This document shows, piece after piece, positions 1 to 43,311 of a DNA stretch of 43,311 nucleotides. Position 1 is the stretch's first letter, and each line of letters starts with the position of its first letter. The notes beneath the pieces are model-generated. The model saw only the letters and a program-made list of their open reading frames with translations. It had not been told where the DNA came from and searched no databases. The DNA comes from a virus. The position numbers were made by a program, and so were the translations under genes. The DNA lies in IMG/VR virus record IMGVR_UViG_3300038415_000060, positions 1 through 43,311 of that record. The stretch is one strand, 5' to 3'.

Positions 1-115
1 GCAGCCCCCGCAGCAGCCCACGCAGCAGCCTTCGCAGCAGCCTTCGCAGCAGCCTTCGCAGCAGCCCACGCAGCCTCCGAAGCAGCCTCCGCAGCAGCCT
101 TCGCAGCAACCCGAA
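1..115. repeat. 12-base tandem repeat coding an Ala-rich tail
   Basis: Degenerate copies of a 12-base unit, CAGCAGCCTTCG, run head to tail at the left edge. Some copies have TTCG replaced by CACG or CCCG, and one part has a CCTCCGAAG variant. On the minus strand each unit reads Ala-Lys-Ala-Ala or Ala-Trp-Ala-Ala. Because the unit is a multiple of three, gain or loss of copies keeps the reading frame. The array probably continues outside the window. Confidence 0.85.
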
Positions 116-476
116 TATCTTCCCTGCCCGTTTCGAGGTATTCACGCACTACTTCCGGAGCGTCCCACAGGTGGATTACGCTTAAAGCTTGTTGACGAGC
201 AAACTTTCGACACAATTCGGTTACATCAATCGTGGCAATGATCTTGCGCTTTCGCGCCACCACTTTATCAGCGTCCGTCTGCTCGATTTCCTCAAGCTCG
301 ACCTTGTGGAGCAAAGCGCCTGGAGCATACTGGAGCGCATCCCACGGCGTAGGGCTGGCGTGCAATCCAGACTTGCACATAACGCACGGGCCGTCATGGA
401 CAAGCCATTCGCCAATCTTCGGCAGATCGCGCCCGTCCCGCAACTTGTCGCCGGTGAAGTGGTAATAGTAGGTCAT
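1..476 (-). CDS. DUF7666-like phage accessory protein with Ala-rich tail, 3' partial
   Basis: Reading from ATG at 476 leftward, the frame stays open to the window edge (158 codons, no stop). The start MTYYYHFTGDKLRDGR, then WLVHDG, SGLHAS, DALQYAPG, LLHKVEL and IHLWDAPEVVREYLETG match a family I know from phages and bacteria, whose members end in long alanine-rich repeats. Here too the protein turns into Ala-Lys-Ala-Ala type repeats after about residue 120. Its function is unknown. The start overlaps the stop of the upstream gene by 4 bases (ATGA), so translation is probably coupled. The C-terminus lies outside the window. Family recognition is from memory, not a search. Confidence 0.8.
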   Translation of the reverse strand, partial: MTYYYHFTGDKLRDGRDLPKIGEWLVHDGPCVMCKSGLHASPTPWDALQYAPGALLHKVELEEIEQTDADKVVARKRKIIATIDVTELCRKFARQQALSVIHLWDAPEVVREYLETGREDIRVAAKAAAEAASEAAWAAAKAAAKAAAKAAAWAAAGA

Positions 477-769
477 AACTCCCCCTTGGCCGTCGAAACT
501 CCGCGAGCCTTGGCGATGGCCTCAAATACTTTGGCTCGGCAATAGTTCTCACCGTTTTTGGTGATGTGTGGCAAGCACGCTTCCAGCGCGGCGAGCATCT
601 CCGGCGCGGCGGCCAGCACGTAAGCATTCGCTAGTTGCTCCGGGTCGCCAATGTCCGGCACATAGCAAATCTGGCAATCGCTCTGATACTCGTGATCGTA
701 ATAGAGAACTTGGCCGATTACGTCATCCACTCGCCACGGCCCCGGCGTATGTTTCCCCTGCTGTGTCAT
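473..769 (-). CDS. Small phage protein with HTPGPWRV start
   Basis: A 98-residue protein. Its N-terminus MTQQGKHTPGPWRVDD and the downstream APEMLAALEACL segment are typical of a very common small phage protein family of unknown function. Two features support a real gene: the conserved ends, and 4-base overlaps with both the upstream gene (ends at 766) and the downstream gene (starts at 476). There is no signal peptide or membrane segment. It is probably a cytoplasmic early protein. I cannot assign an activity. Confidence 0.85.
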   Translation of the reverse strand: MTQQGKHTPGPWRVDDVIGQVLYYDHEYQSDCQICYVPDIGDPEQLANAYVLAAAPEMLAALEACLPHITKNGENYCRAKVFEAIAKARGVSTAKGEL

Positions 770-1020
770 TGGTGAGCCTCCTGCTTGTCCTTCAATTCGG
801 CTAGTACCGTGAGCAATTGGCAGTAGTCGCCAGTGGTTAGTGTGATCTGAGTCGTGCCTTTCATGTGGCCGCGCTTGATGTGACGGGCCTCAAATAGGAA
901 CGCTCGCCAAACATCAACAATCGTCGGTTCGCCTGTGCGGGTTTCGTGCCATTGGTTAGACACGTTTGGGACTTCCTGCGCTGTCCCCTGGGGCCAGCTT
1001 TGACCGGAGCGGTTCATCAC
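766..1020 (-). CDS. Hypothetical protein in leftward operon
   Basis: An 84-residue soluble protein that I do not recognise. The C-terminal half (TLTTGDYCQLLTVLAELKDK) looks like one amphipathic helix. ATG at 1020 overlaps the stop of the upstream gene by 4 bases, and its own stop overlaps the next start in the same way. This tight packing is the main evidence that the frame is used. Two adjacent Met codons (MMNRS) make the exact start uncertain by one codon. Confidence 0.7.
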   Translation of the reverse strand: MMNRSGQSWPQGTAQEVPNVSNQWHETRTGEPTIVDVWRAFLFEARHIKRGHMKGTTQITLTTGDYCQLLTVLAELKDKQEAHQ

Positions 1021-1379
1021 GATTGCACCGCCTTCATTAACTCGTATGTGCGCTGCGATTGCTCCACAGCGCGGCCAATCATGGCCTTTACGCGGTCAAC
1101 CTCTTTTCGCTCTTTTGCCGTAGTGATTGACTTGAGTTTGGCTTCCGGCTTCGGCGTTCCGATCTGTCCAACCGCACCAAAGCGCGTGGAATCCCAAATG
1201 GTCACTTGGCCGTTCTCGCTCTTCTCGACTACTCGGAAGTAATCATCATCACGCGGAAACCAGACAAGCCAGTTGGCGTATTCGGGATCATGCCGCTTGC
1301 AAAACAGCGTAGTCAATCCGGTGGGTGCGTCATACTGGCACCCGCAAGATTGAATCCGTACTCGCTCGACTTCGTTCAT
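1017..1379 (-). CDS. Hypothetical protein, first gene of leftward operon
   Basis: A 120-residue protein of unknown function. The N-terminal half has Cys and His residues (CGCQYD, then FCKRHDPEY at about 27-35) that could bind zinc. The C-terminal third is charged and helical (TTAKERKEVDRVKAMIG). ATG at 1379 is preceded on the minus strand by a GAGAGG ribosome binding site about nine bases away, so it starts the four-gene unit leading leftward out of the window. Small size and position far from the structural genes suggest an early accessory protein, which is inference. Confidence 0.75.
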   Translation of the reverse strand: MNEVERVRIQSCGCQYDAPTGLTTLFCKRHDPEYANWLVWFPRDDDYFRVVEKSENGQVTIWDSTRFGAVGQIGTPKPEAKLKSITTAKERKEVDRVKAMIGRAVEQSQRTYELMKAVQS

Positions 1380-1428
1380 TGTGTTCGCCTCTCTCTCTGA
1401 ATTGTGCTAGATCAATCGTGCAAGTACA

Positions 1429-1457
1429 ACACTAATCATTAGTAGTAGTATTGTCAA
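1429..1457 (-). promoter_or_regulatory. Possible sigma70-type promoter for the leftward operon
   Basis: On the minus strand a perfect TTGACA (1457-1452) is followed 17 bases later by TAGTGT (1434-1429), which keeps only three of six -10 consensus bases. The flanks are AT-rich compared with the rest of the window. It lies about 50 bases upstream of the first leftward gene. The -35 match is good and the -10 is weak, so this is tentative. Confidence 0.35.
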
Positions 1458-1515
1458 GCACTTTTACAAAACTTTACAGTCGCACCTTGCTCCCCACTGT
1501 GCTAGTATTGCTTAC

Positions 1516-1734
1516 GTGAGCATACCCGCATCCGTCCGCCTTGCGCGCTTCGCATCTCCGCCAAACAATCACCAGCGCGCGGCATTGCGTATGCACAAGA
1601 AACGACGCGCATTGTTGGCGTTATTGGAGAGATATGGCCCGTTTCTCGCTGGCGAAGCTATACGGCCCGCCATGGACGCGCAAGAGCTGGGAATGCCAAC
1701 ACGCGAGTTACCAAGGCGGCCCGCGCAAGCGTAA
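1516..1734 (+). CDS. Doubtful small ORF, possible helical protein
   Basis: A 72-codon frame from GTG at 1516, or 48 codons from ATG at 1591. I do not recognise the product. The segment MHKKRRALLALLERYGPF looks like the first helix of a small basic helical protein. There is no ribosome binding site before the GTG. The frame overlaps another short frame (1634-1879) by about 100 bases, so at most one may be real, or both may be translated in an overlapping arrangement. Listed because the spacer is otherwise empty. Confidence 0.3.
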   Translation: MSIPASVRLARFASPPNNHQRAALRMHKKRRALLALLERYGPFLAGEAIRPAMDAQELGMPTRELPRRPAQA

Positions 1735-1879
1735 TATTCTCCTCTGCCGCCGCTTACACTGCTCGTGCACGCGTCTCGACTGCGCGTGTCCCTGTCATCT
1801 CCCAGATCCCGACACTGGCGGTCCGCGTCTCAAGTACCGCGACCAGGCCGGCCGTCTCCCGTGGCCTTGGCATCACTGA
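1634..1879 (+). CDS. Doubtful Cys-rich small protein
   Basis: An 81-residue frame from ATG at 1634. A central CRRLHCSCTRLDCACPCH run gives many closely spaced cysteines plus histidine, compatible with metal binding. The N-terminus (RFSLAKLYGPPWTRKSWE) and C-terminus (GRLPWPWHH) are Trp- and Pro-rich. GGAGAG sits only two bases before the ATG, too close to be convincing. Codon use is C- and G-ending like real genes here, which favours it over the overlapping frame at 1516. Function unknown. Confidence 0.4.
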   Translation: MARFSLAKLYGPPWTRKSWECQHASYQGGPRKRNILLCRRLHCSCTRLDCACPCHLPDPDTGGPRLKYRDQAGRLPWPWHH

Positions 1880-1888
1880 TCGTTCCCC

Positions 1889-1913
1889 AAAATGGAGCCC
1901 CTCTCCCCGTTTT
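1889..1913. terminator. Weak hairpin after the 1634-1879 ORF
   Basis: AAAATGG (1889-1895) can pair with CCGTTTT (1907-1913) around an 11-base loop, ten bases after the stop at 1879. The outer A-T pairs provide a short T tract in either direction. The stem is only seven pairs with one G-T, so this is a weak candidate terminator. Confidence 0.25.
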
Positions 1914-2020
1914 CGTCGAGCCCCCATCGCGCCCGCGCCTTACACGACGGCGTGGCAGGTGCCCACGGGTACACAGATCCGGGAGCCACATTCACTGTAT
2001 ACATTCTGATAGGACTTGAC

Positions 2021-2038
2021 AGGAGGTAGACGATGTAG
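2021..2038 (+). promoter_or_regulatory. Strong ribosome binding site followed by start-stop ATGTAG
   Basis: AGGAGGT at 2021-2027 is an almost ideal Shine-Dalgarno sequence. Five bases later comes ATG at 2033, immediately followed by the stop TAG. No other frame begins usefully at that distance. The next real start is ATG at 2054, which has only a weak GGGTGGG in front of it. The element may tune translation of the 2054 gene, or be a remnant of a lost gene. Confidence 0.4.
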
Positions 2039-2053
2039 TAGGGTGGGCATGTT

Positions 2054-2215
2054 ATGGCGGATTTGCCCGAGACGCTGTCGTTCAAGTCGAGCACGTGGAT
2101 GGCGTTGCGGCTGCGGCGGATGGCGGCGGACAACCGGCGCAAGCTGGGGGACATGATACGTATACTGCTGGAACAGAAGCTGCTGGAGGAGGAACACAAG
2201 GATGGCAAAGTTTAA
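2054..2215 (+). CDS. Small ribbon-helix-helix-like DNA-binding protein
   Basis: A 53-residue frame starting MADLPETLSFKSSTW. A short strand-forming N-terminus is followed by two basic amphipathic helices (ALRLRRMAADNRRKLGDM, then IRILLEQKLLEEE), the layout of Arc/CopG/MetJ-type repressors. It would bind DNA as a dimer. It stands just before the sugar-modification cluster and overlaps the next start by 14 bases, so it may regulate that cluster. An 8-base palindrome, TGTATACA at 1996-2003, lies upstream and could be part of an operator. Its codons end in G, unlike the C-ending genes that follow. The fold is inferred from pattern only. Confidence 0.6.
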   Translation: MADLPETLSFKSSTWMALRLRRMAADNRRKLGDMIRILLEQKLLEEEHKDGKV

Positions 2216-3587
2216 CCTCTGCGTCATACGGCCCAAGGGGTTCCTGCACGCGAACGGCTTCACGGAGATTCGGGATAGTGTGGCTTGGGCGCTGGCCTCG
2301 CTCGGCCACGACACCATGCTCACTGACAACTCGTTCTCCTCCGGCGCCGCCACCAACATCATCTTCGGCTGCGAACTTCTGTCGCCGACCTCTCCGCTGC
2401 CACCCAACGCGATCGTCTTCCAACTCGAACAGCCCGAGCATCCGAACATGCGCAACGTCCAACACCTCGCCAAGGGCCATCGCATCTGGGACTACAACGC
2501 CGCGAACGTCCGCCGCTGGCTGGCCGACGGCTACGACGCGGTCCACGTCCCCATCGGCTACACGCCGAACCTGACGCGCATCCCCAAGGCCGCAACGCAG
2601 GACATCGACGTGCTATTCCATGGCTGGTTCACCCCGCGCCGACTCAAGATCATCGCCGACCTCCGTGCGGCGGGACTCAACGTCGTCGCGCTGGATCAGT
2701 GCTACGGCGGCGGCAGGGACAACTTGATATCCCGCGCCAAGGTCTGCCTCAACGTCAACCACGACGGGCGCACGCTGTTCAACATCCTCCGCTGCTCCTT
2801 CTGGATGGCGAACTCGAAGTGCATCGTCAGCGAGGAATCCTCCGACATCGCCGACTACATGCCTCAACTCGACGGCGCGATGACTTGGTGGAAGTACGAG
2901 TCCCTGGTGGCGCAGTGTGTGGACTTAGTTAACCATCTAGGTACGCGTATGGTGTACGAGTCGGAAGGCTTCCGCAAGTTCTCCGCAATGGACTACGCCG
3001 CCTCCATCGCCGCCGCGCTGGACAACGTGGAGCCGCACTACGAGCCCAAATCCTACGGCATCACTGTCGAGGTCAATCCCATCAAGGCTCGTTACGAGGC
3101 TGGTCTGCAATCCGGCGACATGACCGCCTTCCTTCCCTACCTGCGCGATCACGCCGCAGGACGCATCCTCGAAATCGGCACTCGCGACGGCGCCTCCACG
3201 AGTGCGTTCCTGCTGGGGCTGGAGGCCCACGGAGGCCACCTCACCTCCATCGACATCGACGACTGCTCTGGACTGTGGCAGCATCCCCAGTGGACGTTCA
3301 TCAAAGCCTCCTCGCTCGCCATGCGCTTCCCCGACGACTCCTTCGACATCGCCCTCATCGATGGCAACCACTCCCGCGAGGCCGTCATCGGCGACCTCTA
3401 CAACTGCTGGCACTGGGTGCGCCCCGGCGGCCTCATCCTCGTCCACGACATCGTCCCCGAGCGCGGCCACGAATTCTACTCCATCGCCATTCGCGAGGAG
3501 TACTTCAAGTTCATCGCCGCCCACAACTGTCCGCACGAGGAACTCCCCGGCCCCTACGGACTCGGCGTCCTGACGGTGACGCGATGA
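2202..3587 (+). CDS. Glycosyltransferase-like and SAM methyltransferase fusion
   Basis: 461 residues in two parts. Residues 1-285 resemble a GT-B type glycosyltransferase of the kind seen in phages: VLFHGWFTPRR at about 137-147, an ISRAKVCLNVN segment, and a C-rich acceptor-side region. Residues about 305-461 are a class I methyltransferase: ILEIGTRDGAST (about 322-333) is the SAM-binding motif I, SIDIDD the acidic second strand, and IALIDGNHS a Methyltransf_24-like motif. It probably adds and then methylates a sugar on a cell-surface or virion glycan, which is inference. The ribosome binding site GGAGGAAC lies just before the start. Its stop overlaps the next start (ATGA). Confidence 0.75.
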   Translation: MAKFNLCVIRPKGFLHANGFTEIRDSVAWALASLGHDTMLTDNSFSSGAATNIIFGCELLSPTSPLPPNAIVFQLEQPEHPNMRNVQHLAKGHRIWDYNAANVRRWLADGYDAVHVPIGYTPNLTRIPKAATQDIDVLFHGWFTPRRLKIIADLRAAGLNVVALDQCYGGGRDNLISRAKVCLNVNHDGRTLFNILRCSFWMANSKCIVSEESSDIADYMPQLDGAMTWWKYESLVAQCVDLVNHLGTRMVYESEGFRKFSAMDYAASIAAALDNVEPHYEPKSYGITVEVNPIKARYEAGLQSGDMTAFLPYLRDHAAGRILEIGTRDGASTSAFLLGLEAHGGHLTSIDIDDCSGLWQHPQWTFIKASSLAMRFPDDSFDIALIDGNHSREAVIGDLYNCWHWVRPGGLILVHDIVPERGHEFYSIAIREEYFKFIAAHNCPHEELPGPYGLGVLTVTR

Positions 3588-3835
3588 TAACCATTTCTAA
3601 CTTCGTGCTACGACTTCGGAAGTATGAGGAGAAATGGGGATACCCTCCGCTTCGGGCGGTGTTGAATAGAAAGGACTATATCGAACTCAAACAACAATTT
3701 ATGAAAGGAGGGCGTTCCGTGGAATCTAAATCACTTGAAACCTTTGTCCCCCAAGCACTTCGTTACTCCTTCTTGGTTGATGGGGTAGATGTAGTAACAA
3801 GAAATATTCCTAGGGGTAAGGTGAGGATGCTATGA
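3584..3835 (+). CDS. Small hypothetical protein of lower GC
   Basis: 83 residues, starting MITISNFVLRLRKYEEKWGY. I do not recognise it. Its base composition is visibly more AT-rich than both neighbours and its codons are not C-ending. It is fitted exactly between them by 4-base ATGA overlaps at both ends, so it is a genuine member of the transcription unit rather than spacer. There are no membrane segments. The C-terminal half (ALRYSFLVDGVDVVTRNI) looks like beta structure. Confidence 0.7.
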   Translation: MITISNFVLRLRKYEEKWGYPPLRAVLNRKDYIELKQQFMKGGRSVESKSLETFVPQALRYSFLVDGVDVVTRNIPRGKVRML

Positions 3836-4872
3836 CTCCGCCGCGAACCCTCGTCACCGGCGCCTGCGGATTCCTCGGAAGCCATGTCGCCGACGAGCTG
3901 GTCAAGCTCGGCCACTCCGTCCTCGCCCTCGACGACCTCTCCGGCGGCCGGCGCGACAACCTCTCTCCCGAGATCGACTTCCTCCAAGGCTCCGTCTGCG
4001 ACACCGCCCTGCTCGCCGACCTCTTCTCCTCCCGCATCGACTACGTCTTCCACCTCGCCGCCTACGCCGCCGAAGGCCTCTCCCACCACATCCGCCGCCA
4101 CAACTACCTCACCAACCTCGTCGGCTCCGCCAACCTCATCAACTGCGCCATCAACTCCTCCGTCCGCTGCTTCGTCTTCACTTCCTCCATCGCCGTCTAC
4201 GGTGCGGCCCATCCTCCCTTCACCGAAGACTCGCCTACCGTGCCCATCGACCCTTACGGCATTGCCAAGCTCGCGGTGGAACTCGACCTGCGGGCGGCGC
4301 ACGATTACCATTCCCTGCCCTACATCGTGTTCCGCCCGCACAACGTCTATGGCGAACGCCAGTCCCTCTCCGACCCCTACCGCAACGTCGTCGCCATCTT
4401 CATGCGCCAAGCCCTCGCCGGTCAGCCCTTCACCATCTTCGGCGACGGCTCCCAGACCCGCGCCTTTACCTACGTCGGCGACATCGCTCCCACCATTGCA
4501 CGCTCGGTCACCGTGCCCGCCGCGTACAACCAGACGTTCAATATCGGTTCTGAGGTTACTGCGACGGTCGCCGAACTTGCTGCTATCATGCACGACGAAA
4601 TTCCCGCATCGCCCGGAGCCGAGCGTCTTGATGCCCGACATGAGGCCCCCGCTGCCTTTGCGGACCAATCTAAGTTGTGGGATGTGTTCGGTATCCAGCG
4701 CACCACCCCCCTCGCCGACGGCATCCGCCGCATGGCCGACTGGGCGGTGACGACTTTCCACGCCAAGCCCCGCCCCTTCACCGGCATCGAGGTTGGACGC
4801 AACCTTCCACCCTCGTGGCGCGACCTCCTCGGACGACAGTACATGCACTGGCAGACCATGGAGGCCCGGTGA
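3832..4872 (+). CDS. NAD-dependent nucleotide-sugar epimerase/dehydratase
   Basis: 346 residues, full length for an extended short-chain dehydrogenase of the UDP-glucose 4-epimerase/dTDP-glucose dehydratase group. The Rossmann motif is TGACGFLGSH (G10, G13, G16). Catalytic residues are visible as FTSSIAVYG (S118/S119), then Y142 and K146 in DPYGIAK. A substrate-side RPHNVYGERQ follows, and a GDGSQTRAFTYVGD motif is typical of the family. It would act in the cytoplasm on an NDP-sugar, feeding the neighbouring glycosyltransferases. Exact substrate and epimerase versus dehydratase activity cannot be decided by eye. ATG at 3832 overlaps the preceding stop. Codons are strongly C-ending. Confidence 0.93.
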   Translation: MTPPRTLVTGACGFLGSHVADELVKLGHSVLALDDLSGGRRDNLSPEIDFLQGSVCDTALLADLFSSRIDYVFHLAAYAAEGLSHHIRRHNYLTNLVGSANLINCAINSSVRCFVFTSSIAVYGAAHPPFTEDSPTVPIDPYGIAKLAVELDLRAAHDYHSLPYIVFRPHNVYGERQSLSDPYRNVVAIFMRQALAGQPFTIFGDGSQTRAFTYVGDIAPTIARSVTVPAAYNQTFNIGSEVTATVAELAAIMHDEIPASPGAERLDARHEAPAAFADQSKLWDVFGIQRTTPLADGIRRMADWAVTTFHAKPRPFTGIEVGRNLPPSWRDLLGRQYMHWQTMEAR

Positions 4873-5417
4873 TGCACGATACCGCCCGCATCAACGCCGA
4901 ACGCTTCTTCCACTCCTGCGTGCCCATCGGATTCCGCGGCACCATCGTCGAGGTTGGTTCCCGCGACATCAACGGCTCCCTTCGCGACCTCGCTCCCGCC
5001 GCAGCTACCTACATCGGCGTCGATACCGAGTTGGGCCTTGGCGTGGACGTGGTCGCAACGAATCCCTATTCCCTCCCGCTCCCCGACGCCCACGCCGACC
5101 TGGTGCTGTGTTCCTCCACACTGGAGCATTGCGAATTCCCATGGGCGCTGTTCCTCGAACTCTGCCGCATCGCCAAGCCCTCCGCCCTCATCTACTGCTG
5201 CGCCCCGTCCCAAGGCCCATTCCATCCCTGCCCCATCGACGCTTGGCGTTTCTACCCCGACTGTGCTGCCGCCCTTCAGCACTGGGCCCTGCTCCACGCC
5301 CAACCCGTCTCCCTCGTCCGTACCTACATCTCCATCTTCGACAATCCCGTCGACACCGAGTACCACGACGAATGGCGGGATTGGGTTGCCATCTACCGCA
5401 AGGAGACCGCCGCATGA
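4872..5417 (+). CDS. Class I SAM-dependent methyltransferase
   Basis: 181 residues. IVEVGSRDINGSL (from residue 25) is motif I, YIGVDTELGLGVDVV provides the acidic strand-2 residue, and DLVLCSSTLEH (about 76-86) is the Methyltransf_11-type motif after strand 4. The frame is open upstream, but ATG at 4872 overlaps the epimerase stop (TGATG) and matches the usual family start, so I chose it. It likely methylates a sugar or another small substrate in the surface-glycan pathway encoded around it. The target is not shown by the sequence. Confidence 0.85.
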   Translation: MHDTARINAERFFHSCVPIGFRGTIVEVGSRDINGSLRDLAPAAATYIGVDTELGLGVDVVATNPYSLPLPDAHADLVLCSSTLEHCEFPWALFLELCRIAKPSALIYCCAPSQGPFHPCPIDAWRFYPDCAAALQHWALLHAQPVSLVRTYISIFDNPVDTEYHDEWRDWVAIYRKETAA

Positions 5418-5794
5418 ACATCCTCATCCGCCGCGTCCGCCACTCCGACCAGCCCTACGCCACCGTCGGCTCATGGTCCTTCCCCGCCGACGACCGCCTT
5501 GTCATCCTCGTCTCCGACGTGCGCAACCCCGACGAGGAGTTCCTCATCGCCCTCCACGAACTCGTCGAAGCCTACCTCTGCCACAAGCACAACGTGAGCG
5601 ATGAGAGCGTGCAGGAGTTCGACATCGCCTACAACAAATCTGGTAAGCAGGGAGAACCGGGAGATGAGTCCGATGCGCCCTACCACCGCGAGCACGTCTA
5701 CGCCACCGCCGTCGAGCGCCTCGTCGCCGGCGAGCTTGGCGTCAAGTGGGCCGACCACGAGCACGCGGGAGACAACGCGGGAGACAACGAATGA
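5414..5794 (+). CDS. Phage protein with HELVE metal-binding-like motif
   Basis: 126 residues, starting MNILIRRVRHSDQPYATVGSW. The segment EFLIALHELVEAYLC (HELVE at 48-52) recurs in a small phage family I have seen annotated only as hypothetical. HExxE resembles the zinc site of metallopeptidases, but the third ligand is not obvious. A later HREHVYATAVERL helix could supply one. The protein overlaps both neighbours by 4 bases. Activity is unproven, and it could as well be a metal-binding structural fold. Confidence 0.75.
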   Translation: MNILIRRVRHSDQPYATVGSWSFPADDRLVILVSDVRNPDEEFLIALHELVEAYLCHKHNVSDESVQEFDIAYNKSGKQGEPGDESDAPYHREHVYATAVERLVAGELGVKWADHEHAGDNAGDNE

Positions 5795-6699
5795 GCATGA
5801 AGATCCTATTCCTATCACCGGCGCGTGGATGTGACTATCAGTGCGACTCCCTATTCCACGGCCTCCGCACCGCGTGGGGCGACTCCGTCGTCGACTACCC
5901 CCGCCTGCCCTACATGTACCAGGACTATGGTGACATGAAACATTTGTACGGCTACGGCTTCACCCTCTGGGGCCTGCTGCCCGACGACTCTGGCGTGGAT
6001 CGCACCGACATCGAAACCAAGATCGCCAACCGCTTCTACGACCTCATCGTCTTCGGCTCCATCTGCCGCGACCACTCCCTGCTCGACCTCGTGACCCTTC
6101 ACTATCCCCGCTACAAGGTCATCCTCGTCGATGGCGAGGACCAGCAGCACGGCATCTTCTCTCTGACCCGGCACGGAGTGTACTTCAAGCGCGAACTCGC
6201 CGCTCCCCACCCCGGTGTCTACCCCATCCACTTCGGCATCCCGCGCGAGAAAATCGGCACGCTCCGCCCGGTGATCAAGTCCCAAGTCCGCGCTCAGTCC
6301 GACCCGCGCGACATCCACACCTACATCTACACCTCGGAGCGCGACTACTACGCCGACTACGCCCGCTCCCTGTTCGCCATCACCATGAAGAAGGGTGGAT
6401 GGGACTGTATGCGCCACCTGGAGATTATGGCCAACGGCTGCATCCCACTGTTCCTCGACCTCGACCAGTGCCCCGCCACCACTTGCACCCATCTGCCCAA
6501 GGCGGAACTCGCGGAAGCCATGACCCACTTTGATAAAGATGGATCGTATTGGGACACCGACGACGGCCACGCCATCTGGCTCTCTTTATGGCGGCGGACG
6601 CACTTGAAGTTTGCCGCCCACTCGACCACCGAGCGCCTTGCCCAGTACGTCATCGACATGCAACAGCGCGAGGCTTCCCTCGCCGGAGGCAGTCAATGA
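5791..6699 (+). CDS. Glycosyltransferase-like protein (GT-B / exostosin-like)
   Basis: 302 residues. Begins MSMKILFLSPARGCDYQ, a Rossmann-like first strand. The C-terminal part has GGWDCMRHLEIMANGCIPLF (about 202-221), the typical donor-binding region of exostosin-like and GT-B enzymes, where a conserved acidic residue and a Gly-Cys-Ile-Pro turn contact the nucleotide sugar. It lies among sugar genes and overlaps the previous stop (ATGA). Probably a cytoplasmic enzyme modifying a glycan. Donor and acceptor are unknown. Confidence 0.75.
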   Translation: MSMKILFLSPARGCDYQCDSLFHGLRTAWGDSVVDYPRLPYMYQDYGDMKHLYGYGFTLWGLLPDDSGVDRTDIETKIANRFYDLIVFGSICRDHSLLDLVTLHYPRYKVILVDGEDQQHGIFSLTRHGVYFKRELAAPHPGVYPIHFGIPREKIGTLRPVIKSQVRAQSDPRDIHTYIYTSERDYYADYARSLFAITMKKGGWDCMRHLEIMANGCIPLFLDLDQCPATTCTHLPKAELAEAMTHFDKDGSYWDTDDGHAIWLSLWRRTHLKFAAHSTTERLAQYVIDMQQREASLAGGSQ

Positions 6700-6932
6700 C
6701 ACATCCCTCACCGCTTGCTACGTACAAATGCAGTCGGTGCCCACGAACTTACCTCGGGGCTCCGCAGTATCTGACTGTTCTGTCGATCGGCAGAGATAGT
6801 AAGATGCTGATCCAGTATCAACTCTGCGAGATGTGTTGGCAAACCATTGAAGCAATGCTGGATACCCCATCTCCGTATGTAAAAACTCCAAGGGAAATAG
6901 AACAGGAAAGGATGTTAGGCCATGAAGTATAA
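6696..6932 (+). CDS. Small zinc-ribbon-like protein
   Basis: 78 residues with two Cys pairs, KCSRC (C12, C15) and LCEMC (C44, C47), the spacing expected of a zinc ribbon or treble clef. The C-terminus is charged and probably helical (TPREIEQERM). ATG at 6696 overlaps the glycosyltransferase stop (ATGA). Base composition is lower in GC than the flanking sugar genes. Likely a nucleic-acid or protein-binding accessory protein. No specific function can be named. Confidence 0.75.
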   Translation: MTHPSPLATYKCSRCPRTYLGAPQYLTVLSIGRDSKMLIQYQLCEMCWQTIEAMLDTPSPYVKTPREIEQERMLGHEV

Positions 6933-7230
6933 CCCTAAACTCGTCGGCAAGTTGATATGCTTGGGGTGGGAGGATTCCCATGAAAACATGGGTAATGCGT
7001 GGAAAGATGATAGGGATATGCAAGAATATGTCGACTACGAAGTTGTCTGCATATCTGTTGGTTGGGTGACGGCAATTAACAAAGACCGGATTGTTTTAGC
7101 ATCTGATCTTAGTTCGAGTTCATATGTGAGTCGTGCCGAATATTGGGGAAGACTTACTACAATTCCTCTTTCTTGTGTACAACACATGGCGATCATCGCA
7201 ACCAAGAAAATGTATAGGTTATGGAAATGA
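6922..7230 (+). CDS. Hypothetical protein of lower GC
   Basis: 102 residues, starting MKYNPKLVGKLICLGW. The body alternates short hydrophobic strands (YEVVCISVGWVTAINKDRIV, SRAEYWGRLTTIPLSCV), suggesting a small beta-barrel. It overlaps the previous gene by 11 bases and the next by 10. Like its upstream neighbour it is AT-richer than the sugar genes. Function unknown. Confidence 0.7.
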   Translation: MKYNPKLVGKLICLGWEDSHENMGNAWKDDRDMQEYVDYEVVCISVGWVTAINKDRIVLASDLSSSSYVSRAEYWGRLTTIPLSCVQHMAIIATKKMYRLWK

Positions 7231-8096
7231 CCCGCCCCGCCCTCGACCTCGCCGCCCTCCGCCACCGCCACATCTTTATCGCCACCCCCCTCTACGCCAA
7301 CACCATGACCCTTGGCTACCACACTTCCTTCTGCAACCTGATGAAACTCTGCGCCAAGAACGGCATCTCCATGGGCGTCAAGTACATTGGCTGCGACTCC
7401 CTCGTCCCTCGCGCCCGCAACCGCCTCTACGCCTACTTCCGCCATTCTCCCGCCACCGACATCTTTTTCATCGACTCCGACATATCCTTCTCCGCCGAGG
7501 ACGTGCTCTCCCTCGTCCAGCGCCCTGAGCCCATCCTCGGCGGCGTCTACCCCCGGAAGCAGTTCGACTGGCCGCGCATTGCCGCCGCTGCCCGCGCCAA
7601 CATCCCTCCCGCTGAGTTGTCGCAGTATGGATTTATCCCCGTCTCCAACTGGGCCGGCCCCGGCGACTATTCCCTCTCCGACCCCATCCCCATGCACCAC
7701 CTCGGCACCGGCTTCCTCCGCATCCGCCGCGAGTGTCTCGACGACATCGTTCGCCAGCTCGGCGAGCAGATCCAGTTCGATTACTCCTCCGACGAATCCG
7801 TGTTCAAGGGAGAAATCGGCTACGACCTCTTCCCCTGCGGCCCCGATGTGCGCTACCCTGTAGGCAGCCGTGGCCGTCAATACCTCTCCGAGGATTGGGG
7901 ATTCTCCGAACTCGCCAAGCACTGCGGCTATACTCTCCACGCCGCGCCGTGGGTCTCGCTCACCCACTCCGGCTACTGCGACTACTTCGGCTCGCTTGAC
8001 ATCATGGACGCCGCCATCGAGGACGCATTGAACGCCGCTGCCCCTGTGATGAACGTTGCTCCGCCCGAGGAGGATACCCTTGCCTCGATACCTTAG
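7221..8096 (+). CDS. GT-A type glycosyltransferase
   Basis: 291 residues. Starts with an IFIATPLYAN strand, then RARNRLYAYF, and IFFIDSDISF (DSD at 85-87), the DxD motif that binds the divalent metal and nucleotide sugar in GT-A enzymes. GGVYPRKQ and HHLGTGFLRIRR follow as acceptor/donor loops, and LSEDWGFSELAK carries the ED-type base region. It is a full-length family member. With the epimerase and the other transferases it forms a glycan-modifying set. Codons are strongly C-ending. ATG at 7221 lies inside the end of the previous gene. Confidence 0.87.
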   Translation: MEMTRPALDLAALRHRHIFIATPLYANTMTLGYHTSFCNLMKLCAKNGISMGVKYIGCDSLVPRARNRLYAYFRHSPATDIFFIDSDISFSAEDVLSLVQRPEPILGGVYPRKQFDWPRIAAAARANIPPAELSQYGFIPVSNWAGPGDYSLSDPIPMHHLGTGFLRIRRECLDDIVRQLGEQIQFDYSSDESVFKGEIGYDLFPCGPDVRYPVGSRGRQYLSEDWGFSELAKHCGYTLHAAPWVSLTHSGYCDYFGSLDIMDAAIEDALNAAAPVMNVAPPEEDTLASIP

Positions 8097-8328
8097 CACG
8101 CCCCGCTGCCACTGGCCGCCGTGCCGCCGCGAGATGTTTCTCCTCAACGAGACCGACGCGTTCTGGTTCTTCCAGTGCGAATGCGGCACGTCCCGCGCCC
8201 TGACCAAGCCCTCCGCGCGCGCTGAGGTCACCTACCGTCAGTACCAGAATTCCAACGAGCAGGAACGGGTGCGGCAACGCTACCTGTCCTCCCGGCCAGC
8301 CTTTTCCATTCCCGAGGTGAAACGATGA
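8080..8328 (+). CDS. Small Cys-containing zinc-ribbon-like protein (TTG start)
   Basis: 82 residues from TTG at 8080. The start is decided by a perfect AGGAGG at 8068-8073 with six bases of spacing, inside the end of the preceding glycosyltransferase gene. An earlier in-frame TTG at 8056 has no such site. C10 and C15 (CHWPPC) and C33, C35 (CEC) could hold one zinc. The remainder is polar, with a YRQYQNSNEQERVRQR helix. Similar short proteins occur near phage packaging genes, but I cannot name the family. Confidence 0.7.
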   Translation: MPRYLSTPRCHWPPCRREMFLLNETDAFWFFQCECGTSRALTKPSARAEVTYRQYQNSNEQERVRQRYLSSRPAFSIPEVKR

Positions 8329-8504
8329 CTACTACCCGAATCGATACCATCTGCAAGCCTAACGACCACGACTTCGTTCCCAAGCATCAAAAATCATCTC
8401 CATCGGGAACGGACACCGAAGTTACTGCGGTTTACTGTCGTAAGTGTGGCACCGTCTGTTTCCTCACCACGCAGGAAACCCCACTCATTTCCAAGCCATC
8501 CTAA
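8325..8504 (+). CDS. 59-residue zinc-binding-like protein
   Basis: 59 residues, MTTTRIDTICKPNDHDF at the start and YCRKCGTVC in the middle. Cysteines at 10, 38, 41 and 45 plus H15 and H21 suggest a zinc knuckle. ATG at 8325 overlaps the previous stop (ATGA). The gene ends just before the AAAGGAGA site of the next gene. GC is lower than in its neighbours. Function unknown. Confidence 0.65.
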   Translation: MTTTRIDTICKPNDHDFVPKHQKSSPSGTDTEVTAVYCRKCGTVCFLTTQETPLISKPS

Positions 8505-8517
8505 AGGAGACACACCG

Positions 8518-9069
8518 ATGCCAACCGAATGGACACCTGAACGCCGCGCCCAGCAAGCCGAGGCTATGAAGAAGATTCACGCCGCCAAGCGGGAGAAGGC
8601 CGCGCCCGCGCCCGACATCAACCCGCCCGCCAACGACGGCCTCGTGCTTCCCCCTCCGCCATTGCCGCGCCACGCCCGCGCCGCGCCCGCCGACGTTGTC
8701 TCCACCGACGCGCCGACGTTCGATATTTCTCTCCTGATCGCAGACCTCGAATCCCTGCCCATTGATCAGATCTCCTACGCCTCCTGCGGCTCCCTGCTCA
8801 ACGCCCTCTCCGCCGCCTCGACCGCCATCGCCCTGCGCCGCCGCCAGGCCCAGGAGCAACTCGACGCTGGCACTCACCGCGCTCCGTGCGCCACCTGCGG
8901 CCGACTCATCGACATTTCCAAGCCTGGCGGGTTCCAGATTCTGACGGAGAGGGATGAACACTTCCAGCCGCGCAACGTCTACTACTGCTCGCAGAATTGC
9001 CTCCTCGCCAAGAACATGCCCTCGCACCGCGTCAAACGTATAGCGGGGGACGTGGGAGCGAAGGCGTGA
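8518..9069 (+). CDS. Zinc-finger-like protein upstream of terminase
   Basis: 183 residues. A basic N-terminus (TPERRAQQAEAMKKIHAAKR) is followed by a Pro-rich linker, a helical middle (about 70-115), and a C-terminal zinc-binding region with C124, C127, C157 and C161 (CATC and CSQNC). A strong AAAGGAGA lies seven bases before ATG at 8518. Its position two genes before TerL and its likely DNA binding make it a candidate small terminase or packaging accessory protein, which is inference from location only. It could equally be a regulatory protein. Confidence 0.75.
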   Translation: MPTEWTPERRAQQAEAMKKIHAAKREKAAPAPDINPPANDGLVLPPPPLPRHARAAPADVVSTDAPTFDISLLIADLESLPIDQISYASCGSLLNALSAASTAIALRRRQAQEQLDAGTHRAPCATCGRLIDISKPGGFQILTERDEHFQPRNVYYCSQNCLLAKNMPSHRVKRIAGDVGAKA

Positions 9070-9308
9070 CCACTCCACACAAATGGCTGCGACTGCGAAA
9101 GCAGCGTTGGCCCGACGCTCTCGACCCATCATGGCGCTATACCGTTACCGCCCTTCGCGACGACGGCTATGACTTCTATGGCCGAGGAGATACGGAGGAA
9201 TCTGCCCTCTTGGAATTGGATCGCCACTTGCAAGACGACCCTCCTCGATATTCCCCTAACCCTGATTCGCTACGCGAGTCTGAGGACATTCTGAATGTTC
9301 AACCTTGA
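9066..9308 (+). CDS. Small hypothetical protein before TerL (GTG start)
   Basis: 80 residues, starting MTTPHKWLRLRKQRWPD. GTG at 9066 overlaps the previous stop (GTGA) and has GGGAGCGAAG just upstream. Upstream in-frame codons exist, but they lie inside the preceding gene. The RYTVTALRDDGYDFYGRG segment, followed by ESALLELDRHL, looks like a compact alpha/beta domain. It overlaps the TerL start by 14 bases. No function assigned. Confidence 0.7.
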   Translation: MTTPHKWLRLRKQRWPDALDPSWRYTVTALRDDGYDFYGRGDTEESALLELDRHLQDDPPRYSPNPDSLRESEDILNVQP

Positions 9309-11100
9309 CCGCGCCGAGGAATTCCTTGCCCGCCTTCCCATCCGCGACAAGCTGACCCAGCGCCTCGTCCCGTTCGCCCTCAACCCCTCCCAGCGCAAAG
9401 TCCACACGGCCCTCAAGGCACAGCACGACAGGGGAAAGCCCATGCGAGTGGTTGTGCTGAAAGCGCGGCGGCAAGGTATTTCTACGTACACCGACAACAT
9501 GATGTGCGTTCACGCGATGGGGCGTCCCGGAACTAACTCTCTCATCACTACTCACGACTTTCGTTCGTCTAAGGAACTCTTTAAGAATCCCAAGACACTC
9601 ATCAACGAGTTTCTTCCCGGAAAGAAATCCTTGCGGTCTGTGTTAGGAATGCCTTCCATGACGCAACACAAGATAACATTTCCTCATACCGACGGAGATA
9701 GTTACCTTGCGATTGCGACAGCAGGAAACGTAGAAGGGGGCCGGGGAATGTCCCTCACTGACTTGCATTGCAGTGAAGCAGCATTCTACCCCGGACAGGG
9801 AACCTTCGCGGCGCTTCTGCCAACCGTCCCTCGTGCAGAAGATACAATGGTTGTGGTAGAGACTACTGCTAACGGCCGCACGGGGATCGGAGAAATCTTT
9901 TACGAGTTCTGGAACTCGTCTGTGCGCGGCGACACCGAGTTCACCGCCATCTTCCTCTCGTGGCTCATCGACCCAACCTGCGTCGACTACGACCACCCCG
10001 TCCCCGACGCGCCCAAGGACGACGACGAACGCCTGCTCATGGTCGAGGGCGTCAACATCGATGGCAAACTGGTGAGAGCTACCCCGCAGCAGATCGCATG
10101 GCGCCGTATGACCATCGACTCGCCCGCCTGCCGCGGATACGTCGAAATCTTCGACCAAGAGTTTCCGGTGATTCCGGATGTAGCGTTCCTCTCCACTGGC
10201 GAGCCCGCCTTCACCCGCGAGGAGATGGCCATGGCCCGCAACTCCATCCTCCCGGCCCGCCGCGTCGAAATCGCAGCCGAGTCCGGCGACTCCGCCTCGC
10301 ACATCTACTGCAAGCCCAACGACGTTTCCCCCGTCTTCCAGTGGGAGCCGCCAATCAAAGACCATCGCTACTACTTCGGCGTTGACGCCGCCAGGGGGAA
10401 GGATGAAGGAGACTTCGCGGCAATCGTTGGCATTGACGGAGACTCAGGTAACCAAGTTCTACGATACTCTCAGAGAGTCGATCCGGAATACTTGGCCCGC
10501 CTCTGCAATTACATCGGACTCTACTATAACCGCGGAATGCTTTGTATCGAACTTACAGGCAACCTTGGCCTGTGGTGCCAGTCCCGACTACGCGATTATT
10601 TCCATTACCCTAACCTCTACCGTTGGCGAGGCACGCGAGACGATAAGATTGCCCCTGGTGTTGGCGCAGGCAAGCGCGGCGGCTCCTACGGATGGGAAAC
10701 CACCTACCGCTCCCGCGAGCGCCTCCTGATCACCTTCCGCGAGTCCATCGTCCATCGCATGTGCTCCGTCCGTGACGAGGAAGTCGTGCGCCAGATGGAT
10801 CGTGCCACCCGCAAGGACGCTTGGGAGCGTTGGGAGATCGCCTACGGCCACGACGACGTTCTCATGGCCTTCATGCTGGCCAACGTCGCCCGCTCGGAGT
10901 GGCATCCGCGCGCGCTCACTGGCGCGTCTCACACCGTCACCTCCGACTCCGACTCCGACTCCCGCGCGCTGGCCAAACTCAACCCGCAACCTTCCTTCGA
11001 GCACATCGGCAACGTTAACGCTGCCGTCTACAAGCAACTCCTGCGCGACCGCGACCGCTACGACCGCGAGCAGGAAGCACAGAAACGAGGCTGGCGATGA
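9295..11100 (+). CDS. terL: Terminase large subunit
   Basis: 601 residues. The ATPase domain has KARRQGIST (56-64) as the Walker A variant of terminases, and a Walker B region SLTDLHCSEAAFY with E161 as catalytic carboxylate. The RNase H-like nuclease domain has FGVDAARGKDEGD (D364), CIELTGN (E419) and YGHDDVLMAF (H519-D521), the three acidic clusters that bind metal. It cuts concatemeric DNA and pumps it through the portal encoded about 1 kb downstream. A short serine-aspartate run (SDSDSDS) lies in the C-terminal tail. Length is normal for a phage TerL. Confidence 0.96.
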   Translation: MFNLDRAEEFLARLPIRDKLTQRLVPFALNPSQRKVHTALKAQHDRGKPMRVVVLKARRQGISTYTDNMMCVHAMGRPGTNSLITTHDFRSSKELFKNPKTLINEFLPGKKSLRSVLGMPSMTQHKITFPHTDGDSYLAIATAGNVEGGRGMSLTDLHCSEAAFYPGQGTFAALLPTVPRAEDTMVVVETTANGRTGIGEIFYEFWNSSVRGDTEFTAIFLSWLIDPTCVDYDHPVPDAPKDDDERLLMVEGVNIDGKLVRATPQQIAWRRMTIDSPACRGYVEIFDQEFPVIPDVAFLSTGEPAFTREEMAMARNSILPARRVEIAAESGDSASHIYCKPNDVSPVFQWEPPIKDHRYYFGVDAARGKDEGDFAAIVGIDGDSGNQVLRYSQRVDPEYLARLCNYIGLYYNRGMLCIELTGNLGLWCQSRLRDYFHYPNLYRWRGTRDDKIAPGVGAGKRGGSYGWETTYRSRERLLITFRESIVHRMCSVRDEEVVRQMDRATRKDAWERWEIAYGHDDVLMAFMLANVARSEWHPRALTGASHTVTSDSDSDSRALAKLNPQPSFEHIGNVNAAVYKQLLRDRDRYDREQEAQKRGWR

Positions 11101-11279
11101 GAGTTATACGAAGGGGAAAATGCCGAGTCTGCGGGATTAAAACCGGGCAGCATGGCGGAGTGATGTTGCCCAGCGGGAAGCGTGGATTCATTTGGTATTT
11201 GTGTCCTAAGCACATGAGCAGCTCTAGCTTTTATGAGGGATACTATAGTGCACTTCTGAAAAGGAGAAAGACGCTGTGA
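11097..11279 (+). CDS. 60-residue zinc-binding-like protein
   Basis: Starts MRVIRRGKCRVCG. C9 and C12 with C36 and H39 (LCPKH) give a C2-CH zinc site typical of small phage zinc fingers. It overlaps the TerL stop (ATGA) and the following GTG start (GTGA). GC is lower than in the flanking structural genes. Function unknown. It may bind DNA or a packaging protein. Confidence 0.75.
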   Translation: MRVIRRGKCRVCGIKTGQHGGVMLPSGKRGFIWYLCPKHMSSSSFYEGYYSALLKRRKTL

Positions 11280-11701
11280 TCATGAACGCATTCCCCCGCG
11301 CCCAGGGCGCACTCTCCCACGAATCCTATCTGACGCTCCTCCTCCTCGCCCTCATCGGCCAGGTCGGCGGCGAACTTCGCATCTCCGCGCCCGCATTTGA
11401 CAACCTTGACAGTGGTGGTAAGCTACTCGTAGATTGGGACACCGCCGCGCAGCAGCTCGTGCTCCGCGCTGGCTCCCCATCGCTCGTCATCGCCGAAGCC
11501 CGAGGATCAGGATGGACGAAGCCCACAACCCTGTCGCCACAGTCCCCCGCCCAGCCCGATCCGTCGAAGCATCGCGTGATGACCGAGGATCAGATCATCG
11601 ACGCGCTGGAGAGACGAATGCAGTCCCAGCGGATGCGCGAGTGGCGCGAACAGGGCACGGCGGCGGTATCCTCGATGCCCCCGCCGGACGAATCCAAATG
11701 A
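11276..11701 (+). CDS. Hypothetical protein between TerL and portal (GTG start)
   Basis: 141 residues from GTG at 11276, chosen because AAAGGAGAAAG lies about nine bases before it and the start overlaps the previous stop. An ATG two codons later is an alternative. The N-terminal half is a helix plus strands (LTLLLLALIGQVGGELRIS). The C-terminus is a polar helix (EDQIIDALERRMQSQRMREW). Not recognised. Perhaps a head-assembly accessory. Confidence 0.7.
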   Translation: MIMNAFPRAQGALSHESYLTLLLLALIGQVGGELRISAPAFDNLDSGGKLLVDWDTAAQQLVLRAGSPSLVIAEARGSGWTKPTTLSPQSPAQPDPSKHRVMTEDQIIDALERRMQSQRMREWREQGTAAVSSMPPPDESK

Positions 11702-11979
11702 GCGCCCCTGCGGCTGCACTCTCCGCCATCTTCGCCGAGTTCGCCTCGCGCCGCAAGAAGGAGAAGGTTGCCGCGTGGATGTGGCTGCAAACCGCCCTCG
11801 CCGAAAACGCAGGCACGCTCTGTCCTGCCGCCGTCTCCCTCAAAGACCTCATCGGCGCCGAGGCCAACATCGAGGACATGCTGCGCGGGCAGCAGGGCGA
11901 CGCGGGCCAGTCCCCAGCCGAGTACCTAGCCAACTGGCTCTCCGGCGAACCCGACCCTAAGAAGGCGGCACTGCAATGA
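11698..11979 (+). CDS. Small helical protein before portal
   Basis: 93 residues, starting MSAPAAALSAIFAEFASRRKK. Mostly helical and charged, with no membrane segment. ATG at 11698 overlaps the previous stop (ATGA), and its stop overlaps the next ATG. The frame is open upstream, but this is the only start that respects the gapless packing. Function unknown. Confidence 0.7.
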   Translation: MSAPAAALSAIFAEFASRRKKEKVAAWMWLQTALAENAGTLCPAAVSLKDLIGAEANIEDMLRGQQGDAGQSPAEYLANWLSGEPDPKKAALQ

Positions 11980-12149
11980 GGAAATACATAGCATGGTCGA
12001 GTGGCGCAACCGATGATTCTTCTTGGTGTATTCGTGCGGGCAAGGGATTCGCGTATCGCTACTTCATTCGCCTTCAACTCCCCGCCATACGAAATCCTTA
12101 TAAATATCGCTGGTTCTGCATAGGATTCATTCGGGAGAGTGCCGCATGA
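11976..12149 (+). CDS. 57-residue basic aromatic protein
   Basis: 57 residues beginning MRKYIAWSSGATDDSSW and ending FCIGFIRESAA. It has many Tyr, Trp and Arg residues and a net positive charge. It is joined by ATGA overlaps to the gene before and to the portal start after. The sequence is more AT-rich than its neighbours. I do not recognise it. Perfect fit between two overlaps argues for translation. Confidence 0.6.
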   Translation: MRKYIAWSSGATDDSSWCIRAGKGFAYRYFIRLQLPAIRNPYKYRWFCIGFIRESAA

Positions 12150-13861
12150 GCACCACCACCTACACAGGCTCCTGGTCGAACCCTTCCGCCCGCGCCGTCG
12201 GCTCCGACGAACGCCCGACCATCATCCAGCAGATCGACCTGCTCCAGCGTATCGCCAAGGACGCCAAGCGCGATCTCCTCGGCGCCGACTGGTTCCGCAA
12301 CGTCAAGGATTTCTATTCTCTCGACGCCGCGCAGGGCGCTGGGCCGCTCGTCTTCCGGCCGCGTGTCGATATCCCTCAACTCCAGATGTTCATGCTCTCG
12401 GAGACGGCCGAACTCTCCGACAACGTCCCCGTCATCTACCTGACTGGCGACGACGACAAGCGCGATATTGCCCGCGAGCGCATCTTCCGCGGCATCTGGA
12501 AGCAGGAATGGTACTCCCTCTCCATCATGATGGCCCAACTCTGGGCCAACTTCGGCGGCACTGGCATCCTCGCCGCGGGCATTGACCCATTCGCCTACAA
12601 TGGGCGCGGCTCGGTCTGGCTCGACGCCATCGACCCCGACGACTTCGATCCCGATCCCACATCCCTCGACGAAAACTGGGACTACGTCGTCTACTCCCGC
12701 CCGATGACACTCGACGCCGTCCGCCGGCGCTGGCCTGACACTGGCTGGCGCGTCCCTGCCCGTCCATCCGCCCGCAACCCCGTCGGCGGCTCCGTCCCCT
12801 CGATGTCGATGCCCTTTGGCCCGATGACTTCCCAGGGCGGCGCACCTGCGTCCAAAGGCGTTCCTGCCTCCGGCCTTGTCAACGTTCGCTACTGCTATAC
12901 CCTCGACCCCACCCCGGAGAAAGTGAAGGACGCTGCGGGGTCGAAGGAACTCGATAAGTTCCTGCCCGCGTCTAAATTCAAACTAAGGTTTCCCAATGGC
13001 AGACTCACGATCGACGGCGACGGAACTATTCTCTACGACGGCGAAAATCCCACCCCGCATCGGAAGTTTCCTTTCATACCATATTGGGGTCTGCCAAAAT
13101 TGGAAGGTTTCTGGGCACCTCCTCCGATTCGTTACACGCGTACTCTACAGGAGTTTGCGGAACGTTCTCTCACACAAGCGTTCGAGAATGCCTACCGCTG
13201 TAATAACGGCATCTGGCTGCTTCCTGATGGTTCCGGATTGGATGCTGACAAATTCGGCGGCCTCCCCGGCGAAATCCAAGTCGTCAACATGAACCACGGC
13301 GAGCCGAAGTTCGTTTCCCCTAACGCTTTCCCTGCCTCTTACCTCGAATACATCAAGTACGCCTTGGCGACCCAAGCCGAACTCCAAGGCTACTCGGGTG
13401 CGCGCGGCGGGCAACCCGGAGCTGGCAACCTCAGTGTGGAGTTGTACGAATCCGCCATCGAGGAATCCTCGAAACTGACCAAGCTCCGCGCCCGCCTCTC
13501 CGCGCGATCGACCCAGAAGGCCGCCGAGATGGTCTTCTACCTCCTCGCCAAATTCTTCGGCGAGCGGCGCGGCATCAAGTTCCCCACCATGGACGATGGC
13601 AACTTCTCCATGTCCGAGTGGTCGCCCATCTCCGACTTCTCCGCGTGGAACGTCATGGTTGACCCTGGCTCGCTCGAAGTCATGTCGGCGAAGAACCTGC
13701 GGAAGACGGCGCTGGCGCTCAACCAGGCAGGCAAGATCGACACGCGCACCATGCTCACCGCCCTCGGCTGGCCAGGCGCGGATGAGATCGCGGAGAAGGC
13801 TGACCAGGAAGCGGCGATGCGTGTTCTGCAAACCATCAAGAAAGGAAGGACGGTAAAATGA
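12146..13861 (+). CDS. Portal protein
   Basis: 571 residues, the usual size for a phage portal. It follows TerL and precedes the scaffold and capsid genes. Typical features are a helical N-terminus, the LMLSETAELSDN-like region near residue 75 (here MLSETAELSDNVPV), a central beta-rich wing with DPDDFDPDP, and a long C-terminal helix region (SIEESS-type, here YESAIEESSKLTKLRARLS). Twelve copies would form the ring through which DNA enters and to which the tail attaches. The assignment relies on context and general resemblance to short-tailed phage portals. Confidence 0.87.
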   Translation: MSTTTYTGSWSNPSARAVGSDERPTIIQQIDLLQRIAKDAKRDLLGADWFRNVKDFYSLDAAQGAGPLVFRPRVDIPQLQMFMLSETAELSDNVPVIYLTGDDDKRDIARERIFRGIWKQEWYSLSIMMAQLWANFGGTGILAAGIDPFAYNGRGSVWLDAIDPDDFDPDPTSLDENWDYVVYSRPMTLDAVRRRWPDTGWRVPARPSARNPVGGSVPSMSMPFGPMTSQGGAPASKGVPASGLVNVRYCYTLDPTPEKVKDAAGSKELDKFLPASKFKLRFPNGRLTIDGDGTILYDGENPTPHRKFPFIPYWGLPKLEGFWAPPPIRYTRTLQEFAERSLTQAFENAYRCNNGIWLLPDGSGLDADKFGGLPGEIQVVNMNHGEPKFVSPNAFPASYLEYIKYALATQAELQGYSGARGGQPGAGNLSVELYESAIEESSKLTKLRARLSARSTQKAAEMVFYLLAKFFGERRGIKFPTMDDGNFSMSEWSPISDFSAWNVMVDPGSLEVMSAKNLRKTALALNQAGKIDTRTMLTALGWPGADEIAEKADQEAAMRVLQTIKKGRTVK

Positions 13862-13923
13862 AACGCACAAGCGACGGTTATTCTCGCAAGAAAGGCTCAC
13901 GCAAGCGCGGAGGCAAGTCCTAG
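13858..13923 (+). CDS. 21-residue basic micropeptide
   Basis: ATG at 13858 overlaps the portal stop (ATGA). The product starts MKRTSDGY and continues SRKKGSRKRGGKS, with ten Lys/Arg in 21 residues. GGAAGGACGG precedes the start. Such a composition suggests binding to DNA or RNA. It resembles in character the J packaging peptide of microviruses, without sequence identity implied. Two more short basic ORFs follow within 1.2 kb. Too small for standard gene callers. Confidence 0.55.
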   Translation: MKRTSDGYSRKKGSRKRGGKS

Positions 13924-13925
13924 CA

Positions 13926-14240
13926 ATGACTCTAGCCCTCGACCACGCCGAATCCTGCGCCGCCCTTGCCGACTGGCGCTCTCCCTGCTCCTGTGGTGTG
14001 GGGATTGAGACAATATCCATACCCATCATCAAGGTTTCCGCTGAGTACATCTCCATCCCCAAATTGTTGTTCGCGCTTAATCTCGTCCCCTCCGTCTCCG
14101 AAGCCCGGCGGCTCATCTCTCAGAACGCCGTCGAGATTGTTGACGGAGACGACCGGCACACCGCCGCGTTGAAGGAATGGTTGCCGAAGAAGTTCAAGCT
14201 GCGCTGTGGGCGCGAGTGGCGGGAGGTATCTTTCCAATGA
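13926..14240 (+). CDS. S4-like RNA-binding domain protein
   Basis: 104 residues. Residues about 46-80 (KLLFALNLVPSVSEARRLI, then SQNAVEIVDGDD) follow the S4 pattern seen at the C-terminus of tyrosyl-tRNA synthetase and in ribosomal S4 and pseudouridine synthases: helix, P-S-x-S-E-A-R-R-L-I, short turn, then strand with V-x-I-x-D-G. S4 domains bind structured RNA. A CSCG pair lies in the N-terminal part. GGAGG lies 11 bases before ATG at 13926. An RNA-binding protein directly behind the portal is unexpected. Its target is not known. Confidence 0.75.
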   Translation: MTLALDHAESCAALADWRSPCSCGVGIETISIPIIKVSAEYISIPKLLFALNLVPSVSEARRLISQNAVEIVDGDDRHTAALKEWLPKKFKLRCGREWREVSFQ

Positions 14241-14446
14241 GCACAGCCATCACCCCGCTCGCTCCCATCCCGCCTTGGGTGCTCGATCCATCTACTCGCT
14301 GGCTCACGGTCGGCGACGCTTCCCGCGTGTGGAACAAGCACCGCAACACCATCCGCGAGTGGTGCGAGTCGGGATTCTTCGCGTCCATCAACGTTCCCAC
14401 CTACCGCGATCCGCACGGACGCTGGTACGTTCGCGCAATAATGTAA
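14237..14446 (+). CDS. Helix-turn-helix (excisionase/MerR-like) protein
   Basis: 69 residues from ATG at 14237, which overlaps the previous stop (ATGA). WLTVGDASRVWNKHRNTIRE (from residue 22) fits a winged helix-turn-helix of the excisionase/MerR type: V-x-x-A, then x-x-T-I-R-x-W as recognition helix (REW at 40-42), followed by a PTYRDPHGRWYV wing. Such small proteins act as recombination directionality factors or repressors, or occasionally as small terminases. No integrase is visible in the window. The role here is open. Confidence 0.7.
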   Translation: MSTAITPLAPIPPWVLDPSTRWLTVGDASRVWNKHRNTIREWCESGFFASINVPTYRDPHGRWYVRAIM

Positions 14447-14508
14447 TCGCACAGTCCGCACACGACCTATCTTCCACCATACAATCATTCGATTATTCTG
14501 TACGCGAG

Positions 14509-14757
14509 ATGACGATTCAGGGCCACACGGTCGAAATCCTGCGCTCGGGTACAGACTACGAGGATTGGCGTCTTGGCCTGCAACTGGCCATTGACGGTCG
14601 CGTTGCGACGATGTTCGATCTTCACAAGTCGAAAATCCGCGAAGTGGGAGACGGCTCGCCCGCCTACGAGGAGTTGCTGTACGATTCCGCTTCCTCCCTC
14701 CTCGCCCAGTGCGGGCCGGTTTCCGCCGGCGTTCCCTTGGCTGCGTCACCTCGCTGA
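14509..14757 (+). CDS. Small hypothetical protein
   Basis: 82 residues, starting MTIQGHTVEILRSG. An alpha/beta pattern (TDYEDWRLGLQLAIDGRVATM) is followed by a helix (YEELLYDSASSLLAQC). The start lies 62 bases after the previous gene and has only a weak GCGAG before it. The frame is open further upstream without another good start codon. Not recognised. Codon use resembles neighbours. Confidence 0.55.
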   Translation: MTIQGHTVEILRSGTDYEDWRLGLQLAIDGRVATMFDLHKSKIREVGDGSPAYEELLYDSASSLLAQCGPVSAGVPLAASPR

Positions 14758-14825
14758 ATCGGTATAGCTCTTGCCCTCACGGGCGATTTGAGCGCCACTT
14801 CGAGTGACGCAGAAGGAGGTACGAT

Positions 14826-14867
14826 ATGGCTCGCAGACACAAGAAAGGCCGTGGCCGCAAGAAATAG
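14826..14867 (+). CDS. 13-residue basic micropeptide
   Basis: A complete ORF encoding MARRHKKGRGRKK: nine Lys/Arg and one His in 13 residues. AAGGAGGT at 14813-14820 is a near-perfect Shine-Dalgarno with five bases of spacing, much stronger than for many true genes here. That is the main reason to call it. The surrounding 14758-14969 holds no other gene. Likely nucleic-acid binding. It may also be a leader peptide controlling the following hairpin. Confidence 0.5.
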   Translation: MARRHKKGRGRKK

Positions 14868-14906
14868 TTTCGGCCAACGACAGTAGTGTTCCTCCGCAGC
14901 ACGGAC

Positions 14907-14939
14907 GGGGGAGCGGCGTCTAGGGCCCGTCGCTCCTCC
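14907..14939. ncRNA. Strong RNA hairpin between micropeptide genes
   Basis: GGGGGAGCGGCG (14907-14918) pairs with CGTCGCTCCTCC (14928-14939) over 12 pairs, with two G-T wobbles and a 9-base loop. No T tract follows (ATTTGCAC), so it is not a standard intrinsic terminator. It sits in the non-coding stretch 14868-14969, between the 13-residue peptide and the next gene. It could be an attenuator, an RNase processing site or a binding site for the nearby S4 protein. Typed as ncRNA only because it is an RNA structure. Confidence 0.5.
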
Positions 14940-14969
14940 ATTTGCACATCGGCCTTGGAGGATTACCGT

Positions 14970-15101
14970 ATGAGAGATCCACGCATGAAGGGCGTTGAAT
15001 CCGCCCAACCCGGCTTCGCGGCGCTGAAGAAGGGTGCAAAGCGCAAGTCCGAGAAACGCTCTCAGCGCAAGTCGGGGCGTCGGCACAGTTCGAAACACTA
15101 A
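14970..15101 (+). CDS. 43-residue protein with strongly basic tail
   Basis: From ATG at 14970, with GGAGG eight bases upstream. The frame is open further upstream, but those codons cross the hairpin and have no ribosome site. The first 20 residues are neutral (MRDPRMKGVESAQPGFAAL). The tail KKGAKRKSEKRSQRKSGRR is almost all Lys/Arg/Ser. Likely nucleic-acid binding. It lies between portal and scaffold genes with two other basic peptides. Confidence 0.65.
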   Translation: MRDPRMKGVESAQPGFAALKKGAKRKSEKRSQRKSGRRHSSKH

Positions 15102-15110
15102 AGGAGTCTT

Positions 15111-15362
15111 ATGGCCCGCGAATCTACAAACCACGAGACGCTGCCGCAGAATACCGGCCATCCGGTCCGCGATGAAACCCATCGCAAGTGGCGCAACTCG
15201 ATCCTCGTCGGGCCGCAGACCGCTGGCATCCCAACCGTCCATAACCTTGACGAGTGGGCGCGGGATTCCGATGTACTCGGCTCCGACGATGCCATGCAGC
15301 CGAAGAAGCCATGGGACCAAACAGGCGGGGCGCTTGACTATCACCGCTCGCAACGTAAGTAA
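15111..15362 (+). CDS. Small hypothetical protein
   Basis: 83 residues, polar throughout, with no signal or membrane segment. Begins MARESTNHETLPQNTGHPV. AAAGGAGTCTT lies directly before ATG at 15111. Possibly a minor virion or assembly protein given its place between portal and scaffold genes. Not recognised. Confidence 0.7.
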   Translation: MARESTNHETLPQNTGHPVRDETHRKWRNSILVGPQTAGIPTVHNLDEWARDSDVLGSDDAMQPKKPWDQTGGALDYHRSQRK

Positions 15363-15378
15363 GAAGGAGGAAAGACAA

Positions 15379-15555
15379 ATGGAGAAACTTGGCAACACTT
15401 TCAAAAACACCTCGCTGGTATCGCCGCTGAATGCCGAGTCCGGCAAGGCTGACCCCGGCCCTGGAATTCTCAACACCCCGTTGATTGACCCCAACGATCC
15501 CCAAGGCTTTCTCACCGATTCGGTGAAGCCCGCATCGGGGCGAAAGAAGGGATAA
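15379..15555 (+). CDS. 58-residue hypothetical protein
   Basis: 58 residues, MEKLGNTFKNTSLVSPL at the start and a short basic end (SGRKKG). AAGGAGGAAAG lies about six bases before ATG at 15379. Rich in Pro, Gly and Asn, so probably largely unstructured. Located among small genes before the scaffold. Function unknown. Confidence 0.65.
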   Translation: MEKLGNTFKNTSLVSPLNAESGKADPGPGILNTPLIDPNDPQGFLTDSVKPASGRKKG

Positions 15556-15558
15556 TCC

Positions 15559-16041
15559 ATGTCTGCCGGCCCATCGCCGCTTATCGCCTCGCTCCTGCCA
15601 ATGCTGATGTCGAAAATCGGCGGCGGCGGAGGTGCGCCCGGTGGGCCTCCCGGCGGTGGCCCTCCCGGTGGTTCCCCTGGCGGCGGCTCTCCCGGAATGA
15701 ACCCCGAAGCCGTTGGCGCGGCAGTCTCGCAGGAATACTCCGCGCTCCAGAACGTCGATCCCGCCAAGATTACCGCCGACCTGCAACGCTACAAGCAGGC
15801 CATCTCGGCGCTGTTTCCCATCGCGGTCAACCGCGTGGCCGACGCCGCCAAGGGAATTTCCCAAGCCGTGACCGGCCTCAACGCCGCCATCAAAGCATTC
15901 GAGAAAGCGCAGGAAGGACTTCAGCAGACCAAGCCCATGCTCGGCCTGCAATCCGCGCAGCAGAACCCCACGTCCGGCAACCCTCCGTTTGGGATGCCTG
16001 GGCCATCAACCGGGCCACAGCCCACAGGAATGATGCCATGA
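15559..16041 (+). CDS. Gly/Pro-rich hypothetical virion-region protein
   Basis: 160 residues. Residues about 20-47 are a Gly-Pro-rich stretch with GGPPGG and GGSPGG repeats. Residues 50-120 form a long helical region (ITADLQRYKQAISALFPIAV, LNAAIKAFEKAQEGLQQ) likely to be a coiled coil. The tail is Pro/Gly-rich again. Its stop overlaps the next start (ATGA). It may be an assembly or minor capsid protein. Not recognised. Confidence 0.7.
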   Translation: MSAGPSPLIASLLPMLMSKIGGGGGAPGGPPGGGPPGGSPGGGSPGMNPEAVGAAVSQEYSALQNVDPAKITADLQRYKQAISALFPIAVNRVADAAKGISQAVTGLNAAIKAFEKAQEGLQQTKPMLGLQSAQQNPTSGNPPFGMPGPSTGPQPTGMMP

Positions 16042-16289
16042 CCGATACCAAGCTGACTCCGCTGCAACCCACTGGCAAGGCCGTTGTGCCTGCTGCGCCC
16101 GTCGCGCCCGTCGCGCCCGTTGTCGCACCCAAGCCCCGCTACCTGGTGGTAAAGCTGGGCGAGCAGGTATCCGCGAGCCAGAAAGCCTTTGCCGATGCCT
16201 TCGCTGCGGGATACACCACGCTGGAGTCGGTCTACGTTGTCACTGCGCCCTCCGGCGCGGGCACGGCATTTGCGATTTTCAGCACCTAA
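16038..16289 (+). CDS. Small hypothetical protein with Ala-Pro-Val repeats
   Basis: 83 residues. A flexible N-terminal part contains VAPVAPVVAP repeats. A compact C-terminal domain follows (YLVVKLGEQVSASQKAFADA, then SVYVVTAPSGAGTAFAIF). It overlaps the previous gene by 4 bases and precedes the scaffold gene. Could be a small head protein. Function unknown. Confidence 0.7.
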   Translation: MTDTKLTPLQPTGKAVVPAAPVAPVAPVVAPKPRYLVVKLGEQVSASQKAFADAFAAGYTTLESVYVVTAPSGAGTAFAIFST

Positions 16290-16313
16290 CTTTGTACTGA
16301 GGAGAATGACCCT

Positions 16314-17105
16314 ATGGCAACACTGTCTGACGCCCTGAAAGACAAGAAAGGCTTCCCCGACGCGCAAGAAGTGGCGATCGGCGATGGCCTTAAGATTACC
16401 CTTGGCGAACTCCGTGCCTACCAGGAAGCAACCGGTCAGGACGTGGCCAAGCAACTTTCCGCCGAGCGCGAGAAGATGGCTGAGGAACAACTGAAGCTCA
16501 CCAAGGCGCAGGAGGAAGTCGTCAACCTCTGGACTTCGCTCCAAGAAGCCAAGAACAAGCAACCCAAATCCGCCCCCGCCGAAGGCACCGACTGGACAAC
16601 CGACCCGTTCTTCGCGCCCATCGCCAAGTACCTGAAAGACAACGTAGAATCCACGCAGGCGAAGCAGCAAGAACAGATCTCGCAGTTCCAGAAGGCCCTC
16701 GGCCTCGGCGTCAAGTACATCACGGACACGTTCTCGGAGATGCGCTACCAATCGCTCCCCGAGGAATTCCGCAAGGAAGTGGGCTACGACGTGGCCGTCA
16801 AAACGGCTGCCGAGAAACGCTACCTCGATTCCGGCGGCGTGCCCGACATTCGCAAGGTGTACCAGGAATGGCAGTCGCCGCGGCAGCAGAAAGCGGAAAT
16901 CGAGAAGGTACGCAAGGAAGCCTTTGAGCAGGCGCGCAACGAGGTTATGGCAAACCAGCTCTCGCGGCCCTCCGGCCTTCCCACGGGCAGCGCCCCCGCA
17001 ACCGCCGACCCGAACGCCCCGCACACCATCCGCGAGTCGTTCAACCGGCTGAAGTCCGACCCAGAGTTTTTGAAGCAGATTTACGACCTGACGGGACAGG
17101 CATAA
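16314..17105 (+). CDS. Probable capsid scaffold protein
   Basis: 263 residues, highly charged and mainly helical, with a predicted coiled coil at about 45-82 (LSAEREKMAEEQLKLTKAQE). It lies immediately before the major capsid gene, the standard place for scaffold. The C-terminal region has IRESFNRLKSDPEFLKQIYD, a short basic/hydrophobic helix of the type that binds the inner capsid surface. It would guide procapsid assembly and then leave. GAGGAGAATG precedes the start. The assignment is by composition and position. Confidence 0.7.
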   Translation: MATLSDALKDKKGFPDAQEVAIGDGLKITLGELRAYQEATGQDVAKQLSAEREKMAEEQLKLTKAQEEVVNLWTSLQEAKNKQPKSAPAEGTDWTTDPFFAPIAKYLKDNVESTQAKQQEQISQFQKALGLGVKYITDTFSEMRYQSLPEEFRKEVGYDVAVKTAAEKRYLDSGGVPDIRKVYQEWQSPRQQKAEIEKVRKEAFEQARNEVMANQLSRPSGLPTGSAPATADPNAPHTIRESFNRLKSDPEFLKQIYDLTGQA

Positions 17106-17134
17106 ACCCGAAGGCACGATAAAGGAGAACTACC

Positions 17135-18160
17135 ATGGCTGGCGGCGTATACGGAACCGGAATCAACGCACCCCCTGCGGTGCTCGCAAACACCATGCAG
17201 GCCATCACCCAGAAAGCCATCGAGCCGGTCCTCGCCGACAACGTGATGAACCCGTCCTCGACCTTCTGGGCACTGTGCCGCAAAGGAAAAGTCTTCAAGG
17301 GCGGCGAACTCATCTACCCACTGCTGTTCGTCGAGGAATTGACGGGTGGCGCCTACGTCGGCGCGCAGCTCCTGAACACAACCGTCACCGACTCGATCCA
17401 GTCGGCGAACCAAGTCTGGCGCGACTACTACGAGGCGATCTCGATTCCCGTGACTGACGTGATTCGCAACGCAGGCTCCGGCTTGGACATCATCCAGATG
17501 AAGGTTGAGGCCGCATCCTCGTCCTTCCTCCAGAAGCTGTCGCGTGCACTGTGGCACACCACGCCGCAGAACACGGCCAACGACATCGACGACATCGAGT
17601 CTTGGATTGGCTCGGGCACTCCCGCCGCGCCGACTGGCACTGGCATTGCCACCAACGTGATTGCGGGCATCGACCGCTCCGTCGCCGCGAACTCGTTCTG
17701 GCAGCCGCCCACGCCGCAGTCCACCACCGCCACGGCCATTACCGCGCTGATCATGGACACTGCTTACGCCACCGTGAAGCTGGGCTACGACGAGCCGGAC
17801 CTGATCCTCAGCGACCGTACTCGCTACGTTAACTTCAAGGCGAACTTCATGGGCGCGGGCACTTCCTACATGGCGCGCTACGGCGACAACATGCAGGACC
17901 GGGAAGCGATCCAGTCCGGATTCCGCTACCACTTCCTGTTCAACAGCGCCGTCGTGCTGGACGACCCATTCATCGCGGCGAACATTTTCTACATTCTCAA
18001 CACGAAGTACATTCACCCGGTATTCCACCCTGGATCGTACTTCCGTCTCACGCCGTGGCTGCGTCCCACGAACCAGGACGTAATCACCGCGCAGATGTTC
18101 CTGACGTGGCAGCTCGAATGCCTGGCGCCACGCATGGGCATCAAGGTACTCAGCTCGTAA
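17135..18160 (+). CDS. Major capsid protein (HK97-like)
   Basis: 341 residues with AAAGGAGAACTACC before the ATG. The N-terminal region is helical (VLANTMQAITQKAIEPVLAD). The IYPLLFVEELTGGAYVGAQ and YYEAISIPVTDVIRN segments match the E-loop and spine regions of podovirus coat proteins. A later DEPDLILSDRTRYVNFK is a typical P-domain helix, and the end MGIKVLSS is a beta strand. It should form the icosahedral shell. No delta domain or protease gene is visible, in keeping with a separate scaffold. Confidence 0.85.
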   Translation: MAGGVYGTGINAPPAVLANTMQAITQKAIEPVLADNVMNPSSTFWALCRKGKVFKGGELIYPLLFVEELTGGAYVGAQLLNTTVTDSIQSANQVWRDYYEAISIPVTDVIRNAGSGLDIIQMKVEAASSSFLQKLSRALWHTTPQNTANDIDDIESWIGSGTPAAPTGTGIATNVIAGIDRSVAANSFWQPPTPQSTTATAITALIMDTAYATVKLGYDEPDLILSDRTRYVNFKANFMGAGTSYMARYGDNMQDREAIQSGFRYHFLFNSAVVLDDPFIAANIFYILNTKYIHPVFHPGSYFRLTPWLRPTNQDVITAQMFLTWQLECLAPRMGIKVLSS

Positions 18161-18245
18161 GGAGAAAGGAAACTACGCACAAACTCGAAGGCGGGGCCAG
18201 CAACTTAGGCAGTTCGGGGCACAGTCGGGATAAGCGGGGACACTG

Positions 18246-18644
18246 ATGGCGTTTCAAACCAGCATCGCGCAGTGGCTAAAGAGCAGTGGAGGCTGCCCCA
18301 TCAATCTCCAGTTGCTGAACCAAAACGGCAACACGGCGATTGTCGTTCCAGCTTCCGGCTCATTCTGGCCAGGGCTGCCGCGTGCTGGCTATATCCGTAT
18401 CAAGTCCTCCACCGTCGGCACGAATTGCCAGTCGAAGGTCGGCATCATCACCATGACCGACCTCAGCGGAACGAACATTGCCAACATCTACACTGGCGAC
18501 CGCCACTACTCGGCCAACGGCCAGTACATCGACCAGGCATTCTTCTTCTGCTACGACTGGGGGATTGCGAACCTCGCGCTCAACGTTTGGACGTTCAACA
18601 GCAACGCATCAACCTACGACATCGAAGTGGTAGGCATGGAATAA
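18246..18644 (+). CDS. Virion-region protein, paralogue 1
   Basis: 132 residues, starting MAFQTSIAQWLKSSGG. It is clearly homologous to the next gene: both share MAFQ-SIAQWL, PRAGYIRIKS, NIANIY-GD and a Tyr-Asp-Val/Ile-Glu end. All-beta composition suggests a capsid decoration, head-fibre or tail protein present on the particle. It begins 85 bases after the capsid gene, with only a weak GGGGA before the ATG. That spacer shows no other feature. Confidence 0.75.
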   Translation: MAFQTSIAQWLKSSGGCPINLQLLNQNGNTAIVVPASGSFWPGLPRAGYIRIKSSTVGTNCQSKVGIITMTDLSGTNIANIYTGDRHYSANGQYIDQAFFFCYDWGIANLALNVWTFNSNASTYDIEVVGME

Positions 18645-18666
18645 CAAGGCTTCAAAGGAGACGACT

Positions 18667-19077
18667 ATGGCTTTTCAGAACTCAATCGCACAGTGGCTAT
18701 CGGCAGACGGAATTCCGGTCGTCTACTATTCCAACATCAACCTGAACAACAACGTGGCCGTCAAGCTCCCCGTGTCGGGCGGATTCGGCACCGCGCCCAA
18801 CTCCTTGATCAAGCCGCGCGCGGGATACGTTCGCATCAAGTCGAACATCATCAACAAGAACGCGACCGTGCTGGTGGGAGGCATCCAAGCCGGAGATGGC
18901 GTGGCCAACATCGCCAACATCTACGTCGGTGACGCTGGCGCTTCCGCCAACGGCCAGTTCTACGACGCCACGTTCTTCTTCTGGTTCGATTGGGGCGTTG
19001 CCAACATCAACATTGTCAACATCGCCACGACTGTCAACACGGCGACCTACGACGTTGAATTGGCGGGAATACAGTAG
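18667..19077 (+). CDS. Virion-region protein, paralogue 2
   Basis: 136 residues, a diverged tandem copy of the preceding protein. Both contain NIANIYVGD / NIANIYTGD and FFFWFDWGVAN / FFFCYDWGIAN. AAAGGAGACGACT precedes the ATG. Probably made in quantity as a capsid-surface or tail component, as for the first copy. A hairpin terminator candidate follows the stop. Confidence 0.75.
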   Translation: MAFQNSIAQWLSADGIPVVYYSNINLNNNVAVKLPVSGGFGTAPNSLIKPRAGYVRIKSNIINKNATVLVGGIQAGDGVANIANIYVGDAGASANGQFYDATFFFWFDWGVANINIVNIATTVNTATYDVELAGIQ

Positions 19078-19101
19078 CGCACGGCGAGAAGACCGGTGGT
19101 T

Positions 19102-19137
19102 GAGAGGGCTGGGGGTCCGAGTGGCCCTAGCCCTCTT
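19102..19137 (+). terminator. Terminator-like hairpin after capsid-module genes
   Basis: AGAGGGCT (19103-19110) pairs perfectly with AGCCCTCT (19129-19136). The stem can be extended inward by GGGG/CCCT pairs and outward by a G-T pair. TTTCGCTTAT follows, a poor T tract. It fills the 80-base gap between the capsid-module genes and the exported-protein genes, so it may reduce transcription there. Confidence 0.45.
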
Positions 19138-19157
19138 TCGCTTATAGGAGGACGACA

Positions 19158-20093
19158 ATGAAGAACGCACTTTGGCTACTCACCCTCATCCTCGCGGCGT
19201 CCCTGCCCCTGTGGGCGCAGACAGCCTACCCGCCGGGCTCGGGCACGGTCGTCTCTATCGCCGCAGGCACGACCACGACCGGCGCGGGCACAACCTACTA
19301 CTTCTCTGGCCCCTATAACCAGTTCACATGGCAGGTCATCATCTCGGGAGGCACTGCCACTTCCATCACCACCAACTTCGAGTGCTCGCTCGATGGCGGG
19401 CAATCCTACGCTACTTGGGACACCTCGACCTCGACCACCGGCGAAGTCCGCTCCGTCGCCAACAAGCCTGCGCTCGGATGCCGCTGCAACATCTCCGCCT
19501 ACTCGCGCAATGGCACCACCGCCGCCTGCCAACTGGCAGCCGTGAACAGCGGTGTCACCTTCGCGGGCAGCGTTATCTCCGTCCCTGGCTCGACTAGCGG
19601 CACGTCCACTATCACCGCGCCGGGCGTGGCGGGCACTGCGACCAACCCGATCGTCCTCAGCAACTCTCTCAGGATTCCCACAGGCACCGTCTACAGCATC
19701 AATGCCGATACCGGCCTCTCGCGGACTGCGGCTGACGTTCTCGCCATCGGCAACGGCACGGCAGGAGACACAACCGCGCAGGTTAAATCCGCCGCCTACA
19801 TGTCCGTCGGCACCGTCGCCACCACCAACGCGGGCTGTGGCGAGGGCGCGCTCACCGGAGGCGCAACTGCCGGCAAAATGACCACCGCCGGCCAAACCTC
19901 CTGCACCGACATCATCACGATGGGCAACTCGGCCACGGCCCCAAACGGCTGGCAATGCTCCTTCACCGACTTGACCACGGCTGCCAGTGCGGCCAACCCG
20001 CACCAGACGGCGAGCAACGCCACGACCGTGACCTGGGTCAGCGGAACCATTGTCGCGGGCGATGTTATCTCCTTCGCCTGCATAGGATATTGA
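19158..20093 (+). CDS. Exported beta-rich virion-region protein
   Basis: 311 residues. Residues 1-20 are a Sec-type signal peptide: MKN, then a hydrophobic LWLLTLILAASLPL, cleaved probably after LWA before Gln-21. The mature part is rich in Ser, Thr and Gly with Cys pairs (ALGCRCN, FECSLDGG), suited to an oxidising compartment. AGGAGGACGACA precedes the start. It is the first of five consecutive genes with such a leader. Phage structural proteins normally lack signal peptides, so it may be surface-displayed or a secreted effector. Function unknown. Confidence 0.7.
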   Translation: MKNALWLLTLILAASLPLWAQTAYPPGSGTVVSIAAGTTTTGAGTTYYFSGPYNQFTWQVIISGGTATSITTNFECSLDGGQSYATWDTSTSTTGEVRSVANKPALGCRCNISAYSRNGTTAACQLAAVNSGVTFAGSVISVPGSTSGTSTITAPGVAGTATNPIVLSNSLRIPTGTVYSINADTGLSRTAADVLAIGNGTAGDTTAQVKSAAYMSVGTVATTNAGCGEGALTGGATAGKMTTAGQTSCTDIITMGNSATAPNGWQCSFTDLTTAASAANPHQTASNATTVTWVSGTIVAGDVISFACIGY

Positions 20094-20103
20094 GGTACTC
20101 GCA

Positions 20104-23100
20104 ATGAAGAAACTGGCACTGCTCGTCGCGCTTCTTCTACCCTCCGCCGCATGGGCCCAGCACACCCTCGTCACTGCCGTGGTCAAGGACGCCAACGGCT
20201 CCATTTACACTAACTGCAATGGCTCAGCCTCCTTCATTGGCGAGAACCTCACGCCTGGCGCTGGCCCCTACCTCCTTGGCGGAAGCGTCTTCCAGACCGT
20301 TGTGCCCCTGCAATGCGATTCCTCGGGCAACCTAAGTCTCACGCTTGCCGACAACCTTCTCATCTCTCCCAGCCCGTCACAATGGAATTTGGGTATCTGC
20401 GCTCCCGCGGGCCTCTCCGCTGGCGGCGTTCCCCCTCCCATCTGCTTCAGCGCGCTGCTCACAATCACTGGAACCACGCAGAACATTACCGCATCGTTGC
20501 AGGCCGTCGCGGCCATCCTGCCACCCAGCGGCGGGGGAGGCAGTGGAGGCCGCGGCGTCGTCATTACCACCGAACTTGGCTTGGTGCTTGTGCCGGGTAA
20601 AACTAAAGGCACAATCGCGGTCGTCACGGATGGCCAGTCGTCAGGGGACTGCACCAGCATTGGCGGGGGAACCTACATTGTCACCTGCCAGTACAGCGGC
20701 GTCACATGGTCGCAGATCACGGCGTCGGGCACTGGAGGAACATCATGGGCCGCGATCACTGGCGGCACGAACACGAACGCGTTGGTCATAGGCTCTGGCG
20801 GATCGCTCACCGCAGCAGGCACGGGACTGATTGCGGCTACTTCCGGGCCATTTCCGACTCGGGCGCTCGGCAACCTCACCTCTCCCACGGCGGCCAACCA
20901 AGACTTGCTCCCTGACATTACCGCAACCCGCTCGCTTGGTTCTAGCAGCCTCTACTGGTTGAAAGGCTGGTTTGGGAGTTTGGATATTGCGACGACTGGA
21001 ATGCTGACTTGGGGTTCTCCTGCGGGCGCGGGGATGTCTTCGGATAGCATTGCCAGCAACATGATTGCCATTGGCAACAACTACGCGGGCGATTACGGAG
21101 GAGGAATCCGGGCAAGTCAGTACTGCATGGGACTCACTTGCATCACGAGCTGGCCAAGCGGCGGCGGCAGTTCTTGGCCGGGAGGCACGTCTTCGGGCAT
21201 TGCAAATTACTCCTACCCGAACTCTTGGGGAAACGTTTACAACGCCAGCAACACGATTCCCGCGAACTTCCTGTCGCCAAACATCACGTCCAACACCTCC
21301 GGCACGGCCGCCAACCTCAGCGGCACGCAGCAGGCGAACTACCTCTACGGCGCGCCGAACGGGACGAACGGCGCAGCCCTGTTCCGCCCCGTGGCGCTGG
21401 CTGACCTCTCCACTGGCGGCTTCGTCACCGGATCGAACCTGTACGTTCCCACCAGCCCCAGCCTCGCTGGGCCGGCGAACGTGCTGCTGGTGCAGGACGG
21501 ATCGGCTGGTCTGGTTCCGGCAACGGGCAACGTCAGCTCCGGAGGTACGGGATCGACGCAGTTTACTTTCAAGGACAACACCACGCCGAGCCAAGCGGGC
21601 GCGAGTACTTACACCTACGTCTATTCGAAGAACGGCGCACTGTGCGCCGAAGGTGCTAACGCTGGCGGCGCGTCAGAAACCTGCACCGGCACGGGCGGCG
21701 GCGGCAGCCTCTCCGGGATGACCGCAGGCCAGATCCCGATTGCGGCGACAGCGACGACGGTGACATCCTCGGTGGCGGCTCCGGCGGGCGCGATCGTTGG
21801 AACGACCGACTCTCAAGCCTTGACCAACAAGACGCTGGATGGAGTGACATCAACGACGATGGGCTATGTCGATGCAACCTCCAGCATTCAGACGCAACTC
21901 AACGCCAAGCTGCCAAACCCCGCCTCGAATGGCATCGTGCTTTGCACTGGAACGGCTTGCTCCACCCAGACCACCATCTCGTCCGCGACGGGCACTACAG
22001 GGACCGCAGGCGGAATCATTGGCACCGAGGGTACGGCTCCAACAGGCGTAACTGGCGACGCGCTCTACGCCAGCACCGCCAACACCTGTTGGCAATGGCT
22101 GCATAACTCGACCGACAAGGGATGCCTCGCTACCTTGGCATCCCCAACCTTCACGGGCACGCCAACCATCCCCGGAGCCACGGTCACTGGCGCGTTCACC
22201 GGAGCGGGCAACTATATTCCCGTGTCCCTGCTGAACAGCGGCACCAGCGCATCGAGTTCAACCTTCTGGCGTGGCGATGGAACGTGGGCGGCTCCCACGG
22301 GAACAGGCACAGTCACGGGATGCTCCTTCACCGGAGGCTTGATCTCCTGTTCCGGCTCAACCACCACGGCGAGCACTGTCGCTGGAACCTCTGGCGGCAT
22401 TCCCTACTTCTCCGGAGCAACTACTTGGGCATCGTCTGGGGCATTGACGCAGTACGCTCCCGTGTTGGGCGGCGGCGCTGGGGCCACTCCCACATCCGGC
22501 CACGCAACCGACAATGGCACCATCTGGGCCTTCACTGAGGGCATGACCGTCTCGCCATCCTCCACCAGCCAGATCAGCGTGGTCGCCAACAACCCCTCAA
22601 GCACCTCGGTCGATCTCTTCGAGGCGCAAATCAACGGAGTCAAGCAGGCATGGATTGGAAGCACCAACGCGGGCGAGGGCTTCTTCGGCCCCACCGCCCC
22701 GAACCCCACGATAGGCACCTCTGGCGGCGCGATGTTCACCTGCGGCACTGTGCCTACAGGAATTGCCAGCAACGACGCACTCTACTGCGATGCGGCCAAC
22801 CAGCCCCACGCCCTGAGTGGCACCACCGACTTGGGCATTGTCTCCACGCAGAGCCAGACGGCGCAGATTGTCACCGCCGACTGGACATGCGGGACTGGCG
22901 GGACAAACACTTCCTGCGTGGCGGCGCAGACCATCGGCACGCTGACCTTCACGCTGCCCCTCGAAGCGAAGAATTGGAGCTTTGACTGCAACCTGATTGT
23001 CGGCCAAGCCACGGGCGCTACCGCAAACAACTGGGACATCCAAACGGCGACGAACGGCGCAACCAACACTTCCGCCTCATGGACGATGGCGACTGCCGCA

Positions 23101-23328
23101 ACCGCGTTCGCATCTGGCGCCCTGACCGGCAGCGGATCGAGCACGTCCTCGGTTGACATTGGCGTGACTTGGACGCTGGGCGCGACGGGCACCAAGATGC
23201 CTGTCCACATCTCAGGCACCATCGAAGGCGCTTCCGCCTCCGGCACGGTGTTCAACCTTCAACTGAAAGCCCCGACGGTGGGCGATCTTGTTACCATCTA
23301 TCGAGGATCGGAGTGCAGGATATTCTAA
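20104..23328 (+). CDS. Large exported tail-fibre-like protein
   Basis: 1074 residues. Signal peptide 1-18 (MKKLALLVALLLPSAAWA), predicted cleavage before Gln-19. The body is Ser/Thr/Gly-rich and beta-repetitive. TDSQALTNKTLDG (about 568-580) and a following LNAKLPNP are the classic tail-fibre repeats ('-TLTNKTL-'). A SWPSGGGSSW linker separates segments, and repeated STFWRGDGTWAAPTGTG-type strings occur. Likely the main host-adhesion fibre or a collar of it. A fibre with a Sec signal is unusual. GAGGTACTCGCA precedes the start. The stop overlaps the next start by one base. Confidence 0.75.
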   Translation: MKKLALLVALLLPSAAWAQHTLVTAVVKDANGSIYTNCNGSASFIGENLTPGAGPYLLGGSVFQTVVPLQCDSSGNLSLTLADNLLISPSPSQWNLGICAPAGLSAGGVPPPICFSALLTITGTTQNITASLQAVAAILPPSGGGGSGGRGVVITTELGLVLVPGKTKGTIAVVTDGQSSGDCTSIGGGTYIVTCQYSGVTWSQITASGTGGTSWAAITGGTNTNALVIGSGGSLTAAGTGLIAATSGPFPTRALGNLTSPTAANQDLLPDITATRSLGSSSLYWLKGWFGSLDIATTGMLTWGSPAGAGMSSDSIASNMIAIGNNYAGDYGGGIRASQYCMGLTCITSWPSGGGSSWPGGTSSGIANYSYPNSWGNVYNASNTIPANFLSPNITSNTSGTAANLSGTQQANYLYGAPNGTNGAALFRPVALADLSTGGFVTGSNLYVPTSPSLAGPANVLLVQDGSAGLVPATGNVSSGGTGSTQFTFKDNTTPSQAGASTYTYVYSKNGALCAEGANAGGASETCTGTGGGGSLSGMTAGQIPIAATATTVTSSVAAPAGAIVGTTDSQALTNKTLDGVTSTTMGYVDATSSIQTQLNAKLPNPASNGIVLCTGTACSTQTTISSATGTTGTAGGIIGTEGTAPTGVTGDALYASTANTCWQWLHNSTDKGCLATLASPTFTGTPTIPGATVTGAFTGAGNYIPVSLLNSGTSASSSTFWRGDGTWAAPTGTGTVTGCSFTGGLISCSGSTTTASTVAGTSGGIPYFSGATTWASSGALTQYAPVLGGGAGATPTSGHATDNGTIWAFTEGMTVSPSSTSQISVVANNPSSTSVDLFEAQINGVKQAWIGSTNAGEGFFGPTAPNPTIGTSGGAMFTCGTVPTGIASNDALYCDAANQPHALSGTTDLGIVSTQSQTAQIVTADWTCGTGGTNTSCVAAQTIGTLTFTLPLEAKNWSFDCNLIVGQATGATANNWDIQTATNGATNTSASWTMATAATAFASGALTGSGSSTSSVDIGVTWTLGATGTKMPVHISGTIEGASASGTVFNLQLKAPTVGDLVTIYRGSECRIF

Positions 23329-24347
23329 TGAAAACCAAGATACTCGTTCTCGCGTTTCTCTTGGCGTGCGCGGCGTGCGCGGCCCAGACGACGGTTCTGC
23401 CGCACACCACGGTCTTTCCGCATACCACCCTGCTGGGCGGCTCCCTCGTCCACACTTTCACGTTCGTCGATATGTCCACGACGGCGGCAATCTCGGCGGG
23501 CGCGGGCGCGTGTTCGGAGGCGAGCACCACGGTCACATGCCTCACCGCAACAACTCCGGTGAATGGGCTGTCGGTGACGATTACTGGAATGACGCCCTCT
23601 GGCTACAACGGAAGCTACCTCGTAACCGGAGTTACAGCAGGAGTTAGCTTCACTTACACGACAGGCGCAGGACTCGGTAACAGCAGTGTAAGTGGCAGCT
23701 GGTATCAAGGCCCGGTAAACAATAACTGCACTGCGTCAACTAGCACCTGCACGGTTACACTCCCATCCTCTACGACGGCGGGAGCGTTGCTGATTGCCTT
23801 CGTGGCCACGGGAAACGTTGGAACCTTTCGCTACCTATCGAACGTCAGTTGCGAGGGAACATTCGCTCCGTTGGATGGCTCTATCGGCGTAATGGACACT
23901 ACTCGCGGGACGGTTGACATAGCCTATCTCACCCATGCGACTGGTGGATGCAGCAGCTTTACTTTTACCCTTAGCGGCAACTCCACGACCGTCTGGACTG
24001 CGGGCTTGATGGAAGCAACCTACACGGGATCGGGTTATGCCAGCGTCGATGGCGCTTGTGCCGCCGCCGACGATACTCCAGCGGCCACCTCTCAGGCTGG
24101 AATAGGGTTCTCGCTTACTGGTTCCAGCGACTTCATCGTGCAGCAAATACATAAAGGCTCGGGAGCAATCGCCATCAACGAAAGCTATACGATACCAACC
24201 GATTTCAGCACTTTGGGTGGTGGGCCAGCCAATCCTTCAACCGCTACGTGGGCAGTGGCCTACCTGCAAAACAGCACGACGGGCACGGCCCCAACCTGGA
24301 CAATTGCCAGCAGCCTTGCAGCGGTGGACGGTTGCGCTTTCAAGTGA
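23328..24347 (+). CDS. Exported beta-rich protein, possible adhesin
   Basis: 339 residues from ATG at 23328 (TAATG with the previous stop). The N-terminus MKTKILVLAFLLACAACAA is a signal peptide. The next residue is Gln, and an imperfect lipobox (LLAC) means a lipoprotein is possible. Residues about 67-115 contain the NGLSVTITGM and YNGSYLVTGV strands of a module repeated in the next gene. It is rich in Cys pairs, Thr and Ser. Upstream open sequence in the same frame belongs to the other gene. Function unknown. Attachment or glycan binding is the best guess. Confidence 0.7.
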   Translation: MKTKILVLAFLLACAACAAQTTVLPHTTVFPHTTLLGGSLVHTFTFVDMSTTAAISAGAGACSEASTTVTCLTATTPVNGLSVTITGMTPSGYNGSYLVTGVTAGVSFTYTTGAGLGNSSVSGSWYQGPVNNNCTASTSTCTVTLPSSTTAGALLIAFVATGNVGTFRYLSNVSCEGTFAPLDGSIGVMDTTRGTVDIAYLTHATGGCSSFTFTLSGNSTTVWTAGLMEATYTGSGYASVDGACAAADDTPAATSQAGIGFSLTGSSDFIVQQIHKGSGAIAINESYTIPTDFSTLGGGPANPSTATWAVAYLQNSTTGTAPTWTIASSLAAVDGCAFK

Positions 24348-24352
24348 GGACT

Positions 24353-27300
24353 ATGAAACGACTCTATCTCATTCTCGCCATCCTCGCGCTGTGCTCTCCG
24401 TGCTTCGGTCAGGCGTGGTCTCCGTTCCTCGACTCGTCTCGCGCAATCAACTGGAACAGCGAAAGCCCGGGATTCACGATCCCAAGCTACACGACTCCAT
24501 GCTCGACACAGCCGACGCTCCTCTCCGGATCAGGAAACGCCTCCGCCAACACCTCGGCTATCCAGAACGCCCTCGCTTCCTGCGACTCGACTCACAACGT
24601 GGTTAATCTTCCTTCAGGCACCTACTACGTCGCGGGCATTAACTTTGGTACGCAGGGCTATCAAGTGCTTCGCGGGGCAGGGGCGAAAAGCACGAAGATC
24701 ATCCTGACGGCTACTCTCGGATGCAGCGGAGTTGGCGCTGGCGTCTGTATGTTGAGTTCTAACTTTACCTACGCCGGAAGCCCTACCGTGGACCCGACAT
24801 GCTCTGGAGGTTCCTGTAGGCAATGCTCATGGACCGCAGGATACGCACAGGGCACGACATCCATTACGCTGAACAGTTGCGGCAGCAGTACCCCCACATC
24901 GAATGGCTTGGCCCAGGGGCAGCAGCTCATTTTGGATCAGGCGAACGACCTGACGGACAACGGCGGCATCTTCCTGTGCGATGCCCGCACTTGGGGCCAG
25001 TCGGGGAATACTCAGCCCTGCACCGTGAACGATGTAAATAACGGTAATGGCGACAATAACGACGGCAGACCGATCACGATTTCGAGCAAGAGCTACACGA
25101 TGTCGCAGAAGCAAGTCACCATGATCCAGACGGTGAGCGGAAGCGGCACAGGCCCGTACACGGTGGTGATTTCCCCCGGAGTGTACTTTAATAACATCCG
25201 TTCTGGCACGCAGCCTGGAGCGTGGTGGCCCGGTACCTTGAAGAACGTAGGACTGGAGAACGTATATCTCGACGGCACGGCGGTCACCAACGACATCATA
25301 CAGATTGCTGGTTGCTATCAATGTTGGGTAAAGGGCGTGGCTACCTACAACGCGGACAGGTCTCACGTTATGATCAACGTGAGTTCCCATACAGTCATCC
25401 GCGACAACTATTTCTTCCAGTCTCGGGCACATGCCTCGCAAAGTTATGGAGTAGAGCCGGAGCAGTCCTCCGCCGACTTGATCGAGAACAACATCTGCCA
25501 ACAGCTTACGAATTGCATCATGACCGGGAACACGTCCGGCTCGGTTTATGGCTATAACTTCTCCGTGGGCGGGGTTTACACCAATCCCAACTACCTGCAA
25601 GATATGTCGTATCCTTCCCACAACGCGGGTAACGACATGAACCTTTATGAGGGGAATAATTTCACTAACAGCAACACAGACGACACTTGGGGATCGTCCA
25701 ACACCGAGACCTTCTTCCGCAATTTTCAGACAGGTTGGCAGCACAACTTCGCCGCGATTGCTTCCTTCACGGGATCGAGTGGAACCCTGACCTTCACTAC
25801 AGTCGGGCAGGACATGACGAACGTTTCCGGCCAAAGCGTTGCCCTTTATGGATTCAGCGGAGTAAATACGAATCTGAACGGGCAAACGGTTACCGTCGGC
25901 TCGCCTAGCGGAAATACGTTCCAGGGGACAGTCACGGGTAGCAACTATGCGAGCGGCCCAGGGTCGGCGTCTTTGAATATCTATTACAACACGATACCTT
26001 GGCGGGATGCCTCCTTCTCCCGCGTACACAACATCGTTGGCAACGTGTTTGGCCAGCCCGGCTATCACAATAATTATGAATCCTATGCGGACTCAACCAG
26101 TTGTCCCGGGGTCAACTGCCCCTATCAGTCCAGTCTGTCCACGAGTATCTATGGATTAGGTTATACCGGGGCTGGAGAGTCTAGCCAAGGAACATGCGGC
26201 CTTGGGGTGACTTCCGCCGGATGTGATCCCGTTGTGCGTTCCACCCTCATGCGCTGGGGCAACTATGATACGGTAAACGCGGCAACCCGTTGGAACTCAA
26301 ACGAGGCTGCTCCAGCAGCCGTGGCCTACGTCAACGCCAATTTCACATCTTCCTATTTCAGCACCATGGCGCACACGCTTCCCGCGTCTCTTTACTACAG
26401 TTCGACGCCTTCGTGGTGGTCCTCCGGAAAGAACTGGCCTCCGGTCGGGCCAGACGTGACCACGGGCAACGTCGGCATCTGCACTGGCGGAACCTACCCC
26501 GGCGCTCAAGCAACCGCAGCCAGCCAATGCACAGGCGGCACACTCACTGCGGCGTGGGCCTCGCACGTTACTTCACTCCCAGCTCAGGACTGCTACCTCA
26601 ACGTGATGGGCGGTGTTCCCGACGGCACGGGAAGCGTTCTCAGCTTCGATGCCAACCAGTGCTACTATTCTGGCTCGACGACCAGCGCAACCAACATTGA
26701 CGACACGCTCACTGCTTGGGGCGGGTACGGCACTGCCGGGTGGAAGCCAGTCTGCGTGCTTCCTGGCTGCAATCCTGGAGGAGTGAATCCTCCGAGTGCC
26801 ACGAACCAAACCATCAACAACGCTTCTCCATCCCTCGACGGCGAATCCATGCTGCTGTCTATTACCTCTCCGGCGGGCGGAAACAGCAACTCGCTGTGGA
26901 CGTACATCGCGGGCGCGAACGAAGCGGCAACGCAGTTTGTAGAAGACTACCGGATCTATCCATCAGCCAACGTGGCCTCGACGAACGCTTTAGAGGACGA
27001 TGACTTCCTGTTTAGCACGACGCTTAACACGGAGTTCATGTTCGGCCACAACTGCGTTACTGGAGGCTACTGGCAAGTCTGGAACCAACTTACCGGGGCA
27101 TGGGTCAATACATCGGTAGCTTGTTCGTTGCCTGCAACGACATGGACGCACGTTCAATGGACAGGGCACCGGGTAGCGGGTGATACCTCCGCCTGCTCCG
27201 GCCATCCCTGCATGTACTACGACACTCTGACCATCAACGGAACGCCCAACGCAATCAACATGACCGAGCCTGCCGGAACTCTTCCCGGAGGATGGGCTAG

Positions 27301-30109
27301 CGCCGTGGGAATTCAGTGGCAGATTGATGTCAGCGCGGGCAACACGACCGTCACGGAGAACCTCGACGAGGCCAGCTTCCAGGCGAGCACGAACGCACCC
27401 GGCGGGAACCTGTCCTTCTTCCAATCTTCCGGCTACTTCGTCAGCAGTGGCGGCGGGTACTTCTCGTTGAGCAGCGTTCCGGCAGCAACGAATGGCACGC
27501 TGCGTGGCGGGTCGCTCGCCCCTCCAAACTTCGGCGGCGTGCGGATTGATACCGACCCCATCGTGGTCGGAACCATTCCAAACGTCTGGTCGACCGGCTC
27601 CGGCACGAATGTAGACTACGGCTTCACGGGTGCGGGATCGATCACGACTGGCACCACGGGCCTGCCCATGTGCCGCGTGACGGACGGTTGCACCGATAGC
27701 GGCGGGGGATGCACGACGGGGAACATCGGGAAATCGTTTGCCAACAACTACTCCGGTGGCGACACCGACCAGCACTGGTCGATCGATCACTCGCAGTTCA
27801 CGGTGGCGGAGAATGCCGCGGCTAACACCTACATCGGATGGATGACCGAGAATACCCACACGATCACGGGATGCGGCATGATCAAGAATTCCGGGAACCT
27901 GTTCTATCTTCCCGGCAAGGCGGTCGCCGCTGATCAAGACGTGGCGAAGATATGGTACGTCGTTAGTGGTACGGCCATCTACAAATACGACCTGTCCGCC
28001 TGTACAACGCCATTCACGACCTGCGCTCCGTCGCCTACTCTGATCTACGACTTTGGCGCGACCAATCACTGCCTCGCGGGAATCAGCCCAACGTGGACGG
28101 GCGTGTTCTCGGCTTCACATAACATAGGCGGCCTGATACAGTTCCAGTGGCCCCTTTCGGCCAGCGGCGGCCAGAACCTTGGAACCATCCAAGCCGTCTA
28201 CTCCTACAATCCTACCAGCCCTGGTTCCAGCCCAGGATGCCGCGTCTGGAACACTGGCACCACGCCATTGGACTTCTCAGCACACGGCGGGTACGGTCCA
28301 ACGCAACTGCCACCAGGATCGGTCTACGGCGATTGGGGGGCGAACGGCCAAGTCAACATGATTGGCTCGAACTACTCACCTCTGTCGTCGCCAATTTCCT
28401 CTGTAGTTTGTAACTGGCCCTACTGCCAGGTTTACACGACTCTGTATCCGCCCGCGAACTATAACATTGTCATTTACGGATCGAGCGTTTCGCAGAACAA
28501 CGGCACTTGGACGATACAATACACTGGCACTCAAGGATTCGCAGTATTGAGTTACACAGGAATGGCGGCCTGTGCCTCCAACTGCGGCACTGTCGCCCTG
28601 ACCGGAGACTTATTTACCATCCACGACCCATTCGTCTCGGAAGGCAATCAATGGATCATCGAGTCGGGAGAGTTTTGGTCGGCGGCGGATGGCACGGGAT
28701 GCTCTTACAGTGAGAGTAACACGACTGTTACCGCAACCGGATGCTCGGCGTGGCCGCAGGCGGGATATGGAGTCACCATCAAGGCGTGCACTCCTTACAC
28801 AAACCAGAACTACACTGTCCAAACGGCGAGCAACACAAGTTTTACATTCACCGCCAAGGCGGGGATTGGCTCGGCGAGCGGATGTAGCTGGTCATATAAT
28901 GCCGTTGAAGCTGCCGACCAGCCTTACTTTTGGGACATACCCACGACTAACGTCATCGTCAGCAAGGGGCTAGTAGGGCACGGCGCTGGTGGCTACGACA
29001 ACTACGCTCATGGAACGAACAACCCACAGGGTATGTTTGCCTATATCGACCTCTACGACAGTTACACATGGTCGAAGTCGGTCAACAACAACTGGAACCT
29101 GGTTCCGACCGTGGCTCCGTCCAACTCCGCCACGCTTGACTCACACTGCTCATGGTCGAATGCCGACGTGAACGACACTTATCCAATTCTGTGCTCGACC
29201 AGCAACGAGGTCGGGGCCGCAGCGCCGTCACCATCCCCCGCAAACACGGAGAACGACGGATGCGTCCATGTCTATCCTTATCCGGTAACCGCCACGCCGA
29301 CTTGCGGTACGGCCAACCCGTTCAGCGGGCCATACGTTCAGGAGATGTTGTACGAGCCGACTTCCGACGTTCAGGATGGGAACGGTGCGCAGTGCTCGGC
29401 CTCGACACTCTATACGACGGCCATTGGAGGCAAGAATTACTATTCCTGCTCTCCGCCACTCGGCTCCTGCACGACGCTGGCGAATTGCCAGACCTTCTGG
29501 CGGCTGGGCAACTCAGGCAGCACGGTCATAAGTTGGAACTTCAATTCGGCGAATGGAACCATCGACCTGTCGCCAGACATGCTGGCATGGTCGTGGACAA
29601 GCGACTGGTTTGGATGGCTGGGCACGACCGACCACGCAACGGTCGCGGGCATGGCCAATGGGCAGGTATTGTTTGTTTCCGGAACTACCTATCAGGTCAC
29701 GAGCAATCTAAATCCGCCAGTCAATCAATTGGTGACCATTTCCACGGCAACGGGAAATACTTCGCTAAACGGTAACTGGGTAGTCACAGCGACAAACGCA
29801 TCTTGGTATAAGATATCGAGCGCCGTGAGTCTGGCCTGTGCGAGTAATTGCGGCAAGACGAACATCCAGCCAATCGTCGGCGGCCTGAACTGGATCAAGG
29901 CCCACGTCTACAACACGGGCGACGTGATTACTCCGCAGGCTGGCAACACCAGCAACTACACGTATCAAGCGTCCGCGCCCTGCACCAGCGGGTCGGCAGC
30001 GCCCACTTGGGCGGCGGGAACGGCAAACGATGGCGGCTGCACTTGGACTTACATCGGAATGCAGAACCTGCGCGGAGATTTGTTCGTCGGTTACATACCA
30101 CAATCGTAA
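24353..30109 (+). CDS. Giant exported multidomain beta-helix protein
   Basis: 1918 residues, the largest gene here. Signal peptide 1-18 (MKRLYLILAILALCSPCFG, Gln next). Residues about 60-600 look like a right-handed parallel beta-helix of the pectate-lyase type: NTSAIQNALASC, then PSGTYYVAGINF, VLRGAGAKSTKI, and IENNICQQLTNCIMTGN. A LamG/concanavalin-like region lies at about 846-1015 (YWQVWNQLTGAWVN, TWTHVQWTGHRVAGD). A repetitive Trp- and Cys-rich part lies at 1063-1750, and a carbohydrate-module-like end at about 1843-1905. Probably a glycan-degrading or glycan-binding spike. Catalytic residues were not identified. The upstream open frame is not used: GAGGA precedes ATG at 24353. Confidence 0.75.
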   Translation: MKRLYLILAILALCSPCFGQAWSPFLDSSRAINWNSESPGFTIPSYTTPCSTQPTLLSGSGNASANTSAIQNALASCDSTHNVVNLPSGTYYVAGINFGTQGYQVLRGAGAKSTKIILTATLGCSGVGAGVCMLSSNFTYAGSPTVDPTCSGGSCRQCSWTAGYAQGTTSITLNSCGSSTPTSNGLAQGQQLILDQANDLTDNGGIFLCDARTWGQSGNTQPCTVNDVNNGNGDNNDGRPITISSKSYTMSQKQVTMIQTVSGSGTGPYTVVISPGVYFNNIRSGTQPGAWWPGTLKNVGLENVYLDGTAVTNDIIQIAGCYQCWVKGVATYNADRSHVMINVSSHTVIRDNYFFQSRAHASQSYGVEPEQSSADLIENNICQQLTNCIMTGNTSGSVYGYNFSVGGVYTNPNYLQDMSYPSHNAGNDMNLYEGNNFTNSNTDDTWGSSNTETFFRNFQTGWQHNFAAIASFTGSSGTLTFTTVGQDMTNVSGQSVALYGFSGVNTNLNGQTVTVGSPSGNTFQGTVTGSNYASGPGSASLNIYYNTIPWRDASFSRVHNIVGNVFGQPGYHNNYESYADSTSCPGVNCPYQSSLSTSIYGLGYTGAGESSQGTCGLGVTSAGCDPVVRSTLMRWGNYDTVNAATRWNSNEAAPAAVAYVNANFTSSYFSTMAHTLPASLYYSSTPSWWSSGKNWPPVGPDVTTGNVGICTGGTYPGAQATAASQCTGGTLTAAWASHVTSLPAQDCYLNVMGGVPDGTGSVLSFDANQCYYSGSTTSATNIDDTLTAWGGYGTAGWKPVCVLPGCNPGGVNPPSATNQTINNASPSLDGESMLLSITSPAGGNSNSLWTYIAGANEAATQFVEDYRIYPSANVASTNALEDDDFLFSTTLNTEFMFGHNCVTGGYWQVWNQLTGAWVNTSVACSLPATTWTHVQWTGHRVAGDTSACSGHPCMYYDTLTINGTPNAINMTEPAGTLPGGWASAVGIQWQIDVSAGNTTVTENLDEASFQASTNAPGGNLSFFQSSGYFVSSGGGYFSLSSVPAATNGTLRGGSLAPPNFGGVRIDTDPIVVGTIPNVWSTGSGTNVDYGFTGAGSITTGTTGLPMCRVTDGCTDSGGGCTTGNIGKSFANNYSGGDTDQHWSIDHSQFTVAENAAANTYIGWMTENTHTITGCGMIKNSGNLFYLPGKAVAADQDVAKIWYVVSGTAIYKYDLSACTTPFTTCAPSPTLIYDFGATNHCLAGISPTWTGVFSASHNIGGLIQFQWPLSASGGQNLGTIQAVYSYNPTSPGSSPGCRVWNTGTTPLDFSAHGGYGPTQLPPGSVYGDWGANGQVNMIGSNYSPLSSPISSVVCNWPYCQVYTTLYPPANYNIVIYGSSVSQNNGTWTIQYTGTQGFAVLSYTGMAACASNCGTVALTGDLFTIHDPFVSEGNQWIIESGEFWSAADGTGCSYSESNTTVTATGCSAWPQAGYGVTIKACTPYTNQNYTVQTASNTSFTFTAKAGIGSASGCSWSYNAVEAADQPYFWDIPTTNVIVSKGLVGHGAGGYDNYAHGTNNPQGMFAYIDLYDSYTWSKSVNNNWNLVPTVAPSNSATLDSHCSWSNADVNDTYPILCSTSNEVGAAAPSPSPANTENDGCVHVYPYPVTATPTCGTANPFSGPYVQEMLYEPTSDVQDGNGAQCSASTLYTTAIGGKNYYSCSPPLGSCTTLANCQTFWRLGNSGSTVISWNFNSANGTIDLSPDMLAWSWTSDWFGWLGTTDHATVAGMANGQVLFVSGTTYQVTSNLNPPVNQLVTISTATGNTSLNGNWVVTATNASWYKISSAVSLACASNCGKTNIQPIVGGLNWIKAHVYNTGDVITPQAGNTSNYTYQASAPCTSGSAAPTWAAGTANDGGCTWTYIGMQNLRGDLFVGYIPQS

Positions 30110-30121
30110 AAGGAGAACACA

Positions 30122-30481
30122 ATGAAGAACTTCGCAAAAGGATTGGTGGTCGGACTGGCATTCGTCGCCATGCTCGCCCTCGCGCAGTCTTACGGGGCTT
30201 TTGGTTTCGGCATCATCGCTCCAACAGTCGCCAACTGCCCTCCGGGGAGCGCCAACAACGCTGTGCTCTGCGCCGTGGGGCCAGTCTCAGGTAGTTATAC
30301 AATGTACGTTAGCTACAACGCGGGAGCGTATCAGCTTCTCGCACCGGCAGGCGCAACGGTCACGGGGACAGCGCCCATCGTGGTGAATAACGGCAATGTG
30401 AGTTGCCCATCGTGTTTAACCACTAGCAGCAAGGTGGCGACTGCGGTGATCAGCACGGCAACCAGCACAGTTACGCAGTAG
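30122..30481 (+). CDS. Small exported protein
   Basis: 119 residues, with AAAAGGAGAACACA before the ATG. Signal peptide MKNFAKGLVVGLAFVAMLAL, cleavage probably after ALA before Gln-22. The mature part is Ser/Thr/Val-rich with Cys pairs (CPPG, VSCPSC) and a beta pattern (YTMYVSYNAGAYQLLAPAG). It is the last of five exported proteins in a row and may be a partner or chaperone of the large spikes. Function unknown. Confidence 0.7.
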   Translation: MKNFAKGLVVGLAFVAMLALAQSYGAFGFGIIAPTVANCPPGSANNAVLCAVGPVSGSYTMYVSYNAGAYQLLAPAGATVTGTAPIVVNNGNVSCPSCLTTSSKVATAVISTATSTVTQ

Positions 30482-30490
30482 GGAGGGCAC

Positions 30491-31741
30491 ATGCTAGTCG
30501 GCGATCTCATTATGAGCGTGCGGGCGCTGGGGCCGGACCCGCCCTTAGCGGCGCTCCAAGCTCCCAACGTTGGCGTTCCCGGCGCTGCTGTTTGGGGGGG
30601 ATCACTTATTCCAGGAACCTACTACGTTGTGGTGACCCAGCTCAATCCATGGGGAGAGTCTCTACCATCCACCGAGCAATCTGTCGTGGTTGTGAGCACA
30701 GGCTTCGTTATCTCCATCACGCCCGATGTCGGGGCCACCTCCGCCCGCGTCTACATTGGAACATCCTCTGGCTTGGAAAACAATTACATGACGTTCGCGG
30801 TCACGCCAGGGTCTACCACCTCTCTCACCTTCACCGGAGTGGGGACTGTTGGAGGCGTTCCGCCAGCCACATCCTCCGCCTACTTCCCCGACTCCAACGG
30901 CGGATTCGTTTCGGCATCTACCCTCTATTCGTGGCTAAACGAAGCGCTCAAGGCAGCCGCGCGCGCTACCGGAGGGATTCAGGATACCTGCGGCATCTCC
31001 TCCGTGTCGGGAATGCGCCGCTACGTTGTTCCGGGGCAGTGGCTGAAATTCGACCAGTGCTTCTACGACGGCTGGGAGCTGGATCTGGGCAACAAGGCGG
31101 AAACGTTCCGCAACCGCAACCTGACCGCCAACATCGCCATCTCTCTGATGGTGGACGCGCAATCCGACACAACGCGGATCGAACTCTATTGGACGCCGTC
31201 GCGCACGGCGGGGGCCACGACCCTCTCCGCGCCCATTGTGCTGAATTCGTTCAACCTTCCCATCAACCCTCCTGCTGGATGGCTGCTGGCGGACGGATTT
31301 GCCGGCATCAACGATGGCACGAACCAGGAGGTCGTATCGTACTCGGCGCAGACGGCAAGCGCGCTGACTGGCTGCATCCACGGGTGGTCGGGGACGCAGC
31401 CCTACGCCTTCGCCGCAGGGGCGGTGGTCAGCGAACTTAACATCGAGATCAACGGGTACAGGATGCCCGCGACGTACTCCGTGGGCCAGTCGGCGGTGAC
31501 GCTGGGCGTGCCTCCGGGCTGGGAGCCGTTCCTCAAGGATTACATGCTGGGACTGTTCCGAGGGGCCGAGCAGGAAACGGACGAGGGCGAGAAATTGAAG
31601 GCCTCGGCGCTCAAGGGACTTGCCGAATGGGCGAAATCGAACAAGCCCGTGGCCGGACCGCGGCAGTGCCGGATGTACGGAGACAGTGGGATTCGTGGAG
31701 TGGTGCCGGGAGGGTTGACGGGAGGGATCATCATACCCTGA
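30491..31741 (+). CDS. Neck/tail adaptor-type structural protein
   Basis: 416 residues. An N-terminal fibronectin-like domain (GTYYVVVTQLNPWGESLPS, SARVYIGTSS) precedes a region typical of head-to-tail connector proteins: STLYSWLNEALKAAARATGG, DTCGISSVSGMRRYVVPGQW, CFYDGWEL. No signal peptide, in contrast to the five genes before it. GGGAGGGCAC precedes the ATG. Probably sits between portal and tail. The 31741 gene overlaps its stop by one base (TGATG). Confidence 0.7.
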   Translation: MLVGDLIMSVRALGPDPPLAALQAPNVGVPGAAVWGGSLIPGTYYVVVTQLNPWGESLPSTEQSVVVVSTGFVISITPDVGATSARVYIGTSSGLENNYMTFAVTPGSTTSLTFTGVGTVGGVPPATSSAYFPDSNGGFVSASTLYSWLNEALKAAARATGGIQDTCGISSVSGMRRYVVPGQWLKFDQCFYDGWELDLGNKAETFRNRNLTANIAISLMVDAQSDTTRIELYWTPSRTAGATTLSAPIVLNSFNLPINPPAGWLLADGFAGINDGTNQEVVSYSAQTASALTGCIHGWSGTQPYAFAAGAVVSELNIEINGYRMPATYSVGQSAVTLGVPPGWEPFLKDYMLGLFRGAEQETDEGEKLKASALKGLAEWAKSNKPVAGPRQCRMYGDSGIRGVVPGGLTGGIIIP

Positions 31742-34344
31742 TGGCGAAGACGCAGAAAATCTCGCAGAAGAAGTGGCTGAAGGGCGTCAACGCCGCCGCG
31801 CAGGCATTCGCGCAGCCGCCAGGATCGTTTCCTCGCGCCTCGAACCTGATCTTCATCCGCCGGGGGTCACTGGCCACCTGCGACGGCTCCAGCCTCATCT
31901 CGGCGTTCAATGGCGCGGTGTTGCCGCCTGCTACCAACTTTGGCCCCATGACGGAAGTGTTTCTGTACTCGCCCATTGGCGGCACGAACACCTACTTCGC
32001 GCTGATCAAGGATTACAACACGCATCTAGGCGCGCCAGCGGGGCTGGTGGTGACCGCCGGAGCCGCAGGCGTGCTCAACGGAGCCTACAAATGGGTGGTC
32101 ACGGCGTTGGACGGCGCGGGCGGCGAGACGGTTGTGTCCAACGAATACTCGCTATCGCTGTCCAGCCAGAAGGGCAGCCTCGCGTGGACGGCGGTGACCA
32201 ACGCCACGGGATACAACGTCTACCGCACGGTGGTGGGCGGAGCCACAGGGTCGGAGAAGTTCGTTGCCGCGTCGGCCACCAACTCCTACACCGACAACAC
32301 TCCCGACGTGTCCTTGGGCTTGGCACCTCCTGCCACGGACACCACACAGGTTGTGCAGTTCTATCAGTTGACCACGCCTTCCTACAACGCAGCGAACATT
32401 ATATTTACCTTCCCAGCCGATGTCATCCATTCGGAGGATGGCACGGGGGGCGGCAGTGGCGGAGGCGGAGGCGGTGGGAGTGGCGGCGGTGGCGGCGGCG
32501 GCGGTGCAGGCGGCGTTGCGGGCAACGTGTCTCCAATCCCGCTGATTCTCCAGTTCAAGAACCTGATGGTGCTGCTCTTGGGCAATGGCACGCCGCCGTA
32601 TTCCTCGGATGGCACGACGGTGGGCACAATCAAGCTGACCAACACTTTTCAGGCCAGCTACGGGTCGCGTGCGGCATCGACCGCGCAGAACGTTGGCGAC
32701 CAGATTTCAGTCACCCTCACTCTGGTAAATTACATTTTCACCGCAATCCAAGCCGGAATCACCTCATCCGGCGGCGCACCCGCGTTCTCCGCAGTCGCGA
32801 ACTCCATCGTGGCCGATGGCACCGTCTACTGGCAGAACACAGGAAAGATCGCGGCGGTGACAGCTCCACGCGGCGCGGCCCACGGCATCGTCTACGCCGG
32901 GTCGCTGTGGGTGGCCAACACGAATCCCACGACCACCTCCGACAACTTCGATGGCCCCTCCTGCCTCAAGATGTCGGACTTGAACAACCCAAATTCGTGG
33001 AACCCGCTGAACGTGGCCTTCCTCGACCGCGACGATGGCACGCAGATCACGGGACTCGCCACTTTCACCATCGCCGAGAGCGGCATCCCTCCGACCGGAT
33101 CGCTGGTCGTGTTCAAGGATTTCTCAACGTTCCAAGTGAATGGCGTGTTCGGCGCATCGAACTTCGCCATCGCCCGCGCGCAGACCGACATGGGATGCTC
33201 GGCATCGCGGTCGATCCAGTTTGTCCCCGGATTCGGGATAGTCCGCCTGACTCACCTCGGATTCGCCATGTTCGACGGCGTGCGTGACCGCTTGCTGTCG
33301 GAGGAGATACGACCGTACCTGTTCGGGGGCCAGCCGGATATTACGCCTGTCGATTGGAACTATGCGTACTTCTCGAAGGCCGCGCAGGTGGCATCGCCGC
33401 CAATGTACGTGTGCGCGTGCCCGTTGCAGGGACAGGCGACCCCAGCCATCTTCGCGGGCGTTTCCGTGAGCGCGGTTCAGGCCAATAGCGGGCCTCCGCA
33501 ATTCACTGCGGGGACTTACTACCTCCGCGTGCAGGCCACGATGGTTTCCGGCCAGACGTTCGTCAGCGGCGAGTACGTCGTGAATTGCGTTACGGGAACG
33601 GTCAACGGCCTTCCCACATACAGTTTGGGGATCTCCATCCAGTTGCCCGCCAACAGCCAAGTCGCATCGTGGCAGATATACATGGGCAACTCAGGGTCAG
33701 GGAGCGAGCACCAATACATTACCCGTTACGCGACCACGTACATCAATAACACTACAACGTTCACCACAGGTTCCCCTGCAACCTCGCTCGGCGGCGCTCT
33801 CACCCGCCTGTTCTGCTACGACCTCGTCATCAAGGCGTGGACGGTCATCGATCTCCCCTTCCCCATCTCGGTGCTGAAGCAATTCCGCACGCAGGGGTCA
33901 ATCCCGATCACGGTGATGGGGGGATTCAGCGACGGCGCGATCCGCCGATGGCTGGGCGGCGCGGGCTTCGACCTCCAGTGGGACGCTGGAGCGGTCAATG
34001 CCGGAGCCCCCGACGCGAACGTTCGGTGGTCGGTGCGCACGCCGGAGGTATTCGGCAAGGACGCCTCCGACCGGGTATACTTCCGGTCGCTGGCCCTGCG
34101 CGGCATTGGCAACCCCACGGGCATTACCGCCTCGGTAGTGACGAATGGCTTGACCGGGCCAGCCCTCGCCATCCGCAACATGGTCGTGAACCCGATGGGT
34201 GGCGGAGAATTCGCCGCCTACGCCGATATTGGCGTGACAGGGGTTGACGCCAATGCGACAATATCAGGTAGTGGCCCTATCGAGATTCAGAGCGTGGACT
34301 GGCTCGCCATCGCCAAGGCGATCCGTGGAAGGGTCACAGTATGA
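31741..34344 (+). CDS. Tail protein (tubular/nozzle-like) with Gly linker
   Basis: 867 residues from ATG at 31741. The start KWLKGVNAAAQAFAQPPGSF, PRASNLIFIRRGSLATCDGS resembles podovirus tail tubular B or nozzle proteins. Residues about 95-200 contain a fibronectin-like repeat (YKWVVTALDGAGGETVVSN). A nearly pure glycine linker lies at about 235-258. A beta-propeller-like part follows (ASNFAIARAQTDMGCSASRS and others). At about 313-370 a module with DGTVYWQN resembles the C-terminal module of the 1918-residue protein. Likely the tail tip. Confidence 0.75.
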   Translation: MAKTQKISQKKWLKGVNAAAQAFAQPPGSFPRASNLIFIRRGSLATCDGSSLISAFNGAVLPPATNFGPMTEVFLYSPIGGTNTYFALIKDYNTHLGAPAGLVVTAGAAGVLNGAYKWVVTALDGAGGETVVSNEYSLSLSSQKGSLAWTAVTNATGYNVYRTVVGGATGSEKFVAASATNSYTDNTPDVSLGLAPPATDTTQVVQFYQLTTPSYNAANIIFTFPADVIHSEDGTGGGSGGGGGGGSGGGGGGGGAGGVAGNVSPIPLILQFKNLMVLLLGNGTPPYSSDGTTVGTIKLTNTFQASYGSRAASTAQNVGDQISVTLTLVNYIFTAIQAGITSSGGAPAFSAVANSIVADGTVYWQNTGKIAAVTAPRGAAHGIVYAGSLWVANTNPTTTSDNFDGPSCLKMSDLNNPNSWNPLNVAFLDRDDGTQITGLATFTIAESGIPPTGSLVVFKDFSTFQVNGVFGASNFAIARAQTDMGCSASRSIQFVPGFGIVRLTHLGFAMFDGVRDRLLSEEIRPYLFGGQPDITPVDWNYAYFSKAAQVASPPMYVCACPLQGQATPAIFAGVSVSAVQANSGPPQFTAGTYYLRVQATMVSGQTFVSGEYVVNCVTGTVNGLPTYSLGISIQLPANSQVASWQIYMGNSGSGSEHQYITRYATTYINNTTTFTTGSPATSLGGALTRLFCYDLVIKAWTVIDLPFPISVLKQFRTQGSIPITVMGGFSDGAIRRWLGGAGFDLQWDAGAVNAGAPDANVRWSVRTPEVFGKDASDRVYFRSLALRGIGNPTGITASVVTNGLTGPALAIRNMVVNPMGGGEFAAYADIGVTGVDANATISGSGPIEIQSVDWLAIAKAIRGRVTV

Positions 34345-34733
34345 TCGATGTCGCCACCATCCCCGATGCGCTCAAGGAAGGGGAAAACTGGCACCTGCTG
34401 GACATTGATCCCGAGTGGATGTGGGTCAGCCGGGATCGGGCAGGCCAGATCGTCGGGTTTCTCCTCGCCGCCAACTGCCACGGGCTAGTGTTCATCTGGC
34501 GGCTCAAGATGCTGCCAACCGCGCCGCGCTGGGCCTTGGGACGGCTGTTTCGCCAATTCATCCGTGACATTCGAAAGCGGCACGCACTCGGCTACATTGC
34601 CATGCTCGACGTGGTCAACCGCCCGAACGAGAAGGCGCTGGCGAGGATCGCGTTCCGCGCTGGCGGGATGTTCGCCACTGCGACGAGCGTCATCGTGGGC
34701 AGCGTCAACGCGAAGCATGTGGGAGGTGAGTGA
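34341..34733 (+). CDS. GNAT-type acetyltransferase-like protein
   Basis: 130 residues. The order MWVSRDRAGQIVGFLLAAN, then HGLVFIWRLKML, then WALGRLFRQFIRDIRKRHAL and NRPNEKALARIAFRAGG fits the GNAT fold: strand 4 acceptor wall, the pyrophosphate-binding helix (degenerate here, no clear Q/RxxGxG/A), and the final helix. Similar proteins occur in phage tail clusters and may only keep the fold. Overlaps the previous gene (ATGA). Confidence 0.65.
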   Translation: MIDVATIPDALKEGENWHLLDIDPEWMWVSRDRAGQIVGFLLAANCHGLVFIWRLKMLPTAPRWALGRLFRQFIRDIRKRHALGYIAMLDVVNRPNEKALARIAFRAGGMFATATSVIVGSVNAKHVGGE

Positions 34734-35218
34734 TGCCGCAACTCGGTGTTGCAGGGATTATCTCGTTAATCACTGCGGCCGCCTCGACGGCTGCCACCAT
34801 TTACGAAACCAAGTCCGCATCAGGCTCAGCAAGCGATGCGAGGAAGGCGCAGGAGAAGGAACTCGCGCAGGCGAAGATGGACCAGGCGGCGCAGACGCAG
34901 AAAGATCAGCAGAAGGCGATCCAGGCGAACCTCGCCAACGCGCAGAACCAGTCAGGCGGGGCGCTGAATGCGGCATCGCTCACCGACTTGTCGGCCACCA
35001 TCGCGGGAATGCCGGGAGAGTCGGGCACGACCGCAGGCAACAATGCGCTGAGCGCCTACCTCGGCACTGGGCCGGGAGGGTCGGGAGCCTCCGGCGGAGG
35101 TAGTGGAACAATAAGCGAACTGTTGGAGCAGCTCACGCGAGGCAAGGGAACATCAGGGACAGGGACGGGAGATAACATGGTGAGCGCGACCTACGGCCTC
35201 AGCGGGTCGCAGGGATAG
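34733..35218 (+). CDS. Virion-region protein with hydrophobic N-terminus
   Basis: 161 residues from ATG at 34733, preferred over the adjacent GTG at 34730 because GGAGGT ends five bases before it. The N-terminus VAGIISLITAAASTAATIY is hydrophobic and helical. It is followed by a charged coiled-coil-like helix (ARKAQEKELAQAKMDQ) and a Gly/Ser-rich C-terminus. The layout suits an internal virion (ejection) protein that may enter the membrane. The role is inferred from composition and place. Confidence 0.6.
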   Translation: MPQLGVAGIISLITAAASTAATIYETKSASGSASDARKAQEKELAQAKMDQAAQTQKDQQKAIQANLANAQNQSGGALNAASLTDLSATIAGMPGESGTTAGNNALSAYLGTGPGGSGASGGGSGTISELLEQLTRGKGTSGTGTGDNMVSATYGLSGSQG

Positions 35219-35227
35219 GAGAAACTT

Positions 35228-35809
35228 ATGGATTCGTTTGGGCCAATTCTACAATCACTCGCGAAGGTGATGCCTTCCGCAATGAGCGCAATGAGCATGA
35301 TCAGCCAGATGTCGCTGGCCTCGAAGGAGAAGCAGATGATGGATCAGTCCATCTACTACTCCAAGCATCCCGAGGCGATTGCGGCGCTGACCAAGAAGTT
35401 CACGCAGCCACTGTCGGCGGGGCTGACCTCCGGCGTGGGAAACATCGTCAACGCGTCCATGGCGGAGCAGGGGCTGAGTCAGGCGCCAGGGATACAGTCG
35501 CAGACGCTGGCGCAGGCGCTGGCGCCGTACATGCAGAATGAGCAGCAGATGGGATTGAGCGAGGCATTGGCGGCAATCGGGTTGCCGACGCAGGCATTGT
35601 CGTCGGTACAGTCGGTGATGAATCCGCTGCAACTGTCGGCGTCAATGCGAGGCGCACTGCCCGGAGGCGGCAGTGGCGGAGGGGCCAACGACTTCGCGTT
35701 GCAGCAGGCGATGTATAGCCCGAACGAGCCTCCGGACGATACTGGGCTGGCGATTCCGGATGCAGTGACGGGCATCCCAGCGGGCGGAGGGACGAGCATC
35801 TATGGGTAG
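35228..35809 (+). CDS. Gln/Met-rich probable internal virion protein
   Basis: 193 residues, with AGGAGAAACTT before the ATG. Rich in Gln, Met, Ala and Ser, and mainly helical (MSAMSMISQMSLASKEKQMM). Overlaps the next start by 8 bases. It groups with the two following helical proteins, like the internal core/ejection proteins of podoviruses. No catalytic motif is seen. The role is inferred from place. Confidence 0.6.
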   Translation: MDSFGPILQSLAKVMPSAMSAMSMISQMSLASKEKQMMDQSIYYSKHPEAIAALTKKFTQPLSAGLTSGVGNIVNASMAEQGLSQAPGIQSQTLAQALAPYMQNEQQMGLSEALAAIGLPTQALSSVQSVMNPLQLSASMRGALPGGGSGGGANDFALQQAMYSPNEPPDDTGLAIPDAVTGIPAGGGTSIYG

Positions 35810-37001
35810 CGTAGCGTTGGGATTGTCGCAGATTGGGGCGGCGCTGGAGCAGGCTAAGGCGCAGCGGCGGCAGGAGCAGATGGCGCAGGCCAAGCTGGCG
35901 ATGGAGCAGGGGCAACTGGGAGTCAGCCAGCGCTATGCAGCCACGAACGAAGCCCGACAGAAGCAAGAGGCAGCGGAATACGCGGATCGACAGCGCCTTG
36001 CCCAGATGCCCAAGTTCGTCGGATTTCGCACGGTCGGCGGCAGACTCTACTACGGTGTGCAAGATCCGAAAACTGGGCAGGTTACAACGAAGGAAGTCGC
36101 GGGAGTGGACAATGCCGCTGACGCTCAGGCTTTGGAGTCGTCGATCCAGTCGCTGCCGCCAGATGCACAAGCTGCCGCACGCGCGACTATCGTTCCTTAT
36201 CTTCAAGCCGAGGATTATCCCGGTGCACGCGGCGCAATAAAGCCGATCTTACAGAAGTACGCTGAATCACAATTGCCGGGGCAGGTCACAACAAGTCAGA
36301 CGACACAGAACCTTGTACTGGATACGCCTCAAGGGCCGAAGATAGTGTCTGTACCGAAGTCTACTCGTAGTCAAAAGATGCCTGCGGGGACAGGAACCGC
36401 CTCCCACCCATCCGCTACATCTCCTACTGCGGGTGGGACAGCACAATCCGCTACCGACTTGGGTCTCCCTCCCGGAGCTAAGGTTCTTGGCTCCAAGCCA
36501 CCTACCCGATCCGAAATCTCGAAACTAATCGACCCAGTGGGAGACGCTGATCGTCGATACAAAGTCATGCTAGATTCGGCCAAGAATCCGAATGCACAGA
36601 AAGATGTCGCACTGCTATTTAACCACATTGGCATGACGCTCTCCGCGCAGCGGGGCGCACGAATCACCAACGCTGAGATCATGCGAGCTATCGATGCACG
36701 GTCAATCCCTGAAGACCTATTGGCATTGTGGACGAGAACCACGAACGGTCAGTTTTTAACGCCAGACCAACGGAAGAACATGATTGACCTTGGCCAGAAG
36801 AACCGAGAGTTCATCTGGCAACAGGCGTGGGAGAAAGGCAAGGCTGAGCGGATGGCGGACAGGTTGCCACGTACTCTACCCGGATTGCCTCCCATAAGCG
36901 GAATACATTACATGGGTGAGGACGTAACACTCAAGAGTGGTGGAAGGGCTCGCGTCGTCACAGTGCATCCCGATGGAAGCTATGAGGTGAAACCCTACTA
37001 A
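35802..37001 (+). CDS. Probable internal virion (ejection) protein
   Basis: 399 residues. The N-terminal 65 residues form an almost continuous amphipathic helix rich in Gln, Ala and Arg (ALEQAKAQRRQEQMAQAKLA). The middle is Pro/Thr-rich and probably disordered (TGTASHPSATSPTAGG). The C-terminal part is helical and ends with a small beta domain (GEDVTLKSGGRARVVTVHP). It sits in the usual position of core/ejection proteins between tail and lysis genes. Not recognised by family. The function is inferred. Confidence 0.6.
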   Translation: MGSVALGLSQIGAALEQAKAQRRQEQMAQAKLAMEQGQLGVSQRYAATNEARQKQEAAEYADRQRLAQMPKFVGFRTVGGRLYYGVQDPKTGQVTTKEVAGVDNAADAQALESSIQSLPPDAQAAARATIVPYLQAEDYPGARGAIKPILQKYAESQLPGQVTTSQTTQNLVLDTPQGPKIVSVPKSTRSQKMPAGTGTASHPSATSPTAGGTAQSATDLGLPPGAKVLGSKPPTRSEISKLIDPVGDADRRYKVMLDSAKNPNAQKDVALLFNHIGMTLSAQRGARITNAEIMRAIDARSIPEDLLALWTRTTNGQFLTPDQRKNMIDLGQKNREFIWQQAWEKGKAERMADRLPRTLPGLPPISGIHYMGEDVTLKSGGRARVVTVHPDGSYEVKPY

Positions 37002-38773
37002 TGCCAAATAAACAGGGCACAATCACGGTCACCGATGACGATCTGGCTCCGGCATCTCCGATAGGGGGACAACCCACGCCGGAGGAGCCAACTACTCCGT
37101 TTATCAATTTCTTGCAACACGCCGCGCCTCCTGAGAAATCGGGGCCTCCGGGATCTGCCGACTTCCTTAATCGGGAGTTGAACGCATTCGGAGACACTTT
37201 GTTAGGTGCGCCGGAAAGTGTTGCTAGTTCGTTTTCGCAATCGCCTACGCCAGAGGAGCGCAAGGAGTTCCGTCTCCCAGAGCAGCCAGGATTCCTCAAC
37301 AAAATGGGACTAGGGTTAGCGCGGAATGTGGGATTGCCCTTCCAAAATGCCGCAGAGTGGTACAAGCGAGAATATGAGCTACACAAGAAAGGGCAGCAGC
37401 CTGCGAGCGCCACATTGGATAAGTTACTGGAGTCGGCCCCCGAAGGATTGGGGTCAGCGGGGGCTACAACAATTTTAGGTAAAGTGGGAGAAGAAGCTCC
37501 AGGGAGGATAGGCAAGGTTCCGGCAGCGACACGCATTATTTCTCAAGAGATGATGGGCGCGGGCAAGGAGCCTGTGTTGCAGGCACGGATCGCCTACGAG
37601 CAAGCACTGAAGGATTTCCGCGAAGCGACCGCCGAGAAAAAGTCGGAGTACGCAAGCAAGGTAGCCGACGCCCGTCGTGAATGGGTGAGTAAGGCGATGG
37701 AAGCCAAGCGCGGACAGGCGGAGGCGGCCGCAAACAAGTCCAAGCGGGAAACGCTGAGGCGCGGGCAGGAATCCTATACTGAGCGGCTACAAAAGAATAT
37801 TAAGCAGACATTCGACACGACGAAGGCGCGGCTGGATGCACGTTGGATGAAACTTCGCTCTACGCCGATCAAGCGCGGAGCCTCGCTCACTATTCTCAAG
37901 GACGAGCCACTGAACTCGAAAGCAATCGCAGATACGGTGGATTTTGCGGAGAAGAAGTATCTGCAAGGCGCACCGGAGTCGATCAAGCAGTTCCGTGACC
38001 TAATGAATTGGATGCGGGAGGATACCGGCGGCGCATCTGCGTCGATGGTGGACGAGGCTGGCGGAGAGAAGCCTGCGCTGAGGCCGATCACTTGGGATGA
38101 GGCTCGCACGCACTACTCCGCGCTCGGTGATCGCATGTTCAGTGGAGATCTTCCCAGCAATGTTTTTCGAGCTATCGACCATGTCCGTAATGGGATGGAT
38201 TCTGAAGGCAAGCCACTACCGGGAACACTTGGAGGGCAACTCAAGGCTGGCGCGGGACGTGCTGGAGTGCTCCCAGAATACGAGTCCGTGATGCGTGACT
38301 GGAGTAGTTTTGAGTCTGACTGGAAGGACATGTCCTCCGTCACTCGGGGTGGGGGAAGCCCCTTGGCGGTTGCGTTGAAAGCCCCATCGCCAGAAACGTT
38401 GATGCCGCAGGTAACGGGGCGCACTGGCAACCTACTTATTGAGCGGTTGGCGAAGTACAGGGATCAGGGTGGATCACCAACCACAGCCGCAGCGATTAGA
38501 CGGTTGCAGAGGGAAATTGATGCTGTGCCAAAGACGAAGGCACCAGCGTCGCCGGATGCACTAAAACTTCCTCCAGAACCAAAGTTAGGAAAGCCTCCGA
38601 AAGTCCCCGATCCAGTCGCAATCCGGCGCAACAATCTAATCTCCGCCGCTGGCAGGAAAGTCGGGTGGATGGATTTGATCCCTCCTTACCTCGTAGAACA
38701 CATGGCAGTCAAAAGTCCCGCCATCCGCGAGTGGATTGCTCGGCAGCCAAGGGAGGAGACGAAGGTGCCATGA
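37001..38773 (+). CDS. Large helical probable internal virion protein
   Basis: 590 residues; ATG overlaps the previous stop by one base (TAATG). An N-terminal polar Pro-rich part is followed by long charged helices at about 190-285 (LKDFREATAEKKSEYASKVA and on) typical of coiled coils, then a mixed region and a Pro/Lys-rich end. No transglycosylase motif could be seen. With the previous two genes it probably makes the internal core or DNA-ejection apparatus. The stop overlaps the next gene (ATGA). Confidence 0.6.
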   Translation: MPNKQGTITVTDDDLAPASPIGGQPTPEEPTTPFINFLQHAAPPEKSGPPGSADFLNRELNAFGDTLLGAPESVASSFSQSPTPEERKEFRLPEQPGFLNKMGLGLARNVGLPFQNAAEWYKREYELHKKGQQPASATLDKLLESAPEGLGSAGATTILGKVGEEAPGRIGKVPAATRIISQEMMGAGKEPVLQARIAYEQALKDFREATAEKKSEYASKVADARREWVSKAMEAKRGQAEAAANKSKRETLRRGQESYTERLQKNIKQTFDTTKARLDARWMKLRSTPIKRGASLTILKDEPLNSKAIADTVDFAEKKYLQGAPESIKQFRDLMNWMREDTGGASASMVDEAGGEKPALRPITWDEARTHYSALGDRMFSGDLPSNVFRAIDHVRNGMDSEGKPLPGTLGGQLKAGAGRAGVLPEYESVMRDWSSFESDWKDMSSVTRGGGSPLAVALKAPSPETLMPQVTGRTGNLLIERLAKYRDQGGSPTTAAAIRRLQREIDAVPKTKAPASPDALKLPPEPKLGKPPKVPDPVAIRRNNLISAAGRKVGWMDLIPPYLVEHMAVKSPAIREWIARQPREETKVP

Positions 38774-38949
38774 CCCGTCACAAGCGCAAGGATCGCGTCT
38801 CGAAGAAAATCTCCATCCTGCGCCATGAGGGCGTACCGCAGGAGCAAGCCGTCGCCGAGTCGTTGTCGATGAAGCGCGCTGGGCGGCTGACCAAGTCCGG
38901 CGGGTACAGGCGCGTCAAGAAACATTCTCGCAGAAGGAGCACCAAATGA
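38770..38949 (+). CDS. 59-residue basic phage protein
   Basis: Starts MTRHKRKDRVSKKISILRHE. A central pattern ISILRHEGVPQEQAVAES, then SMKRAGRLTKSGGYRRVKK, resembles a common class of small basic phage proteins (helix, Gly-x-Pro-x-x-x-A, then RAGRL) whose role is unknown. Very Lys/Arg-rich at both ends. Overlaps its neighbours by 4 bases on each side (ATGA). A fourth basic peptide in the window, together with those at 13.9-15.1 kb. Confidence 0.75.
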   Translation: MTRHKRKDRVSKKISILRHEGVPQEQAVAESLSMKRAGRLTKSGGYRRVKKHSRRRSTK

Positions 38950-39266
38950 ACGCAGTGTGGTCATGGTTACTCGCATCCATCCAAGCGCACCCAACGTACT
39001 GGACGATGGGCGCGTACATCGTACTCTCGAACGCCGTTGGGGCGCTGCCGATGCCTGACACAACTTCGAGCAAGTTCTACGCATGGTTTTTCAAGTTCGC
39101 CAACGCTGTAGCGTCGAATCTGACCCGTGCCAGCGCCGGAAAGATTCCCGGCGGCGCTGATGTCATGCCGCTTCCTGGCGCACAGGATGCGGTCAACCAA
39201 GCCGCGATGGTGGCAAGGGTGGCACAGGACAGGCCACTCACGCCAATCATCCCCAAGAAGCCATAA
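38946..39266 (+). CDS. Membrane-associated protein of lysis region (holin candidate)
   Basis: 106 residues. A hydrophobic N-terminus (WSWLLASIQAHPTYWTMGAY, then IVLSNAVGALPMPD) gives one or two possible membrane helices, followed by an aromatic stretch (SKFYAWFFKFANAVASNL) and a polar tail. Proteins with the same ALPMPD-SSKFYxWFFKFxN pattern are common before phage endolysin genes. Holin activity is a guess. ATG overlaps the previous stop (ATGA). Confidence 0.65.
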   Translation: MNAVWSWLLASIQAHPTYWTMGAYIVLSNAVGALPMPDTTSSKFYAWFFKFANAVASNLTRASAGKIPGGADVMPLPGAQDAVNQAAMVARVAQDRPLTPIIPKKP

Positions 39267-39275
39267 GGAGGCACT

Positions 39276-39443
39276 ATGATCTCGGTAATCCTGCTCGTAT
39301 TCGCATTCGTGCTGTTGTGCTTGGCCGCGAAGAACGTCGGCGCGCCCAACTGGTCGCTGGGCTGGGCCGGACTGGCGTGTTACATCCTCAGCCTGCTGCT
39401 GGGGTCGTTCGGCAACGCCGGAGTGCATATCACTACTCGATAG
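39276..39443 (+). CDS. 55-residue two-helix holin-like protein
   Basis: Starts MISVILLVFAFVLLCLA, then a short loop (AKNVGAPNWSLG), then a second hydrophobic helix (AGLACYILSLLLGSF). Two membrane spans and small size are typical of holins, which form pores that let endolysin through. AAGGAGG lies five bases before the ATG at 39276. The best holin candidate in the window. Confidence 0.7.
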   Translation: MISVILLVFAFVLLCLAAKNVGAPNWSLGWAGLACYILSLLLGSFGNAGVHITTR

Positions 39444-39445
39444 CC

Positions 39446-39937
39446 ATGACGATTGACACGAACGAACGCACGCACGAGCCATCGCTCCGCGAACTGACCT
39501 CAGAACTCGACGGAGCGCGGGACGTACTGGCTGAGCGGATCGAGGCGCTCAGCAAGGTTGGCAACGAACGCGACCGGAGATACGAGGACCGCTTCAAGGC
39601 GATGGATGAGAAGACCAGCCTCGCCTTGACTGCCAGCGAGAAGGCGGTCACCAAGGCGGAAGTCTCCACGGAGAAGCGGTTCGACGCGGTCAACGAGTTT
39701 CGGGGGACGCTGAGCGACCAGGCGGCCACGCTGCTGCCCAGAGCGGAAGCCAGCGCCCGGTTCACCAGCTACGACGAGAAGTTCGAGGAAATGAAGAAGG
39801 AAATCGTCAGCCTGCGAGAGTCGCGCAAGGGCAGTGAGGGCATCTCGCAGGGGTACAAGGCTGGGTGGGGGTACGTCGTCGGCGCTGTAGGCTTGGTGCT
39901 TGCGGTGTTGTCCATCGTGGCACTGTTGAGGAAGTGA
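39446..39937 (+). CDS. Coiled-coil protein with C-terminal membrane helix
   Basis: 163 residues. A long charged helix (about 15-110: LDGARDVLAERIEALSKVGN and on) is followed by FRGTLSDQAATLLPRAEA and one C-terminal hydrophobic span (GYVVGAVGLVLAVLSIVALL). Many phages encode this type next to the lysozyme. It may anchor in the inner membrane as a spanin-like or holin-regulating protein. No strong ribosome site precedes ATG at 39446. It may be coupled to the gene before, which ends two bases upstream. Confidence 0.7.
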   Translation: MTIDTNERTHEPSLRELTSELDGARDVLAERIEALSKVGNERDRRYEDRFKAMDEKTSLALTASEKAVTKAEVSTEKRFDAVNEFRGTLSDQAATLLPRAEASARFTSYDEKFEEMKKEIVSLRESRKGSEGISQGYKAGWGYVVGAVGLVLAVLSIVALLRK

Positions 39938-39938
39938 G

Positions 39939-40349
39939 ATGACGTTGCATGACCAACTCTTGCGTGACGAAGGGCTGCGGCTGTTCCCGTACATCGACAT
40001 GCGAGGGAAACTGACTATTGGAGTCGGCCGCAACCTCAGCGACGATGGCATCTCGCAGGACGAGGCCATGGCGCTGCTGACGAACGACATTGCTGCGGCA
40101 ACGAAGTCGCTGGAGACGACGCTGCCGTGGGCGATGGCGCTCGACCCAGTGCGGCTGGACGCGCTCATTAACATGACGTTCAACATCGGCATTGGTGGGT
40201 TGTGCGAGTTTCGGCACATGCTCGCGGCGGTACAAGCCGGAGACTGGGTCGAGGCACGCAACCAGATGCTCGACTCGGCGTGGGCGAACCAGGTAGGGTC
40301 GCGGGCGCAGAGATTGGCAATCCAGATGGAGACAGGGGTAGCACAATAG
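39939..40349 (+). CDS. Endolysin, T4-type lysozyme (GH24)
   Basis: 136 residues. The T4 lysozyme catalytic triad is at the same numbers: E11 (DEGLRLFPY), D20, and T26 (KLTIGVGRNL). The later NMTFNIG and RAQRLAIQME segments also match GH24. It cleaves the MurNAc-GlcNAc bond of peptidoglycan. No signal peptide, so it needs a holin to reach the wall, in agreement with the candidates just upstream. GAGGAAGTGAG precedes the ATG. Normal length for the family. Confidence 0.95.
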   Translation: MTLHDQLLRDEGLRLFPYIDMRGKLTIGVGRNLSDDGISQDEAMALLTNDIAAATKSLETTLPWAMALDPVRLDALINMTFNIGIGGLCEFRHMLAAVQAGDWVEARNQMLDSAWANQVGSRAQRLAIQMETGVAQ

Positions 40350-40365
40350 AGTTCAAGGAGGAACT

Positions 40366-40926
40366 ATGCAAACTCGCAGAACGTTCGTGCAGTGGATGAC
40401 GATGGCGATTGGAGCAGTGGCGCTCACGGGCGGCACAATGTTCCTGACCGCATGTGGCAACGTGGCGCAGAGCATCATTATCGCGTTCCAGGGGATTCTC
40501 AGGGTCTTGGCGCAGGCCGGGGTCATCACCAATAATCCGCTGGTCGTCGCAGTCACGTCGGCGCTGGACGCGGTGCTGGGCGCGATCACGGCGTACCAGA
40601 ACGCGCCAGCGGCGGACAAGGCCACATTCGGGTTGCAGCTGGCCACGGCCATCCAGCTCGCGCAGGCCCGGTTGCAAACTTTTTGGAGCACGCTGAACGT
40701 CAGCGGGACGACAGCCATCGTGGTCGAGGGGCTGCTCACGATCCTGCTGAGCACGCTGGCATCGTTCCTGCCGCAGTTGCCCGTGCCGCCGGCAGTGGTC
40801 GAGTTGCAGGAAGCAAAGCGGCTGCCGCGGCAGATCATCTACGGGCCGGTAACGCGGTCGGACAAGCAGTTCCGCAAGGACTGCAACGCGATCTGCACGC
40901 AGCATGGCCTAGCGCCGATCTTCTAG
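40366..40926 (+). CDS. Lipoprotein with Tat-like signal
   Basis: 186 residues, with AAGGAGGAACT before the ATG. The leader has a twin-arginine-like motif TRRTFVQ (3-9), a hydrophobic core and a lipobox LTAC ending at C30, so the mature protein would be lipid-anchored outside the cytoplasmic membrane. The body is helical and hydrophobic, with a VVVALTSALDAVLGAIT-like region and another hydrophobic stretch near 118-135. Position after the endolysin suggests a lysis role (outer-membrane spanin or similar), but length and sequence do not match known spanins. Confidence 0.65.
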   Translation: MQTRRTFVQWMTMAIGAVALTGGTMFLTACGNVAQSIIIAFQGILRVLAQAGVITNNPLVVAVTSALDAVLGAITAYQNAPAADKATFGLQLATAIQLAQARLQTFWSTLNVSGTTAIVVEGLLTILLSTLASFLPQLPVPPAVVELQEAKRLPRQIIYGPVTRSDKQFRKDCNAICTQHGLAPIF

Positions 40927-40936
40927 GAGGACGACG

Positions 40937-41668
40937 ATGCCTGTCAACGGAAAACTGGGCTGCAAGCCTGCCCGAATCGACCCACGAACGCTCAAGATGT
41001 CGCGGTTGGCGCTGCCCAAGCCCCCGGCGAGGCAGATATGGTGCTCCGCCATCCCCGACTGGGGGATGATGGGCAACGACCAGCTCGGGGACTGCGTGTT
41101 CGCCGCGATGGGGCACGCGATCCAGGTGTGGTCGCGGGCCACGGGGAAGGAGTTGACCTTGCCCGACGCGGCCATCGTCGGTGCGTACTCGAAGTGGGCA
41201 GGGTACGTGCCTGGCGACCCCTCGACGGACAACGGCGCGGTGGAACTAGATATGCTGAACCTGTGGCGGCAGCAGGACTTGGGCGGCGAGAAGCTGATTG
41301 GCTACGCCGATCCCGATCCGGCCAACACGCTGCATGTCGAGCAGGCAGTGTGGCTGTTTGGCGGGCTGATGATCGGGCTGGATCTGCCAATCACGGCGCA
41401 GGATCAGGACACATGGGACGTGGTGCCGGGGAACAGCACCGACGCCGATCCTGGGTCATGGGGCGGGCACGCGGTGCATGTCATCGGGTACGACAACCGG
41501 GTGCTAACGTTCGTCACATGGGGAGCGTTGAAGCAGATGACGTGGGCGTTCTGGCAGCAGTATTGCTCAGAGAGCCACGCGCTGTTGAGCGCCCGCTGGT
41601 TGGCGGGCGCTCCACAGGAATACAGGTTTCTCGGCGACTTGCAAGCCGAGCTGGCAGGATTGTCCTAG
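40937..41668 (+). CDS. Papain-like cysteine peptidase-like protein
   Basis: 243 residues. MMGNDQLGDCVFAAMGH places C53 in a helix start. GGHAVHVIGYDN gives H178, and the following TFVTWG strand is the usual third element of papain-like/C39-like folds. I know similar phage and bacterial proteins only as hypothetical. It could cleave a virion or host protein, or act on peptidoglycan peptides as lysis partner. AGGAGGACGACG precedes the ATG. Its stop codon shares CTAG with the converging gene. Confidence 0.75.
   Translation: MPVNGKLGCKPARIDPRTLKMSRLALPKPPARQIWCSAIPDWGMMGNDQLGDCVFAAMGHAIQVWSRATGKELTLPDAAIVGAYSKWAGYVPGDPSTDNGAVELDMLNLWRQQDLGGEKLIGYADPDPANTLHVEQAVWLFGGLMIGLDLPITAQDQDTWDVVPGNSTDADPGSWGGHAVHVIGYDNRVLTFVTWGALKQMTWAFWQQYCSESHALLSARWLAGAPQEYRFLGDLQAELAGLS
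41587..41612. repeat. Perfect 10-bp inverted repeat inside the peptidase-like gene
   Basis: GAGCGCCCGC at 41587-41596 and GCGGGCGCTC at 41603-41612 pair perfectly around a 6-base loop (TGGTTG). It lies about 55 bases before the convergent gene ends. The T tract of a terminator is missing on both sides, so the role is unclear. Confidence 0.65.
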
Positions 41669-42144
41669 GTCAGCACAACCGCGCCCGAGGTCAGTACCTG
41701 GCCCGGAGGCGTGACGGCGGTGATGACCAGCGTGTCCGGAGTGAGCGTCACTTGCACGCCGTCCGGGCGCGTGACCACGGCGCCGATGGTGACGCCAGGG
41801 TTCGCATTCACGCCAGTGATGGTTGCCGAGCCGTCCTGGTTCGGAGGGGCGAGGGAAACGTCTCCCGGAGCCGATGCCGAATACTGGACGGTGTAGGTTG
41901 AGTCGATCACCATGGTTGAGCCATTCTGGTCGAGCAGCGCCAGAGTGGCGAGGGAAGTTCCGCCTACCTGAATCGTCTTCATATCGAGTTGTACCTTTCC
42001 TTGTGTGAGGTGTGGTGAGAGCAGGTTGATGAGTTGGTTGAGGGATTGGAGGATGAGGTAATCCTCGTCGGCAATATACTCCAGCTTGCGGTAGATACGC
42101 TGAAGGTCGGGATCGTGGTGTCGTGTGGGATCATCTTCGGGCAA
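41665..42144 (-). CDS. Ig-like domain protein (TTG start)
   Basis: 159 residues from TTG at 42144, preceded on the minus strand by AAAGAGGTGGCCC. The N-terminal 60 residues are helical (LQRIYRKLEYIADEDYLILQ). The C-terminal part is a bacterial Ig-like beta-sandwich (VIDSTYTVQYSASAPGDVSL, then VTRPDGVQVTLTPDTLVIT). Such proteins often end phage early or structural units. It overlaps the upstream gene by 14 bases and converges with the peptidase-like gene, sharing the CTAG stop. Confidence 0.75.
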   Translation of the reverse strand: MPEDDPTRHHDPDLQRIYRKLEYIADEDYLILQSLNQLINLLSPHLTQGKVQLDMKTIQVGGTSLATLALLDQNGSTMVIDSTYTVQYSASAPGDVSLAPPNQDGSATITGVNANPGVTIGAVVTRPDGVQVTLTPDTLVITAVTPPGQVLTSGAVVLT

Positions 42145-42337
42145 GGGCCACCTCTTTCTTTACTCGACCCTCATCGATGTCCACCACTGGAGCGATCCAG
42201 GTGGGAATGCCGGGAGGATCGGATTTGAGTTCAGCACGAAACTGGCGGGCCGGGACGATGGGGGCGCCGAGCAGCCGACGCAGGCGGGAGTTGACGCCAT
42301 CGATCATCGTCTCATCGCGATAATGCAGGAAATCCAC
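42131..42337 (-). CDS. Small hypothetical protein (GTG start)
   Basis: 68 residues from GTG at 42337. The start is set by AAGGAGG six bases upstream on the minus strand, located inside the end of the polymerase gene. Begins MDFLHYRDETMIDGVNSRL. Basic and mixed in structure, with no membrane segment. Overlaps both neighbours (26 bases with polymerase, 14 with the Ig-like gene). Function unknown. Confidence 0.65.
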   Translation of the reverse strand: MDFLHYRDETMIDGVNSRLRRLLGAPIVPARQFRAELKSDPPGIPTWIAPVVDIDEGRVKKEVALARR

Positions 42338-43311
42338 AGGCAGCCTCCTTCATGTCGGACAGGTTGGGGCCAACCTTGCACTCGGTCGCGCACCACAGAC
42401 CGTCGGGCGCGACAATGGGATGCCGCAGCAGGGGTTCCGGGGCCTCGATCACCGGCCGCATCTCGGACAGGTGCTCCTCTAGCATAGCATGGGGGAAGCA
42501 GAACCACCAAGCGTCGTGGACTTCGTTGCATAGGCCGTACTTGGAGTCGAGGCCGAGGCGCGCGAATTCCTTCTTCTTCTGCCGCATCACGCCGAATGCG
42601 AGGTTGGCGGGCAGGAAGGCCACCGCTTCCTCCGCCTGGTCGCCGTTGCGGTATTGCGACGTTTTGTAGTCCCAGACGAAGACCTCGTAGAAGCGGCGGA
42701 TGTGACCAAACGGTGATCGAAGAAATTGCTGCTCGTGAGCGAGCTGGCGCACCTTACGCTGCCACTCAAAGACACGGGGGAAGAGATTCTGAAGAAGATC
42801 GAGAAATCCTTTTGCAACTTTCTCACCTGCAAAGTGTTCGAGATTTTCCTGATACAACCTTCGAGCTCCCATGCCAAATCCCACTCCAAGTATCGAAGGC
42901 TTGGCTTGCTTATCTCTGACACGTTTGCGATCAGGGTCACTTCTGAACCATCGGAACCTCTCCATGAGCTCGACATCGTCTTCCTCCATGATCTGCGGCG
43001 TCCAACATTTGAGAAAGCATCCCGCCACGAACGAGTGCATGTCCAGCCGCGCCATCCGCATGTAGGACGCGTCTTCCGCGCAGAAGCCGGTGGTGAGGAC
43101 GTGGAACGCTTTGTAGTCCCATTTGGTGATGATGTGGCCGTCAGGAGCGGCGAACACGCGCTTGACGGCTTCGGCGAGCCGGGAGTGCTCGGGGATGTTC
43201 TGCACGTTCGGGTTGCGGGAAGTGAGTTGCCCGGTGGCGGTGTCGAAGGTGAAGGTCGTGTGCACGCGCCCGTCGGCATGGGGCCGGAAGCCTTCGATGT
43301 ACGTCCCACGC
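42312..43311 (-). CDS. DNA polymerase A, C-terminal part (5' partial)
   Basis: The frame is open to the right edge. The visible 333 codons cover the palm and fingers of a family A polymerase: TATGQLTSRNPNVQNIP, motif A WDYKAFHV (D at 43118-43116), motif B DKQAKPSILGVGFGMG (K at about 42902-42900) and motif C EVHDAWWF (HD at about 42515). It would replicate the phage genome. Compared with E. coli Pol I, the motif A glutamate is His, the O-helix Phe is Leu and its Tyr is Phe, and motif C has HDA rather than HDE. Both metal-binding aspartates are kept, so it is probably active. Exonuclease domains lie outside the window. Confidence 0.9.
   Translation of the reverse strand, partial: RGTYIEGFRPHADGRVHTTFTFDTATGQLTSRNPNVQNIPEHSRLAEAVKRVFAAPDGHIITKWDYKAFHVLTTGFCAEDASYMRMARLDMHSFVAGCFLKCWTPQIMEEDDVELMERFRWFRSDPDRKRVRDKQAKPSILGVGFGMGARRLYQENLEHFAGEKVAKGFLDLLQNLFPRVFEWQRKVRQLAHEQQFLRSPFGHIRRFYEVFVWDYKTSQYRNGDQAEEAVAFLPANLAFGVMRQKKKEFARLGLDSKYGLCNEVHDAWWFCFPHAMLEEHLSEMRPVIEAPEPLLRHPIVAPDGLWCATECKVGPNLSDMKEAACGFPALSR

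Follow-up and report, generated by a model that had tools for sequence, protein, structure and literature searches.

The window analysed here, a 43,311-base IMG/VR virus record of a phage from soil, raises the question of whether a series of very short and very basic open reading frames (ORFs) lying among phage head genes are genes at all and, if so, what they might do there. The surrounding region encodes a terminase (9295-11100), a P22-like portal (12146-13861) and a major head protein (17135-18160), together with a 'scaffold' gene for which profile searches returned no match and whose identity is putative, from its position. As described in an earlier note on this DNA, three ORFs of 21, 13 and 43 codons, here termed micro1, micro2 and micro3, are found between the portal and the putative scaffold; that note read them, with neighbouring S4-domain and HTH proteins, as a nucleic-acid-binding 'island' in a head-assembly region. 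No host is assigned, because no relative was found in GTDB genomes.

The short ORFs of the portal-scaffold gap

All of the gap features described below lie on the + strand. The 13-aa micro2 (MARRHKKGRGRKK; 14826..14867) follows the Shine-Dalgarno (SD) sequence AAGGAGGT (14813..14820) at a 5-nt spacing, and the 43-aa micro3 (14970..15101) follows GGAGG (14957..14961) at an 8-nt spacing. The 21-aa micro1 (MKRTSDGYSRKKGSRKRGGKS; 13858..13923) has the SD AAGGA, and its start overlaps the portal stop.

Relatives were collected by a portal search of IMG/VR, which yielded 12 contigs at 83-89% identity plus one weak match, and by a profile search, which added L091 (48% identity); the labels L088 and L009 denote one contig. 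Among the close relatives, counterparts of micro2 are 13-26 aa long and mostly have an AAGGAGG-type site (e.g. MARKRGRKKSHKR, MLNQFEVRNRGRKGRRRSHKK), homologues of micro3 share 60-74% identity, and an additional peptide of 15-17 aa (e.g. MARRRRKQSRRRGDKTY) is present in some genomes. Peptides of both the micro2 and micro3 kinds are also found, in unchanged order, in L091.

Between the window and L088 all 13 residues of micro2 are the same; 12 nucleotide differences fall on 8.7 synonymous sites and none on 27.3 nonsynonymous sites. By our own arithmetic, about three quarters of random changes would be expected to alter the protein, and the chance of finding none of the 12 to be nonsynonymous is ~4e-8 if mutation bias is ignored. 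Since the amino acids are kept while synonymous sites differ, micro2 is under codon-level purifying selection. For micro3, the same comparison counted 19 differences at 29.5 synonymous sites and 22 at 96.5 nonsynonymous sites (ratio ~0.35). Only specific pairs of this kind were used; the aggregate pN/pS of 0.54 for short peptides mixes non-homologous peptides of equal length. Start, stop and charge, whose loss in relatives the earlier note had taken as counting against its reading, are conserved for micro2 and micro3 and not for micro1, of which no homologue was found in any close relative. Judged by sequence comparison, micro2 and micro3 are real, conserved genes, which are presumably translated, and micro1 is a lineage-specific ORF and a candidate gene.

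The proposed island holds only in part. A gene for a 69-aa HTH_17 (excisionase-like) protein (14237..14446), which scores slightly over its own Pfam cut-off, is kept in the close clade, whereas the 104-aa S4-like protein (13926..14240) is below the Pfam S4 cut-off (20.2 versus 22.8 bits), has no tblastn match in close relatives and had no relative in IMG/VR at the sensitivity used. Being unique to the window, the S4 protein was rejected as a component of the system, and the island is in part accidental, with both the S4 gene and micro1 confined to the window. The gap also encodes an 82-aa protein with no putative function (14509..14757), followed in relatives by tblastn and alignment, whose gene carries the 5' arm of an RNA stem at its 3' end.

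Basic micropeptides across the phage family

Searching with aligned capsids from the close clade led to more distant contigs, and a broader capsid alignment to 144, of which 80 were kept; removal of redundancy left 76 loci from IMG/VR, comprising the window and 75 distinct relatives. The first distant contigs inspected all encoded a basic peptide of 13-24 aa with a good ribosome site between the portal gene and the gene preceding the capsid, and in the larger set each phage with such peptides had one to four of them, the shortest being 11 aa long.

Under a strict filter, basic SD-bearing ORFs were found in the portal-scaffold gap at 67/76 loci. Their density across the 76 loci was 0.94/kb in the gap versus 0.026/kb in the rest of the same strand, with further controls at 0.0019/kb (other strand) and 0.0076/kb (shuffled gaps). 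A relaxed filter (ultra-basic, 11-32 aa, with a ribosome site) was positive in the gap at 74/76 loci, compared with 4/76 for the antisense strand of the gap and 10/56 for a downstream stretch; this filter was picked after the strict misses had been viewed, which makes 67/76 the less biased figure. The remaining two loci, L158 and L185, had no such peptide in the gap.

Peptides across the family are 11-47 aa in size, and the 145 distinct sequences consist of 42% Lys and Arg. The C-terminal residue is Lys or Arg in 103 of the 145 and Tyr in 18 (Tyr or Trp in 21), with internal Tyr at 0.4%, and it is possible that the C-terminal Tyr acts as a docking end. The J protein of microviruses docks into the coat protein by its C-terminal tail. 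Apart from their basic composition, the peptides differ greatly in sequence from clade to clade, so that homology across distant clades extends to place and composition only. Defined in these terms, conserved place, charge and location in the head region mark out a family-wide set that includes micro2 and micro3, and what had been noted as a basic-micropeptide cluster in one head-assembly region is a trait of the whole phage family.

Predicted RNA folds at the start sites of the window

Folding of the SDs was first suspected from reading the upstream sequences; start-site folding is not mentioned in the earlier note. At micro2, a stem (S1) of nine predicted base pairs joins a 5' arm (CUGCGUCAC; 14741..14749), inside the 3' end of the 82-aa gene, to a 3' arm (GUGACGCAG; 14804..14812) that ends at the base before the micro2 SD (pseudoknot test, p=0.02 in the window and p=0.01 in L088). 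Plain fold z-scores at the micro2 start are -2.3 in the window and -3.1 in L088. A helix-only test at this start in the window was not significant (p=0.75), and the SD adjoins the helix rather than lying strongly inside it. No covariation was seen for S1 of the window, the sequence of which is nearly fixed across the clade, and L007 is without the S1 5' arm.

Between the two arms, an inner hairpin of the form GCUC-variable hairpin-GAGC (14767..14793) folds in 9/9 aligned close relatives, among which its inner sequence varies while pairing is retained. The element TGAGCGCCAC-N(2-10)-GTGACGC (14789..14810) is invariant in the close clade and could form an alternative local hairpin. When TGAGCGCCAC-GTGACGC was scanned for as a DNA pattern, 68 stretches were returned, most of them by chance, and the pattern was set aside, only its occurrences in the close clade being real.

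Downstream of micro2, a UUCCUCC anti-SD segment (14889..14895) is the predicted partner of the micro3 SD (helix test, p=0.08 in the window). In L088 this segment begins at the micro2 stop codon and its predicted pairing is strong (helix test, p=0 with 60 shuffles; z -5.5). In the window, a strong predicted hairpin without a U-run follows (14907..14939); a U-run after the hairpin is present in a few relatives only, and neither intrinsic terminators nor sigma-70 promoters were called on the + strand of the region. As the 5' arm of S1 occupies the last codons of the 82-aa gene, S1 would be opened by any ribosome that completes translation of this gene. We consider it fairly probable that the start sites of the window are gated by RNA structure.

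Start-site folds across the family

In an unselected search, SD-closing pseudoknots at p<=0.05 were predicted for 21.6% of genes for peptides of up to 27 aa, compared with 4.4% of those for peptides of 28-50 aa and 3.6% of other genes; ~78% of the short-peptide genes were individually above p 0.05 in this test. An H-type pseudoknot that ends just 5' of the SD or covers it was identified in 22 lineages, in which stem S1 is 6-12 bp long and of a different sequence in nearly each. Since MAFFT failed to align the pseudoknot arms across all lineages, we used a swap control, in which S1 formed from a lineage's own arms had a mean energy of -15.6 kcal/mol versus -9.5 for arms exchanged between lineages; the 22 lineages were picked by eye after their structures were known, and the swap compares within this same set.

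A different arrangement was found in a second large clade, where a GGCCUUCGCGCC hairpin engages the SD by base-pairing through its loop, with compensatory changes. At almost every site where the motif CTGGCCTTCGCGCC occurs in the loci, a micropeptide gene lies downstream, and the motif is flanked by a stem, P1, which varies in sequence while retaining its pairing. In an alignment of 13 sequences of this motif, 84.9% of cells are paired versus 70.6% in shuffles, and the covariation score is 0.353 versus 0.133 when shuffled (0/500 shuffles). All seven pairs of P1 (7/7) covary, with changes on both sides, and the loop-SD helix is paired in 100% of cells; in L135 and L172 the SD changes from GCGAAGGAGG to GCGAAAGAGG and the loop is altered in compensation. 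A slid control at +1 came near the true alignment on some measures, which we put down to rows with a one-base-shorter spacer.

A scan of 2.9 million IMG/VR viral contigs for the motif gave 13 matches, 12 of which lead into a basic micropeptide (13-20 aa), while in the remaining one, L195, neither ATG nor GTG stands at the expected spot; part of these 13 contigs were already in the set of loci, and the new ones behave alike. In addition, a stable 3' hairpin (z below -2) accompanies 35% of short-peptide genes versus 7% of others. Searches of the window and nine relatives with Rfam 15 covariance models found no relevant match, the only match being a tRNA in L108. Taking the lineages together, gating of micropeptide genes by folded start sites is very likely a feature of the family.

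Relation to known phages, peptides and RNA elements

A search of PHROG returned no match for micro1 or micro3; its minimum of 20 residues places the 13-aa micro2 outside its reach. When INPHARED was searched with the portal and capsid of the window and the capsid and portal of a relative, only remote capsid matches at ~25% identity were found, to Mx8, Mx9, BUCT555, a Ruegeria phage and a few others. A scan of Mx9 and BUCT555 revealed no comparable peptide cluster, and in Mx8 the gene preceding p46 abuts p46, leaving no gap. In these INPHARED searches no cultured phage was close enough to borrow data from. A short literature search, of incomplete coverage and hence weak evidence of novelty, found no prior description of such a micropeptide system.

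By behaviour, the nearest model is J of phiX174, a small, basic, capsid-internal protein involved in DNA packaging (PMC11945456, PMC13386984), which coats replicative DNA at ~120 copies (PMC13386984). The peptides described here resemble microvirus J/VP8 in being short, basic and encoded with structural genes. Membership of that group is excluded, because these phages are tailed: unlike microviruses, they are dsDNA phages with a P22-like portal, a terminase and a tailed-phage major head protein, and we find here no F-type capsid and no ssDNA genome. Unlike J, the peptides can be as short as 11 aa and number one to four per genome, and their presence in the virion is putative. The adenovirus core peptide mu/pX is similar in being very short and rich in Arg and in coming from a dsDNA virus; it belongs to a eukaryotic virus and is released from a precursor by a protease.

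With respect to the RNA, autogenous control of T4 gene 32 involves a pseudoknot placed 5' of the translation start, where it acts in nucleation while the SD region beyond it is less structured (PMC535899). A pseudoknot at the translation start is likewise predicted in the family and, at p=0.02 and without covariation, in the window, whereas here the SD or its edge falls within the fold and a repressor is only putative. The start sites also differ from the SAM-II and preQ1 riboswitches, in which an H-type pseudoknot closes the SD, in that the 22-lineage group has no invariant aptamer-like core and no Rfam match, and from leader-peptide attenuators in that no intrinsic terminator was called on the + strand of the window.

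Possible functions of the micropeptides

The genes, their conservation, charge and place, and the start-site folds of many lineages are supported by computation. Because the peptides combine extreme charge with a fixed place and purifying selection, their partner during head assembly would be a polyanion. The reading that we favour, and judge to be about evenly poised, is that they are nucleic-acid-binding micropeptides of head assembly whose dose is limited by the start-site fold. We infer translation itself, binding to nucleic acid, a place in the virion or procapsid, and a trigger for release of the fold. The peptides might act in the manner of microvirus J or adenovirus mu, with the genome (at the portal or inside the procapsid) or phage RNA as the nucleic acid bound, while the folded ribosome-binding site would throttle their synthesis: with the stem ending at the SD, and the SD or its neighbour paired, the structure would have to open before translation. 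It would likely be opened either by the ribosome completing the upstream gene (translational coupling) or when no peptide is bound (autogenous repression, as for T4 gp32). Of the two roles first suggested for the peptides, J-like DNA condensation is possible, although bulk condensation is unlikely, since by our own arithmetic no more than a few per cent of the charge of a 43-55 kb genome would be offset at any plausible copy number; RNA binding is likewise possible, and the RNA elements found here act in cis, where translation of each peptide begins.

The peptides could instead be glue, joining scaffold, capsid or portal proteins by their acidic faces while the procapsid is built, much as the basic C-terminal domain of the P22 scaffold binds coat protein. 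Their location between the portal and putative scaffold genes, the subset ending in Tyr and the slightly acidic composition of the window's putative scaffold (37 Lys and Arg, 41 Asp and Glu) would all agree with such a role, but an Arg/Lys content of 42% combined with low sequence conservation would better suit a polyanion than a protein surface, and we consider this unlikely.

A role as regulators of the late operon, with Arg-rich peptides recognising pseudoknots in cis or trans, seems rather less likely again. Arginine-rich RNA-binding motifs are carried by lambda N and BIV Tat, the length and Arg content of the micropeptides fit such motifs, and RNA elements are found at the same genes; yet these elements are wholly different between clades, whereas the peptides are generically basic throughout.

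More doubtful still is that these are leader peptides, whose translation rather than product regulates the gene downstream, by stalling or by attenuation at the following hairpin. A short ORF with a strong SD and then a strong hairpin has the expected layout, and in L088 the segment predicted to pair with the micro3 SD adjoins the micro2 end. Leader-peptide attenuation is nevertheless less likely, because the SDs that fold belong to the short ORFs and because terminators are lacking: most hairpins have no U-run, and on the window's + strand none was called as a terminator. It would also sit poorly with as many as four different peptides per phage, with variable length and C-terminus, and with micro2, which conserves amino acids and not codons. 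Finally, chance occurrence of short basic ORFs with accidental SDs in GC-rich DNA may apply to the unconserved micro1. Enrichment over controls (36- to 500-fold) and codon-level conservation refute it for micro2 and micro3, and it is extremely improbable as a general account.

Returning to nucleic-acid-binding micropeptides with a limited dose, we tentatively extend this reading, with less confidence than its core: tailed phages of an extensive and as yet uncultured soil family may need sets of polycationic peptides of 11-47 residues for head assembly or genome packaging. Such a component is not known from tailed phages, and the amount of each peptide would be set by its own start-site pseudoknot, which the peptide or the upstream ribosome would switch. 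Genes of 11-20 codons, below the length considered by standard gene callers, can be a near-universal component of a phage family. Their start-site folds have the look of several RNA families, so far undescribed, that accompany micropeptide genes, and GGCCUUCGCGCC ... GCGAAGGAGG provides a ready marker by which such genes can be found via RNA rather than protein. If the peptides are indeed present in the head, tailed dsDNA phages would, contrary to the textbook view, use J-like packaging peptides.

Other small and head-region genes of the window

Immediately 3′ of the major head protein gene, the window carries a tandem pair of genes (18246-18644 and 18667-19077) coding for mutually related proteins, each of which matched the same places in close relatives when these were searched by tblastn; the two are probably duplicated decoration or head genes. 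Outside the micropeptide region, at 38770-38949, lies a gene for a further small protein that is basic and roughly 59 aa long (MTRHKRKDRVSKKISILRHEGVPQEQAVAESLSMKRAGRLTKSGGYRRVKKHSRRRSTK); its start overlaps the end of a 590-aa gene. The terminal ORF of the record (42312-43265) lies on the minus strand, opposite to the structural genes, and its product looks like a portion of a DNA polymerase of family A.

Variation of the micropeptide region among related loci

One clade of related viral loci (L134-L148, L153, L154, L160-L162, L165, L168, L174, L176, L186 and others) possesses up to four different micropeptides per member, located upstream of the capsid gene. One type found in this clade, 22-33 aa in length and containing ARMTKKVDRRVGK, is preceded by a conserved GCGCAAGACAGG segment, which is possibly a third RNA motif. 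In L084, about 2.5 kb holding other genes (5058-7552) separates the portal gene from the homologue of the 82-aa gene, and downstream of this stretch the micro2 RNA element and the peptides remain together. An Rfam search identified a tRNA gene adjoining the micropeptide region of L108 (6147-6239). A basic micropeptide was not detectable in the portal-to-capsid gap of L158 and L185, the only such cases among the 76 loci; these two are useful natural exceptions.
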